This document shows, piece after piece, positions 1-64,000 of a stretch of 64,000 nt of DNA. Below the pieces are notes generated by a model. That model was given only the letters and a program-made list of their open reading frames with translations. It had not been told where the DNA came from and made no database searches. This DNA comes from Ectothiorhodospira sp. BSL-9 (GTDB lineage Bacteria; Pseudomonadota; Gammaproteobacteria; Ectothiorhodospirales; Ectothiorhodospiraceae): NCBI RefSeq assembly GCF_001632845.1, contig NZ_CP011994.1, positions 3,420,001 through 3,484,000 on the forward strand. Direction: 5' to 3'. How positions within the stretch are numbered: position 1 is the first letter of the stretch; every line of letters starts with the position of its first letter. The position numbers and the translations under genes were made by a program.

Positions 1-1646
1 TGCCGACACCCCCTTCCGGCCTGCGCGAATCGCAGTTCCGCGCTGCCCTGGCGGACCGTGATCAGCTCATTGAGCAGCAGTCCCAGCTACTCGCCCAGCA
101 GCAGTCCACGATCAATGAGCTGAGCGAACAACTGGAGAATCTCAAGCGCCAGGTCCTTGAGGCCCAGCGCAAACGCTTCGGGCAAAGCTCCGAGCGTGGC
201 TGTTACCTCCAGCAGGATCTCTTCCACCCGCAGGAAGCCCCGATCCCCGAGCAAGACGAAGAAGAAACCACCGAGGCGCCCAAAAAGCGGCGCAAGACCC
301 AGCCCCCTCGAGGTCGCCGTGTCCTCCCACCGGAATTGCCCCGGGAGACGCAGCGCTACGACTACGACGACGAAACCCGGGCCCAACTGGAGGCCCAGAA
401 CGGCGGCCCGCTGGTGGAGATCGGTGTCGAGGTGACCGAGACCCTGGAGTACCAACCCGGGCAGCTGTACGTGAAGCGCCACGAGGTGCCCAAGTATGCG
501 ATCCAGGGGGATGACGGGGAGCGCACCATCGTCTCTCCACCGCGCCCCTCGCCACCGATCCCCGGCGCCCAGGTGGGTGCCAGCCTGCTGGCCCATACCG
601 TGATCAGCAAGTTCGCGGATCATCTGCCGCTCAACCGCATCAGCCAGCAGCTGGCCCGGGATGGTTACGACGTCCCCCGCCAGCGGCTGTGCGACTACGT
701 GCTGCTGTCCGCCTCGGTCCTGGCCCCGCTGGCCGACCTCGTTCGCCAGGATGCCCTGGCCAGTCCGGTCGTTCACAGCGACGACACCACGGTGCCGCAA
801 CTGGAAAAGGGCCGACGACAAACCCGAACCTGTCGCCTGTGGCTCTACCTGGGCCGCGGGCGGGAGGACGGCATCATCCCGGTGTTCTACGACTACACCA
901 CCAACCGATCCCAGGAAGGTCCGCTGGAACACCTGCGTGACTACCAGGGATATCTGCAAGCCGATGCCTATGCGGGCTACCTGAACGCCGAGCGGATCCA
1001 GGAGGCGCTGATCTGGTGTGCCTGCTGGGCCCATGCGAGGCGCCCGTTCGAAAAGATCGCCCGCAAACACAAAAAACGCGGCCGGGTGCATCTGGTGATG
1101 AAGCTGATCACGGCGATCTACCAGGTGGAGTCGCGCCTGCGCGAACAGGGGATCACGGACCCCGAGCAGATCCGCGAGGCCCGCCAGCGCCGCACGGTGC
1201 CCATCCTCAAGCGCTTGCGTCGCCTGCTGGATCGCATCCTGCCCAGCCTGCCGCCCCGGGGAGACTTCGCCAAGGCGATCGGTTATGTCCTCAACCACTG
1301 GCAGGCCCTGATGCGCTTCACTGAGGATGGCCGCCTGGAGCCCGACAACAACCGCGGCGAACGCGCCCTGCGCGGGGTGTGCGTGAGTCGCAAGAACTGG
1401 AACTTCACCGGCTCCGAGAATGGTGGCCACGCCCTGGCCATCCTGCTCACCCTCCTGGAAACCTGCAAGCAGAACGGGGTGAACCCGCGTCACTACCTGA
1501 TCGATGTGCTTGAGCGCATCCAGGATCATCCCGCCAATCGCCTCCACGAACTGCTGCCCTATCACTGGGAACCGCCCACCCAGGCCTGCGGGGAGAATGA
1601 CAGCGGGGAGTGAGGGTTGGGTATACGTGCCCTACCGGACACTTAC
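1..1646 (+). mobile_element. IS66-family insertion sequence, right part
   Basis: The segment carries an IS66 TnpC-type transposase gene that is open to the left window edge. It ends in the terminal sequence ACCGGACACTTAC (1634-1646), which reads GTAAGTGTCCGGT on the other strand, the usual look of an IS66 terminal inverted repeat. The left end and any TnpA/TnpB genes are outside the window, so the 8-bp target duplication expected for this family cannot be checked. The element ends 17 bases before the last base of the ETF:quinone oxidoreductase stop codon. Confidence 0.85.
3..1613 (+). CDS. tnpC: IS66-family transposase TnpC (5' end cut by window edge)
   Basis: DDE-type transposase of the IS66 family. 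The reading frame is open from base 3, so the start codon lies just outside; the 536 residues visible are already close to the family's full length. Order of features: a Gln/Leu-rich coiled-coil N-terminus followed by RKRFGQSSER, which is typical of the family, the linker LPPELPRETQRYDYDDE, then the catalytic core with HSDDTTVPQ and LQADAYAGY. A C-terminal block follows (EPDNNRGERALRGV ... SRKNWNFTGSENGGHALA) and the IS66 C-terminal tail. No frameshift or stop is seen, so the transposase may be functional. Confidence 0.93.
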   Translation, partial: PTPPSGLRESQFRAALADRDQLIEQQSQLLAQQQSTINELSEQLENLKRQVLEAQRKRFGQSSERGCYLQQDLFHPQEAPIPEQDEEETTEAPKKRRKTQPPRGRRVLPPELPRETQRYDYDDETRAQLEAQNGGPLVEIGVEVTETLEYQPGQLYVKRHEVPKYAIQGDDGERTIVSPPRPSPPIPGAQVGASLLAHTVISKFADHLPLNRISQQLARDGYDVPRQRLCDYVLLSASVLAPLADLVRQDALASPVVHSDDTTVPQLEKGRRQTRTCRLWLYLGRGREDGIIPVFYDYTTNRSQEGPLEHLRDYQGYLQADAYAGYLNAERIQEALIWCACWAHARRPFEKIARKHKKRGRVHLVMKLITAIYQVESRLREQGITDPEQIREARQRRTVPILKRLRRLLDRILPSLPPRGDFAKAIGYVLNHWQALMRFTEDGRLEPDNNRGERALRGVCVSRKNWNFTGSENGGHALAILLTLLETCKQNGVNPRHYLIDVLERIQDHPANRLHELLPYHWEPPTQACGENDSGE

Positions 1647-1663
1647 CGGCGCTTGGCACTGTC

Positions 1664-3301
1664 TCACATGCCAGGATAGTTGGGTCCATCTCCACCTTGA
1701 GGCACCACCCAGTCGATATTCTGGTCCGGATCCTTGATATCACAGGTCTTGCAGTGCACGCAGTTCTGGGCGTTGATTTGCAGGCGTGATTCGTTGGCAT
1801 CGCCCGCTTCAACGTATTCGTACACACCTGCGGGGCAGTAGCGAGCTTCCGGCCCTGCGTAAACCGGGAGATTCAGAGCGGTAGGCCGATTTGGATCTCT
1901 CAGCTTAAGGTGGACTGGCTGGCCCTCTTCGTGATGCGTGTTGGACAGAAAAACCGAAGACAGGCGGTCGAATGTGATGCTCCCATCCGGACGGGGATAA
2001 TCGATGGGTGGGCAATCCCCGGCAGGGCGGAGGCGTTCGTGGTCAGCGTGATGGCGCAGCGTCCAGGGAGCGCGACCCCGTAAGACGTATGTATCCACCG
2101 CTGCGTGGGCCAGTCCGGCCCAGAGGCCCCAGCGAAAACCGGGGCGGATGTTCCGGGCTCGGTGGAGTTCGCGGATCACCCAGGTATTGTCGAGGCGGCG
2201 ACGGAAATCGCTGGCTTCCAGGCCGCCGGTAGGTGACGAGGTCAGCAGATCGAAAACGGTCTCTGCCGCGGTGATGCCACTCTTCATGGCATTGTCGCTG
2301 CCCTTGATGCGTGGCACGTCGAGAAAGCCCGCCGTGTCTCCCACCAGCAGGCCGCCGGGAAAGCTGAGTTTCGGCAGGCCCTGCAGGCCGCCCTCCACCA
2401 GCGCCCGGGCGCCATAGGCGATGCGTTTGCCGCCTTCGAACACGGGGCGGATGGCCGGATGGGTCTTGAAGCGCTGCATCTCCTCGAAGGGGCTCAGGTA
2501 GGGATTTTCGTAGTCCAGCCCCACGATGAAGCCCACCGCCACCCGGTTGTCCTCCAGGTGGTACAGAAACCCGCCACCATAGGTGCGGGTATCCAGGGGC
2601 CAGCCCACGGAGTGGATCACCTGACCAGGCCGGTGCCGGGCCGGGTCCACTTCCCAGACTTCCTTGATGCCCAGTCCGTAGGTCTGCGGCCCCACCCCCT
2701 CGCGCAGACCGAAGCGGTCGATGAGCGTCTTGGTCAGGGAGCCATGACAGCCCTCGCAGAACAGCGTCTGGCGGGCATGGAGTTCCACGCCGGGCTCGAA
2801 GCGCGGGCCCTCGCTGCCGTCCGGGTTACGGCCCATGTCTGCGGTGGCCACACCCTTGACAGCCCCCTGCTCGTCATAGAGTACTTCGGCTGCCGGAAAT
2901 CCGGGCAGCACTTCCACACCCAGGGCCTCGGCCTGCTCCGCCAGCCAGCGACAGAGGTTGCCCAGGCTAATGATGTAATGGCCCTCGTTGTGCATCTGTG
3001 GCGGCGTGGGCATTCGCAGGGCGCGAACCTGGGTCAGCAGCAGGAATTGGTCCTCGCTGACTGCGGTGTTCAGGGGGGCGCCCTGTTCTCGCCAGTCCGG
3101 CAGCAGTTCATCCAGGGCCCGGGGCGCGAACACCGCACCCGAGAGGATATGGGCCCCCACCTCGGAGCCCTTTTCCAGCACACAGACGGACAGGTCCTGT
3201 CCTGTCTGCTCGGCCTGCTGGCGCAGACGGATGGCCGCCGCCAGCCCGGCCGGACCGGCGCCAACGATGACCACGTCGAATTCCATGCTCTCACGTTCCA
3301 A
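1664..3301 (-). CDS. Electron transfer flavoprotein:ubiquinone oxidoreductase (ETF-QO)
   Basis: Membrane-associated FAD/4Fe-4S enzyme that passes electrons from reduced ETF to the quinone pool. The N-terminus has the dinucleotide fold VVIVGAGPAGLAAA (about residues 10-23) and LEKGSEVGAHILSGAV, a signature of ETF-QO. The C-terminus carries the ferredoxin-like cluster with four cysteines in RYCPAGVY and NCVHCKTCDIKDP. The first start is TTG at 3301, five bases after a good GGAGGT; the ATG at 3286 gives MEFDVVIVGAG but sits too far from that site, so TTG is preferred. It begins 21 bases after etfA, in the same operon. Its presence with etfBA and an isovaleryl-CoA dehydrogenase in the window supports a role in acyl-CoA oxidation. 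Confidence 0.96.
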   Translation of the reverse strand: MERESMEFDVVIVGAGPAGLAAAIRLRQQAEQTGQDLSVCVLEKGSEVGAHILSGAVFAPRALDELLPDWREQGAPLNTAVSEDQFLLLTQVRALRMPTPPQMHNEGHYIISLGNLCRWLAEQAEALGVEVLPGFPAAEVLYDEQGAVKGVATADMGRNPDGSEGPRFEPGVELHARQTLFCEGCHGSLTKTLIDRFGLREGVGPQTYGLGIKEVWEVDPARHRPGQVIHSVGWPLDTRTYGGGFLYHLEDNRVAVGFIVGLDYENPYLSPFEEMQRFKTHPAIRPVFEGGKRIAYGARALVEGGLQGLPKLSFPGGLLVGDTAGFLDVPRIKGSDNAMKSGITAAETVFDLLTSSPTGGLEASDFRRRLDNTWVIRELHRARNIRPGFRWGLWAGLAHAAVDTYVLRGRAPWTLRHHADHERLRPAGDCPPIDYPRPDGSITFDRLSSVFLSNTHHEEGQPVHLKLRDPNRPTALNLPVYAGPEARYCPAGVYEYVEAGDANESRLQINAQNCVHCKTCDIKDPDQNIDWVVPQGGDGPNYPGM

Positions 3302-3322
3302 AGGGCACCTCCGGCGTTGGGT

Positions 3323-4264
3323 TCAGGATTTGAGGGCGCGAAGCCCTTCCCGCAGGGCGGGCAGCACCTGGAACAGGTCACCCACCAGGGCGTAGTCGGC
3401 CATCTGGACCATGGGGGCCTCCTCGTCACGGTTGATGGCCACCACCACCTTGCTGTCCTTCATGCCGGCCCAGTGCTGGATGGCCCCGGAGATCCCCACG
3501 GCGATGTACAGCTCGGGTGCGACCACCTTGCCGGTCTGACCCACCTGGTAGTCGTTGGGCACGAACCCGGCATCCACGGCCGCACGGGAGGCGCCGATGG
3601 CGGCATTGAGCTCGTCGGCCAGGTCCTCCAGCAGCTGGAAGCCTTCGGCACTGCCGACACCGCGCCCGCCGGAGACCACCACCCGGGCGGCGCCCAGTTC
3701 GGGGCGTTCCGACTCGGTGAGCGATTCCTCCACAAAGCGTGACACACCCGGGTCCTGGGCCGCCGGCACCGTCTCGATGGACGCCGAGCCGCCCTCACCC
3801 ACCGGGTCAAAGGCCGTGGGACGTACCGTGATGACCCTGACCGGATCCTCGCAGATCACCCGCGCCATGACATTGCCGGCATAGATGGGTCGTTCGAAGG
3901 TGGTCGGCCCCTCGATCCCGGTGATGTCGGACACCTGGGCCACATCCAGACGGGCGGCCACCCGGGGCATGAAGTCCTTGCCCTGGGTGGTGGCCGCGGC
4001 CAGCACTGCCGAGTAGTCCGAGGCCAGCGAGATGACCAGCTCGGCCAGGGGTTCGGCCAGCTGATGGGCATAGGTCGGGTCATCACAGAGCAGTACACGG
4101 CTCACCCCCTCCAGTGCCGCCGCCGCTTCACCCACGGCCTTGCAGTCCTGCCCGGCCACCAGGACATCCACGGCATCACCCAGGGCAAGCGCGGCACTCA
4201 CCGTCCTGCGGGTGACATCAGCCAGATGTCGATGATCATGTTCCGCCACTACCAGCACTGTCAT
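3323..4264 (-). CDS. etfA: Electron transfer flavoprotein alpha subunit
   Basis: FAD-binding alpha subunit of the soluble ETF heterodimer, which accepts electrons from acyl-CoA dehydrogenases. The 313-residue length is usual. The C-terminal FAD domain shows [10 protein letters not shown], then [30 protein letters not shown] (given here as the family block around residues 225-260), then [12 protein letters not shown] and INRDEEAPM. It starts one base after the etfB stop codon, so it is almost certainly translationally coupled to etfB, and it is followed by ETF-QO. Confidence 0.97.
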
Positions 4265-4265
4265 A

Positions 4266-5015
4266 TCAGATCACCTGTGCTTCGTTCTTGAGCTTGTCCA
4301 GCAATTCCCCCACGTCGGCGACGCGCACACCCGGCTTGCGCGCGGGCGGCTCGGCCACACTGACCGTGCGGATGCCGCTGCGGGTCTCCACCCCGAGGCT
4401 GTCCAGGGGACGGCGATCCAGGGGCTTTTTCTTTGCCTTCATGATGTTGGGGAGCTTGAGATAACGAGGCTCGTTGAGCCGTAAATCGGTACTCACCACC
4501 GCCGGCAGTCTCAGGGCCACGGTACGGGTGCCTCCATCCACTTCCCGGGTGACAATCACCTCGCCGTCGCCCATCTCCACTCGACAGGCGAAGGTGCCCT
4601 GCCCCCAGCCCAGACGCGCGGCGAGCATCTGTGCCGTCTGGTTGCAGTCATCATCGATGGCCTGCTTCCCCATCAGCACGAGATCGGGAGACTCTTCCCC
4701 CACCACGGCGGCCAGGGCGCGACTGACCACCACCGGCGCGAGGCTTTCCTCCGTTTCCAGCAGCAGCGCCCGGTCGGCGCCGAATGCCAGGGCCGTGCGC
4801 AGCGTGTCCTGGGCCGCGGCCGGGCCGATGCTGACCGCCACCACCTCGGTGGCCACACCGGCCTCGCGGAGCCGCACCGCCTCTTCCATGGCGATTTCGT
4901 CGAAGGGGTTCATGGACATCTTCAGGTTGGCGATGTCCACATCGCTGCCATCGGAGCGTGGGTGCACCCGAACGGTGTAATCCACCACACGCTTGACCGG
5001 TACGAGTACCTTCAT
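4266..5015 (-). CDS. etfB: Electron transfer flavoprotein beta subunit
   Basis: AMP-binding beta subunit of ETF. It begins MKVLVPVKRVVDYTVRV, has the MNPFDEIAMEEAVRLRE block near residue 35-50 and the beta-subunit signature LMGKQAIDDDCNQTAQMLA around residue 115. A ribosome site AAGGAG lies 7 bases before the ATG. It sits 26 bases after the universal stress protein gene and directly before etfA, so the three genes and the liv genes upstream look like one transcript. Confidence 0.97.
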   Translation of the reverse strand: MKVLVPVKRVVDYTVRVHPRSDGSDVDIANLKMSMNPFDEIAMEEAVRLREAGVATEVVAVSIGPAAAQDTLRTALAFGADRALLLETEESLAPVVVSRALAAVVGEESPDLVLMGKQAIDDDCNQTAQMLAARLGWGQGTFACRVEMGDGEVIVTREVDGGTRTVALRLPAVVSTDLRLNEPRYLKLPNIMKAKKKPLDRRPLDSLGVETRSGIRTVSVAEPPARKPGVRVADVGELLDKLKNEAQVI

Positions 5016-5041
5016 GGGCCACTCCTTATATGATTGATATG

Positions 5042-5863
5042 TCAGGCGTTGCCGTTTTCATCGGGGCGCAGCACCAGCACCGGCGAACGGGCCGAGTGCA
5101 CCACCTCACGGGCAAAGCTGCCCATGATCACACGCTGCAGACCCGTGCGCCCGTGGGTCGTCATGGCGATCACCGCCCCCTGTATTAGTGCCGAGTACTC
5201 CACCACGGCCCGGGCAACGTCCTTGCCGTGGAGTACGTCCCAGTTGGCCTGCACGCCGTATTTTTCCGGCATGTGGTCCGCCATGCGGCGCAGGTAGACC
5301 CACTCCCCGGAGTCCGCCCCGGGGCCGCCGTGACCAAAGCTGGGCTTGAGCACCTGGATCAGGCGCACATCCGCGCCGATCGAGCGTGCGAAGGCCACCG
5401 CCGGCGGCAACACCGCCTCGGAAAGCGTGGATCCATCCAGGCATATCAGTACCGTCCGGATGGGCCCCGTCCACTCCTCGGAAAGATCTGGACCAGCCAG
5501 CAAAACCGGACGACGCGACTGACGCAGCATGTTCCCGGCGACACTGCCCACCACGGCCTCGCCGACGGCCCCGCGTGCGTGCGTCGACATGACCAGCGGG
5601 CTGTCCGGCTCGCTGCTCATCGCCTGCATCAGCCCGTCGTTCACCGAACCATGGACGACGACTTCCACTTGGGCGTCATTGAGCCCTCGGGCGGCCAGAA
5701 TACTCTGTAGCAAGGCCTTGCGTTCGGTGCTGTTCTCCTCACGGGGCACCACCGAAACCAGACGGACGCGTGCCCCGAGCTGACCGGCCAGGGACAGCCC
5801 GGGCTTGAGGGCAGCCTGGGAACGAGCGGAAGAATCCAGAGGGATGGTAACGGTGGCGGACAT
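5042..5863 (-). CDS. Tandem-domain universal stress protein (UspA family)
   Basis: Cytoplasmic protein with two Usp domains (about residues 1-135 and 140-273). The second domain keeps the nucleotide-binding pattern G-x2-G-x9-G-S in THGRTGLQRVIMGSFAREVV, so that half probably binds ATP; the first has HARGAVGEAVVGSVAGNML, a similar loop. The start at 5863 (MSATVTIPLD) is chosen because AAGGAG lies 6 bases upstream; a longer frame reaches 5899 but has no ribosome site. It is placed between livF (35-base gap) and etfB (26-base gap), so it is probably cotranscribed with transport and ETF genes. The precise function is unknown. Confidence 0.9.
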   Translation of the reverse strand: MSATVTIPLDSSARSQAALKPGLSLAGQLGARVRLVSVVPREENSTERKALLQSILAARGLNDAQVEVVVHGSVNDGLMQAMSSEPDSPLVMSTHARGAVGEAVVGSVAGNMLRQSRRPVLLAGPDLSEEWTGPIRTVLICLDGSTLSEAVLPPAVAFARSIGADVRLIQVLKPSFGHGGPGADSGEWVYLRRMADHMPEKYGVQANWDVLHGKDVARAVVEYSALIQGAVIAMTTHGRTGLQRVIMGSFAREVVHSARSPVLVLRPDENGNA

Positions 5864-5898
5864 GGCGCACTCCTTGGTAGCTGCAATCGGATCCGGCA

Positions 5899-6735
5899 TC
5901 AGGCAAGCCAGCGCTTACGACGCCGGTAATGTTTAACGTTCAGATAGTCGACTTTGCCGGACCCACCCAGGTAGAACTCCTGTACGTCGGGGTTCTCCCG
6001 CATGACGGCAGCATCGGCGCTCATCACCACGTGGCCGTTTTCTAGCAGGTAGGCATAATCCACCACCCCCAGGGCAGCGGCGGCGTTCTGCTCCACTAGC
6101 AGCACACTGACGCCCTGCTCCTTGTTGATCTCGCGAATAATCTCGAAGATCTCCTGCACCAGCAGCGGGGAGAGGCCCAGGCTGGGTTCGTCGAGCATGA
6201 TCAGTTCGGGCTCAGTCATCAGGGCGCGCCCAATGGCGAGCATTTGCTGCTCACCGCCCGACAGGTAGCCGGCCTTGCTCCGTGCCCGTTCCTTCAGCCG
6301 AGGAAAATAATTGAACACCTGCTCTTTGAGTTCCTGGTAACGCTGTCGGCTGCCACGGGTGGCATAGGCGGCCAGCAGGTTGTCCTCCGGTGACAGGTGC
6401 TCGAAGATGCGTCGTCCTTCAAGCACATGCACCAAGCCACTGGCAACCCGCTTGGGCGGCGACAACGGCAACATGTCCTTGCCCTGAAAGGTGAGCGCGC
6501 CGCGGGTCACCAGGCCACGTTCCGGGGCCAGCAGACCACTGATCGCCTTCAGGGTGGTGCTCTTGCCGGCTCCATTGCTGCCCAGAAGGGCGATCATCTG
6601 CCCTCTGTGGATCTTCAGTGAAACGCCCTTGATGGCCAGGAAGACCCGGTCATAGATCACTTCCACATTGGCCAGTTCGAGGAGCGGCTGGCCGGTTTCG
6701 GCGACCGGTGCGGTTTGACTGGCAGTATTCTGCAT
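5899..6735 (-). CDS. livF: Branched-chain amino acid-type ABC transporter ATPase
   Basis: One of the two ATPases of a LivFGHMK-type importer. Walker A GSNGAGKST (about residue 53), signature LSGGEQQMLAIGRAL, Walker B LIMLDEPSLGL and the H-loop region VLLVEQNA are all intact. At 278 residues it is longer than the usual LivF (about 235). The extra parts are a 20-residue N-terminus and a basic C-terminal tail (NVKHYRRRKRWLA). Such extended LivF proteins are usual in loci that also hold an AMP-dependent ligase, as here. It follows the binding-protein gene by 73 bases. Confidence 0.93.
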   Translation of the reverse strand: MQNTASQTAPVAETGQPLLELANVEVIYDRVFLAIKGVSLKIHRGQMIALLGSNGAGKSTTLKAISGLLAPERGLVTRGALTFQGKDMLPLSPPKRVASGLVHVLEGRRIFEHLSPEDNLLAAYATRGSRQRYQELKEQVFNYFPRLKERARSKAGYLSGGEQQMLAIGRALMTEPELIMLDEPSLGLSPLLVQEIFEIIREINKEQGVSVLLVEQNAAAALGVVDYAYLLENGHVVMSADAAVMRENPDVQEFYLGGSGKVDYLNVKHYRRRKRWLA

Positions 6736-6808
6736 GGGATCACCCCTTTCCTGTCATGGATACCCGTCGGGCCGCCGGGGTGTTCACCCACCCCGGCGGC
6801 ATGGGGGC

Positions 6809-8056
6809 TCAGCGGCCTTCGCGGAAGCCGGCGGCGTCCTTCTCGATCTCTTCCCAGACAATATCCTGGTGGGCTGCGTACCAGTCGGTCAGCGGTTCCC
6901 AGGCTTCGCCATTCCAGGCGGACACGCGACCGTAACCACCCCCCTGATGATCGTCGGCGGTGATGGTGATGGGCGGCATCATGCCTCTGGCATCGAAGTT
7001 CTCGATCATGCGGAAGCCATCACGCATTTTTTCACCGGTCAGCGGGGCCCCGAACTCCTGCATGGCCAGGCGCGCGGCCTCCACGGCCACTGCCATGGTG
7101 GCAACGCCGATGTTGTAGTAGGTGGTACCCACGTTATTCGCGGAACCCTGGCCGCGGCCCGGTTCGATCACGTGCTCCATGATGTCCTGGATGATCGAAT
7201 AATCGGTGCCCGTGCCCACGGCCTCGAAGCGCTTGACGCCGTTCATGCGGTTGCCGCCCACATTGCGCGCATCGGTTTCCGCCAGCCACACCACCGAGAG
7301 GATGTTCTCCTGACGCACACCGTTCCGGATCGCCTCACGTACCGACACCTGCTGGCCGCCACCGGCGCCCCAGATGATCACATGATCAGGTCGGTAGCGA
7401 CGCACGTCAGACCAAGTGGCCGACTGCTCGGTGCCGGGCGTAGGGTAGGCGAAGGCGCGCAGATCGAAGCCCTTTTTCTCGGCCAGGTCGCGCAGCACCG
7501 GGATGGGCTCGCGGCCAAAGGGAGAATCGATGTGCACCAGCGCGATCCGCTTGCCTTCAAGCCCTCCCTGGTGCTGATCGATGTAGTCCGCCAGCACCGT
7601 GGCCTGGGACCAGTAGGTGGCCATCATCGGGAACACAAAGGGGAAGGTCTCACCCTCGCTGGCGTCTCCGCGGCCGTGCAGGGCAGTGATCATCACCACC
7701 TCGTCACGCAGGACCCGGTTCACCGCGGCACGGGACACCGGCGTGCTGAAGAAGTCCACCAGCACCGCGCCTTCGCGACGGGCGCGGTTGTACGCCTCCA
7801 GGCCTCGCTGGGGTTCGTTGGCGGTGTCGCGAACAATGGTTTCGATCATGTGGCCCTCAATGCCACCGGTCTCATTCACGAGCCGCAGATAGTCCCGCTG
7901 GCCCTGATGGTACTCGTCGGTTACAAAGGTGTAGACGGCGGTAAAGTCCTGCAACAGCGCGAACTTGATCGGCTCCTTATCGGCCTGGGCGGTGCCGCCC
8001 AGGCCCAGGACCGCGGCTCCGGCCATGCCGGCCAGCCATCGTGTGAATGGTTTCAT
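6809..8056 (-). CDS. LivK-type periplasmic substrate-binding protein
   Basis: Predicted periplasmic binding protein of the ABC importer (type I fold, Peripla_BP_6 family). The N-terminus MKPFTRWLAGMAGAAVLGLGGTAQA is a signal peptide with an AQA cleavage site. The mature part begins DKEPIKFALLQDFTAVYTFV. The start at 8056 is preferred to GTG at 8065 because GGAGGAG lies 8 bases before the ATG. Which ligand it binds cannot be read from the sequence; related clusters take up branched-chain amino acids or aromatic and aliphatic acids, and the fused ligase context favours an organic acid. Confidence 0.9.
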   Translation of the reverse strand: MKPFTRWLAGMAGAAVLGLGGTAQADKEPIKFALLQDFTAVYTFVTDEYHQGQRDYLRLVNETGGIEGHMIETIVRDTANEPQRGLEAYNRARREGAVLVDFFSTPVSRAAVNRVLRDEVVMITALHGRGDASEGETFPFVFPMMATYWSQATVLADYIDQHQGGLEGKRIALVHIDSPFGREPIPVLRDLAEKKGFDLRAFAYPTPGTEQSATWSDVRRYRPDHVIIWGAGGGQQVSVREAIRNGVRQENILSVVWLAETDARNVGGNRMNGVKRFEAVGTGTDYSIIQDIMEHVIEPGRGQGSANNVGTTYYNIGVATMAVAVEAARLAMQEFGAPLTGEKMRDGFRMIENFDARGMMPPITITADDHQGGGYGRVSAWNGEAWEPLTDWYAAHQDIVWEEIEKDAAGFREGR

Positions 8057-8103
8057 GACGCACACTCCTCCAAGGTTTCTTATGCCCTCCCCACGGGGAG
8101 GTA

Positions 8104-9177
8104 TTAGCTCTGGGTATGACGGAAAGGCCAGACCACGAAATACTTGCGCAGGTTGTCGTAGATCTTGGCGAGTCCCAGGGGCTCATACAGCAACACACCG
8201 ATGATCAGGGCCCCGTAGACCATCAGCGGAATGTGAGCGATCAGGTTGAACGAGATGGGAATCCACTCGTAGGTGGCCAGGAAGGCCAGCAGATTGGTGA
8301 GCACAATGGGCAGTAGGAGCACGAAGCCCGCCCCAAGGTAGGCACCGATCACGCTGCCCAGACCACCCACCAGCACCATGGCCACCAACTGGATGGAGAC
8401 ATTGAAGCCGAACTGCTCGGGGGTGACCGCCTGGTAGTAGCAGAAGGCCAGGATGGCGCCGGTCACACCGCCCAGGAAAGAAGCGGCAAAGAAGGCCAGC
8501 AGCTTGTATTTCACCGGATCCACCCCGATCACTGCGGCGGCGAAATCCTTGTCCCGCACCGCCACCAGCGCCCGACCGAAGCTGGAACGCTTGATATTGA
8601 GCAGCAGCAGGGTTACCACCACGGTCCACAGCAGCGCCATGTAGTAGAGCGAGGCGTCACTCTGCAAGGGTACGAAAAGGAAAGTCACGTCTGGGGTGCT
8701 CAAGGTGGCCTGGGCGCCCCCGGAAATGGCGGGCACATTGACGATCACCCACTCCACCAGATACTGCATGGCCAGGGTCGCCATCACCAGATAGAGACCC
8801 TTCACCCGCAACGCCGCGGCCCCGAAGATCACTCCGATGAAGGCCGACATCAGGCCCGCTCCCAGCAGAGCGAACTCGAAGGGCACACCGGCGCGCGTAA
8901 GGTGGATACTGGTATAGGCGCCGATGGCCAGCACGGCGGCAAAGCCGAAGTGCAATTGCCCCGCCATCCCCATCAAAAGGGTCAGCGACAGGGCGGCCGC
9001 GGTCCAGATCAGCCATGGCAGCATGTAGCTGGTGAGATACAGGTCGGAAAGGAAGAACGGTGCCAGCAGTGCCAGAGCCACCAGCACCTGCATGATGCGG
9101 CGGTCGGTGGTCACCGGCCACAGGGCCCGCGACGAGGCATAGCGCGTATGCTTGATTCCGGACAGTCGATAGAACAT
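8104..9177 (-). CDS. livM: Branched-chain amino acid-type ABC transporter permease LivM
   Basis: Inner-membrane permease subunit, 357 residues. Many hydrophobic helices are visible, with family motifs LTLLMGMAGQLHFGFAAVLAIGAYTS, LRVKGLYLVMATLAMQYLVE and GGLGSVIGAYLGAGFVLLLP. The gene starts 5 bases after the livH stop with only a weak ribosome site (CTGAG), which suggests translational coupling. The binding-protein gene follows after 47 bases. Confidence 0.94.
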   Translation of the reverse strand: MFYRLSGIKHTRYASSRALWPVTTDRRIMQVLVALALLAPFFLSDLYLTSYMLPWLIWTAAALSLTLLMGMAGQLHFGFAAVLAIGAYTSIHLTRAGVPFEFALLGAGLMSAFIGVIFGAAALRVKGLYLVMATLAMQYLVEWVIVNVPAISGGAQATLSTPDVTFLFVPLQSDASLYYMALLWTVVVTLLLLNIKRSSFGRALVAVRDKDFAAAVIGVDPVKYKLLAFFAASFLGGVTGAILAFCYYQAVTPEQFGFNVSIQLVAMVLVGGLGSVIGAYLGAGFVLLLPIVLTNLLAFLATYEWIPISFNLIAHIPLMVYGALIIGVLLYEPLGLAKIYDNLRKYFVVWPFRHTQS

Positions 9178-9182
9178 GGCGC

Positions 9183-10070
9183 TCAGACCCTCTCGATATC
9201 TTCACGGCCGAAGATGCCGTGGGGGCGGAAAATGATGGTCAGCAGGATGATCAGGGAGGTCACCACGTCACGCGTGCCGCCACCCACAAGGGGGTCCACA
9301 TAACCGGGAATGACGCTGCCAAGGATGCCGACGATCAGCCCCGCCACGAACACGCCGTAGATGCTGTCCAGCCCCCCGAGGATGACTACCGCCACCGCCG
9401 GGAAGAGCAAGGCGGTCAGGGTCCAGTCCACCCCCTGCACTGACCCCCACATGGCGCCCGCGGCCACGGCGGAGATGCCGGCCAGACCCCAGGAAATGGC
9501 CACGGCCCGTTCCACAGAGATACCCACCGACCAGCTGGAGACGTGATCATCGGACACTGCCCGCAGCTTGGTGCCGATGCGGGTGCGGAAGAACAGCAGG
9601 GCACCGGCCACCATGAGGCCACCAATGATGCCCCCCACCAGGTATTCGCGGTTGATGAACACCTCGCCGATGATGATGGGCATCATGTCCAGCCCCAGGT
9701 CCAGGCTCTTGGGGGATGCCCCCAGCAAGCCTGGGCCGAGGCCCCGCAGCAGGCTTTCCAGGCCCAGGGTGAGCATGACCACCATGATGATGGGCTGCCC
9801 TACCATCTTGCGCAGGAGCAGGCGCTCGGTAAGCATGCCGAACAGGAACATGCCCACGATGGCCAGGAGGATGGCAAACACGATCGGTACGCCCAGCAGG
9901 TGGGCGAACATCCAGATGAGGTAGGCGGCGATCATCACCATGGCCCCCTGGGCCAGGTTGGGGACCCCGGAGGATTTGTAGATCAGCACGATGCCCAGGG
10001 CGACCAGGCTGTACATCAGGCCGGTCAGGGCGCCGTTGATGATCAATTCGATCAGGAACTGGATATCCAC
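9183..10070 (-). CDS. livH: Branched-chain amino acid-type ABC transporter permease LivH
   Basis: Inner-membrane permease subunit, 295 residues, close to the family norm. Visible motifs: NGALTGLMYSLVALGIVLIYKSSGVPNLAQGAMVM near the N-terminus (read as overlapping blocks), the LRAVSDD cytoplasmic loop and GGLDSIYGVFVAGLIVG. The start is GTG at 10070, eight bases after GGAGG, which lies inside the end of the upstream ligase gene; the gap between the two genes is 3 bases, so the pair is coupled. Confidence 0.94.
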   Translation of the reverse strand: MDIQFLIELIINGALTGLMYSLVALGIVLIYKSSGVPNLAQGAMVMIAAYLIWMFAHLLGVPIVFAILLAIVGMFLFGMLTERLLLRKMVGQPIIMVVMLTLGLESLLRGLGPGLLGASPKSLDLGLDMMPIIIGEVFINREYLVGGIIGGLMVAGALLFFRTRIGTKLRAVSDDHVSSWSVGISVERAVAISWGLAGISAVAAGAMWGSVQGVDWTLTALLFPAVAVVILGGLDSIYGVFVAGLIVGILGSVIPGYVDPLVGGGTRDVVTSLIILLTIIFRPHGIFGREDIERV

Positions 10071-10073
10071 TGC

Positions 10074-12053
10074 TTAAGCCTCCTCTGCAACATGGGCCGG
10101 GGTGACGTCAGAGACCATCAGGTGGCGCTTGAGCGTCCCCGATGCGCCGGTTTCGTAACTGATCTGGGCCTCGTATTCGATGGCCTGTTGACCGTCGTAG
10201 AGGGCCTCGATGATGGGGGCGTAATGCTGGTCGATGACCTTGCGCTTAAGCTTGCGGGTGCGGGTCACTTCGCCGTCGTCGGGATCGAACTCCTTGTGCA
10301 GATTGACGAAACGACGGATCTGCAGACCCTCCGGCAGGACGGTGTTGACATGGGCCACCTCGCCACTGATCAGGTCGTACACTTCCGGCTTCTGGGACAG
10401 GTCGGCAAAAGAGGTGTAGGCGACGCCATGCTCCTCGGCCCAGTGTCCCACGGCCTCCATGTCGATGATGATCAAGGCCGCCAGGAAGTCCCGTTCCCGT
10501 CCCAGGATGCAGGCGTCCTTGATGTACTGGCTGAACTTGAGGCGATTTTCCACATAGGTGGGAATGAACCGGTGGCCCGCCTCCGTGTACACCACCTCGG
10601 AGACCCGACCCAGCACCACCAGCTGACCATCTTCCTCCAGATAGCCCGCATCGCCGGTGTGCATCCAGCCATCCTGCAGGGTTTCCTGGGTGGCATCGGG
10701 GTTGTTGAAGTACCCGTCGAAGATGTTGTCGGCGCGCACCAGGATCTCGCCATCCTTGTTGATCTTGAGATCAACGCCAGGGAACGGCTTGCCGGCGGTG
10801 TGCAGGCTGATGGAGTCCGGCGGCTGGGCCACGCACAGGGCGCAGTTTTCCGTCTGGCCATAGAACTGGCGCAGATTCAGGCCCAGTGCCCGGAAGAACA
10901 GGAACACGTCCTCGCCAATGGCCTCGCCGGCCGTGTAGGGCCGCTCCACCCGGCTCAGCCCCAGGTGGTCCTTGATGGGGCCGTAGATGAGCACTTCCCC
11001 CACTCCGCGCCAGAAGCGTTCCAGGGTGCCGGGGGCCTTGCCTTCCAGGCGGCGGCGTTCCAGTTCCACCGCAAACGGCATGAAGTGATGGTAAAGACGC
11101 CGCTTGAGCGGCGAGGACTCATTGATGCCCACCTGGATGCGGGTGAGCATGTTGGACCAGGCCCGGGGCGAGCTGAAGTACAGTGTCGGGGCGATCTCCC
11201 GCAGGTCGTGAAGCGCGGTTTCCTGCTTCTCGGGGATGTTGACGCAAAAGCGCAGTGCCAGCGCCGCTCCCACGGTGAAGATGAAGTCTCCCACCCAGGC
11301 CATGGGCAGATAGGCCATGTGCACCTCGCCCTCGCGGAAATACCCTGCCGCCGAGGCGTTGCGCACCCCCGTGAGGATATGGCCATGCTTGAGCGGTATG
11401 CCCTTGGGCGCGCCGGTGGTGCCTGATGAGTGCAGCAGCACGGCGATGTCATGCACCGATGCGCGGCTTTGCAGGTCCTCGTCCAGGCCCGGACGCTGCT
11501 CCCTTTCCTGCCGGCCCTGGGCCATCAGATCCAGGGCACTCACCGCCCCCTCGGGCTCCTCTCCCTTCAGGCCCCGCTCGTCATCGAAGACGATGAGTTG
11601 CAGATCTTCATAGCCGTTCTCGCGGATGGACATCAGCTTGTCCACCTGCTCCTGATCCTCCACCAGCGCACAGCGGATGGCTTCCGCCTGCATCTGGCCC
11701 TGAAGCTCGGCGGGATTGGTGTCAGGATAGGCCGGTGAGGGAATGGCCTTGAGGCACACGGCGGCCAGCATGCCGAAGTAGAGGGCCGGCCGGTTATCAC
11801 CCACCACCAGGATGCGGTCGCCGGCACGCACGCCTCGAGCCTCCAGCCCGGCGGCCAAGTTCATGACATGATCCAGATAGTCCTGCCAGGTGTATTCGTG
11901 CCAGATGCCCCGGTGACGTTCACGCAGGGCGACCTCGTCAGTGTGCTCCCGGGCGTTGTGAACCAGCAACTGGATCAGATGATCATCTTCCCGCCAGTCT
12001 GGATGCAGGGCGTCCACAGGCGGGTCTTCGCGGTATTGTCTTTCAGGCTGCAT
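10074..12053 (-). CDS. Long-chain-type acyl-CoA synthetase (AMP-forming) of the liv operon
   Basis: ATP-dependent acid:CoA ligase of the ANL superfamily, 659 residues from the ATG at 12053 (MQPERQYRED). The adenylation P-loop is canonical (LLHSSGTTGAPKGIPLKH), followed by the FYGQTENCALC block, the hinge region WMHTGDAGYLEEDGQLVVLGR and the FACS-type C-terminus TRTRKLKRK. It overlaps the livG stop by 11 bases and lies 3 bases before livH. Placement inside an importer operon implies that the imported acid is activated to CoA on entry. The preferred chain length or aromatic nature of the substrate is not evident. Confidence 0.92.
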   Translation of the reverse strand: MQPERQYREDPPVDALHPDWREDDHLIQLLVHNAREHTDEVALRERHRGIWHEYTWQDYLDHVMNLAAGLEARGVRAGDRILVVGDNRPALYFGMLAAVCLKAIPSPAYPDTNPAELQGQMQAEAIRCALVEDQEQVDKLMSIRENGYEDLQLIVFDDERGLKGEEPEGAVSALDLMAQGRQEREQRPGLDEDLQSRASVHDIAVLLHSSGTTGAPKGIPLKHGHILTGVRNASAAGYFREGEVHMAYLPMAWVGDFIFTVGAALALRFCVNIPEKQETALHDLREIAPTLYFSSPRAWSNMLTRIQVGINESSPLKRRLYHHFMPFAVELERRRLEGKAPGTLERFWRGVGEVLIYGPIKDHLGLSRVERPYTAGEAIGEDVFLFFRALGLNLRQFYGQTENCALCVAQPPDSISLHTAGKPFPGVDLKINKDGEILVRADNIFDGYFNNPDATQETLQDGWMHTGDAGYLEEDGQLVVLGRVSEVVYTEAGHRFIPTYVENRLKFSQYIKDACILGRERDFLAALIIIDMEAVGHWAEEHGVAYTSFADLSQKPEVYDLISGEVAHVNTVLPEGLQIRRFVNLHKEFDPDDGEVTRTRKLKRKVIDQHYAPIIEALYDGQQAIEYEAQISYETGASGTLKRHLMVSDVTPAHVAEEA

Positions 12054-12846
12054 CTTGAGTCTTCCCGATGTAGGCCGCGACCACGGCAGGATCATTGATG
12101 GCCTCGCGAGTGGGGCCCTCGGCGATCTTCTCCCCGTTGTTGAGCACTACCGCCCGGTTGCAGATGGCGGTGACCACGTCCATGTGGTGCTCGATGAGAA
12201 GCATGGTGACGCCCATGGCATCGCGGGCATCCAGGATGAAACGCACCATGTATTCCTTCTCTTCCTGGTTCATGCCGGCCATGGGCTCGTCCAGCACCAG
12301 GAAGCGGGGCTCGGCGCAAAGCGCGCGGGCCAGTTCGACGCGCTTTTGCATCCCCAGGGGGATCACGTCCACCGGCTCGTCGCGCACGCTCTCCAGCTGC
12401 AGCAGGTCGATGACCTCCTCCACCTTGACCCGGTGCGCCACTTCCTCCTTCTGCGCCCACCACCAGTAGAACAGTGAGGCCAGGGAGCTGGGACGCATGA
12501 AGATGTGTCGTCCCAGCAGGATGTTGTCCAGGACGCTCAGTCCCTTGAACAGGGCCACGTTCTGGAATGTGCGGGCAATGCCCTTCTGGGCAATGCGATG
12601 AGGCCGCAAACCATTGATGGGCTCGCCAAGAAAGCGAATCGCACCCTGCTGGGGCGGGTAGAAGCCGGTGATGGCATTGACGAGCGTTGTCTTGCCCGAG
12701 CCATTCGGCCCCACCAGGCCAAAGATCTCACCCTCCCTCACCGTCAGGGAGATGCCCTTCAGTGCCTGGAGGCCACCGAACCAACGGCACACCTCCTCGC
12801 ATTCCAGTACGGTCTGCTGGCCGACGATTTCCTGCATTTTCGTCAT
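12043..12846 (-). CDS. livG: Branched-chain amino acid-type ABC transporter ATPase LivG
   Basis: Second ATPase of the importer and first gene of the operon. Walker A GLVGPNGSGKTTL, the RTFQNVALF Q-loop block, Walker B FLVLDEPMAGM and the IEHHMD H-loop are intact; the signature motif is the divergent PLGMQKRVELARAL rather than LSGGQ, which is common in LivG. The start at 12846 (MTKMQEIVGQ) is fixed by GGAGG 8 bases upstream; 29 further in-frame codons upstream lack a ribosome site. Upstream 217 bases to the next gene hold no LiuR-like box, so this operon may not be under the same control as the liu genes. Confidence 0.93.
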   Translation of the reverse strand: MTKMQEIVGQQTVLECEEVCRWFGGLQALKGISLTVREGEIFGLVGPNGSGKTTLVNAITGFYPPQQGAIRFLGEPINGLRPHRIAQKGIARTFQNVALFKGLSVLDNILLGRHIFMRPSSLASLFYWWWAQKEEVAHRVKVEEVIDLLQLESVRDEPVDVIPLGMQKRVELARALCAEPRFLVLDEPMAGMNQEEKEYMVRFILDARDAMGVTMLLIEHHMDVVTAICNRAVVLNNGEKIAEGPTREAINDPAVVAAYIGKTQDAA

Positions 12847-13063
12847 GCCTCGTTCCTCCGAGTACCTGATGTGGTTTTCCCGTGCCGGGCCAACGCATCG
12901 TTGCGGCTGTTCCCGTCCCCAAAGTCGGATCACGCACGCCGGGCGCGCACCCGTCCGTTGCGCATGACCCGAAGGCGATGCGCACCCTGTTGTTCTTGTG
13001 GTTCCTGAATGCCTTGCTTCGTGCCCAGGCCGGCATGTTTCCGGCCACGGGGTCGGCGTTGGC

Positions 13064-14761
13064 TCAATGCCACCCGCCAGGATCCCTGAGCCCCAGATCC
13101 GTCAGGCTCTCGTCACGCAGCATGAATTTGAGTGCTCGCCCGGTGCTGCCGGGGAAGGACTCGTAAAACCGCACGTAGCGCGGGATCTTGAAATGGGCGA
13201 TCTGCTCACGGCAGTAGTCCTGAAGCATTTCCGCGGTGAGCGTTTCCTCACCGTGCTGGATCTCCACGCAGGCGCAGACCACCTCGCCAAGGCGTTCGTC
13301 CGGCATGCCTACCACCACCGCGTCGCGAACCTGCGGATGCGTTCGCAGATAATCCTCGATTTCCTGAGGGTAGATGTTCTCGCCGCCGCGAATGATCACG
13401 TCCTTGACGCCGCCAACGATGCGGCAATACCCGTCCTCATCCAGCCGGGCCAGGTCACCGGTATGTAGCCAGCGCGCCGCGTCCACCACGCGAGCGCTCA
13501 GATCAGGATTGCCCCAGTAACCCCGCATGACGTTGTAGCCACGCACGCACAGCTCGCCCACCTCCCCCAGCGGCACGATGCGGCCCTCGCTGTCGATGAT
13601 CTTGGCTTCCTGGTGCGGACGAATGGTGCCCACGGTGGACAACCGGTGCTCGATCGCATCGTCCACGTCGCTCATGAAGGAGATGGGGGATGATTCGGTC
13701 ATGCCATAACCGATGGTCACTTCGGTCATGTGCATGCGGGTCATCACCTGGTCCATGGTGTCCGGAGGGCACGGGGCCCCCGCCATGATCCCGGTACGCA
13801 GCGTCGATAGATCGAAGTCCGAAAACTCCTCATGGTCCAGCATGGCCTTGAACATGGCCGGCACGCCATACAGGGCGGTGCAACCTTCCTTTTGCACTGC
13901 TTTCAGAGTGTCTAAGGGCTCGAAGGCCTCACCCGGGTAGATCATCGCGCCACCATGCGTCAGGCAGGCCATGTTGCCCATCACCAGACCGAAGCAGTGA
14001 AAAAGCGGCACCGGGATACACACGCGATCGTTTTCGCTCAACCGCAGCGTGCGGCCTACCGTTAGGCCATTGTTAATGATGTTGTGATGGGTCAGCGTGG
14101 TGCCAGCCGGTTCCCCACCCATGGCATTGCTGAACTGGATATTGGCCGGCGAATCGAAGTCCACCAAGACGCTCAGGGAGCGCACGCGTTCGAGGGTGTC
14201 AGGATTGGGCTCATGCAACAGCCCGGAAAAGTTGATCATCCCGGGCGCGGATTCCGATCCCACCCGGATCACCCGCTCCAAACTCGGCACGGCCTCACAG
14301 CGAAGTGCCACTTCGCCCGCGCTGGCGAGCTCCGGTAGGAGTTCGCTGACCATCTTCGGGTAATCGCTGGTCTTGAAATGATCCTGGATGATCAGTGCGC
14401 GCGCCTGCACCAGATTGAGGAACTGCTGTAACTCCGCCTTGCGAGCACCGGGATTAACGTTCACGGAAACCATACCGACCCGCGCGGCGGCGAGCATGGC
14501 TAGCGTCCACTCACTCCGATTCATCATCCAGATGGCCACCCTATCACCCGGTTCGAGGCTGAGATCCAGATAGGCGGCTGCCAGCGCGTCCACCTTGCGA
14601 TCCAGCTCAGACCATGACCAGCGCACCCCTTGCTGGCAGTCCACCAGGGCCAGCCCCTCCGGCCATACACTGGCCAGGTGGCGGAGTTGCTCACCCACGG
14701 TAATGCCCCACAAGGGCTCGGTGCCTGCACCACACATATAACTAAGTCTCTGATCTGACAT
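13064..14761 (-). CDS. Acyl-CoA synthetase-like protein with degenerate ATP-binding and catalytic motifs
   Basis: ANL-superfamily protein (565 residues) that looks overall like a medium-chain acyl-CoA synthetase: VPLFHCFGLVMGNM, IGYGMTESSPIS, RWLHTGDLARLDEDGYCRIVG, IRGGENIYPQEIE and VVVGMPDERLGE are all conserved. The adenylation P-loop is not. Where (S/T)SGTTGxPKG is expected the protein reads IQFSNAMGGEPAGTTLTHHN, so the Thr-Thr and Lys are lost. The C-terminal catalytic lysine region reads PGSTGRALKF, with Arg in place of the Gly-Lys lysine. Both were checked on the DNA and no frameshift is involved. It is transcribed away from liuR, with a LiuR-like box about 95 bases upstream. It may be inactive, regulatory or altered in chemistry. 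Confidence 0.85.
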   Translation of the reverse strand: MSDQRLSYMCGAGTEPLWGITVGEQLRHLASVWPEGLALVDCQQGVRWSWSELDRKVDALAAAYLDLSLEPGDRVAIWMMNRSEWTLAMLAAARVGMVSVNVNPGARKAELQQFLNLVQARALIIQDHFKTSDYPKMVSELLPELASAGEVALRCEAVPSLERVIRVGSESAPGMINFSGLLHEPNPDTLERVRSLSVLVDFDSPANIQFSNAMGGEPAGTTLTHHNIINNGLTVGRTLRLSENDRVCIPVPLFHCFGLVMGNMACLTHGGAMIYPGEAFEPLDTLKAVQKEGCTALYGVPAMFKAMLDHEEFSDFDLSTLRTGIMAGAPCPPDTMDQVMTRMHMTEVTIGYGMTESSPISFMSDVDDAIEHRLSTVGTIRPHQEAKIIDSEGRIVPLGEVGELCVRGYNVMRGYWGNPDLSARVVDAARWLHTGDLARLDEDGYCRIVGGVKDVIIRGGENIYPQEIEDYLRTHPQVRDAVVVGMPDERLGEVVCACVEIQHGEETLTAEMLQDYCREQIAHFKIPRYVRFYESFPGSTGRALKFMLRDESLTDLGLRDPGGWH

Positions 14762-14854
14762 CAGGACTGACCTCCTGCCTTTGGTTTGGCGCCGGTTGTT
14801 CCCGGTCTGATTATGGGGGTTATTTGTAATAAGGTTATAGGCAATTTAGTTATC

Positions 14855-14871
14855 GTTTACGTCCACGTCAA
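14855..14871 (-). promoter_or_regulatory. Predicted LiuR operator upstream of the acyl-CoA synthetase-like gene
   Basis: On the minus strand the site reads TTGACGTGGACGTAAAC, matching the 17-bp consensus TTGACGTTNACGTAAAC found at five other places in the window. Its left half doubles as a possible -35 (TTGACG), with TAAATT 17 bases further as a weak -10 for the minus-strand gene. Binding by LiuR is inferred from repetition and context. Confidence 0.7.
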
Positions 14872-15089
14872 CCTTTTTTTGCTGTATTCTGTACGGGATT
14901 AATCAGCAGGTCGCTGACAGCCTCCCCTGAGCGCGCCAAACCAAGGCGTGGGGGCCCTCTTTGGCTGCAAGCAGACCAGATCCGATTACGAAAAAATCGC
15001 TGCAATGCAGCATAAAACAGTTCACCAGCCCCAGGTTTCACGTACAATGGGAACACTTTGGGTCTGTTCCTTATCGTTTCCCAGCCTAA

Positions 15090-15106
15090 GTGACGTTCAC
15101 GTTTGC
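15090..15106 (+). promoter_or_regulatory. Predicted LiuR operator upstream of liuR
   Basis: GTGACGTTCACGTTTGC keeps the ACGTTNACGT core of the other boxes. It is followed by GGTATATACC at the same spacing as GTATATACG follows the box before liuA, so the two promoters share one architecture. It lies about 60 bases before the liuR start and suggests autoregulation. The rest of the 404-base gap between 14761 and 15166 shows no gene. Confidence 0.6.
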
Positions 15107-15165
15107 GGTATATACCCCAGCCCCCTCCCTAGGAGCGGCCGGCAGGAGCCGACGGAGGTTCATCC

Positions 15166-15672
15166 ATGACTCAACCCCAGCCCGCCTTCAAGGAAACCGA
15201 CGCCCACGGCACCACGTTCACGATCGGTGAACTGGCACGGGAATTCGGCATCACCACCCGCGCCATTCGTTTCTACGAAGATGAAGGCCTGCTCACGCCC
15301 TTGCGCGTGGGCACCAAACGCCTGTATCGCCGCAGGGATCGCGCACGCCTGAAGCTGATCCTTCGCGGCAAACGACTGGGATTCACGCTGGGCGAGATGC
15401 GCGAGGCGTTCAATCTCTACGACGATGCCCACGGCGAGTCCCGGCAATTGCGGTACTACCTGAATGTGCTTGACGAAAAGCGCGAGCATCTCCTCCGGCA
15501 ACGGGAGGACCTGGAGGAGACCCTCAAGGAACTGGAGCACTCCTATGCTCACTGCCAGCAACTACTTTCAGCCCAGGAGAAGGAGAAGCAGGTCCAGAAA
15601 GCGGATACGGCAAGCCCCGACGGCATCGACATACCTGATGGCGGCAAACCCGATCTCAATACAGGGCCTTGA
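15166..15672 (+). CDS. liuR: MerR-family regulator of leucine/isovalerate utilisation (LiuR)
   Basis: DNA-binding regulator, 168 residues. The MerR helix-turn-helix is FTIGELAREFGITTRAIRFYEDEG (about residues 18-41, shown here in family blocks), followed by the wing RLYRRRDRARLKLILRGKRLGF. A long coiled-coil dimerisation helix follows (DEKREHLLRQREDLEETLKE). There are no metal-binding cysteine clusters, in keeping with LiuR-type acyl-CoA-sensing members. GGAGG lies 7 bases before the ATG. It is directly upstream of liuA and divergent from the ligase-like gene, the usual place for LiuR in proteobacterial liu loci. The extended polar tail after residue 140 has no recognised role. Confidence 0.9.
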   Translation: MTQPQPAFKETDAHGTTFTIGELAREFGITTRAIRFYEDEGLLTPLRVGTKRLYRRRDRARLKLILRGKRLGFTLGEMREAFNLYDDAHGESRQLRYYLNVLDEKREHLLRQREDLEETLKELEHSYAHCQQLLSAQEKEKQVQKADTASPDGIDIPDGGKPDLNTGP

Positions 15673-15728
15673 TGACGCCATGAAAGACGAGGCCTTTCCG
15701 AAATACTCCCAGCTCGCCGCATAATTCC

Positions 15729-15745
15729 GTTTACGTTAACGTAAT
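15729..15745 (+). promoter_or_regulatory. Predicted LiuR operator 1 upstream of liuA
   Basis: GTTTACGTTAACGTAAT; the reverse complement fits TTGACGTTNACGTAAAC with two mismatches. It is one of two boxes between liuR and liuA. Confidence 0.7.
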
Positions 15746-15751
15746 TTAATA

Positions 15752-15768
15752 TTGACGTTTACGTGAAC
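15752..15768 (+). promoter_or_regulatory. Predicted LiuR operator 2 / promoter of liuA
   Basis: TTGACGTTTACGTGAAC, the best match to the consensus. The first six bases can act as a -35; TATATACG follows after 14-15 bases. The liuA start is 41 bases downstream. Two adjacent boxes (starts 23 bases apart, about two helical turns) fit cooperative binding. Confidence 0.7.
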
Positions 15769-15808
15769 TGTATATACGCTTCTGGAAACCCACCAAAAGG
15801 ATCATGCC

Positions 15809-16975
15809 ATGAGCCACCACCCTACTCTCGACTTCGATTTGGGCGATGAAATCAACATGCTGCGTGACGCGGTGGCCGAGTTTGCCGCGGCTGAAATTGC
15901 ACCACGAGCGGCTGAAATCGACCAAAACAACGAGTTCCCCCAGGATCTGTGGCCCAAGCTGGGCGAGATGGGGTTGCTGGGTATCACCGTCAGCGAAGAA
16001 GACGGGGGCAGCGGCATGGGCTATCTGGCCCATATGGTGGCGATGGAGGAGATCTCCCGCGCCTCAGCCTCGGTGGGACTCTCCTATGGTGCGCACTCCA
16101 ATCTCTGCGTCAATCAGATCAAGCTCAACGGCAGCGAAGAACAGAAGCAGCGCTACCTGCCCAAACTGATCTCTGGCGAGCATGTGGGTGCTCTGGCCAT
16201 GTCCGAGCCCGGCGCAGGCTCCGATGTAGTGGGCATGCGCCTGCGGGCCCGGCGCGAAGGCGATCACTACGTGCTCAATGGCAACAAGATGTGGATCACC
16301 AACGGCCCCGAGGCCAGCACCTATGTAGTCTATGCCAAGACCGATCCGGACGCGGGCCCAAAGGGCATCACGGCCTTCCTGATCGAAAAGGGTACCCCAG
16401 GCTTCTCTACTGCCCAGAAGCTGGACAAGCTGGGTATGCGCGGCTCGAACACCTGCGAACTGATTTTCGACCACTGCGAGGTGCCCGCGGAAAACATCAT
16501 TGGACAGGAAGGTGAAGGGGTAAAGGTTCTCATGTCAGGGCTGGACTATGAGCGGGCGGTGCTGGCCGCCGGCCCGCTGGGGATCATGGCCGCCTGCCTG
16601 GATGTGGTCCTGCCCTACGTGCATGAACGCAAGCAATTCAATCAAGCCATCGGGGAATTCCAGCTGATGCAGAGCAAGCTAGCCGACATGTATGTAAGTC
16701 TGAATGCCTCCCGGGCCTATGTCTACAGCGTCGGTCGTGCCTGCGACCGGGGGCAGACCACGCGCAAGGATGCCGCTGGGGCCATCCTGTTTGCCGCCGA
16801 GAAGGCCACCTCCATGGCGCTGGAGGCCATCCAGTGCCTGGGTGGCAACGGCTACATCAATGAATACCCCACCGGTCGACTACTGCGCGATGCCAAGCTC
16901 TACGAAATCGGCGCAGGCACCTCCGAGATCCGGCGCATGCTGATCGGCCGGGAACTGTTCAAGGAAACCCGCTGA
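15809..16975 (+). CDS. liuA: Isovaleryl-CoA dehydrogenase
   Basis: FAD-dependent acyl-CoA dehydrogenase oxidising isovaleryl-CoA to 3-methylcrotonyl-CoA. Two residues mark it as an isovaleryl-type enzyme: a glutamate in [14 protein letters not shown] near residue 248, the position of the catalytic base in IVD, and alanine in [12 protein letters not shown], where most acyl-CoA dehydrogenases carry the catalytic glutamate. FAD-binding blocks [13 protein letters not shown] and KMWITNGP are intact. It is the first gene of the liu operon, preceded by two LiuR-like boxes. Electrons should go to the ETF/ETF-QO encoded at 1664-5015. Confidence 0.96.
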
Positions 16976-17055
16976 GGCCGTCCATGACCGCCTCCGCACG
17001 AGGCGGCCCCAGTGCGCCCGGCACACAATGAGCAAACTGGTGGGCAGGGAAACCG

Positions 17056-18663
17056 ATGAGCGTCATTAAAAGCAAGATCAATACAAGATCCGAGGAGTTC
17101 GCCGCCAACCAAGCGGCCATGTCGGCCCTGGTGGAGGATTTGCGTCAGCGTGTGGCGCGCGTGAGCGCAGGCGGCAGTGAAGGCGCCCGTGAACGCCACC
17201 TGTCCCGCGGCAAATTACTGCCCCGGGAGCGCATAAGGGTGCTGCTGGACCCTGGCTCACCCTTCCTGGAAATTTCCCAGCTGGCCGCCTGCGGGTTGTA
17301 CGGCGACGAAGTGCCCTCCGCAGGCGTTATCGCCGGCATCGGTCGGGTATCGGGTCGGGAATGCATGATTGTGGCCAATGATGCCACGGTCAAGGGCGGC
17401 ACCTATTATCCCATCACAGTCAAGAAACACCTGCGGGCACAGGAAATCGCCCAGCAGAACCGCCTGCCCTGCATCTACCTGGTGGATTCCGGCGGAGCCA
17501 ACCTACCCAATCAGGACGAGGTATTCCCAGACCGGGATCACTTTGGCCGCATCTTCTACAATCAGGCGGTCATGTCGTCCCAGGGCATCCCGCAGGTCGC
17601 GGTGGTCATGGGTTCCTGCACGGCAGGCGGCGCCTACGTGCCGGCGATGGCCGAGGAAAGCATCATCGTCAAGGAACAGGGCACCATCTTCCTGGCAGGA
17701 CCGCCGCTGGTGAAGGCGGCCACCGGCGAGGTTGTCACCGCCGAGGAACTGGGGGGTGCCGATGTGCATGCCAAGATCTCGGGGGTGGCCGACCATTACG
17801 CCCTCAATGATGCCCATGCCCTGGGGCTGGCCCGTCGCTGCGTCAGTCGCCTCAATCGCCATAAGCAGGTCAGCCTCGACCTGCGACCCTCGCGGCCGCC
17901 CCGCTACAGCCCGGAAGAGATGGGCGGTATCATCCCCACCGACACCCGCAAACCCTTCGACGTCCGCGAGGTCATCGCGCGCATCGTCGACGGCTCCGAG
18001 CTAGACGAATTCAAGGCCTTGTACGGCACCACTCTGGTGTGCGGCTTCGCCCACATTCATGGGTACCCCGTGGGCATCGTGGCCAACAACGGCGTCCTCT
18101 TCTCCGAGTCTGCCCTCAAGGGGGCCCACTTCATCGAGATGTGCAGCCAACGCGGCATCCCCCTGGTGTTCCTGCAGAACATCACGGGCTTCATGGTGGG
18201 TCGCAAGTACGAGTCCGGTGGCATCGCCAAGGATGGTGCCAAGATGGTCACGGCGGTGGCCTGCGCCCGGGTGCCCAAGTTCACAGTCATCATCGGGGGC
18301 AGTTTCGGGGCAGGCAATTACGGGATGTGTGGACGCGCCTACTCACCGCGCTTCCTGTGGATGTGGCCCAACGCCCGCATCTCCGTGATGGGGGGCGAGC
18401 AAGCGGCGGGTGTGATGGCTCAGGTGAAGCGCGACACGCTGGAACGCCAGGGCAAGGCCTGGTCCAGTGAGGAGGAGGAGCGCTTCAAGGCCCCCATCCG
18501 TTCACAGTACGAGCACCAGGGACACCCCTACTATGCCACGGCACGCCTTTGGGACGATGGCGTCATTGACCCTGCGGACACCCGTATGGTGCTGGCGCTG
18601 GGGATCTCCGCCAGCCTCAACGCCCCCATCGAGGAGACCCGTTTCGGGCTCTTCCGCATGTGA
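17056..18663 (+). CDS. liuB: 3-Methylcrotonyl-CoA carboxylase, carboxyltransferase (beta) subunit
   Basis: Biotin-dependent carboxyltransferase, 535 residues, the family length. Visible blocks: [51 protein letters not shown] (acyl-CoA oxyanion region), [13 protein letters not shown] and [13 protein letters not shown] (biotin side). The residues between 410 and 440 ([20 protein letters not shown]) are typical of MCC rather than propionyl-CoA carboxylase. It partners liuD to make methylglutaconyl-CoA. The stop overlaps an ATG, but the liuC start 14 bases on is better supported. Confidence 0.95.
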
Positions 18664-18677
18664 CCTGGAGAAAGATC

Positions 18678-19478
18678 ATGGCGAACGATATGTTGCGGGT
18701 CCATGCCGAAGCCGGCGTGGCCACCATCACCCTGAACCGCCCCGAACGTCACAATGCCTTTGACGATGAGCTGATTCGGGAACTGACCGAGACCCTCGTG
18801 ACGCTGGAGCAGGATCCTGAGGTCAGGGCCGTGGTGCTCACCGGCGCGGGCAAGAGCTTTTCCGCCGGTGCCGACATCCAGTGGATGAAGCGCATGGTCG
18901 AATATTCCGAAGAGGAAAACCATCGCGACGCCCTGGCCTTGGGTCAACTGATGGATACCCTCTATCGGCTCGACAAGCCCACCGTGGCAAGGGTCAACGG
19001 TGCCGCCATGGGCGGTGGCGTGGGCCTGGTGGCAGCCTGTGATATCGCCGTGGCAGTCCCCCGGGCCCGATTCTGCCTATCGGAGGTTCGCCTGGGCCTC
19101 ATCCCAGCCACCATTTCCCCCTACGTGATCGACGCCATGGGCGAGCGCCACGCGCGGCGCTACTTCACCACGGCGGAAATGTTCGATGCGAGGCGTGCCA
19201 AGCAGATCGGCCTGGTGCACGAAATTGCCTCGGACGAGTCAGACCTGGACCACATGCTGGCGCAGCTTCTGGAACATCTGACTCGGAATGGCCCCCAGGC
19301 CATGTCCGCGGCCAAGGCGCTGGTGCGGGACGTGGCGGCCCATCCCATTAATTCCAGGCTGCTTGAGGATACCGCAGCCCGGATCGCCCGCATCCGCGTG
19401 AGCCGTGAAGGCCAGGAGGGGCTGGGCGCCTTTCTTGAAAAACGCCCGCCGATCTGGCCCACATCCGGCATGGCCTGA
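18678..19478 (+). CDS. liuC: Methylglutaconyl-CoA hydratase (crotonase family)
   Basis: Enoyl-CoA hydratase/isomerase fold, 266 residues. CoA-binding and oxyanion motifs are FSAGADIQWMKRM and NGAAMGGGVGLVAACDIAVA; the second catalytic carboxylate region is SEVRLGLIPATISPYV. GADIxWM and the RLGLIPATISPYV block are typical of LiuC. The ATG at 18678 is preferred, with GGAG 8 bases upstream, over the ATG at 18660 that overlaps the liuB stop. It hydrates 3-methylglutaconyl-CoA to HMG-CoA. Confidence 0.93.
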   Translation: MANDMLRVHAEAGVATITLNRPERHNAFDDELIRELTETLVTLEQDPEVRAVVLTGAGKSFSAGADIQWMKRMVEYSEEENHRDALALGQLMDTLYRLDKPTVARVNGAAMGGGVGLVAACDIAVAVPRARFCLSEVRLGLIPATISPYVIDAMGERHARRYFTTAEMFDARRAKQIGLVHEIASDESDLDHMLAQLLEHLTRNGPQAMSAAKALVRDVAAHPINSRLLEDTAARIARIRVSREGQEGLGAFLEKRPPIWPTSGMA

Positions 19479-19540
19479 GAGGGCCCCTATCACCGCCTCT
19501 TTGTGAGGCGCCATGCGATTCACCTGACAGGGACTGGAGC

Positions 19541-21553
19541 ATGTTCGACAAGATACTGATCGCCAACCGGGGGGAAATCGCCTGCCGGGTCGAGCGGACC
19601 TGCCGACGACTGGGGATCCGGACCGTAGCGGTTTACTCCGAGCCGGACAGCCAGGCCATGCACGTGAAGGCCTGTGACGAAGCCTGGCCCATCGGCCCCG
19701 CCGCGGCCCGGGAAAGCTACCTGAACCAGGCGCGGATCATCGAGGTGGCACGGGAAAGCGGCGCCCAGGCCATTCATCCGGGTTACGGTTTCCTCTCGGA
19801 GAATGCACATTTTGCCCGTGCCTGCCGGGATGCCGGCATCATCTTCATCGGCCCGCCCCCAGAGGCCATCGAGGCCATGGGCTCCAAGAGCGCCGCCAAG
19901 GCCATCATGGCGGAGGCAAACGTTCCCCTGGTTCCCGGCTATCATGGCGAGCATCAGTCCCCCCAGCACCTGTCCGAGGTGGCCGAGGAGATCGGGTATC
20001 CGGTTCTCATCAAGGCCTCTGCCGGTGGCGGCGGCAAGGGCATGCGTCGTGTGGACCGCCCCGAGGATCTTGGCGAGGCCCTCAAGGGAGCCCAGCGGGA
20101 AGCAGCAGCCGCCTTTGGCGACGCCCGCGTGCTCATCGAGAAGTACCTGCTGCAGCCACGCCACGTGGAAGTCCAGGTCTTCGCGGACACCCACGGCCAG
20201 GTGGTGCATCTGTTCGAACGGGACTGCTCGGTGCAACGACGCCATCAGAAGGTGATCGAGGAGGCCCCGGCGCCGGGCCTGGACGAGGTCCGCCGCCGGC
20301 ATTTCGGGGAAACCGCAGTGGCCGCAGCCCGGGCCATCGGCTATGTGGGCGCAGGCACCGTGGAATTCATCATGGATGGCCGCGGCGACTTCTATTTCAT
20401 GGAAATGAACACCCGGCTGCAAGTGGAACACCCGGTCACGGAAATGATCACGGGTCAGGATCTGGTGGCCTGGCAACTGCAGGTGGCCGCCGGCCAACCC
20501 CTGCCCTGCGAACAGTCGCGGCTGAGCTTCAACGGTCACGCCTTCGAGGCACGCATCTATGCCGAGGATGCCGACCGGGAGTTTCTGCCCGCCACTGGCG
20601 CGATCCGCCACCTGCGGACACCCGAGGAGTCACCCCATGTCCGCATCGACACCGGGGTGCAGGAGGGGGATGAAATCTCCGTGCATTACGATCCCATGAT
20701 CGCCAAGCTGGTGGTCTGGGATCAGGATCGGGAAACCGCCCTCAACCGCCTGCAGACCGCATTGAGTGAGTTCATCGTTGTGGGCACCACCACCAATGTG
20801 AATTTCCTCGCCCGCCTGGCGGCTCACCCGGATTTTCGGGCCGCGCGCATCGACACTGGCTTCATAGAGACGCACCGGGACGCCCTGCTACCAGCCCCCC
20901 GGGAGATCAGCCCCGCCTTGCTGGCTGCGGCCACGCTGCATGAACTGTTGCGGGTGGATCGCGAGAACCTGGAGCGGGCGCGCACGTCGGCCGATCCTTA
21001 CTCCCCCTGGCACGGCACCTCCGGCTGGCAGCTCAACGGCGACAGCCACCGTACTCTGCACTTTCTGGACACTGCTCAGGATCTTGATCTCAAGGTCATT
21101 GCCCACTATCGAGACGACGGCTTTCTGATCGAATGGGCCGGTCATCAACACCGTGCCCGCGGACACCTTCATGCCGACGGACGGCTGCGCATGCAACTGG
21201 ACGGGGTGCACCTGGACGCCTGGGTGTTAAGGGACGGGCAGCGGCTCACGGCGGCCATGAGTTCCGAAACCCGGGAGCTGATGCTGCATGATCCCCTGGC
21301 TGCTGGCATGGATGACGAGGTCAAGGAAGGCAGTCTGGTGGCCCCCATGCCGGGCATGGTGGTGGCCGTGAATGTGGAGGTGGGCGATCACGTCTACGAG
21401 GGGGATGCCCTCATGGTGCTGGAGGCCATGAAGATGGAATACGTGGTCAGCGCCTTCAATGAGGGCGTTGTGGAAACGGTTTACTTCAACGAGGGCGACC
21501 AGGTGAGCGAAGGGTCCCCGCTTCTGGCCATCCGTCCCGGGGACGCATCATGA
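19541..21553 (+). CDS. liuD: 3-Methylcrotonyl-CoA carboxylase, biotin carboxylase/biotin carrier (alpha) subunit
   Basis: 670-residue fused protein. It begins MFDKILIANRGEIACRV, the biotin carboxylase N-terminus. The ATP-grasp glycine loop is KASAGGGGKGMR (about residue 160), with RDCSVQRRHQKVIEEAP and EMNTRLQVEHPVTE as further carboxylase motifs. The C-terminal biotinyl domain ends with MVLEAMKMEYVV, whose lysine in MKM is the biotin attachment site. The start of the next gene overlaps its stop (ATGA), so translation is coupled. Confidence 0.96.
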   Translation: MFDKILIANRGEIACRVERTCRRLGIRTVAVYSEPDSQAMHVKACDEAWPIGPAAARESYLNQARIIEVARESGAQAIHPGYGFLSENAHFARACRDAGIIFIGPPPEAIEAMGSKSAAKAIMAEANVPLVPGYHGEHQSPQHLSEVAEEIGYPVLIKASAGGGGKGMRRVDRPEDLGEALKGAQREAAAAFGDARVLIEKYLLQPRHVEVQVFADTHGQVVHLFERDCSVQRRHQKVIEEAPAPGLDEVRRRHFGETAVAAARAIGYVGAGTVEFIMDGRGDFYFMEMNTRLQVEHPVTEMITGQDLVAWQLQVAAGQPLPCEQSRLSFNGHAFEARIYAEDADREFLPATGAIRHLRTPEESPHVRIDTGVQEGDEISVHYDPMIAKLVVWDQDRETALNRLQTALSEFIVVGTTTNVNFLARLAAHPDFRAARIDTGFIETHRDALLPAPREISPALLAAATLHELLRVDRENLERARTSADPYSPWHGTSGWQLNGDSHRTLHFLDTAQDLDLKVIAHYRDDGFLIEWAGHQHRARGHLHADGRLRMQLDGVHLDAWVLRDGQRLTAAMSSETRELMLHDPLAAGMDDEVKEGSLVAPMPGMVVAVNVEVGDHVYEGDALMVLEAMKMEYVVSAFNEGVVETVYFNEGDQVSEGSPLLAIRPGDAS

Positions 21554-22029
21554 GCACCTACTACCTGGAAGACCTGCAACCAGGCATGCGCTTCAGTACC
21601 GGCCCACAGGAGATGAGCGAGGCGGACATCATCCGCTTTGGCGAGGAGTTCGACCCTCAGCCCCATCACGTGGATCCGGTGGCGGCCCGCAACACCTTTT
21701 TCCGCGGCCTGGTGGCCAGCGGCTGGCACACAATATCGGTGATGACAGCCATGGCCATCCGCTCGGACCTGCGCATGGCCGAAGGTCAGATCGGCATTGC
21801 GGTCGAAGGTATCCGCTTCATCAAGGCCGTGCGACCCGGCGACAGGATCGCGCTGGACATGGAGATCCGCGAGGTCAAGGCCTCCGAGTCGCGTCCAGGC
21901 TGGGGGGTGATCAAGGTCCTGTGGACCGCGATCAATCAGGCCGGCGAGCCCGTGCTCGAACTACAACCCAGCATCCTGGTGAAAGCGCGTGAACGCGTCG
22001 CCCCATCCGTAGCCAGTGCCGCTCAATGA
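21550..22029 (+). CDS. MaoC-like (R)-hydratase-fold protein of the liu operon
   Basis: Single hotdog-fold protein of the MaoC dehydratase family, 159 residues. The hydratase-2 motif region IIRFGEEFDPQPHHVDPVAA keeps the Asp and His dyad, followed by GLVASGWHT. It overlaps liuD by four bases and precedes liuE, so it belongs to the operon. MaoC members are recurrent extra genes in some liu clusters; possible roles are a second hydratase for branched acyl-CoA or a substitute step, but the reaction is not known from sequence. Confidence 0.88.
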   Translation: MSTYYLEDLQPGMRFSTGPQEMSEADIIRFGEEFDPQPHHVDPVAARNTFFRGLVASGWHTISVMTAMAIRSDLRMAEGQIGIAVEGIRFIKAVRPGDRIALDMEIREVKASESRPGWGVIKVLWTAINQAGEPVLELQPSILVKARERVAPSVASAAQ

Positions 22030-22039
22030 GGAGAGCATC

Positions 22040-22936
22040 ATGCCCCTGCCCCATGCCGTCAACATCGTCGAGGTGGGCCCTCGGGACGGACTGCAGAACG
22101 AGCCCAGCAACATTGACACGAATGTGAAGCTGGAACTCATCCACCGCCTGGTAGATGCTGGCCTGCGTCAGGTGGAGGCGACCGCGTTCGTCTCGCCACG
22201 CTGGGTACCCCAGATGGCGGACCACACCCAGGTCATGGCCGGGCTACCCAGCCGGCCGGGCGTCCGCTTTCCCGTGCTCACCCCCAATCTCAAGGGCCTC
22301 GAGAATGCCGTGGCCGCCGGTGCCCGGGAGGTGGCGGTCTTCGCGGCGGCCTCGGAATCCTTCTCGCGAAAGAACATCAATTGCAGCATTGCCGAGAGCC
22401 TGGAGCGCTTCGAGCCGGTCCTGGCCCAGGCCCGGGAGCGGGAGATCCCGGTGAGAGGTTATCTGTCCTGTACCCTGGGCTGCCCCTACGAGGGGGACAT
22501 CGCTCCCGAGGCGGTGGCCCGGGTGGCCAGGCGCCTGCATGACATGGGGTGCTACCAGATCTCGCTGGGCGACACCGTGGGCACCGGCACCCCCTTGAAG
22601 GCGCGGCGCATGGTGGAAACCGTGGCGGCACAGGTGCCGTTGGCGGATCTGGCGGCGCATTTTCACGACACTTATGGGCAGGCCCTGGCCAACCTGTTCG
22701 CCGTGCTGGAGCTGGGCATCACCACGGTGGACAGTTCCGTGGGCGGTCTGGGGGGCTGCCCGTACGCATGGGGGGCCTCCGGCAACGTGGCCACCGAAGA
22801 AGTGGTCTACATGCTCCAGGGCATGGGCATCGAGACCGGCGTGGATCTGCGTGCCCTGGTGGATACGGCCCACTGGATCCACCAGCAACTGGGCCGCCCG
22901 GTGCAGTCCCGGGTGGCGCGCGCCATGGGAGGCTGA
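22040..22936 (+). CDS. liuE: Hydroxymethylglutaryl-CoA lyase
   Basis: Cleaves HMG-CoA to acetyl-CoA and acetoacetate, the last liu step. TIM-barrel protein of 298 residues: N-terminal VEVGPRDGLQNEP, substrate loop VEATAFVSPRWVPQMAD and the lyase signature SVGGLGGCPYAWGASGN with the active cysteine. The start at 22040 is chosen for GAGGAG 6 bases upstream; it lies 10 bases after the MaoC stop. Confidence 0.96.
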   Translation: MPLPHAVNIVEVGPRDGLQNEPSNIDTNVKLELIHRLVDAGLRQVEATAFVSPRWVPQMADHTQVMAGLPSRPGVRFPVLTPNLKGLENAVAAGAREVAVFAAASESFSRKNINCSIAESLERFEPVLAQAREREIPVRGYLSCTLGCPYEGDIAPEAVARVARRLHDMGCYQISLGDTVGTGTPLKARRMVETVAAQVPLADLAAHFHDTYGQALANLFAVLELGITTVDSSVGGLGGCPYAWGASGNVATEEVVYMLQGMGIETGVDLRALVDTAHWIHQQLGRPVQSRVARAMGG

Positions 22937-22947
22937 GGCGCCCCGCC

Positions 22948-23802
22948 TCAGTCCGTTCTCACCCAGGTTCCCATCACCACCCGAATCCGCTGCGTCTCCA
23001 GATTGCGCATCACGTTGCGTCCCATGTCCATAAATCGCTGGCCAAAGATCAGTGCGGGGGACAGGGGCGTCGGCTCCCCGGCCCCACTGTCACCGCGCCC
23101 GGCCTCGCGCCGGGTGTGCTTGCGCCGCCAATGCAACGCCGCCTCGCTGACATCTTCCACATGCAAGGGGCGCAGACCCGCCGCACCCAACAGGCCCTGG
23201 AGTGCTTCCAGCGTCAAGAGATGACTGTGGGCCGGATCATCCGCCCAGGGCACCGGGAAAATGAGGGTGGCGGTACACGGCCCCTGCACCACCTCATGGA
23301 GCCACAGCCGCCCCCCCGGCACCAGCACCCGGCGCACCTCGCTCAGGGCACGGGCTGGATCCGGTACATTCATCAGTGTGTGCTGTGACCACACCCCATC
23401 AAAGGCGAGCGGGGCAAAAGGCAGGTGCTGGGCGTCTGCGCGCAAGAAACCGGTGCAATCACGAAGCCCGGTGGCCTCGCTCAGCCAATGAGCCACCTCC
23501 AGGTAGGGAGCGGTGATATCCACACCGATCACCCGGGCATCATGCTCCGCCGCCAGCAGGCGACTGGTGCCGCCGGTGCCACACCCCAGATCGAGCACCC
23601 GCATCCCGGCTTCGAGCCCGGCCCTTGCGGCCAGGGCACGACTCGCGGCACGCCCGCCCACGTGCAACTGGTCGATCGCCGCGATCTCATCACAGGAGAG
23701 ACGGTCGGGATCGAGTCCGCGCGTGATCAGCGCCCGGCGAAGGCGGTCGAGCAGATCCGGCTCGGCGTACCGGCGTGCCAGGGTGTGCATGTGAGAGGAC
23801 AT
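22948..23802 (-). CDS. SAM-dependent methyltransferase, class I
   Basis: Soluble methyltransferase, 284 residues. Motif I VLDLGCGTGGTSRLL (about residue 69), motif II-like VIGVDITAPYLE, LRADAQHLPFAPLAFDGVWS as motif post-I/II and the VPGGRLWLHEVV strand give a clear Rossmann fold. The N-terminal helix set (DEIAAIDQLHVGGRAASRAL) resembles small-molecule methyltransferases acting on amines or quinone-like compounds, but the substrate cannot be named. It is on the opposite strand to liuE and follows the porin gene by 64 bases, so the two are probably cotranscribed from the LiuR-box promoter at 25235. Confidence 0.85.
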   Translation of the reverse strand: MSSHMHTLARRYAEPDLLDRLRRALITRGLDPDRLSCDEIAAIDQLHVGGRAASRALAARAGLEAGMRVLDLGCGTGGTSRLLAAEHDARVIGVDITAPYLEVAHWLSEATGLRDCTGFLRADAQHLPFAPLAFDGVWSQHTLMNVPDPARALSEVRRVLVPGGRLWLHEVVQGPCTATLIFPVPWADDPAHSHLLTLEALQGLLGAAGLRPLHVEDVSEAALHWRRKHTRREAGRGDSGAGEPTPLSPALIFGQRFMDMGRNVMRNLETQRIRVVMGTWVRTD

Positions 23803-23866
23803 GGGCGACTCCTCGCAGGCATCGGGAACTGGTCCCCACCTTCCCGATAGGGACCAGGTCAGCGCC

Positions 23867-25144
23867 TCAGAAACGGGTTCTGAGATTCAGGCTCACCGCA
23901 TCCACGCTGTCACGCCCATCGATCAGGTCCGCGGTATCGGCATAGCCGTAGGTGGCCCACAGGCTGGTGGATGGCGTCACGTCGTGGTGCAACTGGATGT
24001 CACCGAAAACCACATCCTCGGTCCGATCCGGATCGTCCCCGGTCTGCCCCAGATTGGGCGCCATGCCGTCATAGCGGACCCAACCGGCGGCCAGTTTCAG
24101 CTTCCAGCTGGCATGGGGGCTGTACGTGCCACGCACCGCCAGAAGATGCCGGTCGATGTCCTGGTCACCCACCGCGCTGAACTCCCGTGACACCTTGCCA
24201 AGTCCACGCATGTCCAGGGCCTCGATGTACGTGGCGGTGGCATCATGGCGTGGGCTGCTGTGGATCAGGCTGGAGAAGGTGTCGAAACCTGGTTCGATGA
24301 GCGACCCGGCGATGTTGAAGAAATACTGGGCTTCCAGATTGAAGTTGTCGGACAGTTCGAAGCCACCCCGCAGGAAGCCGGCGAAGGTATCGTTGGTGTA
24401 GACCGCATCACCGCCTCCCAGGTAATGGGCACCCGTGGTGACCTTGACCTGCCCGAGTTGCCCCTGAGCCCAGGGGGAGAGCAGCGTGCCGTCCCGCGGG
24501 GCATAGAACCGGCCGGATACATACTCACCGGCGTCGCCCTTTTCGTCATCGCCCACGTATTGCCCCAGCAAAGCCCCCCATGACCAGTCGTTGGTATTGC
24601 CCACAAAACCGGCGAACAGCAGGTAACCGTCATCCTTGCGGTCATCCAGGGTGCCCTTCTGGCGCTGGTCTCCCCCCGCCAGGAAGGTCACGCCCTCGGC
24701 CACCGGCCCCAGGATCATGATCCGGTCGCGGCGGTCGTCGGCCACGGTGATACCGAAGTTCCAGTTGGCGATCTGGCGACCGGCGCGCAGGTTCCAGTCG
24801 CCCAGGGGGATCTGCACATACCCATAGTCCAGGGTCACCGTGCGATGGTCGCGTCCCAGGGTGAACGGCTGACTCTGTTGCAGCGCATTCACATCCCCGG
24901 AAGCATCACCTCGCCAGGTGTCATTGATGAGGTTGACGCCCGCGTGAACACTCACGCCATCCTGCAGGCGGATGTCCGACTGCACCCGCAGGCGCTGCTC
25001 GAAACCGCTCTCGTAACTCCCCGCCGCCGGCAGGCGACCGAAGGCGCGTACATCGATGTCGCCACTGAAGTCGTACTCAACCGCCCACGCGCTGGGCACG
25101 GCCAGCAGGCCGGCCAGCGCCAGATATCCGGGTTTGATACCCAT
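23867..25144 (-). CDS. Outer-membrane porin-like beta-barrel, probably LiuR-controlled
   Basis: A 425-residue protein with the signal peptide MGIKPGYLALAGLLAVPSAWA and a mature part rich in alternating amphipathic strands. It ends in Phe (NLRTRF), the usual C-terminal signature for insertion by the BAM complex. The start at 25144 has GGAGGAG 6 bases upstream; 20 upstream in-frame codons are unsupported. I do not recognise a specific channel family; a substrate channel for organic acids is an inference from its place next to acyl-CoA metabolism and a LiuR-like box 91 bases upstream. Confidence 0.8.
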   Translation of the reverse strand: MGIKPGYLALAGLLAVPSAWAVEYDFSGDIDVRAFGRLPAAGSYESGFEQRLRVQSDIRLQDGVSVHAGVNLINDTWRGDASGDVNALQQSQPFTLGRDHRTVTLDYGYVQIPLGDWNLRAGRQIANWNFGITVADDRRDRIMILGPVAEGVTFLAGGDQRQKGTLDDRKDDGYLLFAGFVGNTNDWSWGALLGQYVGDDEKGDAGEYVSGRFYAPRDGTLLSPWAQGQLGQVKVTTGAHYLGGGDAVYTNDTFAGFLRGGFELSDNFNLEAQYFFNIAGSLIEPGFDTFSSLIHSSPRHDATATYIEALDMRGLGKVSREFSAVGDQDIDRHLLAVRGTYSPHASWKLKLAAGWVRYDGMAPNLGQTGDDPDRTEDVVFGDIQLHHDVTPSTSLWATYGYADTADLIDGRDSVDAVSLNLRTRF

Positions 25145-25234
25145 GTGTGTCTCCTCCCGATGGTGATTGTCGTCGTTATGCCCTTCACAAGCCCCCACGC
25201 CCATTGCGTCGAGACCTGGATAAGGCTAGATTAC

Positions 25235-25251
25235 GTTTACGCTAACGTCAA
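25235..25251 (-). promoter_or_regulatory. Predicted LiuR operator facing the porin gene
   Basis: On the minus strand TTGACGTTAGCGTAAAC, one mismatch in the core to the 17-bp consensus. The TTGACG half may be the -35 of the porin-methyltransferase transcript, as in the box at 14855. Confidence 0.7.
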
Positions 25252-25263
25252 TTTATATATTCC

Positions 25264-25280
25264 TTAAACGTAAACGTTAC
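25264..25280 (+). promoter_or_regulatory. Predicted LiuR operator facing aacS
   Basis: TTAAACGTAAACGTTAC; core ACGTAAACGT is the reverse complement of ACGTTTACGT. It lies 13 bases from the porin-side box and 64 bases before the aacS start, so one region may control both directions. Confidence 0.65.
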
Positions 25281-25343
25281 TGCACCATGACGACCCAGGG
25301 CGCGGCGGGCATGGACCCATCTCAATCAGAACGGGAGGCGAGC

Positions 25344-27347
25344 ATGAGCACACAGGCGGAGATTCTTTGGCAACCGGGTCCCCGGGAACTCACCCAAAGC
25401 GCCATGGCCCGCTACCGGGACTGGCTTGTGCAGCAGGGCCACGGACCCTTCCAGGACTATCACGCCCTGCATCGCTGGTCCGTGAGTCATCCCGAGGCGT
25501 TCTGGGACAGCATCTGGCGCCACACCGGGGTGCGCGCCAGTCGCGAACCCGAGAAGATGCTCGAATCCGCTACCATGCCTGGCGCCCGCTGGTTCGTGGG
25601 TGCCCGGCTGAATTTCGCCGAAAACCTGCTGCGCCACGCCATCGACGGCAACCCCAATGAAGAGGTGGTGCTGGAGGTCAGCGAATCCCGCGAGGATGTG
25701 CGACTGGATCGTGCCACCCTGCTGGCGCGGGTGGCCTCCCTCCAGGCCTGGCTGCGGGAACAGGGTGTGAACCAGGGCGACCGTGTGGCGGGCGTCGTGG
25801 GCAATACCCACGAGGCCCTGGTGGGCATGCTGGCCACCACCAGTCTGGGCGCCATCTGGAGTTCGGCCTCACCGGATTTCGGCGTCTCCGCCATTGTGGA
25901 TCGCTTCGGACAGATTGAACCCAGGGTCCTGCTTCTGGCCAACGGCTATCGCTATAACGGCAAGGTCTTTGATCGCACGGACCAGAACCTCGAACTGGCG
26001 CGGCAGATCCCGGGGCTGCAACGCGTGCTGAGCCTGCCCATGCTGCCTGAAATCGGGCATCCGGATGATCCTCGATTCGTTGCCTGGGACACCGCCCTGG
26101 AGGCCCACCCCCAGGCCGCCCCGGTGTTCGAGCAACTCCCGCCGGATCACCCCGTCTACATCCTCTATTCCTCCGGCACCACGGGCGTACCCAAGTGCAT
26201 CGTCCATGGAGCCGGCGGAATGCTGCTCAACCACAGCAAGGAATTGCTGCTGCATGCCGATCTGAGGCCGGGAGACACATTCTTCTACTTCACCACCACC
26301 GGCTGGATGATGTGGAACTGGCTTGCCTCCGGACTGCTCACCGGGGCGCGCCTGGTGCTTTTCGACGGGTCACCGGCGCACCCGGACCTGGATTGCCTGT
26401 GGTCCCTGATTTCCCGGGAAAAGGTCACCCATTTCGGCACCAGCGCCAAATATCTGGGAAACTGTCGCAAGACCGGCCTGGAACCCGGCAATACCCATGA
26501 CCTGTCGGCCTTGCGCGCCCTCTTTTCCACCGGCTCCCCCCTGCTGCCGGAGGATTTCGACTGGGTGTACCACAGCGTGAAGGCGGATCTGATGCTCAGT
26601 TCCATTTCCGGCGGGACCGACATCTGCGGTTGCTTCGTGGGTGGCACGCCGCTGCTGCCGGTACGGCGGGGCGAAATCCAGTGCCGCATGCTGGGCGTGG
26701 ATGCACGAGCCTACACCCCGGATGGTCGGGACGCGGGGCATGATCGGGGTGAACTGGTCTGCGTGACCCCCTTCCCGGCCATGCCCGTGAGATTCTGGAA
26801 CGATCCGGACGGGGCCCGTTACCGCAAATCCTACTTCGCCACCTACCCGGGCATCTGGGCCCATGGTGACTTCGTGCAGTTCACGCCGCACGGTGGCGCC
26901 ATCATCTATGGGCGGTCCGATGCCACGCTCAATCCGGGTGGCGTGCGCATTGGCACCGCGGAAATCTACCGGCAGGTGGAAACCATCGCAGAAGTGGCCG
27001 ACAGCCTGGTGGTGGGGGCACCCCATGAGGATGGTGATGTGGAGGTGGTGCTGTTCGTGGTCATGGCACCGGAGCAGACCCTCACACCCGAACTGGAGAA
27101 GCGCATCCGTTCGCGCATCCGTGCCAATGCCAGTCCGCGCCATATGCCGGCAAGGATACATGCCGTCAGCCAGATCCCTTATACGCGCAGTGGCAAGAAG
27201 GTGGAGCTTGCCGTCGCCCGCATGCTCCAGGGCGAAACGGATGCGGAGAACCTGGGCGCCCTGGCCAACCCGGAATCCCTGCAGGAGATTGCACGGTGCC
27301 TGACCCAGTGCGCGACAAGGCCCGCCGTTCAGGGCGGGGAAGGATAG
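25344..27347 (+). CDS. aacS: Acetoacetyl-CoA synthetase
   Basis: ANL-superfamily ligase, 667 residues, converting the acetoacetate made by LiuE to acetoacetyl-CoA. The N-terminal ACAS-type domain includes WHTG-like and ARLNFAENLLRH; the latter is typical of this family. The P-loop is YSSGTTGVPKCIVHG, and further blocks are TTGWMMWNWL, SSISGGTDICGCFVGG, YGRSDATLNPGGVRIG and, at the C-terminus, YTRSGKKVELAV with the catalytic lysine. The ATG at 25344 has GGGAGG 5 bases upstream and is preferred over 25287. It completes the leucine route to C2 units. Confidence 0.94.
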   Translation: MSTQAEILWQPGPRELTQSAMARYRDWLVQQGHGPFQDYHALHRWSVSHPEAFWDSIWRHTGVRASREPEKMLESATMPGARWFVGARLNFAENLLRHAIDGNPNEEVVLEVSESREDVRLDRATLLARVASLQAWLREQGVNQGDRVAGVVGNTHEALVGMLATTSLGAIWSSASPDFGVSAIVDRFGQIEPRVLLLANGYRYNGKVFDRTDQNLELARQIPGLQRVLSLPMLPEIGHPDDPRFVAWDTALEAHPQAAPVFEQLPPDHPVYILYSSGTTGVPKCIVHGAGGMLLNHSKELLLHADLRPGDTFFYFTTTGWMMWNWLASGLLTGARLVLFDGSPAHPDLDCLWSLISREKVTHFGTSAKYLGNCRKTGLEPGNTHDLSALRALFSTGSPLLPEDFDWVYHSVKADLMLSSISGGTDICGCFVGGTPLLPVRRGEIQCRMLGVDARAYTPDGRDAGHDRGELVCVTPFPAMPVRFWNDPDGARYRKSYFATYPGIWAHGDFVQFTPHGGAIIYGRSDATLNPGGVRIGTAEIYRQVETIAEVADSLVVGAPHEDGDVEVVLFVVMAPEQTLTPELEKRIRSRIRANASPRHMPARIHAVSQIPYTRSGKKVELAVARMLQGETDAENLGALANPESLQEIARCLTQCATRPAVQGGEG

Positions 27348-27359
27348 CGCGCGGCGCGG

Positions 27360-27380
27360 GAATCCCCCTTGAGGGGATTC
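27360..27380 (+). terminator. Hairpin after aacS
   Basis: GAATCCCC (27360-27367) and GGGGATTC (27373-27380) form an 8-bp stem with a 5-base loop, 12 bases after the aacS stop. There is no T-run, so termination is uncertain; the right arm overlaps the -35 of the next promoter. Confidence 0.4.
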
Positions 27381-27398
27381 GCATAGCGCCGCTATACT
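27369..27398 (+). promoter_or_regulatory. Sigma-70-type promoter of the structured leader
   Basis: TTGAGG (27369-27374), an 18-base spacer and TATACT (27393-27398). Transcription should start near 27405, which places the first arm of the closing helix about 10 bases into the RNA. Confidence 0.6.
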
Positions 27399-27404
27399 GG
27401 CCAT

Positions 27405-27600
27405 GTTCTTATCAACCTACGGTCGGGCGGACCGAAAGTAACGCCTGTCAGACACGAGAATGTGAGTCCTGGGGAGCATGGGTTGGTTCGCCGCCGTAAA
27501 AGCGTCCGCGTGGAGCTTAGCGGCGAAAACCAAGCCATCTCCTTGGGCGGTCTCGGGGCAGGAACCCACCGAAGCGAGAACAACCTCGCCGTAGGAATTC
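27405..27600 (+). ncRNA. Structured leader RNA / possible small RNA before the AEC transporter
   Basis: A transcript from the promoter at 27369 would fold strongly. CCTACGG (27416-27422) pairs with CCGTAGG (27589-27595). Inside are CCTG/CAGG (27444-27447 with 27559-27562), and GAG.CC with GG.CTC (27464-27469 with 27549-27554). A long rod follows: GGAG, ATGG, TTGGTT and CGCCGC (27473-27494) pair with GCGGCG, AACCAA, CCAT and CTCC (27520-27542), about 20 bp broken only by a bulged C, a G.G mismatch and an AA bulge. Small hairpins at 27420-27434 and 27574-27589 flank the closing stem. The only Shine-Dalgarno-like sequence of the next gene (AGGA, 27593-27596) is in the closing helix. It could be a cis-acting leader or a 6S-like RNA; I cannot assign a known family. 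Confidence 0.55.
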
Positions 27601-27605
27601 TCTTC

Positions 27606-28547
27606 ATTCAGGACGTCAACGCTACCCTGTCTCTCTTCACCCAGCTCCTCCCCCTGTACATCACCATTGCCCTGGGCTGGGTGGCCGGGCGTTACCTCAA
27701 CGCCAGTGGGGGGCATATCGCCGGGATCATGCTCTATATCATCACACCGTCGGTGATCTTTGCCGGGGTGATGCATGCCCCGCTGTCGCCCAGGGTGATC
27801 CTGCTGCCGGTGATGGTGTTCGGGTTCTGCACGGTCATTGCCCTGAGCCACCTGTACATCGCCCGGCGCTGGCTCAAGGACGGCACCGCCTCGCTCATTC
27901 CCCTGTCGGTGGGCACCGGCAACAGCGGTTATTTCGGCATCCCCGTGGCGCTGCTGCTGTTTGGCACCGAAGGCTTGAGCATTTACATCCTGTGCATGCT
28001 GGGGACCACACTGTTCGAGAATTCCGTGGGTTTTTACCTGGCGGCGCGGGGTCGTTTCGGCATCCGCGACTGCCTGGTCAAGGTGGCGCGCCTGCCCTCG
28101 CTGTACGCCTTTTTGCTGGGCGTGATGCTCAACCTGAACGGCATCGGCATCGCCGACGCCCTGCAGCCCCTGTTCGACAACCTGCGCGGCGCCTACAGCA
28201 TCCTGGGGATGATGATCATCGGCATGAGCATCCTGAGCTTTCGGGGCCTGGTGGGTAGCGGCCAGTTTACCGTGCTGGCCTTTGGGGGCAAATTCATCAG
28301 CTGGCCGCTACTGGCCCTGAGTTTTGCCTGGCTGGATGCGCACTGGCTGGGGATCTACGACCCGGCGGTTCACCAGGCCCTCTTCCTGCTTTCCATCACC
28401 CCCATCGCTGCCAACACCGTGGTCATCGCCAGCATCCTCAACACCCACCCCCAGCAGGCTGCAGGCACCACCCTGCTCAGCACCCTCTTCGCGTTGGGGT
28501 TCATCCCGGTGATGGTGACAGGGTGGATGCCGCCCGGCGCGGGGTAG
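27606..28547 (+). CDS. AEC (auxin efflux carrier)-family transporter
   Basis: Inner-membrane carrier of the AEC/BASS-like fold, about 313 residues, with roughly ten hydrophobic helices (LPLYITIALGWVAGRYL at the start; NTVVIASILNTH near the end, a conserved family block). Substrates of bacterial members are organic acids or amino acids; nothing here fixes which. The start is unclear. The frame stays open to 27462, but family alignment places the N-terminus near TLSLFTQLLPLY. No ATG, GTG or TTG precedes this closely; ATT at 27606 lies 9 bases after AGGA, and TTG at 27543 is the nearest standard alternative. It is preceded by the structured RNA. Confidence 0.85.
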   Translation: MQDVNATLSLFTQLLPLYITIALGWVAGRYLNASGGHIAGIMLYIITPSVIFAGVMHAPLSPRVILLPVMVFGFCTVIALSHLYIARRWLKDGTASLIPLSVGTGNSGYFGIPVALLLFGTEGLSIYILCMLGTTLFENSVGFYLAARGRFGIRDCLVKVARLPSLYAFLLGVMLNLNGIGIADALQPLFDNLRGAYSILGMMIIGMSILSFRGLVGSGQFTVLAFGGKFISWPLLALSFAWLDAHWLGIYDPAVHQALFLLSITPIAANTVVIASILNTHPQQAAGTTLLSTLFALGFIPVMVTGWMPPGAG

Positions 28548-28562
28548 CCCGGCGGCAACCCA

Positions 28563-29264
28563 CTACACCAGCCGCCGCACCTGACGAAACAGCCCCTTCA
28601 AGGGGGCATCGAGGAAATACCGGGCCTCGCGGGGCGCAACGCCCTGGTCGCGACAAAAGCACGCCAGGGCGTAGGCGATCTCCGGTCGCCCAAGAGACGC
28701 AGACCGGTCAATCGCCGGGCCTGCGCACTTGCCGCAGCCACCCACCCGGGCGATGAAGGCGGTGTTGGCCATGAAGATGCCAAACCCCATCCATACGGCC
28801 ACCAGTTCCGCCACATGGGCTTCATTGCCCTGCTGGGCTGGCGCCGGTTGCGGGCGAGTGAATACCCACCAGGCCGCCAGATCGCGGGCCAGTTGCGCCA
28901 CCAGGGCCTGTCGGTTGGTCCACAGGCGCAGGTCATATTCCAGGACCAGCGGCTGTGCCTCGCTGGGTTGGATCGGGAAGCGCGCACCGGTACCTGCCGG
29001 CACCAGTTGCATCGGCACACTGCCAAGCCCGGCATGTTGGCGAATGGATTCGAAGGTGGCCACAGCGGCCCCGTGGGGGTCCTGCACCTCGGCCGGGAAA
29101 TGCTCGCGAATGGGCATCACCAATTTCGCCTGGTCCAGGGGGCGCAGGTCATCCTGCTGCGACAGCGCCCAGTCATGCACATCCCTGATCCAGGCACGGG
29201 TGGTGTCATCAACGACGGGCGTCGGGCGGAGCCGGCTCAGCCAGGCGGGGGCGGCAATATTCAA
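28563..29264 (-). CDS. Hypothetical protein with a CGKC motif
   Basis: Protein of 233 residues that I cannot assign to a named family. The central part reads HVAELVAVWMGFGIFMANTAF, a short hydrophobic stretch preceded by a His and a Glu, and it is followed by GGCGKC, a possible metal or redox site. The C-terminal region is basic (KGLFRQVRRLV). No signal peptide is seen. The start is TTG at 29264, seven bases after AAGGAG. It is convergent with the AEC transporter gene and divergent from the IMPase gene, so it is a single-gene transcript. Confidence 0.75.
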   Translation of the reverse strand: MNIAAPAWLSRLRPTPVVDDTTRAWIRDVHDWALSQQDDLRPLDQAKLVMPIREHFPAEVQDPHGAAVATFESIRQHAGLGSVPMQLVPAGTGARFPIQPSEAQPLVLEYDLRLWTNRQALVAQLARDLAAWWVFTRPQPAPAQQGNEAHVAELVAVWMGFGIFMANTAFIARVGGCGKCAGPAIDRSASLGRPEIAYALACFCRDQGVAPREARYFLDAPLKGLFRQVRRLV

Positions 29265-29319
29265 GATCGAACTCCTTCCAAAACAGGGATGATGGCGGAT
29301 TATCGTCTATGATTCGGGA

Positions 29320-30126
29320 ATGGCAGATCATTCCCACACCATACAGTCCTTGGACTGGCATTCCATCACTCAGGGCGTATGCCAGCGGGTCAACCAGATA
29401 CTGAACCAGGCCGATCGATCCGGGCGCCTGAAGACCGATGGTTCGTGGGTGACCGACACGGATATTGCCATTCAACGCCAGTTGCAGGACTGGCTGGCGG
29501 AGATTCACCCCGGGATCGGGTTTCTCGGTGAGGAGATGACGCCGCAGGCCCAGCAGGGCACCCTGAAGTCTGACCGCCCTGCGTGGGTGCTGGATCCGCT
29601 GGACGGCACCAGCAACTTCCGTGCGGGCCTGCCCGCCTACGCCACCGCCCTGGCGCTGATGGAGAACGGTCGGGTGGTGTTCGGACTGGTCCATGATCCC
29701 TGTCGCCGGGAGACCTTCACGGCCGTTCGCGGTGAAGGGGCATGGCTCAATGGGGAGCGTCTGACCATCGACCCGGCTGACGTCCCCGAGCTGTCCCGGG
29801 CGATCGCCGCGGTGGATTTCAAGCGCCTGCCCCGCCCAATGGCCATTAACCTGGCCACCGAACCGCCCTACGCCTCACAGCGATCCATTGGCTCCGTCGC
29901 CCTGGAGTGGTGCTGGGTGGCAGCCGGTCGGTTTGCCGTGTACGTGCACGGCAAGCAAAACCTCTGGGACTACGCTGCCGGCCAGCTCATCCTCACCGAA
30001 GCCGGCGGCCACCACACCACGCTTCCGGGCCAGGCACCCGCTGCGCTGGATCTGCAACCGCGTTCGGCGGTGTGCGCCATGTCACGGGAACTGCTGGATG
30101 CGTGGGAGCAGGCTCTGCAGGCGTAA
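29320..30126 (+). CDS. Inositol monophosphatase-family phosphatase
   Basis: Mg-dependent phosphatase, 268 residues. All family motifs are present: the first metal site GFLGEE (about residue 70), WVLDPLDGTSNF (about 92-103, with the catalytic Asp-Thr), and the C-terminal LWDYAAGQLILTEAGG carrying the third metal ligand. It could act on inositol phosphate, 3'(2'),5'-bisphosphate nucleotides or a sugar phosphate; the sequence does not separate these. GGGA directly touches the ATG, so the ribosome site is poor and the message may be nearly leaderless. Confidence 0.9.
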   Translation: MADHSHTIQSLDWHSITQGVCQRVNQILNQADRSGRLKTDGSWVTDTDIAIQRQLQDWLAEIHPGIGFLGEEMTPQAQQGTLKSDRPAWVLDPLDGTSNFRAGLPAYATALALMENGRVVFGLVHDPCRRETFTAVRGEGAWLNGERLTIDPADVPELSRAIAAVDFKRLPRPMAINLATEPPYASQRSIGSVALEWCWVAAGRFAVYVHGKQNLWDYAAGQLILTEAGGHHTTLPGQAPAALDLQPRSAVCAMSRELLDAWEQALQA

Positions 30127-30147
30127 TCCGCCGATTGCCTCAAAGGG

Positions 30148-31101
30148 CTACCCGTCCCCGTCAACCCCCGGCGCGTATCCCGCCAGCACGGCAAGATGCG
30201 CCACGGCACTGCGCCCCAGGGCGGGCAGGTTGTACCCGCCCTCAAGCGTGGATACCACGCGACCCTCGGCATATTCGTCGGCCAGATCCGCCACCATCTG
30301 GGTCAACCACACATAGTCCACCTCCCGCAAACGGAAGTTGGCCAGGGGATCGTCTGCATGACCGTCGAAACCGGCGGAGATCAGCAAAAGCTGGGGCTTG
30401 AAGGTTTCCAGGGCCGGCAGCCAGTACTCTTCCACGGCGGCCCGCAGGGCCTGGCCGTCGGTGCCTGCGTGTAGGGGAAGGTTCAGGATGTGGTCGCTGC
30501 GCGTATCAGCGCCGCTGCCGGGATAGTGGGGATGCTGAAAGCTGGAACAGAACAGCACCCGGGGCTCGTCCCGGAAGATGTCCTCTGTGCCATTGCCGTG
30601 GTGCACGTCAAAATCCACGATGGCCACGCGCGACAGGCCGTGAGCTTCCAGAGCATGGGCAGCCCCCACGGCCACGTTATTGAACAGGCAAAACCCCATC
30701 CCGAAGGCACGCCCGGCATGATGCCCCGGGGGGCGCACGGCGCAAAAGGCCCGCCTTCCGGGCGCTTCCATGACCCGATCCACCGCCATCACCATGCCAC
30801 CCGCGGCCAGCTGCGCCGCTTCCAGGCTGTGCTCGCAGAGATAGGTATCTCCGGTGTCAAGGATGTTCCAGCCACCTGGGGCCGGGATCGCCGATGCCAC
30901 TTGATCCAGATAGGCGGCATCGTGAACCCGCAGCAGCGCATCCCGGGTGACCGGCTGCGCCTGGATACGCGTGATCTTCGATGCCAGTGGCGAGCTGCCC
31001 AGGGCCTGCTCAATGGCCTGCAGGCGCTCAGGGCACTCGGGGTGCGCCGATGGGGCCCGATGCAGCAGGCAGGTCTCGTGGGATATGTAGTCAAGCGACA
31101 T
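30148..31101 (-). CDS. Histone deacetylase-family (AcuC/acetylpolyamine-type) amidohydrolase
   Basis: Zn-dependent deacetylase fold, 317 residues. Motifs: RPPGHHAG (catalytic His pair), IVDFDVHHGNGTED (zinc Asp and His), ISAGFDGHADDPL (second zinc Asp) and LEGGYNLPALG. GGAGG lies 7 bases before the ATG. Bacterial members deacetylate polyamines or lysines such as those on acyl-CoA synthetases. Three such synthetase genes are in this window, but no direct link is visible; the neighbours are the IMPase and light-harvesting genes. Confidence 0.92.
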   Translation of the reverse strand: MSLDYISHETCLLHRAPSAHPECPERLQAIEQALGSSPLASKITRIQAQPVTRDALLRVHDAAYLDQVASAIPAPGGWNILDTGDTYLCEHSLEAAQLAAGGMVMAVDRVMEAPGRRAFCAVRPPGHHAGRAFGMGFCLFNNVAVGAAHALEAHGLSRVAIVDFDVHHGNGTEDIFRDEPRVLFCSSFQHPHYPGSGADTRSDHILNLPLHAGTDGQALRAAVEEYWLPALETFKPQLLLISAGFDGHADDPLANFRLREVDYVWLTQMVADLADEYAEGRVVSTLEGGYNLPALGRSAVAHLAVLAGYAPGVDGDG

Positions 31102-31195
31102 GACATTGCCTCCAGGTGGCGGCGGTCACGATGATCGAGCTCGCGCAACTGGGATATATCCATCACGCGCGACCTGGTTTAAGGCTCGAACAAAT

Positions 31196-31233
31196 GACAC
31201 GCCCCCACGTGCGAGCATACGTGGGGGCGTGTC
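31196..31233. terminator. Perfect 15-bp hairpin between the deacetylase and pucB
   Basis: GACACGCCCCCACGT (31196-31210) and its exact reverse complement (31219-31233) with an 8-base loop. No clear T-run on either side. It lies 95 bases past pucB and 95 bases before the deacetylase start, so it may end or stabilise the light-harvesting mRNA. Confidence 0.5.
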
Positions 31234-31253
31234 GGCTATGGCGGCAGGGCCGC

Positions 31254-31281
31254 GTGGAACAAACCAAGAGGGCTCTTGGTT
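31254..31281 (-). terminator. Terminator of the light-harvesting transcript
   Basis: On the minus strand AACCAAGA, a four-base loop and TCTTGGTT are followed by TGTT, a compact hairpin with a short T-rich tail 48 bases beyond the pucB stop. Confidence 0.6.
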
Positions 31282-31328
31282 GAGGGCTCTAACCCTTCAT
31301 GTTCACAAAATCGACTGCTTGGCTCGGT

Positions 31329-31466
31329 TTAGAACCAGGGCCGCCACAGGAATACGAGGAAGTGAGCAGCAGCAGCCAGCACCACGAACGTGGTAAACAC
31401 CACCTTGAACTGTTCGTGAAACTCTTTCGCCTGTTCTTCAGTGAGACCCGAGATACTATTTTCCAT
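31329..31466 (-). CDS. pucB: Light-harvesting complex beta polypeptide
   Basis: A 45-residue bacteriochlorophyll-binding peptide of the intracytoplasmic membrane. The N-terminus SISGLTEEQAKEFHEQF matches the LH beta consensus. The single helix carries VLAAAAHFLVFLWRPWF, with the His that ligates bacteriochlorophyll preceded by an A-x3-H pattern and the terminal WRPW. It is nearer to the LH2 beta of Phaeospirillum molischianum (same length, SLSGLTEEEA-like N-terminus) than to LH1 beta, from memory. AGAGGT precedes the ATG. It lies 62 bases downstream of the alpha gene. Confidence 0.9.
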   Translation of the reverse strand: MENSISGLTEEQAKEFHEQFKVVFTTFVVLAAAAHFLVFLWRPWF

Positions 31467-31528
31467 GCCTGTTTACCTCTAAAAAATTGGTTCCAATCAA
31501 TCAGCGTTACGGTTAAGCGCCCGAGCGA

Positions 31529-31714
31529 TTATTCGGACACTTCATAGGTGAGCGGGTTGTACGCTTCGTTGGTAAACACGAAGGAATGTACAATCAACGC
31601 CGTAGCAAGGAAAGTGATCAAGAGGGGGATCAACCAAGTACCTGGGTTGACTACCAACCACAGTTTCCAGTCGTCTCTGGGATTGCTTGGTCTGCTCGGT
31701 CTGTATTCACTCAT
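31529..31714 (-). CDS. pucA: Light-harvesting complex alpha polypeptide
   Basis: A 61-residue LH alpha peptide. The segment SNPRDDWKLWLVVNPGTWL resembles the N-terminal part of P. molischianum-type LH2 alpha, followed by one membrane helix with the bacteriochlorophyll-ligating His at residue 43 (ATALIVHSFVF) and a C-terminal part FTNEAYNPLTYEVSE. The tyrosines at 52 and 57 are the only aromatic candidates near the positions that tune B850 absorption. GGGGAAG lies 6 bases before the ATG. It is transcribed before the beta gene, opposite to the usual beta-alpha order. Confidence 0.9.
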   Translation of the reverse strand: MSEYRPSRPSNPRDDWKLWLVVNPGTWLIPLLITFLATALIVHSFVFTNEAYNPLTYEVSE

Positions 31715-31890
31715 TACTGTCTTCCCCTATAAAGTAAGGCTTTCAGTGAAATTGGGCCATGACTCAAGCCCTTATTAGTCGCGTGGCGCGATCTAAACCT
31801 TTACCCCTCTTGAGGGCGGGATGTCGCCGATCACCCGAACCAGGATTGAACCCGGGTTAACCAGTAACAACACTGTTTTCATGGTTTCTA

Positions 31891-31918
31891 AGTCTAGACG
31901 AAAGGAAAGACAGGTCAA
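31891..31918 (-). promoter_or_regulatory. Candidate promoter of the pucAB transcript
   Basis: On the minus strand TTGACC (31918-31913), a 16-base spacer and TAGACT (31896-31891). Transcription would begin about 170 bases before pucA. The whole interval 31715-32342 is A+T-rich compared with its neighbours and contains no other convincing gene; hairpins near 32234-32250 and 32261-32287 lie in it. Confidence 0.45.
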
Positions 31919-32260
31919 GCGCTTTTTCACAAACTATTCAACATTAAGAAAAATTAAATATTTACTTCAGGCAAACCATACACTTAGAGAGAAAAACAAA
32001 CCTCCTTCCATGATGAGGCCATCATTTGGCGGGACCCAAAGATAAAAACCTATACTTTCCAAGAAACTGATAGATGAAAGCAAAGAATCACCGGAGCTGC
32101 AGCCCCGTTTATCACTATGACATCGGGATAAATGATTAAATAAGGCTACTGGCCAACAAGCCCCCAGCCCGCAAACGGGGCAAGGCTCCATTCGAGCATC
32201 CAGGGGTCAAGTGACGGAAAGGACAGCAATAAAGCGCCATCCCTGGCGCCAACGGCAGGT

Positions 32261-32287
32261 ACACGCGCGATCGCTGACCGCGCGTGT
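32261..32287. terminator. 9-bp GC-rich inverted repeat
   Basis: ACACGCGCG (32261-32269) and CGCGCGTGT (32279-32287) with a 9-base loop, between the micropeptide gene and the light-harvesting promoter. No T-run; possible terminator or spacer for the minus-strand micropeptide transcript. Confidence 0.35.
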
Positions 32288-32342
32288 AATGAGGTTTCAG
32301 CGAAGACCCTGGCCAGATCTCATGTAGCCAGGGCCCGAACAG

Positions 32343-32420
32343 TTACACCCACACACAATAGGCCAGAATAACCCCGGCCAGGGCGAACAACCCGTAGGAA
32401 AACCCTCTGACAGCTTGCAT
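32343..32420 (-). CDS. 25-residue single-helix membrane micropeptide
   Basis: The frame begins ATG at 32420 with AGAGGT 7 bases upstream and encodes MQAVRGFSYGLF followed by ALAGVILAYCVWV, ending in TAA. One hydrophobic helix fills most of the peptide. I know no family for it. A hairpin (CCCTGGC at 32307-32313 with GCCAGGG at 32327-32333) follows the stop by 10 bases. The strong ribosome site and following hairpin argue for a real gene; the length keeps the confidence modest. Confidence 0.45.
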   Translation of the reverse strand: MQAVRGFSYGLFALAGVILAYCVWV

Positions 32421-32561
32421 GACTTGACCTCTCGTGACGCGAATGGACGAGTGGAGCCCCGATTCCACGACTGGATGACGGGCCCACAGTGATGTGACCC
32501 CATCTTAATAGTTGAGTTCGCCGCTCGGTCTTTGCGGGCAACACCCGGAACCAGGCTCGGC

Positions 32562-33581
32562 TCACCGCCAGGCCCGAAGTTGGTCGACAATCACCTCAAT
32601 GGCCGGCGGTGCGTCATCCGTAAAGGGCATGCGCACCAGCAGACCGCGATGGGAGGCCTGCAGGATTTCCGGTTCGGGCGCCCCCTCAAAGTGCAACGAA
32701 TTCACCGGCACGGCGCCGTCACCCACCGACTCACCGGTGGATGACCACCAAGCCTCGACCCGTTCATCCAGGTCTTCGATTCCCAGATCCTCCGACAAGG
32801 CATCGATGCTGGCGCGCATCGCGGGTGTAGGCTCGGTGATGCGACCGCCAATCACATGAACCGGGATCTCGTCGGGCCAGGTGCGCGCATTGAGATCATG
32901 CAAAAAATCACTGCCCGGGCGTAAGTCAATCTTGGCGGCGCCGGTACCGTCGCGCAGGCCGGCCCACAGGGAGAAGCGACCCTCCTGAATATCGGCGAAC
33001 CACTCGCGCACCTCAAGCCAGGCACGCAGCCGGGCCCACTCCGAGCCCTGGTTGGGTGTCCCCACCATGATGGCACCCCCCACCCCGGGCCCAGTCACCG
33101 CAGCGGGCGCGTCTTCCGGGTGGCGCCAGCGCGTGACGAAATCGCGGATGATCAGGCCGCCCATGCTATGACCAATCAGGATCACCGGACCCGACACCTC
33201 CAGTTCCTCCCAGTGCGCCGCCAGCAGGTCGGCGCTGTGATCGATGGCCTGGTCGTTGGGATAACGAAACTCCCAGGTCACCCATTCCTGGGTCAGTTCG
33301 GGTACCAGGTCGTCCCAGATCCCCCCGGGTTCGTCCAGGCCATGGATCAGTACCACCTCGGGCCCCGATTGACCCTCGGGGCCGCCTTTGGGTACGAAAC
33401 CCACTTGATCGGGTGGCAGCGACATGGCTTCGGGGAACCAGGTCTCCAGCTGTTCCTGAGCCTCTACCCGCAGATCCCGCTCCAGTTCCGGATGACGTTC
33501 CGACCAGAAGATCCACCCGGCCACCGCCGCCACCACGAACACCCCCAGACCAAGCAATAGAATGAGCACAAAGCGGCGCAT
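32562..33581 (-). CDS. Membrane-anchored alpha/beta hydrolase (lipase/esterase-like)
   Basis: 339 residues from the ATG at 33581. The N-terminus RRFVLILLLGLGVFVVAAVAGW is an uncleaved anchor or signal helix. The hydrolase core has VVLIHGLDEPGGIW, the oxyanion region, and the nucleophile elbow LIGHSMGGLI. The later GTPNQGSEW and DGAVPVNS resemble acylglycerol lipases of the PGAP1/lecithin-acyltransferase type, and a His near the end (ASHRGLLV) probably completes the triad. Substrate unknown. A TTG at 33593 is in frame, but GGGGGT fits the ATG better. Confidence 0.82.
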   Translation of the reverse strand: MRRFVLILLLGLGVFVVAAVAGWIFWSERHPELERDLRVEAQEQLETWFPEAMSLPPDQVGFVPKGGPEGQSGPEVVLIHGLDEPGGIWDDLVPELTQEWVTWEFRYPNDQAIDHSADLLAAHWEELEVSGPVILIGHSMGGLIIRDFVTRWRHPEDAPAAVTGPGVGGAIMVGTPNQGSEWARLRAWLEVREWFADIQEGRFSLWAGLRDGTGAAKIDLRPGSDFLHDLNARTWPDEIPVHVIGGRITEPTPAMRASIDALSEDLGIEDLDERVEAWWSSTGESVGDGAVPVNSLHFEGAPEPEILQASHRGLLVRMPFTDDAPPAIEVIVDQLRAWR

Positions 33582-33679
33582 GAACACCCCCAACCATCAG
33601 GATCGTATGAGCGCTCTTATTCTACAACCTAGCGCTCATGCATCACGGTGGTGAGTCACCCCAGATGATGAAAGATACG

Positions 33680-33713
33680 TTAAAAGCCCCTCTCCCCCTC
33701 GGGGGAGAAGGGA
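33680..33713. repeat. REP-like palindromic repeat, copy 1
   Basis: GTTAAAAGCCCCTCTCC followed by a C-rich/G-rich inverted pair (CTCCCCC / GGGGGAG). The first 17 bases match copy 2 at 44341 apart from one A. The IS256 target duplication follows directly. Confidence 0.5.
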
Positions 33714-33722
33714 GTGTCTGTA
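33714..33722. repeat. Left target-site duplication of the IS256-type element
   Basis: GTGTCTGTA, identical to 35106-35114. Confidence 0.93.
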
Positions 33723-35105
33723 GAGTTATTGTCAAATCTGGTGTACGGCGGTCAGGCGGCCTTCCTGTCTGACTGATCGATTACTTGCTCTCCGTCCTGG
33801 AACTTGACGTTGTTGACGACCAGTTCCAGTTTCTGGAAATGCTTGATGCGTCTCCAGCGCTTCTGGGCACTCTGGAGCAGCTTGAATACCATCGCCAATG
33901 TCGTCGCCCGGGATCCGCAGCTCCGGCTGCGCTTGGTCCGCAGGCGAACCGTGGAGAACGTCGATTCCACCGGGTTGGTGGTTCGGATGTGCACCCAATG
34001 CTCCGCAGGGTAATCGTAAAATGCCAGCAGCTCATCCCGATCCTTTGCCAGGCAGGCCATCGCCTTGGGGTACTTGGCCTCGAAGCGTTTCAGGGTGCGA
34101 TCAAAGGCCTGGTGAGCCATTTCTCGGGTCTGCGCCATCCAGATTTCCTGGAGATCGGACTTGACCTTGGGCTGCACCGACTTGGGCAGCTTGTTGAGCA
34201 CATTCGCTGTCTTGTGGACCCAGCAGCGCTGATGGTCCGTCTGTGGATAGATCTTGCTCAGCGCTGCCCAGAACCCCATGGCACCGTCGCCCACAGCCAA
34301 CTTGGGGCCGGTGGTGAGGCCGCGCTCCCGCAAGTGGGTCAGCAGCGCCTCCCAGCTATCCGCCGACTCACGGAAGCCATCCTCGACAGCCACCAGCTCC
34401 TTGCGGCCATGCTCCGTGACCCCGATGATCACCAGCAGGCACAAGCGGTCATCCATGCGCACCTTGCTGTAGATGCCGTCAGCCCACCAGTAGACGTAGC
34501 GGCGGTCTGACAGGTCCTGCTGCCGCCACGCTGTGTGCTCATCCTCCCACTGCTTCTTGAGCCGTGAAACCGTGTTGGCCGAGAGCCCCTTGGCCTTCTC
34601 ACCCAGCAATGCCCTCAGGGCCTCCTGGTAGTCCCCGGTGGAGACCCCCTTCAGGTAGAGCCAGGGGATCAACTCCTCAACGCTGCGAGCCCGCTTCAGG
34701 TAGGGCGGCAGCAGACTGCTGTTGAAGCAGGCGCCACCGCCACTGCGGTCACGCACCTTGGGCACCTGGACGCTGACATCACCGATCCCGGTCTGCACCG
34801 TGCGCTCGGGCAGGTAGCCATTGCGAACCACCGCCTGGCGCCCATCGTCGAGGCGCTGCTCGGCATGCTGCGCCAGGAAAGTGGCCAGTTCGGCCTCGAC
34901 CGCCTGGGCAATCAGGTCGCGGGCACCCTGGCGCAGCAGCTCGTGCAGCGGATCCGTGGCCTGCGGTTCTGGTTGTGAAACAGCTTGAAGGGTAGACTTG
35001 GTCATGGCGTATCCGCTTTTGTTGATTGAGATCTTGGTCGTGATCAATCAACAGGATACGCCACCTTCACTTCCTTCCCCCATACACCAGATCTGAGCTT
35101 AACTC
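33723..35105 (-). mobile_element. Complete IS256-family insertion sequence (1383 bp)
   Basis: The imperfect terminal inverted repeats are GAGTTATTGTCAAATCTGG at the left and GAGTTAAGCTCAGATCTGG reading inward from the right, continuing GTGTAC/GTGTAT. The element holds one transposase gene and is flanked by exact 9-bp direct repeats GTGTCTGTA. The 8-9 bp duplication fits the IS256 family. Intact duplication and gene suggest recent transposition. Confidence 0.93.
33752..35005 (-). CDS. IS256-family (mutator-type) transposase
   Basis: DDE transposase of 417 residues, the family's usual size, from the ATG at 35005 ([10 protein letters not shown]); an in-frame extension to 35047 has no support. 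Blocks: [26 protein letters not shown] (read as N-terminal family region), [20 protein letters not shown], the first catalytic Asp in [29 protein letters not shown] with the second Asp, [16 protein letters not shown], and the third acidic residue in [13 protein letters not shown]. Intact. Confidence 0.95.
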
Positions 35106-35114
35106 GTGTCTGTA
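35106..35114. repeat. Right target-site duplication of the IS256-type element
   Basis: GTGTCTGTA, identical to 33714-33722. Joining the two sides gives the pre-insertion sequence, an intergenic region between the hydrolase and pirin genes. Confidence 0.93.
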
Positions 35115-35266
35115 GCTCACCTGGTTCTTTCACGTTAAGCCAGTCGACGCTGAGCATCCGACGGCGCCAACTCGGATACATTGAAACTCGAACCGGTGGA
35201 CTCAATCTAAGCAATGTGTACATCAACAGCGCTTGCGGCGGGCGTTCCCGCCAGGGACCCATCACG

Positions 35267-35950
35267 ATGATCACAATCCGTCCGGCAGAAGAAAGAGGCC
35301 ACACCCACATCGACTGGCTGGACAGTCGGCACAGCTTCTCATTCGGGGAGTACTACGATCCGGAGCAGATGGGGGTTTCCGCCCTCAGGGTGATCAACGA
35401 CGATCACGTGGCGCCCGGCGCCGGCTTCCCGCCCCACCCCCATCGGGACATGGAAATCATCACCTACATGCTTGAGGGGGCCATTGAGCACCGGGACAAC
35501 ACCGGGGGGCACTGCGTGCTCCATGCCGGTGAGGTGCAGGTGATGAGCGCCGGCAGCGGCATCGTCCATAGCGAGGTCAATGCCTCCAGCGAGAACCCCC
35601 TGCACCTGCTGCAAATCTGGATACTGCCCCACACCCAACGGGTGGCGCCGGGTTATGCACAACGGGCCTTCCCACCGTCCCCCGGGCTGTGCCTGCTGGT
35701 GTCTCCCGACGGTGATCAGGACTCGCTCACCATCCACCAGGACGCTAGACTCTTTCGCGCCACCCTGGAGCGCGCCCCCATCACTTATGAGCCCGAACGT
35801 CATCGCAATCAGTACATCCACGTGGCCCGGGGCAGCCTCACGGTGAACGGTGAAGTTCTGAACGAGGGGGATGCCGCCGCCATCCAGGATGAACTGGCCA
35901 TTGTGCTGGAAAGCGAGGATGCCGAAGCGCTGCTGTTTGATCTGCCCTGA
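35267..35950 (+). CDS. Pirin-family protein (YhaK-like cupin)
   Basis: Bicupin of 227 residues. The N-terminal cupin has the metal-binding pattern FPPHPHRDMEIITYMLEG with the two pirin His residues, followed by GHCVLHAGEVQVMSAGSGIVHSE; the His of VHSE and a Glu complete the site. Some pirins are quercetin 2,3-dioxygenases, others have signalling roles; this one cannot be placed further. The start at 35267 (MITIRPAEERGH) matches the family N-terminus; AGGGA lies 9 bases upstream. Confidence 0.92.
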   Translation: MITIRPAEERGHTHIDWLDSRHSFSFGEYYDPEQMGVSALRVINDDHVAPGAGFPPHPHRDMEIITYMLEGAIEHRDNTGGHCVLHAGEVQVMSAGSGIVHSEVNASSENPLHLLQIWILPHTQRVAPGYAQRAFPPSPGLCLLVSPDGDQDSLTIHQDARLFRATLERAPITYEPERHRNQYIHVARGSLTVNGEVLNEGDAAAIQDELAIVLESEDAEALLFDLP

Positions 35951-35979
35951 AAAGGCTTTGGGCCCGTCTTCCACCGCAC

Positions 35980-35985
35980 TATAAT
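35980..35985 (+). promoter_or_regulatory. Perfect -10 box six bases before the T2SS-N-like gene
   Basis: TATAAT at 35980-35985, with the ATG at 35992. Transcription would start at or next to the A of the start codon, so the message could be leaderless. The -35 region 17 bases upstream (TTTGGG) is poor. Confidence 0.5.
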
Positions 35986-35991
35986 GGCGGA

Positions 35992-36789
35992 ATGCGCCGA
36001 CTCTTCCTGTTCTTCCTCATCGCCCTTTTCCTGCTGGCCCTGCTGCTGACCTCAGCAGCGTGGGTGCTGGCACAAACCCCCATGACCACCTTGCAGGAAA
36101 CTGCCAGCCGGCACCTGCCGGTGCCCGCCGCCCTGGCCAGGATGGATATGGAGGGGTCTTTGGGTCGCGGGCAGGTCAGCCAAGTGAGCCTGCCACCAGT
36201 CGCCGGGGTGGACCTGGGCCCGGCAGATGTTCAGTGGGAGCTGCGCCCCATGCAGGCAATCACAGGGCGAGTGGTGGCCGATGTCGAGGCCACCACGGCG
36301 GATGGCCGGTTCCAGGGCGTGGCCAGCCGCGGCATGTCGGGTTGGCGCGTTGCCGACGGTCATGGCCACATGCCCGCTGCCAAGCTGGGGCGGATGCTGC
36401 AGGGGGCGGGCCTGAATGATGCCGGGCTGGGCGGCACCCTGTCACTGGATCTGCATCGGCTTGATATGACGGACGAGGGGGAGCTCCGATCCGCCAGCGG
36501 CCGATTCCGCTGGCACAATGCTGTCATCGAGGCGGATCAATCCGTCCCGCTGGGAGATCTGAGCGGCGATTTCACCGCCAAGGGTCGTGAGTTCAAAGGG
36601 ACATTCACCGACCAGGGGGGGCCACTCGCCCTGCAAGGGGAAGTGTCCGGCCATCTGACCCAAGGCCGAGTGCGTCTCGATGCCACGGCCTCTCCCCGAG
36701 ACCCTGACGACCCGGCGCTGGCACGAGCCCTTTCAGAAGTGGGGGAACGGAGCGGCAACGACTACGTGATTCGTCTGCAAAGACCCTGA
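35992..36789 (+). CDS. Type II secretion system protein N-like protein (GspN-like)
   Basis: Protein of 265 residues with an N-terminal membrane helix (LFLFFLIALFLLALLLTSAA) and a periplasmic domain. The pattern ARMDMEGSLGRGQVSQVSLP, LGPADVQWELRP and the C-terminal GEVSGHLTQGRVRLDA resemble the T2SSN family, whose members repeat such short beta-strand blocks. No other type II secretion genes are in the window. There is no ribosome site; see the -10 box at 35980. The assignment is by overall pattern, not by a sharp motif. Confidence 0.6.
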   Translation: MRRLFLFFLIALFLLALLLTSAAWVLAQTPMTTLQETASRHLPVPAALARMDMEGSLGRGQVSQVSLPPVAGVDLGPADVQWELRPMQAITGRVVADVEATTADGRFQGVASRGMSGWRVADGHGHMPAAKLGRMLQGAGLNDAGLGGTLSLDLHRLDMTDEGELRSASGRFRWHNAVIEADQSVPLGDLSGDFTAKGREFKGTFTDQGGPLALQGEVSGHLTQGRVRLDATASPRDPDDPALARALSEVGERSGNDYVIRLQRP

Positions 36790-36856
36790 GCCCCGAGAGG
36801 TTCTGCAGCGTGCTATGGTTGGAGCATGGCTGGCGAGTAACTGAAGGAGATGCTTC

Positions 36857-37204
36857 ATGGAGCACACCGCTAACACTTCCCTGCTCATCGCCATCGTCAC
36901 CGACGATGTGTCGGACAAGGCGCTGGATGTCGCTGATCGCTCCGGTATCTCCGGGGTCACGATGGTACCCGCCAGCGGCATCGGGTCCCCCCCTATCAAG
37001 ACCTTTTTCGGCCTGACCTTTCAAAGCGCGATGACCCTCTTGTTCTGGATCGCCGATACCGAGGTGGCCAATCGCACTGCCCTGCAACTGCGCAACGAGC
37101 TCAATCTGGATTCCCCTCGTCAGGGCCTGGCGTTGACGCTGCCTGTGGATCGACTCTACGGGTTGAACATCAACCAGCCGGAAACTCCCCCCACTACCCC
37201 ATGA
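36857..37204 (+). CDS. P-II-like signalling protein
   Basis: A 115-residue protein with the beta-alpha-beta pattern of P-II proteins: LLIAIVTDDVSDKALDVADRSGISGVTMVP at the N-terminus and a long segment IKTFFGLTFQSAMTLLFWIADTEVANR where GlnB has the T-loop region. The uridylylation tyrosine motif of GlnB is absent, so it is a P-II-like relative rather than a nitrogen regulator. AAGGAG lies 7 bases before the ATG. It is followed by a tRNA operon, with no partner gene next to it to suggest a target. Confidence 0.7.
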   Translation: MEHTANTSLLIAIVTDDVSDKALDVADRSGISGVTMVPASGIGSPPIKTFFGLTFQSAMTLLFWIADTEVANRTALQLRNELNLDSPRQGLALTLPVDRLYGLNINQPETPPTTP

Positions 37205-37249
37205 CGACACACCGCACTAACCCTTTTGATTCAAGAAGATGAAAAAAGG

Positions 37250-37277
37250 TTGACAGTGGCGCGCGGGGCTGTAGAAT
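37250..37277 (+). promoter_or_regulatory. Promoter of the tRNA-Gly gene
   Basis: TTGACA (37250-37255), a 16-base spacer and TAGAAT (37272-37277), 17 bases before the tRNA. Confidence 0.8.
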
Positions 37278-37294
37278 ACGCACCCATCAGCGAC

Positions 37295-37370
<76 letters not shown>

Positions 37371-37380
37371 GATCTTCCCA

Positions 37381-37409
37381 AAACCTCGGCGCAGCCGGGG
37401 TTTTTTGTT
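37381..37409 (+). terminator. Rho-independent terminator after tRNA-Gly
   Basis: CCTCGGC, a GCA loop and GCCGGGG followed by TTTTTTGTTT. Confidence 0.85.
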
Positions 37410-37447
37410 TGACCCAGGGGGATGGTACCATTCCCTTATAGCCCAAA

Positions 37448-37521
37448 GGCTGGGTGGCAGAGTGGTTATGCAGCGGCCTGCAAAGCCGTGTACGCCGGTT
37501 CGATTCCGACCCCAGCCTCCA
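37448..37521 (+). tRNA. tRNA-Cys (GCA)
   Basis: 74-nt cloverleaf: acceptor GGCTGGG/CCCAGCC, anticodon GCA in CGGCCTGCAAAGCCG, T arm CCGGTTCGATTCCGA and encoded CCA at 37519-37521. Confidence 0.96.
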
Positions 37522-37532
37522 TTATTCTTCAC

Positions 37533-37570
37533 AAAAAGCCCGCCGATCCCAACAGATCGGCGGGCTTTTT
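37533..37570 (+). terminator. Rho-independent terminator after tRNA-Cys
   Basis: A 16-bp stem AAAAAGCCCGCCGATC / GATCGGCGGGCTTTTT with a six-base loop and a T-run. The following 237 bases to the lipoprotein gene hold nothing recognisable. Confidence 0.95.
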
Positions 37571-37807
37571 GCTTAGGCGCCGATCCTTTAATCACCCGAT
37601 CCTGTTCCTGTGAAATCACTCACAGCACGACGTGACCAAGCATAGTTCATTCGGAGATGAAGGGTGAACCAGGCAGACCCCGCGTCACTCGGCCTTAAGA
37701 AACGTGACCAAAGGCTCTGCCTTTTGCCAACAACTGGGCATACAATCCAGTTGCCCTCAACCCCATTTCTCGAATCGTCGGTGGATGAACCGATCAAGGA
37801 GATCATC

Positions 37808-38116
37808 ATGATACATCGCAAATTACTTCCCGCTGTCGTTACGGCCATGGTCACCGCCCTGCCCTTCGCCATCCTGGTGGGCTGCTCCGATCCCGGCCCG
37901 GCAGAAGAGGCCGGCGAGTCCGTGGACGAAACCATGGAAGACGCACAGGATCAGTTCGACGATGCTGTGGATGCCGTGGAGGATGCCGCTGACGAGGCCG
38001 CCGAGGCTGTTGGCGACATGGTGGATGAGCCCGGTCCGGCCGAAGAGGCTGGGCGCGAGGTGGACGACGCCGTTGAGGAAGTGGAAGAGGCTGGCGAAGA
38101 ACTGATGGAAGACTGA
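37808..38116 (+). CDS. Acidic low-complexity lipoprotein
   Basis: 102 residues. The N-terminus is a lipoprotein signal with lipobox ILVGC, the Cys at residue 26. The mature part is almost entirely Asp, Glu, Ala, Val and Gly, contains PGPAEEAG twice about 45 residues apart and has helix-forming heptad spacing (DAVDAVEDAADEAAEAV). AAGGAG lies 6 bases before the ATG. It resembles small acidic surface or outer-membrane lipoproteins of halophiles; no enzymatic motif is seen. Confidence 0.8.
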   Translation: MIHRKLLPAVVTAMVTALPFAILVGCSDPGPAEEAGESVDETMEDAQDQFDDAVDAVEDAADEAAEAVGDMVDEPGPAEEAGREVDDAVEEVEEAGEELMED

Positions 38117-38245
38117 TACCGTTCGTCGGCCATATCGTGGGGGGCACTCCGGTACCCCCCATTTGAGCCTTGCTGCGCGTCACACATTTTTTTTGATCGT
38201 TTACAATTCCACGGCTCTTATACTTTCCTTTCACGGGAGTGCGCT

Positions 38246-39175
38246 GTGGTCGAAATCACCAGGGCCTTGAATCTGAACGCAGAGCAGGAAGCCCTGATCG
38301 ACATGCACAGTTTTCTGAATGTGCTCAACGTATTGGCCTGTGAACTGGACCTCATGGCCTATGGCCTGGGGTATTCCCCGCCCCTTCAGGAAGCCCTTGC
38401 GCTGGTCCACGCGTTCGCAGACGCCCTGCAGGACCCGGAGCAAGCCGCCTCGTGGTTGGCCGACCCACAGTCCCTGCAGACCCGCATCCACACGCTGATC
38501 AGCGAGGCCCTGGAAGGCATCGATCTGGATGAGGAATTGTATGCGTCCACCGACAATATCGAATCCATCCTGGCAGTCCTTGGCACTCGCGTGCGCGAAC
38601 TGGAGGCCCGTTCGGGTGAGCCACTGGGCTGGACCTGGCTGGAGGTCGCCCCATTACGGTCAGACTTCTGGCAGCTGCTACTCGCCATCGAAAAGAACAG
38701 CAAGGGACGCTATCGCATCACTCAGAACATCGCCGAACAACAGCCGGACGATTACCTCATCAAGGTGGATATTGATAGCCTGGAGGGCGACCACCTCTAT
38801 GTACCCGCCATCTTCCAGGATGTGATGCGTGACCTGTTGGCCAACGCCCGCAAATACACCTCACCCGGCGGACGCATCCTGGCCGGGCTGAAGGAAACCG
38901 AGCGCGAAATCCGTTTTGTGGTGGACGACACCGGCATGGGGATTCCTCCCCACCAGATCGAGGGTATCGTCGAGTTTGGCGTGCGAGGTGAAAACGTCCG
39001 TGACAGGCCCACCCGGGGCGGCGGCTTCGGCCTCACCAAGGCTTACTGGGTGGTGCGCCATTGCAACGGGCGCATGTGGATCGACTCCGACCTGGGAGTC
39101 GGCACCCACATCGAGATCATCCTGCCCCGACCCAGGCCTCAGACTGCCCCCTCCCAGCCAACCTCCGCTGTTTGA
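38246..39175 (+). CDS. Sensor histidine kinase without input domain
   Basis: 309 residues, no membrane helix. A possible phospho-acceptor is His21 in DMHSFLNVLNVLACEL. The ATPase domain is clear: N box VMRDLLANARKYT, G1 VVDDTGMGIP, F/G2 TRGGGFGLTKAYWVV and a terminal GVGTHIEIILP. The region between (residues 40-160) has no recognised fold. No response regulator is adjacent, so it is an orphan. The start is GTG at 38246 with GGGAG 6 bases upstream. Confidence 0.85.
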   Translation: MVEITRALNLNAEQEALIDMHSFLNVLNVLACELDLMAYGLGYSPPLQEALALVHAFADALQDPEQAASWLADPQSLQTRIHTLISEALEGIDLDEELYASTDNIESILAVLGTRVRELEARSGEPLGWTWLEVAPLRSDFWQLLLAIEKNSKGRYRITQNIAEQQPDDYLIKVDIDSLEGDHLYVPAIFQDVMRDLLANARKYTSPGGRILAGLKETEREIRFVVDDTGMGIPPHQIEGIVEFGVRGENVRDRPTRGGGFGLTKAYWVVRHCNGRMWIDSDLGVGTHIEIILPRPRPQTAPSQPTSAV

Positions 39176-39195
39176 ACATACCCCCGGAGGCAGGT

Positions 39196-40179
39196 TCAGC
39201 GATTCACATCAATGACAGTACGACCGCGCACCTGCCCCGCCAGGATCTTCTCCGCCAGGGGAATCACGTCGTCCAGACCCACGTCGCTGGTCATGGCCTC
39301 CAGCTTATCCGTGTCCAGTTCCGTGGCCAGACACTCCCAGGCCTCCAGGCGACGCTCCATGGGCGCATAGACGCTGTCCACTCCCAGCAGATTCACGCCC
39401 CGCAGGATGAACGGGGCCACCGTGGCAGGCAGATCCATGCCCTGAGCCAGACCGCAGGCGGTCACGCTGCCACCGTACTGGGTGGTGGAAAGTACATTGG
39501 CCAGGGTCTGACTCCCCACTGTATCCACCGCCGCCGCCCAGCGGGTCTTGCCCAGCGGCTTCCCGGGGCCGGAGAGTTCATCCCGGTGGATCACTTCAGA
39601 TGCCCCCAGGGCCTTGAGGTGATCCGCCTCCTCGGTGCGGCCGGTGGAGGCCACCACGTTGAAGCCACGGCCCGCCAGTAGTGCCACTGCCACGCTGCCC
39701 ACGCCGCCGTTGGCACCGGTGACCAGCACATCCCCCTTGTCCGGCGTGACGCCCTGGCGCACCAGCGCCAGCACGCAGAGCATGGCCGTGTAACCGGCAG
39801 TCCCCACCGCCATGGCCCGGCGCAGGGACAACGCAGAGGGCAGTGACACCAGCCATTCGCCCTTTACTCGGGCCTTCTGACTCATGCCACCGGGATGCCC
39901 CTCGCCGACCCCCCAGCCATTGAGGATCACCTCGTCACCGGGTTTGAAGCCCGGATGATCACTGGATTCCACTGTTCCGGAAAAATCGACCCCCGGCACC
40001 ATGGGGTATTTCCGCACCACGGGTGCCTTGCCGGTGATGGCCAGGCCATCCTTGTAGTTCAGGGTGGAATAGGCCACCTGAACAGTCACGTCCCCCTCGG
40101 GCAGGTCCGCATCTGTCCGGGATTCGATACTGGCGGTGACCCCTTCATCGTTCTTGTTCAGCACAATGGCTCGATGCAT
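39196..40179 (-). CDS. acuI: AcuI/YhdH-type NADPH-dependent acryloyl-CoA reductase
   Basis: MDR-superfamily oxidoreductase, 327 residues. Family blocks: [44 protein letters not shown] and the nucleotide loop [13 protein letters not shown]. YhdH/AcuI members reduce acryloyl-CoA to propionyl-CoA and protect against acrylate; this fits the motifs GHPGG and the missing zinc ligands. GGAGG lies 9 bases before the ATG at 40179; the longer frame to 40254 is not supported. Confidence 0.9.
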
Positions 40180-40371
40180 GACGGTTTTCCTCCGAAGGTG
40201 CGGGTGTAAGGGCCGAGGCATTGAACCCGGCGTGACAGCTTGCCAGACTGTCATGGTGTGAAAAACCCCCCGAGGATATTCCCATGACCTTCTGGGTGAA
40301 GGAACCGGGACAGCAGTGCCGCGCTCTCATCCCGCTGGAATGGATGAAGACACCATGAGGACGGATACACA

Positions 40372-41313
40372 GTGACTACCCATGAAAAGCCCACGGATCT
40401 GACCGGCCGCATCGACGCCGTTCTGGATCAACTCAATACGGTGATCTACGGCAAGGCCACCCCCGTACGCCTGTCCCTGGCCTGCCTGCTGGCCCGTGGG
40501 CACCTGCTGGTGGAGGACCTGCCCGGGGTGGGCAAGACCACCCTGGCCCATGGCCTGGCCCGCACCCTGGGGCTGCAGTTCCAGCGAATCCAGTTCACCA
40601 GCGATCTGCTGCCGGCCGACATCCTGGGGGTGTCCATGTTCAGCAGCGAGCGCCAGCGGTTCGAGTTTCACCCGGGGCCGATCTTCTCCCAACTGATCCT
40701 GGCGGACGAGATCAACCGTGCCACGCCCAAGTCACAAAGCGCCCTGCTGGAGGCCATGGAGGAACAGCAGGTCACCGCAGAGGGGGTGACCCGGCGTTTG
40801 CCGGAACCCTTCTTCGTCATCGCCACCCAGAACCCCCAGGAGCAGATCGGCACCTTCCCCTTGCCAGAGTCCCAGATGGATCGGTTCCTCATGCGGATTC
40901 ATGTGGGCTATCCCGATGCCCGTGCGGAGCGGGCCCTGTTGCGGGGGCGGGACCGGCGCGAACTGCTGGAGGAGTTGCCGGCGCAACTGGAAGACGGCCA
41001 ACTGATGCAACTTCAGGAGCAGGTGGCGCAGGTTCACGTCTCCGACGCCCTGCTGGATTACGTCCAGGCCCTGATCGCCCATTCCCGTCAGCCAGGCCTT
41101 TATCAGATGGGTCTGTCCCCGCGAGCGGGCCTGGCACTGATGCGGGCCTGTCAGGCCTGGGCGCTGGTGAATCACCGGGACCATGTGGTGCCCGAGGACG
41201 TGCAGGCCATCCTGCCCTCGGTGGCCGGACACCGGCTGCGCCTGGTGGAATCCCCCACCATGGCCCCGGCGCAGGTGATTCAGGGCCTGATCGAGGCGGT
41301 CCCGGTACCCTGA
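40372..41313 (+). CDS. MoxR-type AAA+ ATPase
   Basis: 313-residue chaperone-like AAA+ protein. Walker A EDLPGVGKTTLAHGLA, the helix-insert QFTSDLLPADILGVS, Walker B LILADEINRATPKSQSALLEAM and sensor I ATQNPQEQIGTFPLPESQ are intact. The start is GTG at 40372; GAGG is 11 bases upstream, somewhat far. It begins the MoxR-DUF58-transglutaminase operon, a common bacterial trio whose ATPase probably helps assemble or activate a partner. Confidence 0.93.
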   Translation: MTTHEKPTDLTGRIDAVLDQLNTVIYGKATPVRLSLACLLARGHLLVEDLPGVGKTTLAHGLARTLGLQFQRIQFTSDLLPADILGVSMFSSERQRFEFHPGPIFSQLILADEINRATPKSQSALLEAMEEQQVTAEGVTRRLPEPFFVIATQNPQEQIGTFPLPESQMDRFLMRIHVGYPDARAERALLRGRDRRELLEELPAQLEDGQLMQLQEQVAQVHVSDALLDYVQALIAHSRQPGLYQMGLSPRAGLALMRACQAWALVNHRDHVVPEDVQAILPSVAGHRLRLVESPTMAPAQVIQGLIEAVPVP

Positions 41314-41314
41314 C

Positions 41315-42313
41315 ATGAAGACTGCCACTGCCTGGTTTGGTCGCACTCATCAGGGGCTCAGAGAGAGGGCAATCCGCTGGATCACCCGGCGCCAGCGCCC
41401 CGAGGGTCGGCAACTCACCCTGGATAGGCGCTGCATCTACATCCTGCCCACCCGTCAGGGGTATACCTTTGCCATGGTGCTGGTGGTGATGCTGCTGGGG
41501 GCCATCAACTACAGCAACAGCATGGCCTTCATGCTCACCTTCCTGCTGGCCGCCCTGGGAGCCAATGCCATGTGGCACACCCACCGCAACCTGCTCGGCC
41601 TGCGCATCACCCGTCAGCCGGCCACGCCGGTCTTTGCCGGGCAGACCGCGCAGTTCACCTACACGGTAGACAACCCCAGCCGGGTATCGCGGCGCGGGTT
41701 GCTGCTGGAGGCCCCGGAACAATCTCCCATCGAGTTCGCGGTCAACGCCCGGGAACACACCCCGGTCACCCTGAACCTGCGGGCACGGCGGCGCGGTGTA
41801 CTGCGACCGGGCCGACTGCGGCTGCATACCCGCTACCCCCTGGGGCTGTTCCGCGCCTGGTCATGGCTCAATTTCGACGAGTCCGTGCTGGTCTATCCGC
41901 AGCCGATCCCGGTTGAACAGACACTCAGCGGCGACGGTGAAGACACCGAACCGCAAACCACCCGCAACCGGGCAGGTGAAGAGTTCACCGGGGTGCGGGC
42001 GTATGCACCTGGGGATTCTCCCCGGCGACTGGACTGGAAGGCCCTGGCCCGTACCGGCGACATGTACACCAAAGAGTTCCACGAACTACAGGGCGGCCAG
42101 ACCTGGCTGGACTGGGAAGGCCTGCCCGCCGCGGACATGGAGACCCGTCTCTCCATGCTCTGTCACCTGGTACTGGAGGCCCACCGCAAGAAATTGCGCT
42201 TTGGTCTGCGCATGCCCGGAGTGGAGATCGAGCCAGCCACGGGCGAGCGTCATCGACAACGCTGCCTGGAGCAACTGGCCTGCTTCGCACTGCCTGCGGG
42301 GGAAAGTCCATGA
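41315..42313 (+). CDS. DUF58-domain membrane protein
   Basis: 332 residues, starting one base after the MoxR stop. Two N-terminal helices (GYTFAMVLVVMLLGAINY and MAFMLTFLLAALGANAMW) are followed by a cytoplasmic DUF58 domain with the marker EFTGVRAYAPGDSPRRLDWKALARTGDMYTKEF (residues 227-258, in blocks). DUF58 proteins have a von Willebrand-like fold and form sets with MoxR. Its stop overlaps the next start (ATGA). Confidence 0.92.
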   Translation: MKTATAWFGRTHQGLRERAIRWITRRQRPEGRQLTLDRRCIYILPTRQGYTFAMVLVVMLLGAINYSNSMAFMLTFLLAALGANAMWHTHRNLLGLRITRQPATPVFAGQTAQFTYTVDNPSRVSRRGLLLEAPEQSPIEFAVNAREHTPVTLNLRARRRGVLRPGRLRLHTRYPLGLFRAWSWLNFDESVLVYPQPIPVEQTLSGDGEDTEPQTTRNRAGEEFTGVRAYAPGDSPRRLDWKALARTGDMYTKEFHELQGGQTWLDWEGLPAADMETRLSMLCHLVLEAHRKKLRFGLRMPGVEIEPATGERHRQRCLEQLACFALPAGESP

Positions 42314-44328
42314 GACTGTTCACACCCGCTCCCGCCATGTTCGCCCTGCCCCGGGAGGAACGCCTGCCGCAACGCTCGAATGCGTTGCCCTGGCTGATCT
42401 TCGCCCTGTGTTTTGCCATGCTGCCGCACCTGTTCAACCAGCCGCCCTGGGTGGTGGCCATGGCGGCGCTGGCCATGGGCTGGCGGGCGCTGGCCCATTG
42501 GGGTCGCATGCCCATGCCGGGCCGCTGGCTGCTGGTACTGCTCACCCTGGTCGCCACCGGTCTGGTGGTCACTCAATACGGCACCCTGTTCGGGCGCGAT
42601 GCGGGGGTGGCCCTGCTGATCCTGATGACGGGCCTGAAGTTGCTGGAGACGCGCGGCTTCCGGGACGCCATGCTGGGCATCTTCCTGGGTTATTTCGTGG
42701 TGATCACCAATTTCTTCTATTCCCAGGAGATCCCGCTGGCCCTGTATATGGTGGCGGCGGTCTTCGCCACCACCGCCGCCCTGGTGCGACTCAATGCCGG
42801 CGATGGCGCCCAGCCCTGGCGGGAATCCCTCTCCCTGGCGGGTCTGATGCTGGCCCAGGCCCTGCCCCTGATGATCATCCTGTTCCTGCTGTTTCCACGC
42901 CTGCCCGGGCCGCTGTGGGGCATGCCCCAGGATGAATCCGCCGGCATCACCGGGCTGTCCGACAGCATGTCGCCCGGCTCCATCAGTGACTTGCTGCAAT
43001 CCGATGCCCCGGCCTTTCGGGTGTCCTTTGCCGGAGACATCCCGGACCAGAATCTGCGCTATTGGCGCGGCCCGGTGTTCTGGGAGTACGACGGCCGCAC
43101 CTGGCGCTTCGGTCGTGACCGGGGCGAGGCGCCGCCCCAGCCCGTGGCCATCGATGAAGACGACACTTTTACCTACACGGTCAATCTGGAGCCCCATGAC
43201 GGACGCTGGCTGCTGGCCCTGGATATTCCCCTGACCACGCCCCAGGACGCCCGCATGACCGCTGATCACGATCTGGTGTCCCGGCGCCCCGTGCGCAGTC
43301 TGATTCAATACAGTGTGTCCTCCCTGCCCGACCTGCCCCTGGAGCCGGTACTGAGTGACCGCCGGCGCAGTGCGGCCCTGGCGCTACCCGATGACACGGC
43401 ACCGCGGGCACGGGCGCTGGCCCAGGGCTGGCGGGAGGCGCACGAGGAGGATGGTGCACTGGTCGGGGCAGCCCTGAGTTACTTCAACCAGGAGCCTTTC
43501 TTCTACACCCTCTCGCCGCCGCGCCTGCCACGGGACCCGGTGGATCAATTCCTGTTCGAGTCACGGGCGGGCTTTTGTGAGCACTATGCCAGCGCCTTCG
43601 TGGTGCTGATGCGCGCCGCCGGCATTCCGGCGCGGGTGGTCACGGGCTATCAGGGAGGGGAATACAACCGCATGGGGGATTATCTGCTGATCCGTCAGTC
43701 GGATGCCCATGCCTGGGCGGAGGTGTGGCTGGAGGATCGAGGCTGGGTCCGTGTGGACCCCACGGCCGCCGTGGCGCCGGAGCGCATCGAACAGGGGGTG
43801 CGCGCCGCCCTGTCCGACGATGCGGGCCTGCCGGACTACATGCTGCGCAGTCTGGACTGGGGGGCCATCCGCCTGCAGTTCGAGTTGTGGCGGGACAGTC
43901 TCGATTACTACTGGAGTGGCTGGGTGCTGGCCTTCGGGCCGGAGCGTCAGGCGGAACTGCTGGAACGCCTCGGCCTGGGCCGCCTGGACTGGCGCGGGAT
44001 GATCACCCTGATGGTGGTGCTGATCGGGCTGGTGGTGCTGATGTTCGCGGCCATCTTCCTGTGGCGCAACCGCTTGCCGGTGGCCGACCCCTTGTCGCTG
44101 GTCTATCGGCGCTTTTGCCGACGCCTGGGCCGTTGGGGGTTCGTGCGAGCTGCCCATGAGCCACCGATGGCATTCGCGCAGCGGGTCAGTCGGGAACGTC
44201 CTGATCTTGCGAAACCGGTGATGGCCTTCACGCGGGAATATGTGGCACTGAGGTACGGCAGTCGGCCTGATCCGGAACGGTTCAACGGTTTGCGGCGGCT
44301 GTTGAGACAGGTGCGACCGAAGCGGTAG
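42310..44328 (+). CDS. Membrane transglutaminase-like protein (TgpA-type, DUF3488)
   Basis: 672 residues. Five to seven N-terminal helices (about residues 20-210) precede a periplasmic transglutaminase core with the catalytic Cys in SRAGFCEHYASAFVVLMRA, the His in SDAHAWAEVWL and the Asp in WVRVDPTAAV. A last helix (MITLMVVLIGLVVLMFAAIFLW) and a C-terminal DUF4129-like cytosolic tail follow. In Pseudomonas, TgpA is essential; the substrate is unknown. A REP-like repeat lies just after the gene. Confidence 0.9.
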   Translation: MRLFTPAPAMFALPREERLPQRSNALPWLIFALCFAMLPHLFNQPPWVVAMAALAMGWRALAHWGRMPMPGRWLLVLLTLVATGLVVTQYGTLFGRDAGVALLILMTGLKLLETRGFRDAMLGIFLGYFVVITNFFYSQEIPLALYMVAAVFATTAALVRLNAGDGAQPWRESLSLAGLMLAQALPLMIILFLLFPRLPGPLWGMPQDESAGITGLSDSMSPGSISDLLQSDAPAFRVSFAGDIPDQNLRYWRGPVFWEYDGRTWRFGRDRGEAPPQPVAIDEDDTFTYTVNLEPHDGRWLLALDIPLTTPQDARMTADHDLVSRRPVRSLIQYSVSSLPDLPLEPVLSDRRRSAALALPDDTAPRARALAQGWREAHEEDGALVGAALSYFNQEPFFYTLSPPRLPRDPVDQFLFESRAGFCEHYASAFVVLMRAAGIPARVVTGYQGGEYNRMGDYLLIRQSDAHAWAEVWLEDRGWVRVDPTAAVAPERIEQGVRAALSDDAGLPDYMLRSLDWGAIRLQFELWRDSLDYYWSGWVLAFGPERQAELLERLGLGRLDWRGMITLMVVLIGLVVLMFAAIFLWRNRLPVADPLSLVYRRFCRRLGRWGFVRAAHEPPMAFAQRVSRERPDLAKPVMAFTREYVALRYGSRPDPERFNGLRRLLRQVRPKR

Positions 44329-44340
44329 TGGGGAGAACCG

Positions 44341-44390
44341 GTTAAAGCCCCTCTCCTTTTTAAGGAGAGGGGCTGGGGTGAGGGCGGGAC
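44341..44390. repeat. REP-like palindromic repeat, copy 2
   Basis: GTTAAAGCCCCTCTCC opens a 12-13 bp hairpin AGCCCCTCTCCT / AGGAGAGGGGCT (44346-44374), followed by GGGGTGAGGG. The start matches copy 1 at 33680. It separates convergent genes and may also act as a bidirectional terminator. Confidence 0.6.
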
Positions 44391-44407
44391 AGGCAAGGAG
44401 TGTCAGT

Positions 44408-44842
44408 CTACGCCGGAATCCGCTCCCCCTCCGGTGCGGCGGGTTCCCCCACCCCGATGGCGGGACCACCCTTGCGGCGGTAATCATCAATGGCTGCCTT
44501 GATGGCATCCTCGGCCAGCACCGAACAGTGGATCTTCACCGGTGGCAGGGCCAGTTCTTCTGCGATCTGCGTGTTCTTGATGGAACCCGCCTCTTCCAGG
44601 GTCTTGCCCTTCACCCACTCGGTGAGCAGGCTGGAGCTGGCAATGGCTGATCCGCAACCATAGGTCTTGAACTTGGCGTCCTCGATCACGCCGACGTCAT
44701 TCACCTTGATCTGCAATTTCATCACGTCGCCGCAGGCGGGGGCACCCACCATACCGGTACCCACGGAGGTATCGCTCTTGTCCATTGCCCCCACGTTGCG
44801 GGGATTCTCATAGTGGTCAAGCACTTTGTCGCTGTAGGCCAT
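44408..44842 (-). CDS. iscU: Iron-sulfur cluster assembly scaffold IscU
   Basis: Scaffold protein for Fe-S clusters, 144 residues against about 128 in Escherichia coli. Cluster ligands are in GAPACGDV, TYGCGSAIASSS and KIHCSVLAEDAI, with the Asp of CGD. The HscA-recognition motif LPPVK is present although no hscA follows in the window. The extra C-terminal part (KGGPAIGVGEPAAPEGERIPA) is odd for IscU. It is the last gene of iscRSU here. Confidence 0.96.
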   Translation of the reverse strand: MAYSDKVLDHYENPRNVGAMDKSDTSVGTGMVGAPACGDVMKLQIKVNDVGVIEDAKFKTYGCGSAIASSSLLTEWVKGKTLEEAGSIKNTQIAEELALPPVKIHCSVLAEDAIKAAIDDYRRKGGPAIGVGEPAAPEGERIPA

Positions 44843-44878
44843 GTTCTTTCACCTCTTCGTTCGTGCGTGTGTCAGGCC

Positions 44879-46099
44879 TCAATGGGCCACCCACTCCACA
44901 GATTTCAGGTCGATCCCCTCCTGGTGCATCTCCCACAGGGGAGACAGGTCGCGCAGTTTCTGCACCGCCGACTTGACCAGCGAGATCGTATGGTCCACTT
45001 CCTCCACGGTGGTGTAACGCCCCACGGAGAAGCGGATGGAACTGTGCGCCAACTCATCATCCCGCCCCAGGGCGCGCAACACGTAAGACGGCTCCAGGCT
45101 GGCGCTGGTACAGGCCGAACCCGAGGACACGGCGATGTCCTTCAGGGCCATGATCAGACTCTCGCCCTCCACGAAGTTGAAGGACACGTTCAGGTTGCCG
45201 GCCACGCGGCTTTCCAGGTCACCGTTGAGATAGACCTCATCCATCTCCGACAGGCCTGCCCAGAGGCGATCGCGCAGCATGCGCAGACGCTCATTTTCAG
45301 CCCCCATCTCTTCGCGAGCGATACGGAAAGCCTCCCCCATGCCCACAATCTGATGGGTCGCCAGGGTGCCGGAGCGCAGGCCCCGCTCGTGACCGCCACC
45401 ATGCATCTGGGCCTCGAGACGCACTCGCGGCTTACGGGAGACATACAAGGCTCCCACCCCCTTGGGGCCATAGGTCTTGTGGGCGGAGAAGCTCATGAGA
45501 TCCACAGGCAATCTGGAAAGGTCCAGCTCCACCTTGCCAGTGGACTGGGCGGCATCCACATGGAAGACGATGCCCCGTGACCGGGTGAGGTTGCCAATGG
45601 CCTCAAGGTCCTGAATGACACCGATCTCGTTGTTCACATGCATGATGGACACCAGGACCGTGTCATCACGAAGGGCAGCCTCCAGCTTGTCCAGATCCAG
45701 CAGACCGCTGGGTTCCGGCTCCAGGTAGGTCACTTCGAAGCCTTCCCGTTCCAGTTGACGACAGGAATCCAGCACGGCCTTGTGTTCGGTCTTCAGGGTA
45801 ATGATGTGTCGCCCCTTCTTCTGATAGAAGTGGGCAGCTCCCTTGATCGCCAGGTTGTCGGCCTCGGTGGCGCCACTGGTCCAGATGATTTCCCGCGGGT
45901 CGGCTCCCACCAGGGCGGCCACATGCTCCCGGGCCTGTTCCACGGCCTGCTCGGACTCCCACCCGAAACTGTGAGAGCGGGAGGCCGGGTTACCGAAGGT
46001 CCCCTCGCGAGTGAGAAAACGGCTCATGGTCTCTGCCACTCGCTCGTCCATGGGCGTGGTGGCGGCGTAATCCAGATAAATGGGCAGTTGCAAGGCCAT
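44879..46099 (-). CDS. iscS: Cysteine desulfurase IscS
   Basis: PLP enzyme providing sulfur for Fe-S clusters and tRNA thiolation. The 406 residues include the N-terminus [31 protein letters not shown], the PLP lysine in [16 protein letters not shown] and the mobile persulfide-forming cysteine in [21 protein letters not shown]. It follows iscR by 9 bases and precedes iscU by 36 bases. Confidence 0.97.
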
Positions 46100-46108
46100 G
46101 GTTCCTCC

Positions 46109-46591
46109 TCAAGCGGCGGTGCGGCGGAAAATGAAGTGGTGGTGGGCGCGCTGGTGCTGGGCATCCTGACGTTGAGCCACCTGCTGCACCTCCGGACGGT
46201 TGGAGAACTGATCCAGCGTGATGCCATCCAGGAAGCTGTACAGCTGCTCACTCAGGTCATCCCACAGCTGATGGGTGAGGCAACGCTCACCATCCTGGCA
46301 GGTCCCCTTGCCGGCGCAGCGCGTCATGTTCACGTTTTCATCAACGGCGGTGATGATGCGCGCCACGGTGATTTCGTCCGATGGCCGCGACAGTCGGTAA
46401 CCGCCGCCCGGGCCACGGACCCCCTCCACCAATCCGTTCTTGCGCAGCTTGGCGAAGAGTTGCTCCAGGTAAGACAGGGAGATCCCCTGGGACTGGGAAA
46501 TATCCGCCAGTGTCACCGGGCCAATCTTGTCATGGATGGCCAGGTCCAGCATGGCGGTCACTGCATAGCGGCTTTTCGTCGAGAGTTTCAT
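46109..46591 (-). CDS. iscR: Fe-S cluster regulator IscR
   Basis: Rrf2-family regulator of 160 residues. It begins [20 protein letters not shown] with a winged helix ([20 protein letters not shown]) and has the three cluster cysteines in [13 protein letters not shown], followed by LTHQLW, as in IscR. Promoter-proximal gene of iscRSU, so it should repress the operon when it carries a cluster; a palindrome at 46624 is the likely site. Confidence 0.95.
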
Positions 46592-46623
46592 GACAGGCCC
46601 CTTCCTCGGTTGTCAGGCTTCAT

Positions 46624-46649
46624 AATTCCTGAGCTGTTTAGTCAGGATT
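46624..46649 (-). promoter_or_regulatory. Predicted IscR operator
   Basis: A 26-base imperfect palindrome with arms AATTCCTGAG and (reverse complement on the right) AATCCTGACT, resembling type 1 IscR sites of gammaproteobacteria. It lies about 33 bases upstream of iscR. Confidence 0.6.
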
Positions 46650-46717
46650 TAGACTGGTTTTACGATAACCAAGCTGACAAGTCAAGAATTAGGGCGAAAA
46701 AAAATGCCGCGATGGCA

Positions 46718-48885
<2,168 letters not shown>

Positions 48886-49169
48886 GCCAACGCTCCCAGG
48901 GCTTGGCTAAAAGCATATAATCCAAGGGAATTTTACAACCTCGCCTTGCGGCGCGCCGGCAGACCTGCTATCTATAAGCGGATTTGATGCAGCGCGACAT
49001 TCTGGATGCCCGCCCGTGGACCTCTCCCCGGGACGGGTCACGTCCACCCCTTCAGTACCTTCAAGCGAACGCTGTGCCCCGCCCGCTCCCGGCCATGCCG
49101 CCACGGGCGGACAGGCATTCACCGTTAACCGCCCCCTGAGCGGGCGCACCCAGGCGGAGCCGTCGATCC

Positions 49170-49550
49170 ATGCCAAACGATAACCGACCGTTATCACCCC
49201 ATCTGCAGGTGTACAAGCCGCAGCTGACATCGGTCCTCTCGATCCTGCACCGCGCCACCGGTGTCATCCTCAGCCTGGCCAGCCTTCTGCTCATCTACTG
49301 GCTCGTCTCCCTGGCCTCGGGCCCGGAGGCCTTTGCCCGTGCCGAGGGCCTGCTGCATAGCGGCTTTGGGCTGTTTGTCCTGTTCGGTGTAACCCTCTCC
49401 CTGTTCTACCACCTGGGCACCGGCATCCGGCACCTGATCTGGGACACCGGCCGCGGTCTGGAGATCAAGCAGGTCTACCTGAGCGGCATCCTGGCGCTGG
49501 TGGCCACCCTCATTCTCACGGCGATCTTCTGGATCTTCGTACTCATCTGA
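49170..49550 (+). CDS. sdhC: Succinate dehydrogenase cytochrome b556 subunit
   Basis: 126-residue membrane anchor. The N-terminal RPLSPHLQVYKPQLTSVLSILHRATG is the SdhC signature, three helices follow, and FYHLGTGIRHLIWD provides the heme and quinone-region histidines. The 284-base gap upstream holds no gene; CATATAATCC at about 48915 is a possible -10. Followed by sdhD after 14 bases. Confidence 0.94.
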   Translation: MPNDNRPLSPHLQVYKPQLTSVLSILHRATGVILSLASLLLIYWLVSLASGPEAFARAEGLLHSGFGLFVLFGVTLSLFYHLGTGIRHLIWDTGRGLEIKQVYLSGILALVATLILTAIFWIFVLI

Positions 49551-49564
49551 TCGGGGAGAGCATC

Positions 49565-49945
49565 ATGAGTCTTCGCACACCATTGAGCCAGGCGCGCGGC
49601 CTGGGTTCGGCAAAGGACGGCACTCATCACTGGTTCGTCATGCGCGTGAGTTCCATCGCCATGGTACCGCTGATGCTCTGGCTGATCTTCAGCCTGGGGA
49701 GCCTGGCCGGCGCCGGCTTTGAAGCCACCTCTGCCTGGGTGGCCAACCCGCTTAATACTGTTCTGCTGATCCTGACCGTGGGGGCCTTGTTCCACCATGC
49801 CTACTTGGGGCTGCAGGTGATCATCGAGGACTACGTACACAGTGAGGGCATGAAGTTCGCGAGCCTCATTGCCATGCAATTCCTCATGTTGCTGCTGGCG
49901 GTCACCGGGATCGTCGCCATACTGCGCATTGCTTTCGGGAGCTGA
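49565..49945 (+). CDS. sdhD: Succinate dehydrogenase membrane anchor subunit
   Basis: 126 residues with three helices. HHWFVMRVSSIAMVPLML and FHHAYLGLQVIIEDYVHSE are characteristic of SdhD, the latter holding the heme-ligand His. It ends three bases before the sdhA start. Confidence 0.93.
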   Translation: MSLRTPLSQARGLGSAKDGTHHWFVMRVSSIAMVPLMLWLIFSLGSLAGAGFEATSAWVANPLNTVLLILTVGALFHHAYLGLQVIIEDYVHSEGMKFASLIAMQFLMLLLAVTGIVAILRIAFGS

Positions 49946-49948
49946 TTG

Positions 49949-51739
49949 ATGAAGGGCGACTACAAGATTATCGACCATGCCTACGACGTGGTGGTGGTCG
50001 GTGCCGGCGGGGCCGGCCTGCGGGCCACCTTCGGCATGGCGGAAAAAGGCCTCAAGACCGCCTGCGTGACCAAGGTCTTCCCCACCCGCAGCCACACGGT
50101 GGCGGCACAGGGTGGCATCTCTGCTGCGCTGGGCAACATGGGCGAGGACGACTGGCGCTGGCATATGTACGACACGGTCAAGGGCTCCGACTGGCTCGGT
50201 GACCAGGACGCGATCGAGTACATGTGCCGCGAGGCCGCCCCGGCGATCATCGAACTGGAACACTACGGCGTGCCCTTCTCCCGCACGGAGGACGGCAAGA
50301 TCTATCAGCGCCCCTTCGGCGGCATGACCACCCGTTTCGGTGAAGGTCGCGCCCAGCGCACCTGTGCTGCCGCCGACCGCACGGGCCATGCCATCCTGCA
50401 CACCCTGTATCAGCAGGCCCTGGCCCATCAGGCCGAGTTCTACATCGAACATTTTGCCACCGACCTGATCATGGACGGTGACACCTGTCGCGGCGTGCTC
50501 TCGCTGGACCTGGTGAACGGCACCCTGCACCGTTTCAACGCCCACCTGGTGGTGCTGGCCACGGGTGGCTACGGGCGCAGCTATTTCTCCTGCACCTCGG
50601 CCCACACCTGCACCGGCGACGGCATGGGCATGGCGCTGCGCGCCGGGCTGCCCATGCAGGACATGGAATTCGTGCAGTTTCACCCCACCGGCGTCTATGG
50701 CGCCGGCTGCCTGATCACCGAGGGCGTGCGCGGCGAGGGCGGCTATCTCACCAATTCCAAGGGCGAGCGCTTCATGGAGCGCTACGCCCCCAACGCCAAG
50801 GACCTGGCCTCCCGCGACGTGGTCTCCCGCTCCATGACCGTGGAGATCAACGAAGGCCGCGGTGTGGGTGCCAAGCAGGACCACATCCACCTGCATCTGG
50901 AGCACCTGGGACCCGAGGTGATCAACGAGCGCCTGCCAGGCATTGCCGAGACCGCGCGCATCTTTGCCGGCGTGGACGTGACCAAGGAGCCCATCCCGGT
51001 GCTGCCCACGGTGCACTACAACATGGGCGGCATCCCCACCAACTACCGTGGCGAGGTGGTCACCCTCAAGGATGGCAACCCGGATCATATCGTGCCCGGC
51101 CTCATGGCCATCGGCGAAGCGGCCTGTGTCTCGGTGCATGGTGCCAACCGCCTGGGTTCCAACTCCCTGCTGGACCTGGTGGTGTTCGGCCGTGCCGCTG
51201 CCATCCGTGCCGCCGAGATCGTCAGTGACATCGGCGCCGCTGTGAAGCCGCTGCCCGATGGTGCTGCCGACAAGGCCCTGGAACGCCTGGATCGCCTGCG
51301 CTTCGCCGACGGTGCGCGCTCCACTGCTTCCATCCGCGACGACATGCAGCAGTGCATGCAGCGCTACGCCGCCGTGTTCCGCACAGGCGAGACCCTGCAG
51401 CAAGGCTGCGAACGCATGGACGAAGTCTTCACCGCCTTTGGCGATGTGCGCGTCACCGACCGTTCCCTGATCTGGAACTCGGACCTGGTGGAAACCCTGG
51501 AGCTGGAAAACCTGCTGGGCTGCGCCGTGAGCACCATCCGCTCGGCGGTCAATCGCCCGGAGAGCCGTGGTGCCCATGCCCGCGAGGACTGCCCCGACCG
51601 GGACGACGAGAACTGGATGAAGCACACCCTGTCCTGGGTGGACGAACAGGGCAAGGTCCGCCTCGACTACCGCCCGGTGCATTTGTACACCCTCAGCGAC
51701 GATGTGGACGTCGTGCCCCCCAAGGCACGGGTCTACTGA
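49949..51739 (+). CDS. sdhA: Succinate dehydrogenase flavoprotein subunit
   Basis: 596 residues. FAD fold [15 protein letters not shown], the covalent-FAD histidine in [28 protein letters not shown] and [19 protein letters not shown] are intact, as is the active-site Arg/His region [11 protein letters not shown] at 49949 has GGGAG 7 bases upstream; the TTG in front of it is less likely. Confidence 0.97.
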
Positions 51740-51766
51740 TCCCCGGATTCAGGAGAACGCAAGACC

Positions 51767-52549
51767 ATGGCTCAGTTCATACTGCCCATCAAATCCCGGG
51801 TGCAAAAGGGCAAGACCTTCAAGGCCGAGGGTGCCTCCAGCACCAATATCAAGCGTTTCGTGATCTATCGCTGGAACCCGGACAACGACGAGAACCCGCG
51901 TCTGGACACCTACGAGGTGGATCTGGATGCCTGTGGCCCGATGGTTCTGGACGCCATCATCAAGATCAAGGACGAGATCGACCCCACCCTGTCCTTCCGC
52001 CGTTCCTGCCGCGAGGGTATCTGCGGCTCCTGTGCCATGAACATCGATGGCACCAACACCCTGGCCTGTACCAAGGCCATTGAGGACATCAAGGGCGATG
52101 TGCGCATCTACCCGCTGCCGCACATGAACGTGGTCAAGGACCTGATCCCGGACATGACCCACTTTTATGCCCAGTACGCCTCCATCAAGCCCTGGATCCG
52201 CACTCAGACTCCGCCGCCCCCGGACAAGGAGCGCCTGCAGTCGGTGGAGGACCGGGCCAAGCTGGACGGTCTGTACGAGTGCATCCTGTGCGCCTGCTGC
52301 TCCACCTCCTGCCCCAGTTACTGGTGGAACGGCGACCGCTATCTGGGTCCGGCCATCCTGCTGCAGGCCCAGCGCTGGATCGTGGATAGCCGCGATGAGG
52401 CCACCGGCGAGCGTCTGGATGAGCTGGAAGATCCCTTCAAGCTCTATCGTTGCCATACCATCATGAACTGTACCCGCACCTGCCCCAAGGGCCTCAACCC
52501 GGCCCTGGCGATTGCGGAAATCAAGAAAAAGATGGTCTTGCGCAAGTGA
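51767..52549 (+). CDS. sdhB: Succinate dehydrogenase iron-sulfur subunit
   Basis: 260 residues. The 2Fe-2S ligands are in [20 protein letters not shown] with a following Cys, and the 4Fe-4S and 3Fe-4S ligands in [16 protein letters not shown] and [17 protein letters not shown]. Last structural subunit, followed by the assembly factor sdhE. Confidence 0.97.
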
Positions 52550-52556
52550 TGCGGGC

Positions 52557-52802
52557 ATGAGTGAACTGTCTCGACTGCGCTGGCGTTGCCGGCGCGGCAC
52601 CAAGGAGCTGGACCTGATGCTGGAGGGCTTCGTGCTCGCCCAGGGGGAGACGCTGTGCGCCGAGGACCTGGCCCGTTTTGAGCAGGTACTGGATCAGCAG
52701 GATGATGATCTGCAGCGCTGGTTGCTCTATGGCGAGCCAGTGGAAGTGGAGGAGGTCAGGGACATGGTCAGCCGGGTGCGGGAGGCTTTCCTCAAGCGCT
52801 GA
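52557..52802 (+). CDS. sdhE: Succinate dehydrogenase flavinylation factor SdhE
   Basis: 81-residue helical protein that promotes covalent FAD attachment to SdhA. The active motif RRGTKELDLML (residues 11-21) matches RRGxxELD. The start at 52557 is 7 bases after the sdhB stop; a longer frame overlapping sdhB has no support. Confidence 0.93.
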   Translation: MSELSRLRWRCRRGTKELDLMLEGFVLAQGETLCAEDLARFEQVLDQQDDDLQRWLLYGEPVEVEEVRDMVSRVREAFLKR

Positions 52803-52826
52803 GGCCGCCCCCACAGGGGGCTCGGG

Positions 52827-53225
52827 TCAGAAGGTGTTGACCACCTGGGCCACGCCAGGGACGCGGGCGCGCACCAGGCGCTCCACCACCTGCTTGAGGT
52901 CCAGGGCAGATCGGGGGCAACCCACGCAGGCGCCCTTGAGGCGAACCCGTACGGTGCGCTCATCAATGCCCACCAACTCGATATCGCCACCATCCTGCAT
53001 CAGGATGCGCCGTGCCTCCTCCACTGCCTGGGCCACCTGCTCGGGGTCCACAGGCCCCTCGGCGGGCAGGACTTCCCGCTCCCGGGCTGCCATGGTCTGA
53101 GCGCGATCCAGGCGCAGGGCCAGTTCAGCATCCACCTCTTCGATGGCGTCCAGTTCCGCCTCCGTGTACACATGACCGGGGTCGGGATGCAGTAACGCCT
53201 CCAGGGGCTTGGGATCATCCGCCAT
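52827..53225 (-). CDS. NifU C-terminal-domain protein
   Basis: 132 residues. The N-terminal half is acidic and helical without a known fold; the C-terminal half (about 58-132) is a NifU-type domain with the CxxC site in GACVGCPRSALDLK, suited to hold or transfer an Fe-S cluster. GGGAGG lies 6 bases before the ATG. It overlaps ygfX by 11 bases, is convergent with sdhE, and could help supply clusters to SdhB, which is an inference from position. Confidence 0.88.
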   Translation of the reverse strand: MADDPKPLEALLHPDPGHVYTEAELDAIEEVDAELALRLDRAQTMAAREREVLPAEGPVDPEQVAQAVEEARRILMQDGGDIELVGIDERTVRVRLKGACVGCPRSALDLKQVVERLVRARVPGVAQVVNTF

Positions 53226-53745
53226 CAACACCCTCCCGCCGGGCCCACCGGCTTGTCAGTCGATTCAATATCGCCACCACGCGCCCCCTTGACGTCACCA
53301 CGGACGGACTCGCAACCCCGGCCCTGAGTCGCACCCTGAGACGTCGAAGATCGTCCGCATCCATAGCGTCTGCCATCAGCGGCAGACGATGATAACGGCC
53401 CCGCTCACAGCGCATGGACAACAACACCAGCCAGGGGAGCACCACCGTGTCTGGCAGCATGCACACCGACATTTGCTCATCGCCAGCCTGTCTTATCCAC
53501 CATTGCCCATCCCCATCACACCCCAGCGCCTCGATCGTTCCAGCACGTACCTGACGATGCCCGACCCAAGCCATCAGGATACTGCCCACCAGCAAGAGCA
53601 GCAGCCCTGCCTTCACAAAACCTGGGGTGCCACTGATGAGCACCGCTCCCGCAGCCGCCACATACATGGCGCCCATCACCATCCGCAGCCTCAGCGAGCG
53701 ACCGACCGTCACGCAAAGGGCTTTATTCTCCTGCTTCCTGTCCAT
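53215..53745 (-). CDS. ygfX: YgfX-like membrane protein (CptA family)
   Basis: 176 residues: two membrane helices (MVMGAMYVAAAGAVLISG and AGLLLLLVGSILMAWVGH) then a soluble part with VVLPWLVLLSMRCERGR and LPLMADAMDADDLRRLRVRLR. The last segment matches the C-terminal end of E. coli YgfX. In E. coli ygfX is beside sdhE; here it is beside it on the other strand, and its partner may be SdhE. ATG at 53745 has AGGGA 9 bases upstream. Confidence 0.75.
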   Translation of the reverse strand: MDRKQENKALCVTVGRSLRLRMVMGAMYVAAAGAVLISGTPGFVKAGLLLLLVGSILMAWVGHRQVRAGTIEALGCDGDGQWWIRQAGDEQMSVCMLPDTVVLPWLVLLSMRCERGRYHRLPLMADAMDADDLRRLRVRLRAGVASPSVVTSRGRVVAILNRLTSRWARREGVDGG

Positions 53746-54102
53746 GATCAATCATCCCTGTTGACACTCGAAGCCCCCCCGCGCAATGTCCCCATGCGGA
53801 GTCCGGGAACCCAGCCATCATGGGGCGGCCGGTTTCGCCTGGCATGAACACCCACGGGAACGCCCTGAGGGGGGATGCATCATACCTTATCTTTTTACTG
53901 GGCCAACAACCAGTTAAAGTGAATCAGGGTGCAGCATAAGTGGCGATTCTTGTGCATAATGTGCATGCCGGATAGCATCATAAAAACTGCGACTCAGTGG
54001 AGCAATCAACGTGCGGTCGTCCAAGGACGCCGCGGGCTAACCGCCGCTGCGGATCCCCGTCTGGGCGCGGGGCCATCGGCGGCCTATTTGCAGGAGATAT
54101 CT
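53746..54102. other. Intergenic region before the ZapG-like gene
   Basis: 357 bases between divergent genes. A possible -10 (CATAAT, near 53956) lies in it, and a GC-rich part (54030-54090) can form several short hairpins, so the ZapG-like gene may have a long structured leader. No open frame of merit is seen. Confidence 0.4.
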
Positions 54103-55161
54103 ATGTCATCATCAGAGATAGCCGCGAATTTACGCGACTTCATTACACTCGGTGGAAACGTCCTCACCGTGGCCGGGTTTGTCGGCGCTGGTCTACTGGG
54201 CTTCTGGTTCGGGCGTCAGCAGGGGGATGCCGGCCGTGTGCTGGAGCTGCAATCCGAGGTGGAAAATCAGCGCCGCAAACTGGAAAGCTACCGATCACAG
54301 GTGAACAGGCACTTTGAGAAGACCGCCACCCTGTTCACGGGAATGGCCCGTTCCTACCGCGACCTCTACGAGCACCTGGTGGATAGCTACGACCGCCTGG
54401 GCGAGGGCCCCTCACAACAGTTCCTGCCGCGTCGCGCTTCGGCCCTGCTGGAGCTGTCCCGCGAGGAACAGCGCCGCGCCATCCCTGGCACCGCTCGCGC
54501 CACGCAGCCCGAGGCCAAGCCAGAAGCCAAGCCGGAAGCAAAGCCCGAAGCCAAGCCAGCCGCTGCTGCGCAGCCGGCCAAGCCGCAGCCTCAGCCCCAA
54601 GCCGCCGCTCAAGCCAAGCCGCCGCAGAAGCCGGCCGCCACAGCCAAGGCACCGGATCCGCGTGGCGCCACGGCGTTCAAGCCGGAGCAACAAACCGCCG
54701 CCAAGCCTGCGCCTGCGAAACCCGCAGCTGCTAAACCGGCTGCCGCTGCTGCAAGACAGCCGGCCCCCGCCAAGCCCGCTGCAGCAGCCAAGCCCGCCGC
54801 CGCGGCCGCCAGACAACCGGCCGCCGCTGCTGCCCGGATGTCCCAGAAGCCTGGTGCGGCTGGCAAGCCTGATCCGCGCGGCGCCACGGCCTTCAAGCCC
54901 GAGGCTCAAAAACCGGCGGCCAAGCCGCAACCGGCCCGTCCCGCCGCTGCCAAGCCGGCACCCAAGCCGGCTGCTGCACCCAAGCCGGCTGCTGCACCCA
55001 AGCCGGCCGCTGCCCAGGCCAGCCGTCCCGCGCCGCGCAGCACCATGACCTTCAGACCAGCTGGCAAGCCGGGCACCATCCCTGGCGCCACCGGCGTCCT
55101 GAAGGAGCCGGGCCAGCCCGATCGCATCCGCGTGAAGGGCGGCAGAGGCCGCAGAAAGTAA
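54103..55161 (+). CDS. ZapG/YhcB-like (DUF1043) protein with a long Ala/Lys/Pro-rich tail
   Basis: 352 residues from the ATG at 54103, with AGGAG 6 bases upstream. Residues 1-45 hold one membrane helix (VLTVAGFVGAGLLGFWFG); 45-115 form a coiled coil ending LYEHLVDSYDRLG, as in DUF1043/YhcB (usual length about 130). The remaining 220 residues are repetitive: four EAKP units, many PAAAKPA units, PDPRGATAFKPE near-repeats at about 184 and 254, then TMTFRPAGKPGTIPGATG and a basic end. YhcB/ZapG links cell envelope synthesis and division. The tail may cross the periplasm or bind polyanions; both are inference. Confidence 0.82.
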   Translation: MSSSEIAANLRDFITLGGNVLTVAGFVGAGLLGFWFGRQQGDAGRVLELQSEVENQRRKLESYRSQVNRHFEKTATLFTGMARSYRDLYEHLVDSYDRLGEGPSQQFLPRRASALLELSREEQRRAIPGTARATQPEAKPEAKPEAKPEAKPAAAAQPAKPQPQPQAAAQAKPPQKPAATAKAPDPRGATAFKPEQQTAAKPAPAKPAAAKPAAAAARQPAPAKPAAAAKPAAAAARQPAAAAARMSQKPGAAGKPDPRGATAFKPEAQKPAAKPQPARPAAAKPAPKPAAAPKPAAAPKPAAAQASRPAPRSTMTFRPAGKPGTIPGATGVLKEPGQPDRIRVKGGRGRRK

Positions 55162-55247
55162 TCAGAAAGGTCTGACCGGGCCATTGCGGCCCTTGTACAC
55201 GAGGCCCCGCATTGTCGGGGCCTCGTCTCGTTCGGGGATCGTATCGT

Positions 55248-55688
55248 TTACGCTGAGGCCGGCTGGCGGGAGCGCCATTGCATGGTCAGTTCATCCTTGC
55301 CGGTATCGACATGCTCATGGCGTTCGAGCACTTCAAAGCCGTGATGGCGCAGGAAGGCCACGGCGCGATCGTTGTCGGCGAACACGACGGCCTCCAGGGC
55401 CGGCCGACGATCCTTCACGAAGTCCAGCAGACGGCTCCCCAGGCCTACGCCCTGGCAGCAGGTGGCCACCATCACCTCCAGCCTTGAATCCTGCAACCAG
55501 CAAAACCCACGCAACTCGCCACTTTGCTCCAGCACCCAGATCTCCGCCCCCTCCGGTGGCACCTCGGGCATCTGTCCCACCCGCTGCTCCCAGAACTCCC
55601 GTGGCAGAAACCAGTGGGCCTGGGCAGCGGCTTCCAGGCGGATTTGCCTGATGGGGGCAAGGTCGTCTGCGGTTGCTTCACGAATCAT
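55248..55688 (-). CDS. GNAT-family N-acetyltransferase
   Basis: 146 residues of the GNAT fold: MIREATADDLAPIRQIRLEAA, LEVMVATCCQGVGLGSRLLDF (acetyl-CoA pyrophosphate loop Q-x2-G-x-G) and VVFADNDRAVAFLRHHGFEVL. GGGAG lies 7 bases before the ATG at 55688. The acceptor is unknown. Confidence 0.88.
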   Translation of the reverse strand: MIREATADDLAPIRQIRLEAAAQAHWFLPREFWEQRVGQMPEVPPEGAEIWVLEQSGELRGFCWLQDSRLEVMVATCCQGVGLGSRLLDFVKDRRPALEAVVFADNDRAVAFLRHHGFEVLERHEHVDTGKDELTMQWRSRQPASA

Positions 55689-55903
55689 GGATGATCTCCC
55701 GCGAGATAAGTCCTCGCGATTCTGAACGATGACCTGTGTGACTTGGTCGTAACAGTGTATCGGGGAACCCGGCACCACTGCCACCCACAGGCCGACCCAC
55801 CGGCGGGTGACGAAGATATAAGGCCTGGTGGTGGCTTTACCCTGGGGCTCCTTAGTAAGATGGCGACTTTAAATTGAATCCTGTCAACGAGGCATAGACT
55901 CCG

Positions 55904-56962
55904 ATGAAACCCGAGTGGAAGGACTTCCTGTTGCAGGCGGGTGCCGAGATGGACGACCAGCGCGTCTCGGACTTTGGCAACCCTGAGCGGGAAATGAGCG
56001 TGGCGATCACCGGCGACGTGATCTGTGACCTGTCTCATCACGGGCTGATCGGGGCCTATGGTGAAGAAACCGTTCAGTTCCTGCAGGGTCAGTTCAGCAC
56101 CAATGTGCCGGATGTGGATGAGCATACCAGCCGCCTGGGTGCCTATTGCAGCCCCAAGGGTCGGATGCTGGCCAACTTCCGTCTGTTCAAGCGCGGTGAA
56201 ACCTATTACCTGCGCCTGCCCCGGGAACAGGTGGAATCCACGCTCAAGCGTCTGTCCATGTTCATCCTGCGCGCCAAGGTCACGCTGGAGGATGCAGGCG
56301 ACGCCCTGGTGCGTGTCGGAGTGTCCGGCCCGCATGCGGTGGACCAACTCCAGGCAGCGCTGGGCAAGGCCCCACCTGAGGCGGTGGATCAGGTCATTCA
56401 CGAACGGGGGCTCACGGTGGTGCGGGTGCCAGGCCTGCATCCGCGCTTCGAGGTCTATGGCGAGCTGGATGCCATGATGCGACTGTGGCAGAACCTGAAC
56501 GTGCGCTCGGCACCCGTGGGGTCCGACCGCTGGGGGCTGCTGGACGTCATGTCCGGGGTGCCGCATGTGTACCCGCAGACCGTTGAGGCATTCCTGCCTC
56601 AAATGGCAAACCTGCAGCTTCTGGGAGGTGTCAGCTTCAACAAGGGCTGTTTCCCGGGCCAGGAGGTGGTGGCCCGCACCCAGCACCTGGGCAAACTCAA
56701 GCGCCGCATGTACCGACTGCACCTGCCCGTCAACGAGGCCCCGCCGCCGGGAGCCACACTGTACGACGCCTCCGTGGACGCCACGCAACCGGTGGGACGT
56801 ATCGTCGAGGCCTACCCCCACCCCGATGGCGGCGTTGAGGCCCTGGCGGTGTTACAGGTGGCCAGTGCCGAGGCGGGTGAACCCCGCCTGAGCTCCACCG
56901 ACGGCCCCGTCGCCCAGGTCCAGCCACTGCCCTATTCGTTCGATCTGGCTGCGGCCACATGA
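55904..56962 (+). CDS. ygfZ: Folate-binding protein YgfZ
   Basis: 352-residue GcvT-fold protein that supports repair or assembly of certain Fe-S enzymes. The signature KGCFPGQEVVARTQHLGKLKRR is complete, including the reactive Cys. In E. coli ygfZ, sdhE and ygfX are neighbours, and the same three are within 4 kb here. GAGG lies 11 bases before the ATG. Confidence 0.94.
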   Translation: MKPEWKDFLLQAGAEMDDQRVSDFGNPEREMSVAITGDVICDLSHHGLIGAYGEETVQFLQGQFSTNVPDVDEHTSRLGAYCSPKGRMLANFRLFKRGETYYLRLPREQVESTLKRLSMFILRAKVTLEDAGDALVRVGVSGPHAVDQLQAALGKAPPEAVDQVIHERGLTVVRVPGLHPRFEVYGELDAMMRLWQNLNVRSAPVGSDRWGLLDVMSGVPHVYPQTVEAFLPQMANLQLLGGVSFNKGCFPGQEVVARTQHLGKLKRRMYRLHLPVNEAPPPGATLYDASVDATQPVGRIVEAYPHPDGGVEALAVLQVASAEAGEPRLSSTDGPVAQVQPLPYSFDLAAAT

Positions 56963-56981
56963 GACCGGATCGGAGAAGACC

Positions 56982-57137
56982 GTGAGATTCCTGTTCTTTC
57001 TGTTCGTCGTCATCCTGCTGCTGCTGTGGGCGGCCTTCTACAGCCGCCCCAACAACCGCAAGGTCTCCAACGCGCTCTACGGCACGGCGGCTTTTCTGGC
57101 GGTGTTGTTCGTGGCGGGCTATCTACGATTCGTCTGA
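56982..57137 (+). CDS. 51-residue membrane protein with two hydrophobic segments
   Basis: GTG at 56982 with GGAG 7 bases upstream, stop TGA at 57135-57137. The first segment is LFFLFVVILLLLWAAFY, a basic loop SRPNNRKVSN, then the second helix ALYGTAAFLAVLFVAGYL. It follows ygfZ by 19 bases on the same strand and is likely cotranscribed. Function unknown. Confidence 0.7.
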   Translation: MRFLFFLFVVILLLLWAAFYSRPNNRKVSNALYGTAAFLAVLFVAGYLRFV

Positions 57138-57143
57138 GGGGCT

Positions 57144-58544
57144 TTAACGCCCCTTCTTCTTCACGTGACGCATCATGCGCTTGCGCTTGTGCTGCTGGCG
57201 GGGCGTAAGGGTGTTGCGCTTGTCCTTGTACGGGTTTTCCCCCGTCCGGAATTCCATGCGGATGGGCGTGCCCACCAATTGCAGGTGCTGGCGGAAATAG
57301 TTGGTCAGGTAGCGTTTGTAGCTACCCGGAAGCTGATCCGTCTGATTGCCGTGAATGACGATAACCGGCGGATTGCGCCCGCCCTGGTGGGCGTAGCGCA
57401 GCTTGATGCGACGCCCCCGCACCAGCGGCGGTTGATGTTCGGAGATCGCCCTTTCCAGCAGCCGGGTCAGCAACGAGGTGCTCACGTCTGCACTGGCAGA
57501 TTCGTGGGCACGTTGCACCGCCCCGAACAGATCCCCCACGCCGCTCCCGTGCAGGGCCGAAATGAAACGCCTCTCGGCAAAATCCAGAAACGGCAGCTTG
57601 AGCGACAGTTCCATTCGCACCTGGTCGCGGTCATCCGGTGTGAGACCATCCCATTTATTGATGGCCAGCACCAGGGAACGACCGGCCTCCATCACCATCC
57701 CCAACAGATGGGCATCCTGCTCGGCAATACCCTGACGGGCATCCAGCAGGAAGATCACCACATGCGCAGCCTCCACGGCCTGCAAGGTCTTGACGACGGA
57801 AAACTTCTCCACCGTCTCGTGCACCCGGGAGCGACGCCGCACACCGGCGGTGTCGATCAGCGTATACATCTGCTCGTCACGCTCGAAGGGTACGTAAACG
57901 CTATCCCGCGTGGTGCCTGGCACATCCGTGGCCAGTACCCGTTCCTCTCCCAGGATGCGATTGATCAGGGTGGACTTGCCGGCATTGGGACGACCGACAA
58001 AGGCGATGCGGATACCCGGCCAGCGCTCCTCGTCTTCGTCCCGGGCCTCCGCTTCCGGCAGCAGTTCCTTCACCCGATCCATCAGGCGGCTGACACCCCG
58101 GCCGTGGGCGGCTGCAATGGGCACCGGTGTGCCAAGGCCCAGAGAGAAGAAGTCGGTGGCGGCACTGTTGGCATCGATGCCATCGGTCTTGTTCAGCACC
58201 AGCAGCAACTGCTTGTTGAAGCCACGCAACTCCTCGGCAATGGTCTGATCGGCCGCGCTCAGGCCTTCCCGGCCGTCCACCAGGAACAGCACCACGTCGG
58301 CCTCCTGGATGGCCTGCAGGGTTTGCCGGGCCATGAGGGTGTCCAGGGTCTCGGCCTCGCCGCTCAGCCCCCCGGTATCCACCACCATGTAGCCGAATTC
58401 ACCCACGCGGCCCACACCATACTGGCGATCCCGGGTCAGCCCCGGCATATCGGCCACCAGGGCATCCCGGGAACGGGTGAGTTGATTGAAGAGGGTGGAT
58501 TTACCCACATTGGGACGCCCCACCAGGGCGATGACGGGTTTCAT
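57144..58544 (-). CDS. der: Ribosome-associated GTPase Der (EngA)
   Basis: 466 residues, with two G domains in tandem: [14 protein letters not shown] near residue 8, and [16 protein letters not shown] near residue 185, each with DTGG/DTAG and NKTD/NKWD motifs. A C-terminal KH-like domain ends in a basic tail ([24 protein letters not shown], in part). It matures the 50S subunit. Directly downstream of bamB with 1 base between. Confidence 0.97.
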
Positions 58545-58545
58545 T

Positions 58546-59703
58546 TCATTCCTCCGATGGCAGGGTGAAGGCGCTCAGGCGCCCTCCCCGGCCCAGGGTA
58601 TACATCACCCCATCGCGCACCTGGGGCACGCCCATGATGCCTTGGCGATCCCCCCGGGCACGCCCCACCAGGGCGCCATCCTCGGGAGAGATCCAGTGCA
58701 GATACCCCTCGTAATCCCCCACCACCACATATTGGTCCAGGATCACGGGCAGGGTGACATTGCGCAGGCGAAGCTGGTCCTGCTGCCACAAGGTGGCGCC
58801 ATTGCGGCGATCCAGGGCCCACACATGACCTTCACTATCGGTCACGAAGAGCATTTGACCGGCCACCGACACGCCCCGATAGGAGGACAGGTCCCGTTGC
58901 CAAAGGACACGCCCATCGGACAGTGACAGCGCCATGACCTGGCCCTGGTAACCGGCGGCATAAAGCACGCCATCGGCCACGGCCAGTTCACCATCCACGT
59001 CAGCCATGCGCTCAAGCTCGGAGCGGCCACTGGGGGTGGATACGGTGGCCTCCCAGAGGACATTGCCCCGGCCCAGGCCGAACATCACCACCCGGCCATT
59101 ATCAAAGCCGGCCGCCACGCGACCGGAAAGCATCAGCGGCGCCCCGGCGCCCCGCAGGCTCAGCGCGGGCGTGGTACGCCCCGCCGTCCAGCCGGTCTCG
59201 CCGGTGCGCGCGTCCAGGGCATGCAAGCGCCCATCGTTGGTACGAAAGACCAGGGCGCCCTGCTCCACCCGGGAAATGCCCTTGACCTCGCTGGTGAGGG
59301 TGCGCCGCCACAACTCCTCGCCGGTCTCAAGGCTCAGGGCAATGGCGTGCCCCTTGCCCGTGCCCACCATGATCCGCTCACCGCCACCGCTCACGCCGGC
59401 GGTAATGGACTCATTCAGGTCCACCCGCCAGAGGCGATCGCCGCCTTCCAGGGCATGGGCGCTCACGCGTCCACGGGCATCAACAGCCACCACGGATTCC
59501 GACCCCACAAAGGGGGACAATTGCAGATACTGTCCATCCGATCCGGCCCCGGTATTACTGGACCAGAGGCCTTGTGGCTCCACTTCTGGCTCGAAGTCCG
59601 GCAGGGGGGCTGGCGGCTCCGCCGTGTCGCGGGTCCATAGACCACAACCGGCAAGCAGCGAGGCAGCCAGCAGCACGACCAGGGTTTGTTTCCAGGCTTT
59701 CAT
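58546..59703 (-). CDS. bamB: Outer membrane assembly lipoprotein BamB
   Basis: Lipoprotein subunit of the BAM complex. The signal [20 protein letters not shown] has the lipobox LLAGC, and the mature part is an eight-bladed beta-propeller with repeated [19 protein letters not shown]-like blades. ATG at 59703 gives the cleanest signal peptide; ATG at 59712 is also possible. It overlaps or nearly touches yfgM upstream. Confidence 0.93.
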
Positions 59704-59720
59704 CCGGACCATCTCAATGC

Positions 59721-60356
59721 TCACTGGGCACCTGTTGCATCGGCTTCACTCAAATCATCCCGCTTCATGCGCAGGTAATCGGCCACGCCCGCAGAGGCGA
59801 GGATGGCCCGATCATAGGCCGCCCTCGCCTCGCTGGTCTCACCCAGCCCCCGATAGGCATCGCCACGCAGTTCCTCCATGATCGCCAGAAAGCCTTCCGG
59901 GATATCCCCTTTCAGGGTATCCAGGGCGTCCTGATAGCGGCCGCCGGCGATGAGCACCCGTGCCAGTCGTGCGTGGGCCAGATGCTTCTGGTCCTCGTAC
60001 CGGGTGCGATCAATCACCCAGCGCAGGTGCTCTTCGGCCCGCTCCAGATCATCCGCCTCGGCCGCCATGCGGGCCAGATCCAGGGCCGCCAGGGTGGCAT
60101 AGGGCGTGCGCCGGAAGTCATCCATCAGGGTCTGGCCCTGCTCCACGGCCGCCTCGGAATTCATCCGCGCCAGGCCCTGCATGGACAGATAGATCTCCGA
60201 GGCCTGGATGGACTGGTTTTCCACATGGCCGGTCCACATCCGCCATCCCACGAGGCTGCCGATGCCCAGCATCAGGCCCAGGATGACCGCCGTGCCGTTC
60301 TCGCTCCACCATTTCTTGATGGCCTCAATGCGGTCCTCATCGGTGGGTAGTGCCAT
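59721..60356 (-). CDS. YfgM-like ancillary translocon/TPR protein
   Basis: 211 residues. N-terminal cytosolic DRIEAIKKWWSENG, one membrane helix (GTAVILGLMLGIGSLVGWRMW), then a periplasmic TPR-like part with AALDLARMAAEADDLERAEEHL. The family works with PpiD at SecYEG. Cotranscribed between hisS and bamB as in other gammaproteobacteria; its start shares a base with the hisS stop. Confidence 0.92.
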   Translation of the reverse strand: MALPTDEDRIEAIKKWWSENGTAVILGLMLGIGSLVGWRMWTGHVENQSIQASEIYLSMQGLARMNSEAAVEQGQTLMDDFRRTPYATLAALDLARMAAEADDLERAEEHLRWVIDRTRYEDQKHLAHARLARVLIAGGRYQDALDTLKGDIPEGFLAIMEELRGDAYRGLGETSEARAAYDRAILASAGVADYLRMKRDDLSEADATGAQ

Positions 60357-61666
60357 CAGTCATTCTCCATCGTTCTATGTTCAGCCGTGGTCAGATCCAG
60401 GATCCGGGCCAGATGGTGTGCCAGTTCGCCCATGGCCACGGTGTGCTGTTCGGTCTGCCCTTCCCGGAGCGGCTTGACAGTGACCTGGCCCTCGGCCAGT
60501 TCGGTCTCGCCCAGGATCAGGGCCAATCGGGCACCGCTGCGGTCTGCGCGGCGCATCTGGGCCTTGAAGCCCCCGCCGCCGCAGTTCACCTGCAGACGCA
60601 GCCCGGGGACTTGGTCACGCAATTGCTCGGACAGTTCAACCCCGGCCGAGCCCGTGCCTGCCCCGGCCAGCATCAGGTAGGCGTGAGGGACGGGGGCCAG
60701 CGGCAGGCCGTCATCGGCTTCCAGCAGACTGAGCAACCGCTCGATACCCATGGCAAAACCCGCTGCCGGGGTATGGCGCCCGCCCAGTTGTTCCACCAGG
60801 CCATCGTATCGGCCGCCGGCGCAGACGGTGCCCTGGGCACCCAGGGCATCGGTGATCCACTCGAACACGGTGCGGCAGTAATAATCCAGCCCTCTCACCA
60901 GTCGTGGGTTGATGGTGAAGTCCACCCCGGCGGCGCGCAGCAGGGCCTGCAACTGGTCGAAATGTTCCCGCGACTGATCATCCAGATGGTCCAGCAGGCT
61001 CGGCGCCCCCTGGATCATCTCCCGCATGTCGGGGTTCTTGCTGTCCAGGATGCGCAGCGGATTGGTCTCAAGGCGCTGGCGCGCATCGTCGTCGAGCACC
61101 TGGCCATGGGCCTTGAAGTAATCCACCAACTGGTGGCGATAGGCGGCGCGTGCCTCGCTGGAACCCAGGGTGTTGATCTCCAGGCGCACATTGCGAAGCC
61201 CGAGGCGCCGCCACAGGCGGGCGGTCAGGAGGATCAATTCGGCATCAATGTCCGGCCCTTCCATGCCAAAGGCTTCCACACCGATCTGGTGGAACTGGCG
61301 GTAGCGGCCCTTCTGAGGCCGCTCATGACGGAACATGGGGCCGGCATACCACAGGCGTTGCTGCTGGTTGTGCAGCAGGCCGTTTTCCACGCCCGCGCGC
61401 ACGCAGCCGGCAGTGCCCTCGGGGCGCAGGGTCAGGCTGTCGCCATTGCGGTCCTCGAAAGTGTACATCTCCTTCTCGACGATGTCCGTCACCTCGCCGA
61501 TGGACCGGGCGAAGAGGTCCGTCTGCTCGACGATGGGCATACGGATTTCCTGGTAGCCGTAGCCGCTCAAGGTTTCACGCACCTGAGCCTCGAACCACTG
61601 CCAGGCGCCTGTTTGTTCCGGCAGGATGTCGTGCATCCCGCGGATGGATTTGATCTGCCTACTCAT
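60356..61666 (-). CDS. hisS: Histidyl-tRNA synthetase
   Basis: Class II synthetase of 436 residues. Begins [16 protein letters not shown], motif 2 [11 protein letters not shown] and [17 protein letters not shown], the His A loop [15 protein letters not shown] and motif 3 [13 protein letters not shown] are present, with the C-terminal anticodon domain. Confidence 0.97.
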
Positions 61667-61732
61667 TCACTGTCCGAAAACTGGATGGATCAAGAAACTG
61701 GGGGTGGATGGGGAATCAGGGGTTCCGGGTCT

Positions 61733-62716
61733 TCAGGAGTCACCTACGGTGAAGCGGGCGGTGTTGTCACCACGTACCCGGCCTTCAAGGTCCACGGGCT
61801 CGTGATTGTATTCCAGGCGGACACCCGGCGCGTTGCCCAGGAAGACCCGGATGGGCGTGGCACCCTCGATGCGGCGTTCACTGCCCTGGCGCATGAGGCC
61901 CACCAGCAGGCGCCCGCCATCGGCACCGGAGATCTCCACCCAGGAGTCTTCCTCGAAGCGCAATTCCAGCCGCCCCTGTCCGGCTGGCAGGTCCGGCGCT
62001 GCGCGCTCCTGCGCCTCGGACACTGGCTCCGGAGGCGCCGGTGCGGGTTCGGGCTCAGCGGGAACAGGCGCCTCCGGGGCTTGTGCGGAGGCACGCTGCT
62101 CCGGGGATTCGGATCGGGCATTGGCGGGCTGCGGCGGCGATTCCCGTAATGATGGCGCCGAGGCGATGGCCTCCGGCTCATCACCCGGCGCCTCCTGCAC
62201 GCCCGATGGCGCGGAGGCCGTCGCATCCGCCGCTTCGCCTTCCTCCAGGGTATTCACATACCAGACCACTGCGGCGAGCACGCCCACCAGCACCAGACCC
62301 GCCAGGACGATCCAGATCGGCCCCACGGCCACCTGTCGAGCTGATGCCGGCGCGGTCTTCGGGCCGGCCTGAGCGTGACGTTCTGGCACCCCCTGGGCAG
62401 TCGAACGGGTCGCGCCCCGGGACTTCTCGGCAGACGCTTCAACGCCGCCACGAACGCTGCTCTCGTAGGCTTCCACCAGGGGTGCCGGATCGATCTCCAG
62501 CACCTTGGCCAGACCACGCAGATAGCCACGCACGAAGGGCGGCTCGGGGAGGGCATCGAAATGATCCTCCTCCAGTGCGGCCATGGTTCTGGGGTGGAGT
62601 TGCAGGCGGCCGCCCAGGTCGTCCCGGGTCATCCCGGCCGCCTCGCGGGCACGCCGCAGCAGTTCACCAGGGGTGACCTGTTCGTGTGGCTGTGACACGT
62701 TGGAGTTGTCCTGCAT
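61733..62716 (-). CDS. rodZ: Cytoskeletal protein RodZ
   Basis: 327 residues from ATG 62716. N-terminal Xre-type helix-turn-helix (LLRRAREAAGMTRDDLGGRL), a membrane helix (IWIVLAGLVLVGVLAAVVW), a Pro/Ala/Glu-rich periplasmic linker and the C-terminal DUF4115 beta domain (LELRFEEDSWVEISGADGGR). Binds MreB in cell shape control. The pilW stop and this start are separated by a single base. Confidence 0.93.
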   Translation of the reverse strand: MQDNSNVSQPHEQVTPGELLRRAREAAGMTRDDLGGRLQLHPRTMAALEEDHFDALPEPPFVRGYLRGLAKVLEIDPAPLVEAYESSVRGGVEASAEKSRGATRSTAQGVPERHAQAGPKTAPASARQVAVGPIWIVLAGLVLVGVLAAVVWYVNTLEEGEAADATASAPSGVQEAPGDEPEAIASAPSLRESPPQPANARSESPEQRASAQAPEAPVPAEPEPAPAPPEPVSEAQERAAPDLPAGQGRLELRFEEDSWVEISGADGGRLLVGLMRQGSERRIEGATPIRVFLGNAPGVRLEYNHEPVDLEGRVRGDNTARFTVGDS

Positions 62717-62717
62717 C

Positions 62718-63485
62718 TTATCGTCTGCCACGGGCTTCGCGTTCCAGCACTCTTTGGGTTTCTTCAGCATCCGGGAAATCGTTCTTCAGGCGCAGGGCGC
62801 AGCGTCCCGAGGCATCGCGATTGCCCAGCGCCAGTTCGGCACGATAACAGACCCAGAGGATCTCCGGCGTGGGATCCACCACTTCCATGAGTCGCTGCAC
62901 GTAGGCACGTGCCTGCAGATGACGATCATTCTCGTCAGCCAGGCGCATCATCTCGTACAGGGCGCCGGCATGGTTGGGGTTCTGTTGCAGGGCACGCCGA
63001 AAATACTGCTCGGCCAGCTCCTCATCCGGGTATTTCAGGGCGCAGATGCCTGCATTGGTCCAGGCCACTTCCGGCGTGGAATACAGAGGGTCGTCAGCCG
63101 CCTTGGTGAAGGCCTCCTCAGCCTCTTCGAGGCGGTCCTGACGGCACAGAAAGGTGCCGTAGTTGTTGCGCGCCACGGCGTTGTCGGGCTCCAGTTCCAG
63201 GGCCCGGCGGAAATGCCGGTCGGCCAGTTCGGGTTCGCGCAGGCGCTCCTGCAGCAAGGCGTAGGCGGCGTGAACCTGGGCGGAACCCGGGTCCTGCTGC
63301 AGGGCCCGATCCAGGTTGGATTTGGCTTGCTGGAGCTGGTTCTGACGCATGTAGTGCAGGCCCAGTTCCACGTTCACGCCAGCGGCACGGCGCTGCTGGT
63401 CACGCACTTCCGGCGCCGTGGCGCACCCGGACAGTACCAGGGTCACCAGCAGGGCAATGGCCAGGATGGTGCGCGAGGCGATCAT
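62718..63485 (-). CDS. pilW: Type IV pilus biogenesis/stability lipoprotein PilW (PilF)
   Basis: 255 residues. Lipoprotein signal ending [11 protein letters not shown], then TPR repeats ([61 protein letters not shown]). Needed for assembly of the outer-membrane pilus secretin. Its start overlaps the rlmN stop (ATGA). Confidence 0.94.
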
Positions 63486-64000
63486 GGGGGTGTCACTCCC
63501 GAGGCATTCGGCATCCTGGCGTAGCGCAGGGTGCGCCGGGTGCGATCTTCCACCCGCCCCACCAACTGGCCACAGGCCGCATCGATGTCGTCCCCGCGGG
63601 GGCGACGGGTGATGGTGGTGTAGCCGGCCTGAATGAGGATATCCCGGAAGCGGCTCAGCGCTGCCTCGCTGGAGCGGCGGTAGCCAGCGTCGGGAAAGGG
63701 ATTGAAGGGGATCAGGTTGATCTTGCAGGGCACGTCCCGCAGCAGACGCACCAGCTCACGGGCATGTCCGGGCGTGTCGTTCACGCCATCGATCATGACG
63801 TATTCCATGGTGATCCGACTGTGGTGACCGCCCTTGCCCACATAGCGGCGGCAGGCATCCATGAGGGGTCCCAGGGGATACTTGCGGTTGATGGGCACCA
63901 GTTCGTTGCGCAGGGCGTCGTTGGGGGCATGCAGGCTCAGCGCCAGGGCCACGTGCAGGGTCTCGTGCAGACGGTCCATGGCGGGGATGATGCCCGAGGT
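63482..64000 (-). CDS. rlmN: 23S rRNA/tRNA A2503/A37 methyltransferase RlmN (C-terminal part)
   Basis: Radical SAM methyltransferase, cut by the window edge; 172 residues visible. [46 protein letters not shown] and [10 protein letters not shown] are RlmN blocks. The resolving cysteine of the C-terminal region is in DIDAACGQL. The CxxxCxxC cluster is outside the window. Confidence 0.96.

Follow-up and report, generated by a model that had tools for sequence, protein, structure and literature searches.

The window analysed here, a 64,000-nucleotide stretch of the genome of Ectothiorhodospira sp. BSL-9, carries a promoter-like site followed by a strongly folded RNA directly upstream of a transporter gene, and the question raised by this locus is whether the RNA serves that gene or belongs to something else. 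An initial annotation had described it as a leader enclosing the ribosome site of an AEC transporter. The observation itself is confirmed. One promoter site of the form TTGAGG-18-TATACT occurs in 27200-27800, where shuffled sequences average 0.1, and for the RNA at 27400-27608 the predicted folding energy is -83.6 kcal/mol, where shuffled versions average -70.8 (z -3.06) and one in 200 does as well; the inner rod described earlier is present in this fold. The interpretation placed upon it is partly supported. The structured unit is real and its extent had been taken too small: the RNA is carried as cargo by a non-autonomous IS200/IS605-type element of 315 bp, 27305-27619, with transposon ends on both sides, arranged as left-end hairpin, promoter, RNA of about 190 nt and right end GACGTCAA (Table 1).

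Table 1. Features of the element and of its neighbourhood, in window coordinates (LE, left end; RE, right end)
Feature	Position	Strand	Basis or remark
Acetoacetyl-CoA synthetase-like gene; last codons and stop now in element LE	25287..27347	+	ORF; AMP-binding/ACAS_N domains
TGAC left flank, target/TAM-like tetranucleotide	27301..27304	+	Inside 3' end of the acetoacetyl-CoA synthetase-like gene; same TGAC at same place in G007
LE, hairpin CCCGCC-GTTCA-GGGCGGG at 27321-27338	27305..27349	+	Alignment to L040 LE
Large palindrome ATAGCGcGCGGCGC..GGAATCCCC/GGGGATTC..AGCGCCGCTAT around promoter	27344..27395	+	DNA fold 27340-27400, z -3.59
Sigma-70-type promoter-like site TTGAGG-18-TATACT; predicted transcript start near 27405	27369..27398	+	
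Structured RNA core, solo omegaRNA-like, HPnc0580-like	27416..27596	+	RF02269 score, covariation
Hairpin CGGUC(GGGCG)GACCG	27420..27434	+	All cells paired in alignment A8; both partners changed in 4 of the 5 pairs
Core motif GAAAGUNACGCCUGUCAGANACGA; translated in one frame it gives KVTPVR, found also in TnpB C-termini	27434..27457	+	Viral contigs and L058
Rod: CCUGGGGAG (27468-27476)/CUCCUUGGG (27539-27547), UUGG (27483-27486)/CCAA (27530-27533), inner stem with GUAAAA	27468..27547	+	
Reading frame through element RNA into transporter, native ATG lost	27462..28547	+	ORF
3' domain and right end: GCAGGAACCCACCGAAGCGAG..CUCGCCGUAGGAAU, RE hairpin (second arm deleted), GACGTCAA	27558..27619	+	Common to TnpB-linked L040, L044, L053, L065
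Predicted guide segment, flank after TCAA, transporter codon 2 onward	27620..27639	+	Position by analogy with ISDra2 reRNA

Several particulars of the leader reading change when copies of the element are compared. The closing helix proposed from CCTACGG (27416-27422) and CCGTAGG (27589-27595) exists in the letters; its inner part competes with the hairpin at 27420-27434, which leaves at most CCUAC/GUAGG, and among the compared copies no both-side change favouring this pairing was seen, the 3' side being GCAGTAGG in L092. The AGGA assigned as Shine-Dalgarno lies at 27593-27596. It is part of the GTAGGAAT motif (TAGGAAT) of the element itself, found in 8/8 full-core copies whatever the gene downstream, and the native ATG of the transporter is gone; the supposed enclosure of its ribosome site is therefore abandoned. 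Nor is the AEC label confirmed: there is no auxin-efflux-type match in Pfam; against SBF, whose cut-off is 24.3 bits, the window ORF scores 24.0 and the orthologue in the relative G007 scores 24.5, and that orthologue has no match in NCBIfam. Rfam at gathering scores gave no match in the stretch, in agreement with the earlier statement that no known riboswitch class could be recognised.

The relative G007 encodes the same two genes with no element between them and reveals both junctions. Its upstream gene reads ...ATGCCTGAC / ATTGG and its transporter start CCATGAC / CACCACCCTC, with the two TGAC ends 159 nt apart; these 159 bp, including the native ATG, are missing in the window, where the element stands directly between ..GTGCCTGAC and CGCTACCCTG. 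The left junction corresponds in G007 to the TGAC in the tail of the upstream gene and the right junction to the TGAC of the transporter start codon, so that the latter fits an insertion in the ATGAC of the start codon; the right flank after TCAA corresponds to the sequence following TGAC in the ATGAC start of relatives. The left junction may be due to a second insertion followed by recombination, or to an element-adjacent deletion. As a consequence of the insertion and its junctions the upstream gene ends with element-encoded residues (its G007 counterpart ends CLTLAGRDKSRPARP before the stop), and the transporter is left without ATG, its frame being open backwards through the element RNA to 27387, from where it reads ..GPKVTPVRHENVSPGEHG..DVNATLSLFTQLL. 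A coding signal through 27462-27600 had been named as evidence against the RNA; the frame is indeed open there and is interpreted here as what remains of a TnpB C-terminus (KVTPVR...), continuing into the transporter. The element RNA is now likely the 5' part of the transporter transcript.

The window RNA is a single copy in its own genome (G000). A search of 96 genomes, the own one among them, gave matches at E up to 1 in 52, mostly of 15-40 nt. Strong matches, those with E below 1e-40, are present in G005 (94%) and at four places in Thiorhodospira sibirica (G013), with weaker pieces in G004, and a pattern scan of genome contigs added copies from a gammaproteobacterial MAG (L086) and from Halorhodospira abdelmalekii (L092 and the truncated L090). 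The window RNA had no match among the phage and plasmid sequences searched. Full-core copies besides that of the window number seven, in four other genomes. In these copies the similarity extends from near window 27305 to GACGTCAA (27619) and the flanks outside differ, with two exceptions at the boundaries: L032 does not have GACGTCAA at its end, and L086 has no clear left boundary. The TGAC flank recurs at L037, L038, L092 and L090; L086 has another flank. The palindrome varies between copies as AATCCCC/GGGGATT vs AATCTCC/GGAGATT and is broken in L090 and partly in L032 and L033, and the -10 box is TATACT in 6 of 9 copies, with TATAAT (L086), TATGCT (L090) and GATACT (L033) in the others. Element remnants occur in G004 and G005, and L035, L036, L037 and L039 have internal deletions. 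In the window, comparison with other copies reveals that the second arm of the RE hairpin is deleted, and this copy is therefore probably immobile.

The features by which a mini-element of the IS200/IS605 group is recognised are present: subterminal hairpins, conserved ends, several copies at different sites and, as the insert-free G007 reveals, insertion 3' of a fixed tetranucleotide, TGAC. The element has no transposase of its own, and an autonomous element with the same ends, L040, resides in the own genome. L040 is comprised of divergent tnpA and tnpB between matching ends (1793 nt, left flank TGAC, ends GATGTCAA) and has the left end, TGAC flank, TCAA end and RNA 3' domain in common with the window element, window 27301-27356 being 93% identical to its LE over 58 alignment columns. 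Its TnpB scores 366 bits to NF040570 and contains GMDLG, IEDL and DVNAA, which we take to be the RuvC-type active-site motifs; its TnpA scores 150 bits to NF033573. Altogether, TnpB matches number eight in the own genome and Y1 TnpA matches seven, of which six exceed the cut-off, and TnpB matches were found in all three full-core-copy genomes searched (8 in G000, 2 in G005, 34 in G013). When the left end of the T. sibirica mini-element L031 was used as query it matched four local TnpB loci over 40-41 nt at 97.5%; for this reason, and because the flank is TCAT in all four T. sibirica copies, the element ends may follow the resident element. A simple origin of the window element by internal deletion from L040 was considered and rejected, since L040 is without the rod.

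The RNA is also related to the 3' ends of tnpB genes. A 3' domain of the form GCAGGAACCCACCGAAGCG..GUAGGAAU..hairpin..GUCAA is common to the window RNA and TnpB-linked ends. The core GAAAGUNACGCCUGUCAGANACGA gave five matches in a viral contig collection, all five in TnpB C-terminal sequence: L102 and L105 have long ORFs (481 and 458 aa), the ORFs of L101 and L103 are cut by the locus end, and L104 is degenerate. The L102 protein matches the annotated TnpB of L119 (E 3e-34), the other viral assignments being based on the common C-terminus, with no family search, and an IS607-type recombinase was seen by eye upstream in L105. The locus L058, a PF07282 match, carries the core motif as well, and the window frame still reads KVTPVR. 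The rod is absent from the TnpB-linked RNAs compared, and model R2, built from both the gammaproteobacterial and the Helicobacter groups, was found at the TnpB 3' end only in L048 (28.4 bits) and L105 (14.9 bits) among 21 TnpB loci. A tblastn search of 31 solo-RNA loci with three TnpB proteins identified tnpB in one, L119, where the gene ends about 1.75 kb upstream of the solo RNA and possesses a right end of its own, ..GTCAA; L117 gave a 23-residue fragment. L032, outside this set, has a PF07282/TnpB match about 2.2 kb from the solo copy. A TnpB omegaRNA is encoded across the tnpB 3' end and the right end; the window element has no tnpB inside apart from the relic frame KVTPVR... As in such RNAs, its scaffold is homologous to tnpB 3' ends, abuts the RE and is followed by a variable flank, the homology being weak or absent in whole-model searches.

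The best permissive Rfam match of the window RNA is HPnc0580, a small RNA of Helicobacter pylori (RF02269; 35.3 bits, E 2e-4), below the gathering score of 37, which the siblings L002 (43.3), L086 (49.2) and L092 (39.0 bits) all exceed. In 47 family genomes this model found only G005 and, below cut-off, G000, the four T. sibirica copies being missed, and at six core-motif loci it gave no match at E up to 1. The HPnc0580 consensus matches eleven Helicobacter plasmids and one prophage. In the six of these 12 records that were examined the order is TTTAA near the left end (whose exact boundary is not fixed), hairpin, TATAAT, RNA, TAGGAA, hairpin and CTTCAC, with TACAAT and AAGGAA in L118 and GAGGAA in L116. 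According to PMC6531487, HPnc0580 sits in miniIS605, a non-autonomous element. The window element resembles it in the LE hairpin, the -10 box, the homologous RNA (hairpin, AAAGUNACGCC, GUGAGNCCUG rod, GUAAAA), NAGGAA, the RE hairpin and the lack of tnpB inside. Unlike the window element, the six Helicobacter copies seen have the ends TTTAA (near left) and CTTCAC (right) and are without the GCAGGAACCC..hairpin 3' domain. Homology between the window RNA and HPnc0580 extends over most of the molecule.

The two groups share a secondary structure. In an alignment of four gammaproteobacterial and six Helicobacter rows (A8), 18 pairs were selected, of which all 179 of 179 cells are standard and 7 have changes in both partners; the count excludes the upper rod and one lower stem, in which the two groups are shifted by one column against each other, and the Helicobacter 3' ends are misplaced in the alignment. 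Versions slid by columns have no pairs changed on both sides. Shuffles reached the number of both-side pairs in 102/500 cases and that of further pair types in 493/500, and the cells paired and the covariation score in 0/500 each, so that the weight is placed on the latter two. The hairpin at 27420-27434 has the compensatory forms CGGCC/GGCCG in L092 and GCGCA/UGCGC and CGGCA/UGCCG in Helicobacter; its loop GGGCG could pair with CGCC at 27442-27445 in the window as a possible pseudoknot, the register of which, by eye, is not constant in Helicobacter. All cells of the 9+4 rod pairs are paired, and in 3 of these pairs both partners differ between Gammaproteobacteria and Helicobacter. Compensatory changes, the lack of which in homologues had been named as a possible refutation, are thus present.

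The 3' domain was aligned separately (A5; 16 rows, 15 distinct, L032 left out as its right end is lost). Of 248 cells 89.9% are paired and 11/18 pairs changed on both sides; shuffles reached the covariation score in 0/500 and the both-side pairs in 4/500 cases, and versions slid by 1-3 columns gave at most 5 pairs. Four of the nine non-solo rows are TnpB-linked by PF07282 (L040, L044, L005 = L053, L009 = L065); the other five are L006, L007, L008, L017 and L018. An alignment that combined TnpB-linked and solo RNAs (A7) was poor and no count is taken from it. Among the family members folded against shuffles, L126 is not better than shuffles (z 0.65) and the other four tested have z from -2.28 to -4.10.

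Model R2 extends the family. Under strict filters it matches 6 of 369 class genomes, with 1 copy in the own genome, 2 each in G114, G161 and G244, 8 in G276 and 1 in G373. A phylum sample gave matches in 2 of 398 genomes, the own and G500. G500 encodes three short forms without the rod, in which both terminal hairpins and GTGTCAA are present. L100, which is the same place as L126 (G244:C54), is a good R2 match; L099 (G252) was not among the R2 matches in a class sample of the same size. An alignment of 22 matches (A10) has 94.0% of 629 cells paired and 17/30 pairs changed on both sides, involving 99 cells; since it was fitted to the model structure, these counts lean towards the model. Its shuffles reached the both-side pairs in 10/500, the covariation score in 0/500 and the further pair types in 330/500 cases, and slid versions gave at most 6 pairs. 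It includes a short second match in L126, 10 of the 15 non-own R2 copies and 1 of the 4 T. sibirica copies. Nine of ten copies read by eye in G114, G244, G276, G373 and G161 end in AACG or AACGG with no RE hairpin, the exception being L134. IS607 elements use GG at the junction. End types vary across the family: IS605-type hairpin ends are seen in the window and in Helicobacter, and hairpin-less AACG(G) ends in other gammaproteobacteria.

The best explanation of the locus, which we regard as probable, is a non-autonomous IS200/IS605-type mini-element carrying a promoter-driven, TnpB-less omegaRNA, with the adjacent flank as guide, that TnpB could use in trans. The alternative of the initial annotation, in which the 3' end of a small RNA extends into the transporter gene, comes close to this reading. 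In ISDra2 the reRNA corresponds to the tnpB 3' end, the right end and about 16 nt of flank; TnpB cuts next to a TAM that is also the insertion target, and the authors propose that the empty donor joint is cut (PMC8612924). A scaffold with a 16-nt guide is given in PMC10097598. Compared with the omegaRNAs of IS200/IS605 and IS607 elements, the window-type RNA is like them in that its core motif and 3' domain have homologues at tnpB 3' ends, in abutting the right end with the flank as putative guide and in its TGAC target/TAM-like flank; it is unlike them in lying as a solo RNA outside a tnpB element, with its own promoter and an extra conserved rod. By this analogy, transcription would start at the element promoter and pass through the scaffold into the flank, the first 16-20 nt beyond TCAA would act as guide, and the RNA would load TnpB made elsewhere in the genome, while a Y1 TnpA that recognises the ends would move the element in trans. 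A TnpB-RNA complex cutting TGAC plus flank, that is the empty site, would favour the keeping or copying of the element. For the window the guide would be CGCTACCCTGTCTCTC, and TGAC plus guide would be the uninterrupted transporter start. The window site carries TCAA instead of TGAC and is thus without a TAM-like flank; TnpB with the window RNA is therefore expected to spare the occupied site and to attack the empty one. Exact TGACCGCTACCCTG has no occurrence in the own genome, and six places have one mismatch. As to the history of the window copy, the element may have inserted in the ATGAC start of the transporter, and a later deletion or recombination between two copies would have removed the 159 bp to the second TGAC upstream.

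The cis-regulatory leader or riboswitch of the transporter proposed at first has in its favour a strong fold directly upstream of that gene and one likely transcript, there being no terminator-like site in 27200-27800. Against it, the neighbour ORFs of the seven other full-core copies, compared by eye with no family search, differ from copy to copy with no constant kind of gene downstream, the transporter of G007 is without the element, no riboswitch matches and the native start codon is missing in the window; we consider this explanation very improbable. Since copies adjoin different genes and a relative lacks the insert, the strong leader-like RNA beside the transporter is better understood as a chance landing of a mobile element. 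A 6S-like RNA, suggested by the long bulged rod, has a negligible probability: there is no Rfam 6S match at gathering score, nor at E up to 10 in 27300-27700, and the element is multicopy and mobile with IS605-type ends.

An inert relic, that is a MITE-like IS605 remnant whose RNA has no present role and whose sequence is kept only through its youth, would account for the half-lost RE hairpin and rearranged flanks of the window copy, for the internally deleted remnants and for strong matches of model R1 in only 3/47 genomes of the order. The same RNA occurs with compensatory changes in Helicobacter and in other gammaproteobacterial families, mostly with no tnpB in the flanks examined, and most copies retain the -10 box. 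Persistence of a structure across two phyla is hardly expected of a relic, and we therefore regard this explanation as unlikely for the family; it may be true of the window copy alone. Among the RNAs compared only the solo ones possess the rod, so that they may serve as something other than guides, for instance as a decoy or regulator that occupies TnpB or controls TnpA and protects or tunes transposition with no guiding of cuts. The many copies with one scaffold and different flanks are in keeping with such a role. The right end is placed as in guide-bearing reRNAs with a variable flank after TCAA and no decoy-specific feature was seen, and we rate this role slightly below the relic. The mini-element with a guide-type RNA used by TnpB in trans remains the preferred explanation.

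Two other kinds of element invite comparison. PATE-type derivatives of IS605 (PMC7290912) are short, have IS ends and are thought to move only in trans, like the window element, which differs from these ends-only elements in possessing a promoter and a conserved RNA gene besides its ends. The HEARO/IscB omegaRNA (RF02033) is likewise a transposon-borne guide-type RNA, with copies near by in T. sibirica and G004 whose terminal hairpins are related; it belongs to another RNA family with another nuclease. HEARO was rejected as identity of the window RNA, which gave no HEARO match at E up to 10, and the HEARO matches in L035 and L032 are separate elements, about 0.8-1.8 kb distant from the solo copies there.

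The locus is best described as an omegaRNA-like gene with its own promoter, borne by a mini-IS and akin to HPnc0580, and the family is of more interest than the partly decayed window copy. In the literature search, which covered little of the subscription literature, no statement was found linking HPnc0580 or a solo RNA to nuclease-less guide RNAs. As a tentative possibility, which we hold with less than even confidence, HPnc0580-like RNAs may be selfish TnpB-less guide-RNA genes spread across phyla, with their own promoter and scaffold and with ends swapped to suit the resident TnpA/TnpB, for which TnpB in trans would destroy empty sites in a gene-drive-like parasitism. If so, HPnc0580 and the 'leader' of a purple sulfur bacterium would be of the same kind, guide-type RNAs travelling without a nuclease, and it would become testable whether TnpB is borrowed in trans by non-autonomous elements to secure their retention. 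It would also follow that some strongly structured 5' leaders may in fact be RNAs of transposons, and that the TnpB of a genome may hold guides besides its own.

The promoter of the solo element, a non-autonomous IS200/IS605-type mini-element that lacks tnpB, is spanned by a long palindrome, for which a role as an operator or as a DNA hairpin is possible. The features located in the window and in related loci are listed in the table.

Features in the window and in loci with related elements
Feature	Location	Strand	Evidence or remark
Long palindrome across solo element promoter	window 27344-27395		compensatory changes among copies
Two tRNA genes	window 37295-37518		Rfam RF00005
Second core-motif RNA, short	L126 1150-1224	-	27.1 bits
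HEARO (IscB omegaRNA) element	L032 5650-6090 (T. sibirica)		93.9 bits; close to solo element
HEARO (IscB omegaRNA) element	L035 4522-4752		119.8 bits; close to solo element
Repeat CCTGCCTGC..GCAGGCAGG	inside solo RNA of L031-L034; right-end hairpin of L074; HEARO of L032

One element copy of Thiorhodospira sibirica (L032) lies immediately upstream of an ORF named by eye as recO-like and its final bases are missing, a situation somewhat like that of the window copy. The HEARO element of the same locus contains no ORF of 90 or more residues and has a terminal hairpin resembling the left-end hairpin of the solo element, and on these grounds IscB-type elements without an ORF may also be present here. 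In T. sibirica, transposon RNAs or ends of several different kinds carry in their hairpins the palindromic repeat CCTGCCTGC..GCAGGCAGG, or one closely similar to it, as if hairpin tips were its target.

Variant solo elements are encoded in other genomes. The three of genome G500 (L123, L124 and L125) are short, about 200 nt, and comprise the core motif and both terminal hairpins without the rod, the long inner stem of the solo RNA. In L126 the short second core-motif RNA and the first share one stretch of the genome and lie about 280 nt apart. Genome G276 has eight solo RNA copies (L128, L133 and L135-L140), and the three of them read to their end (L128, L133 and L138) have a right end devoid of a hairpin, ..GGAGAACG. 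The solo RNA of this genome is a high-copy relative that merits study.
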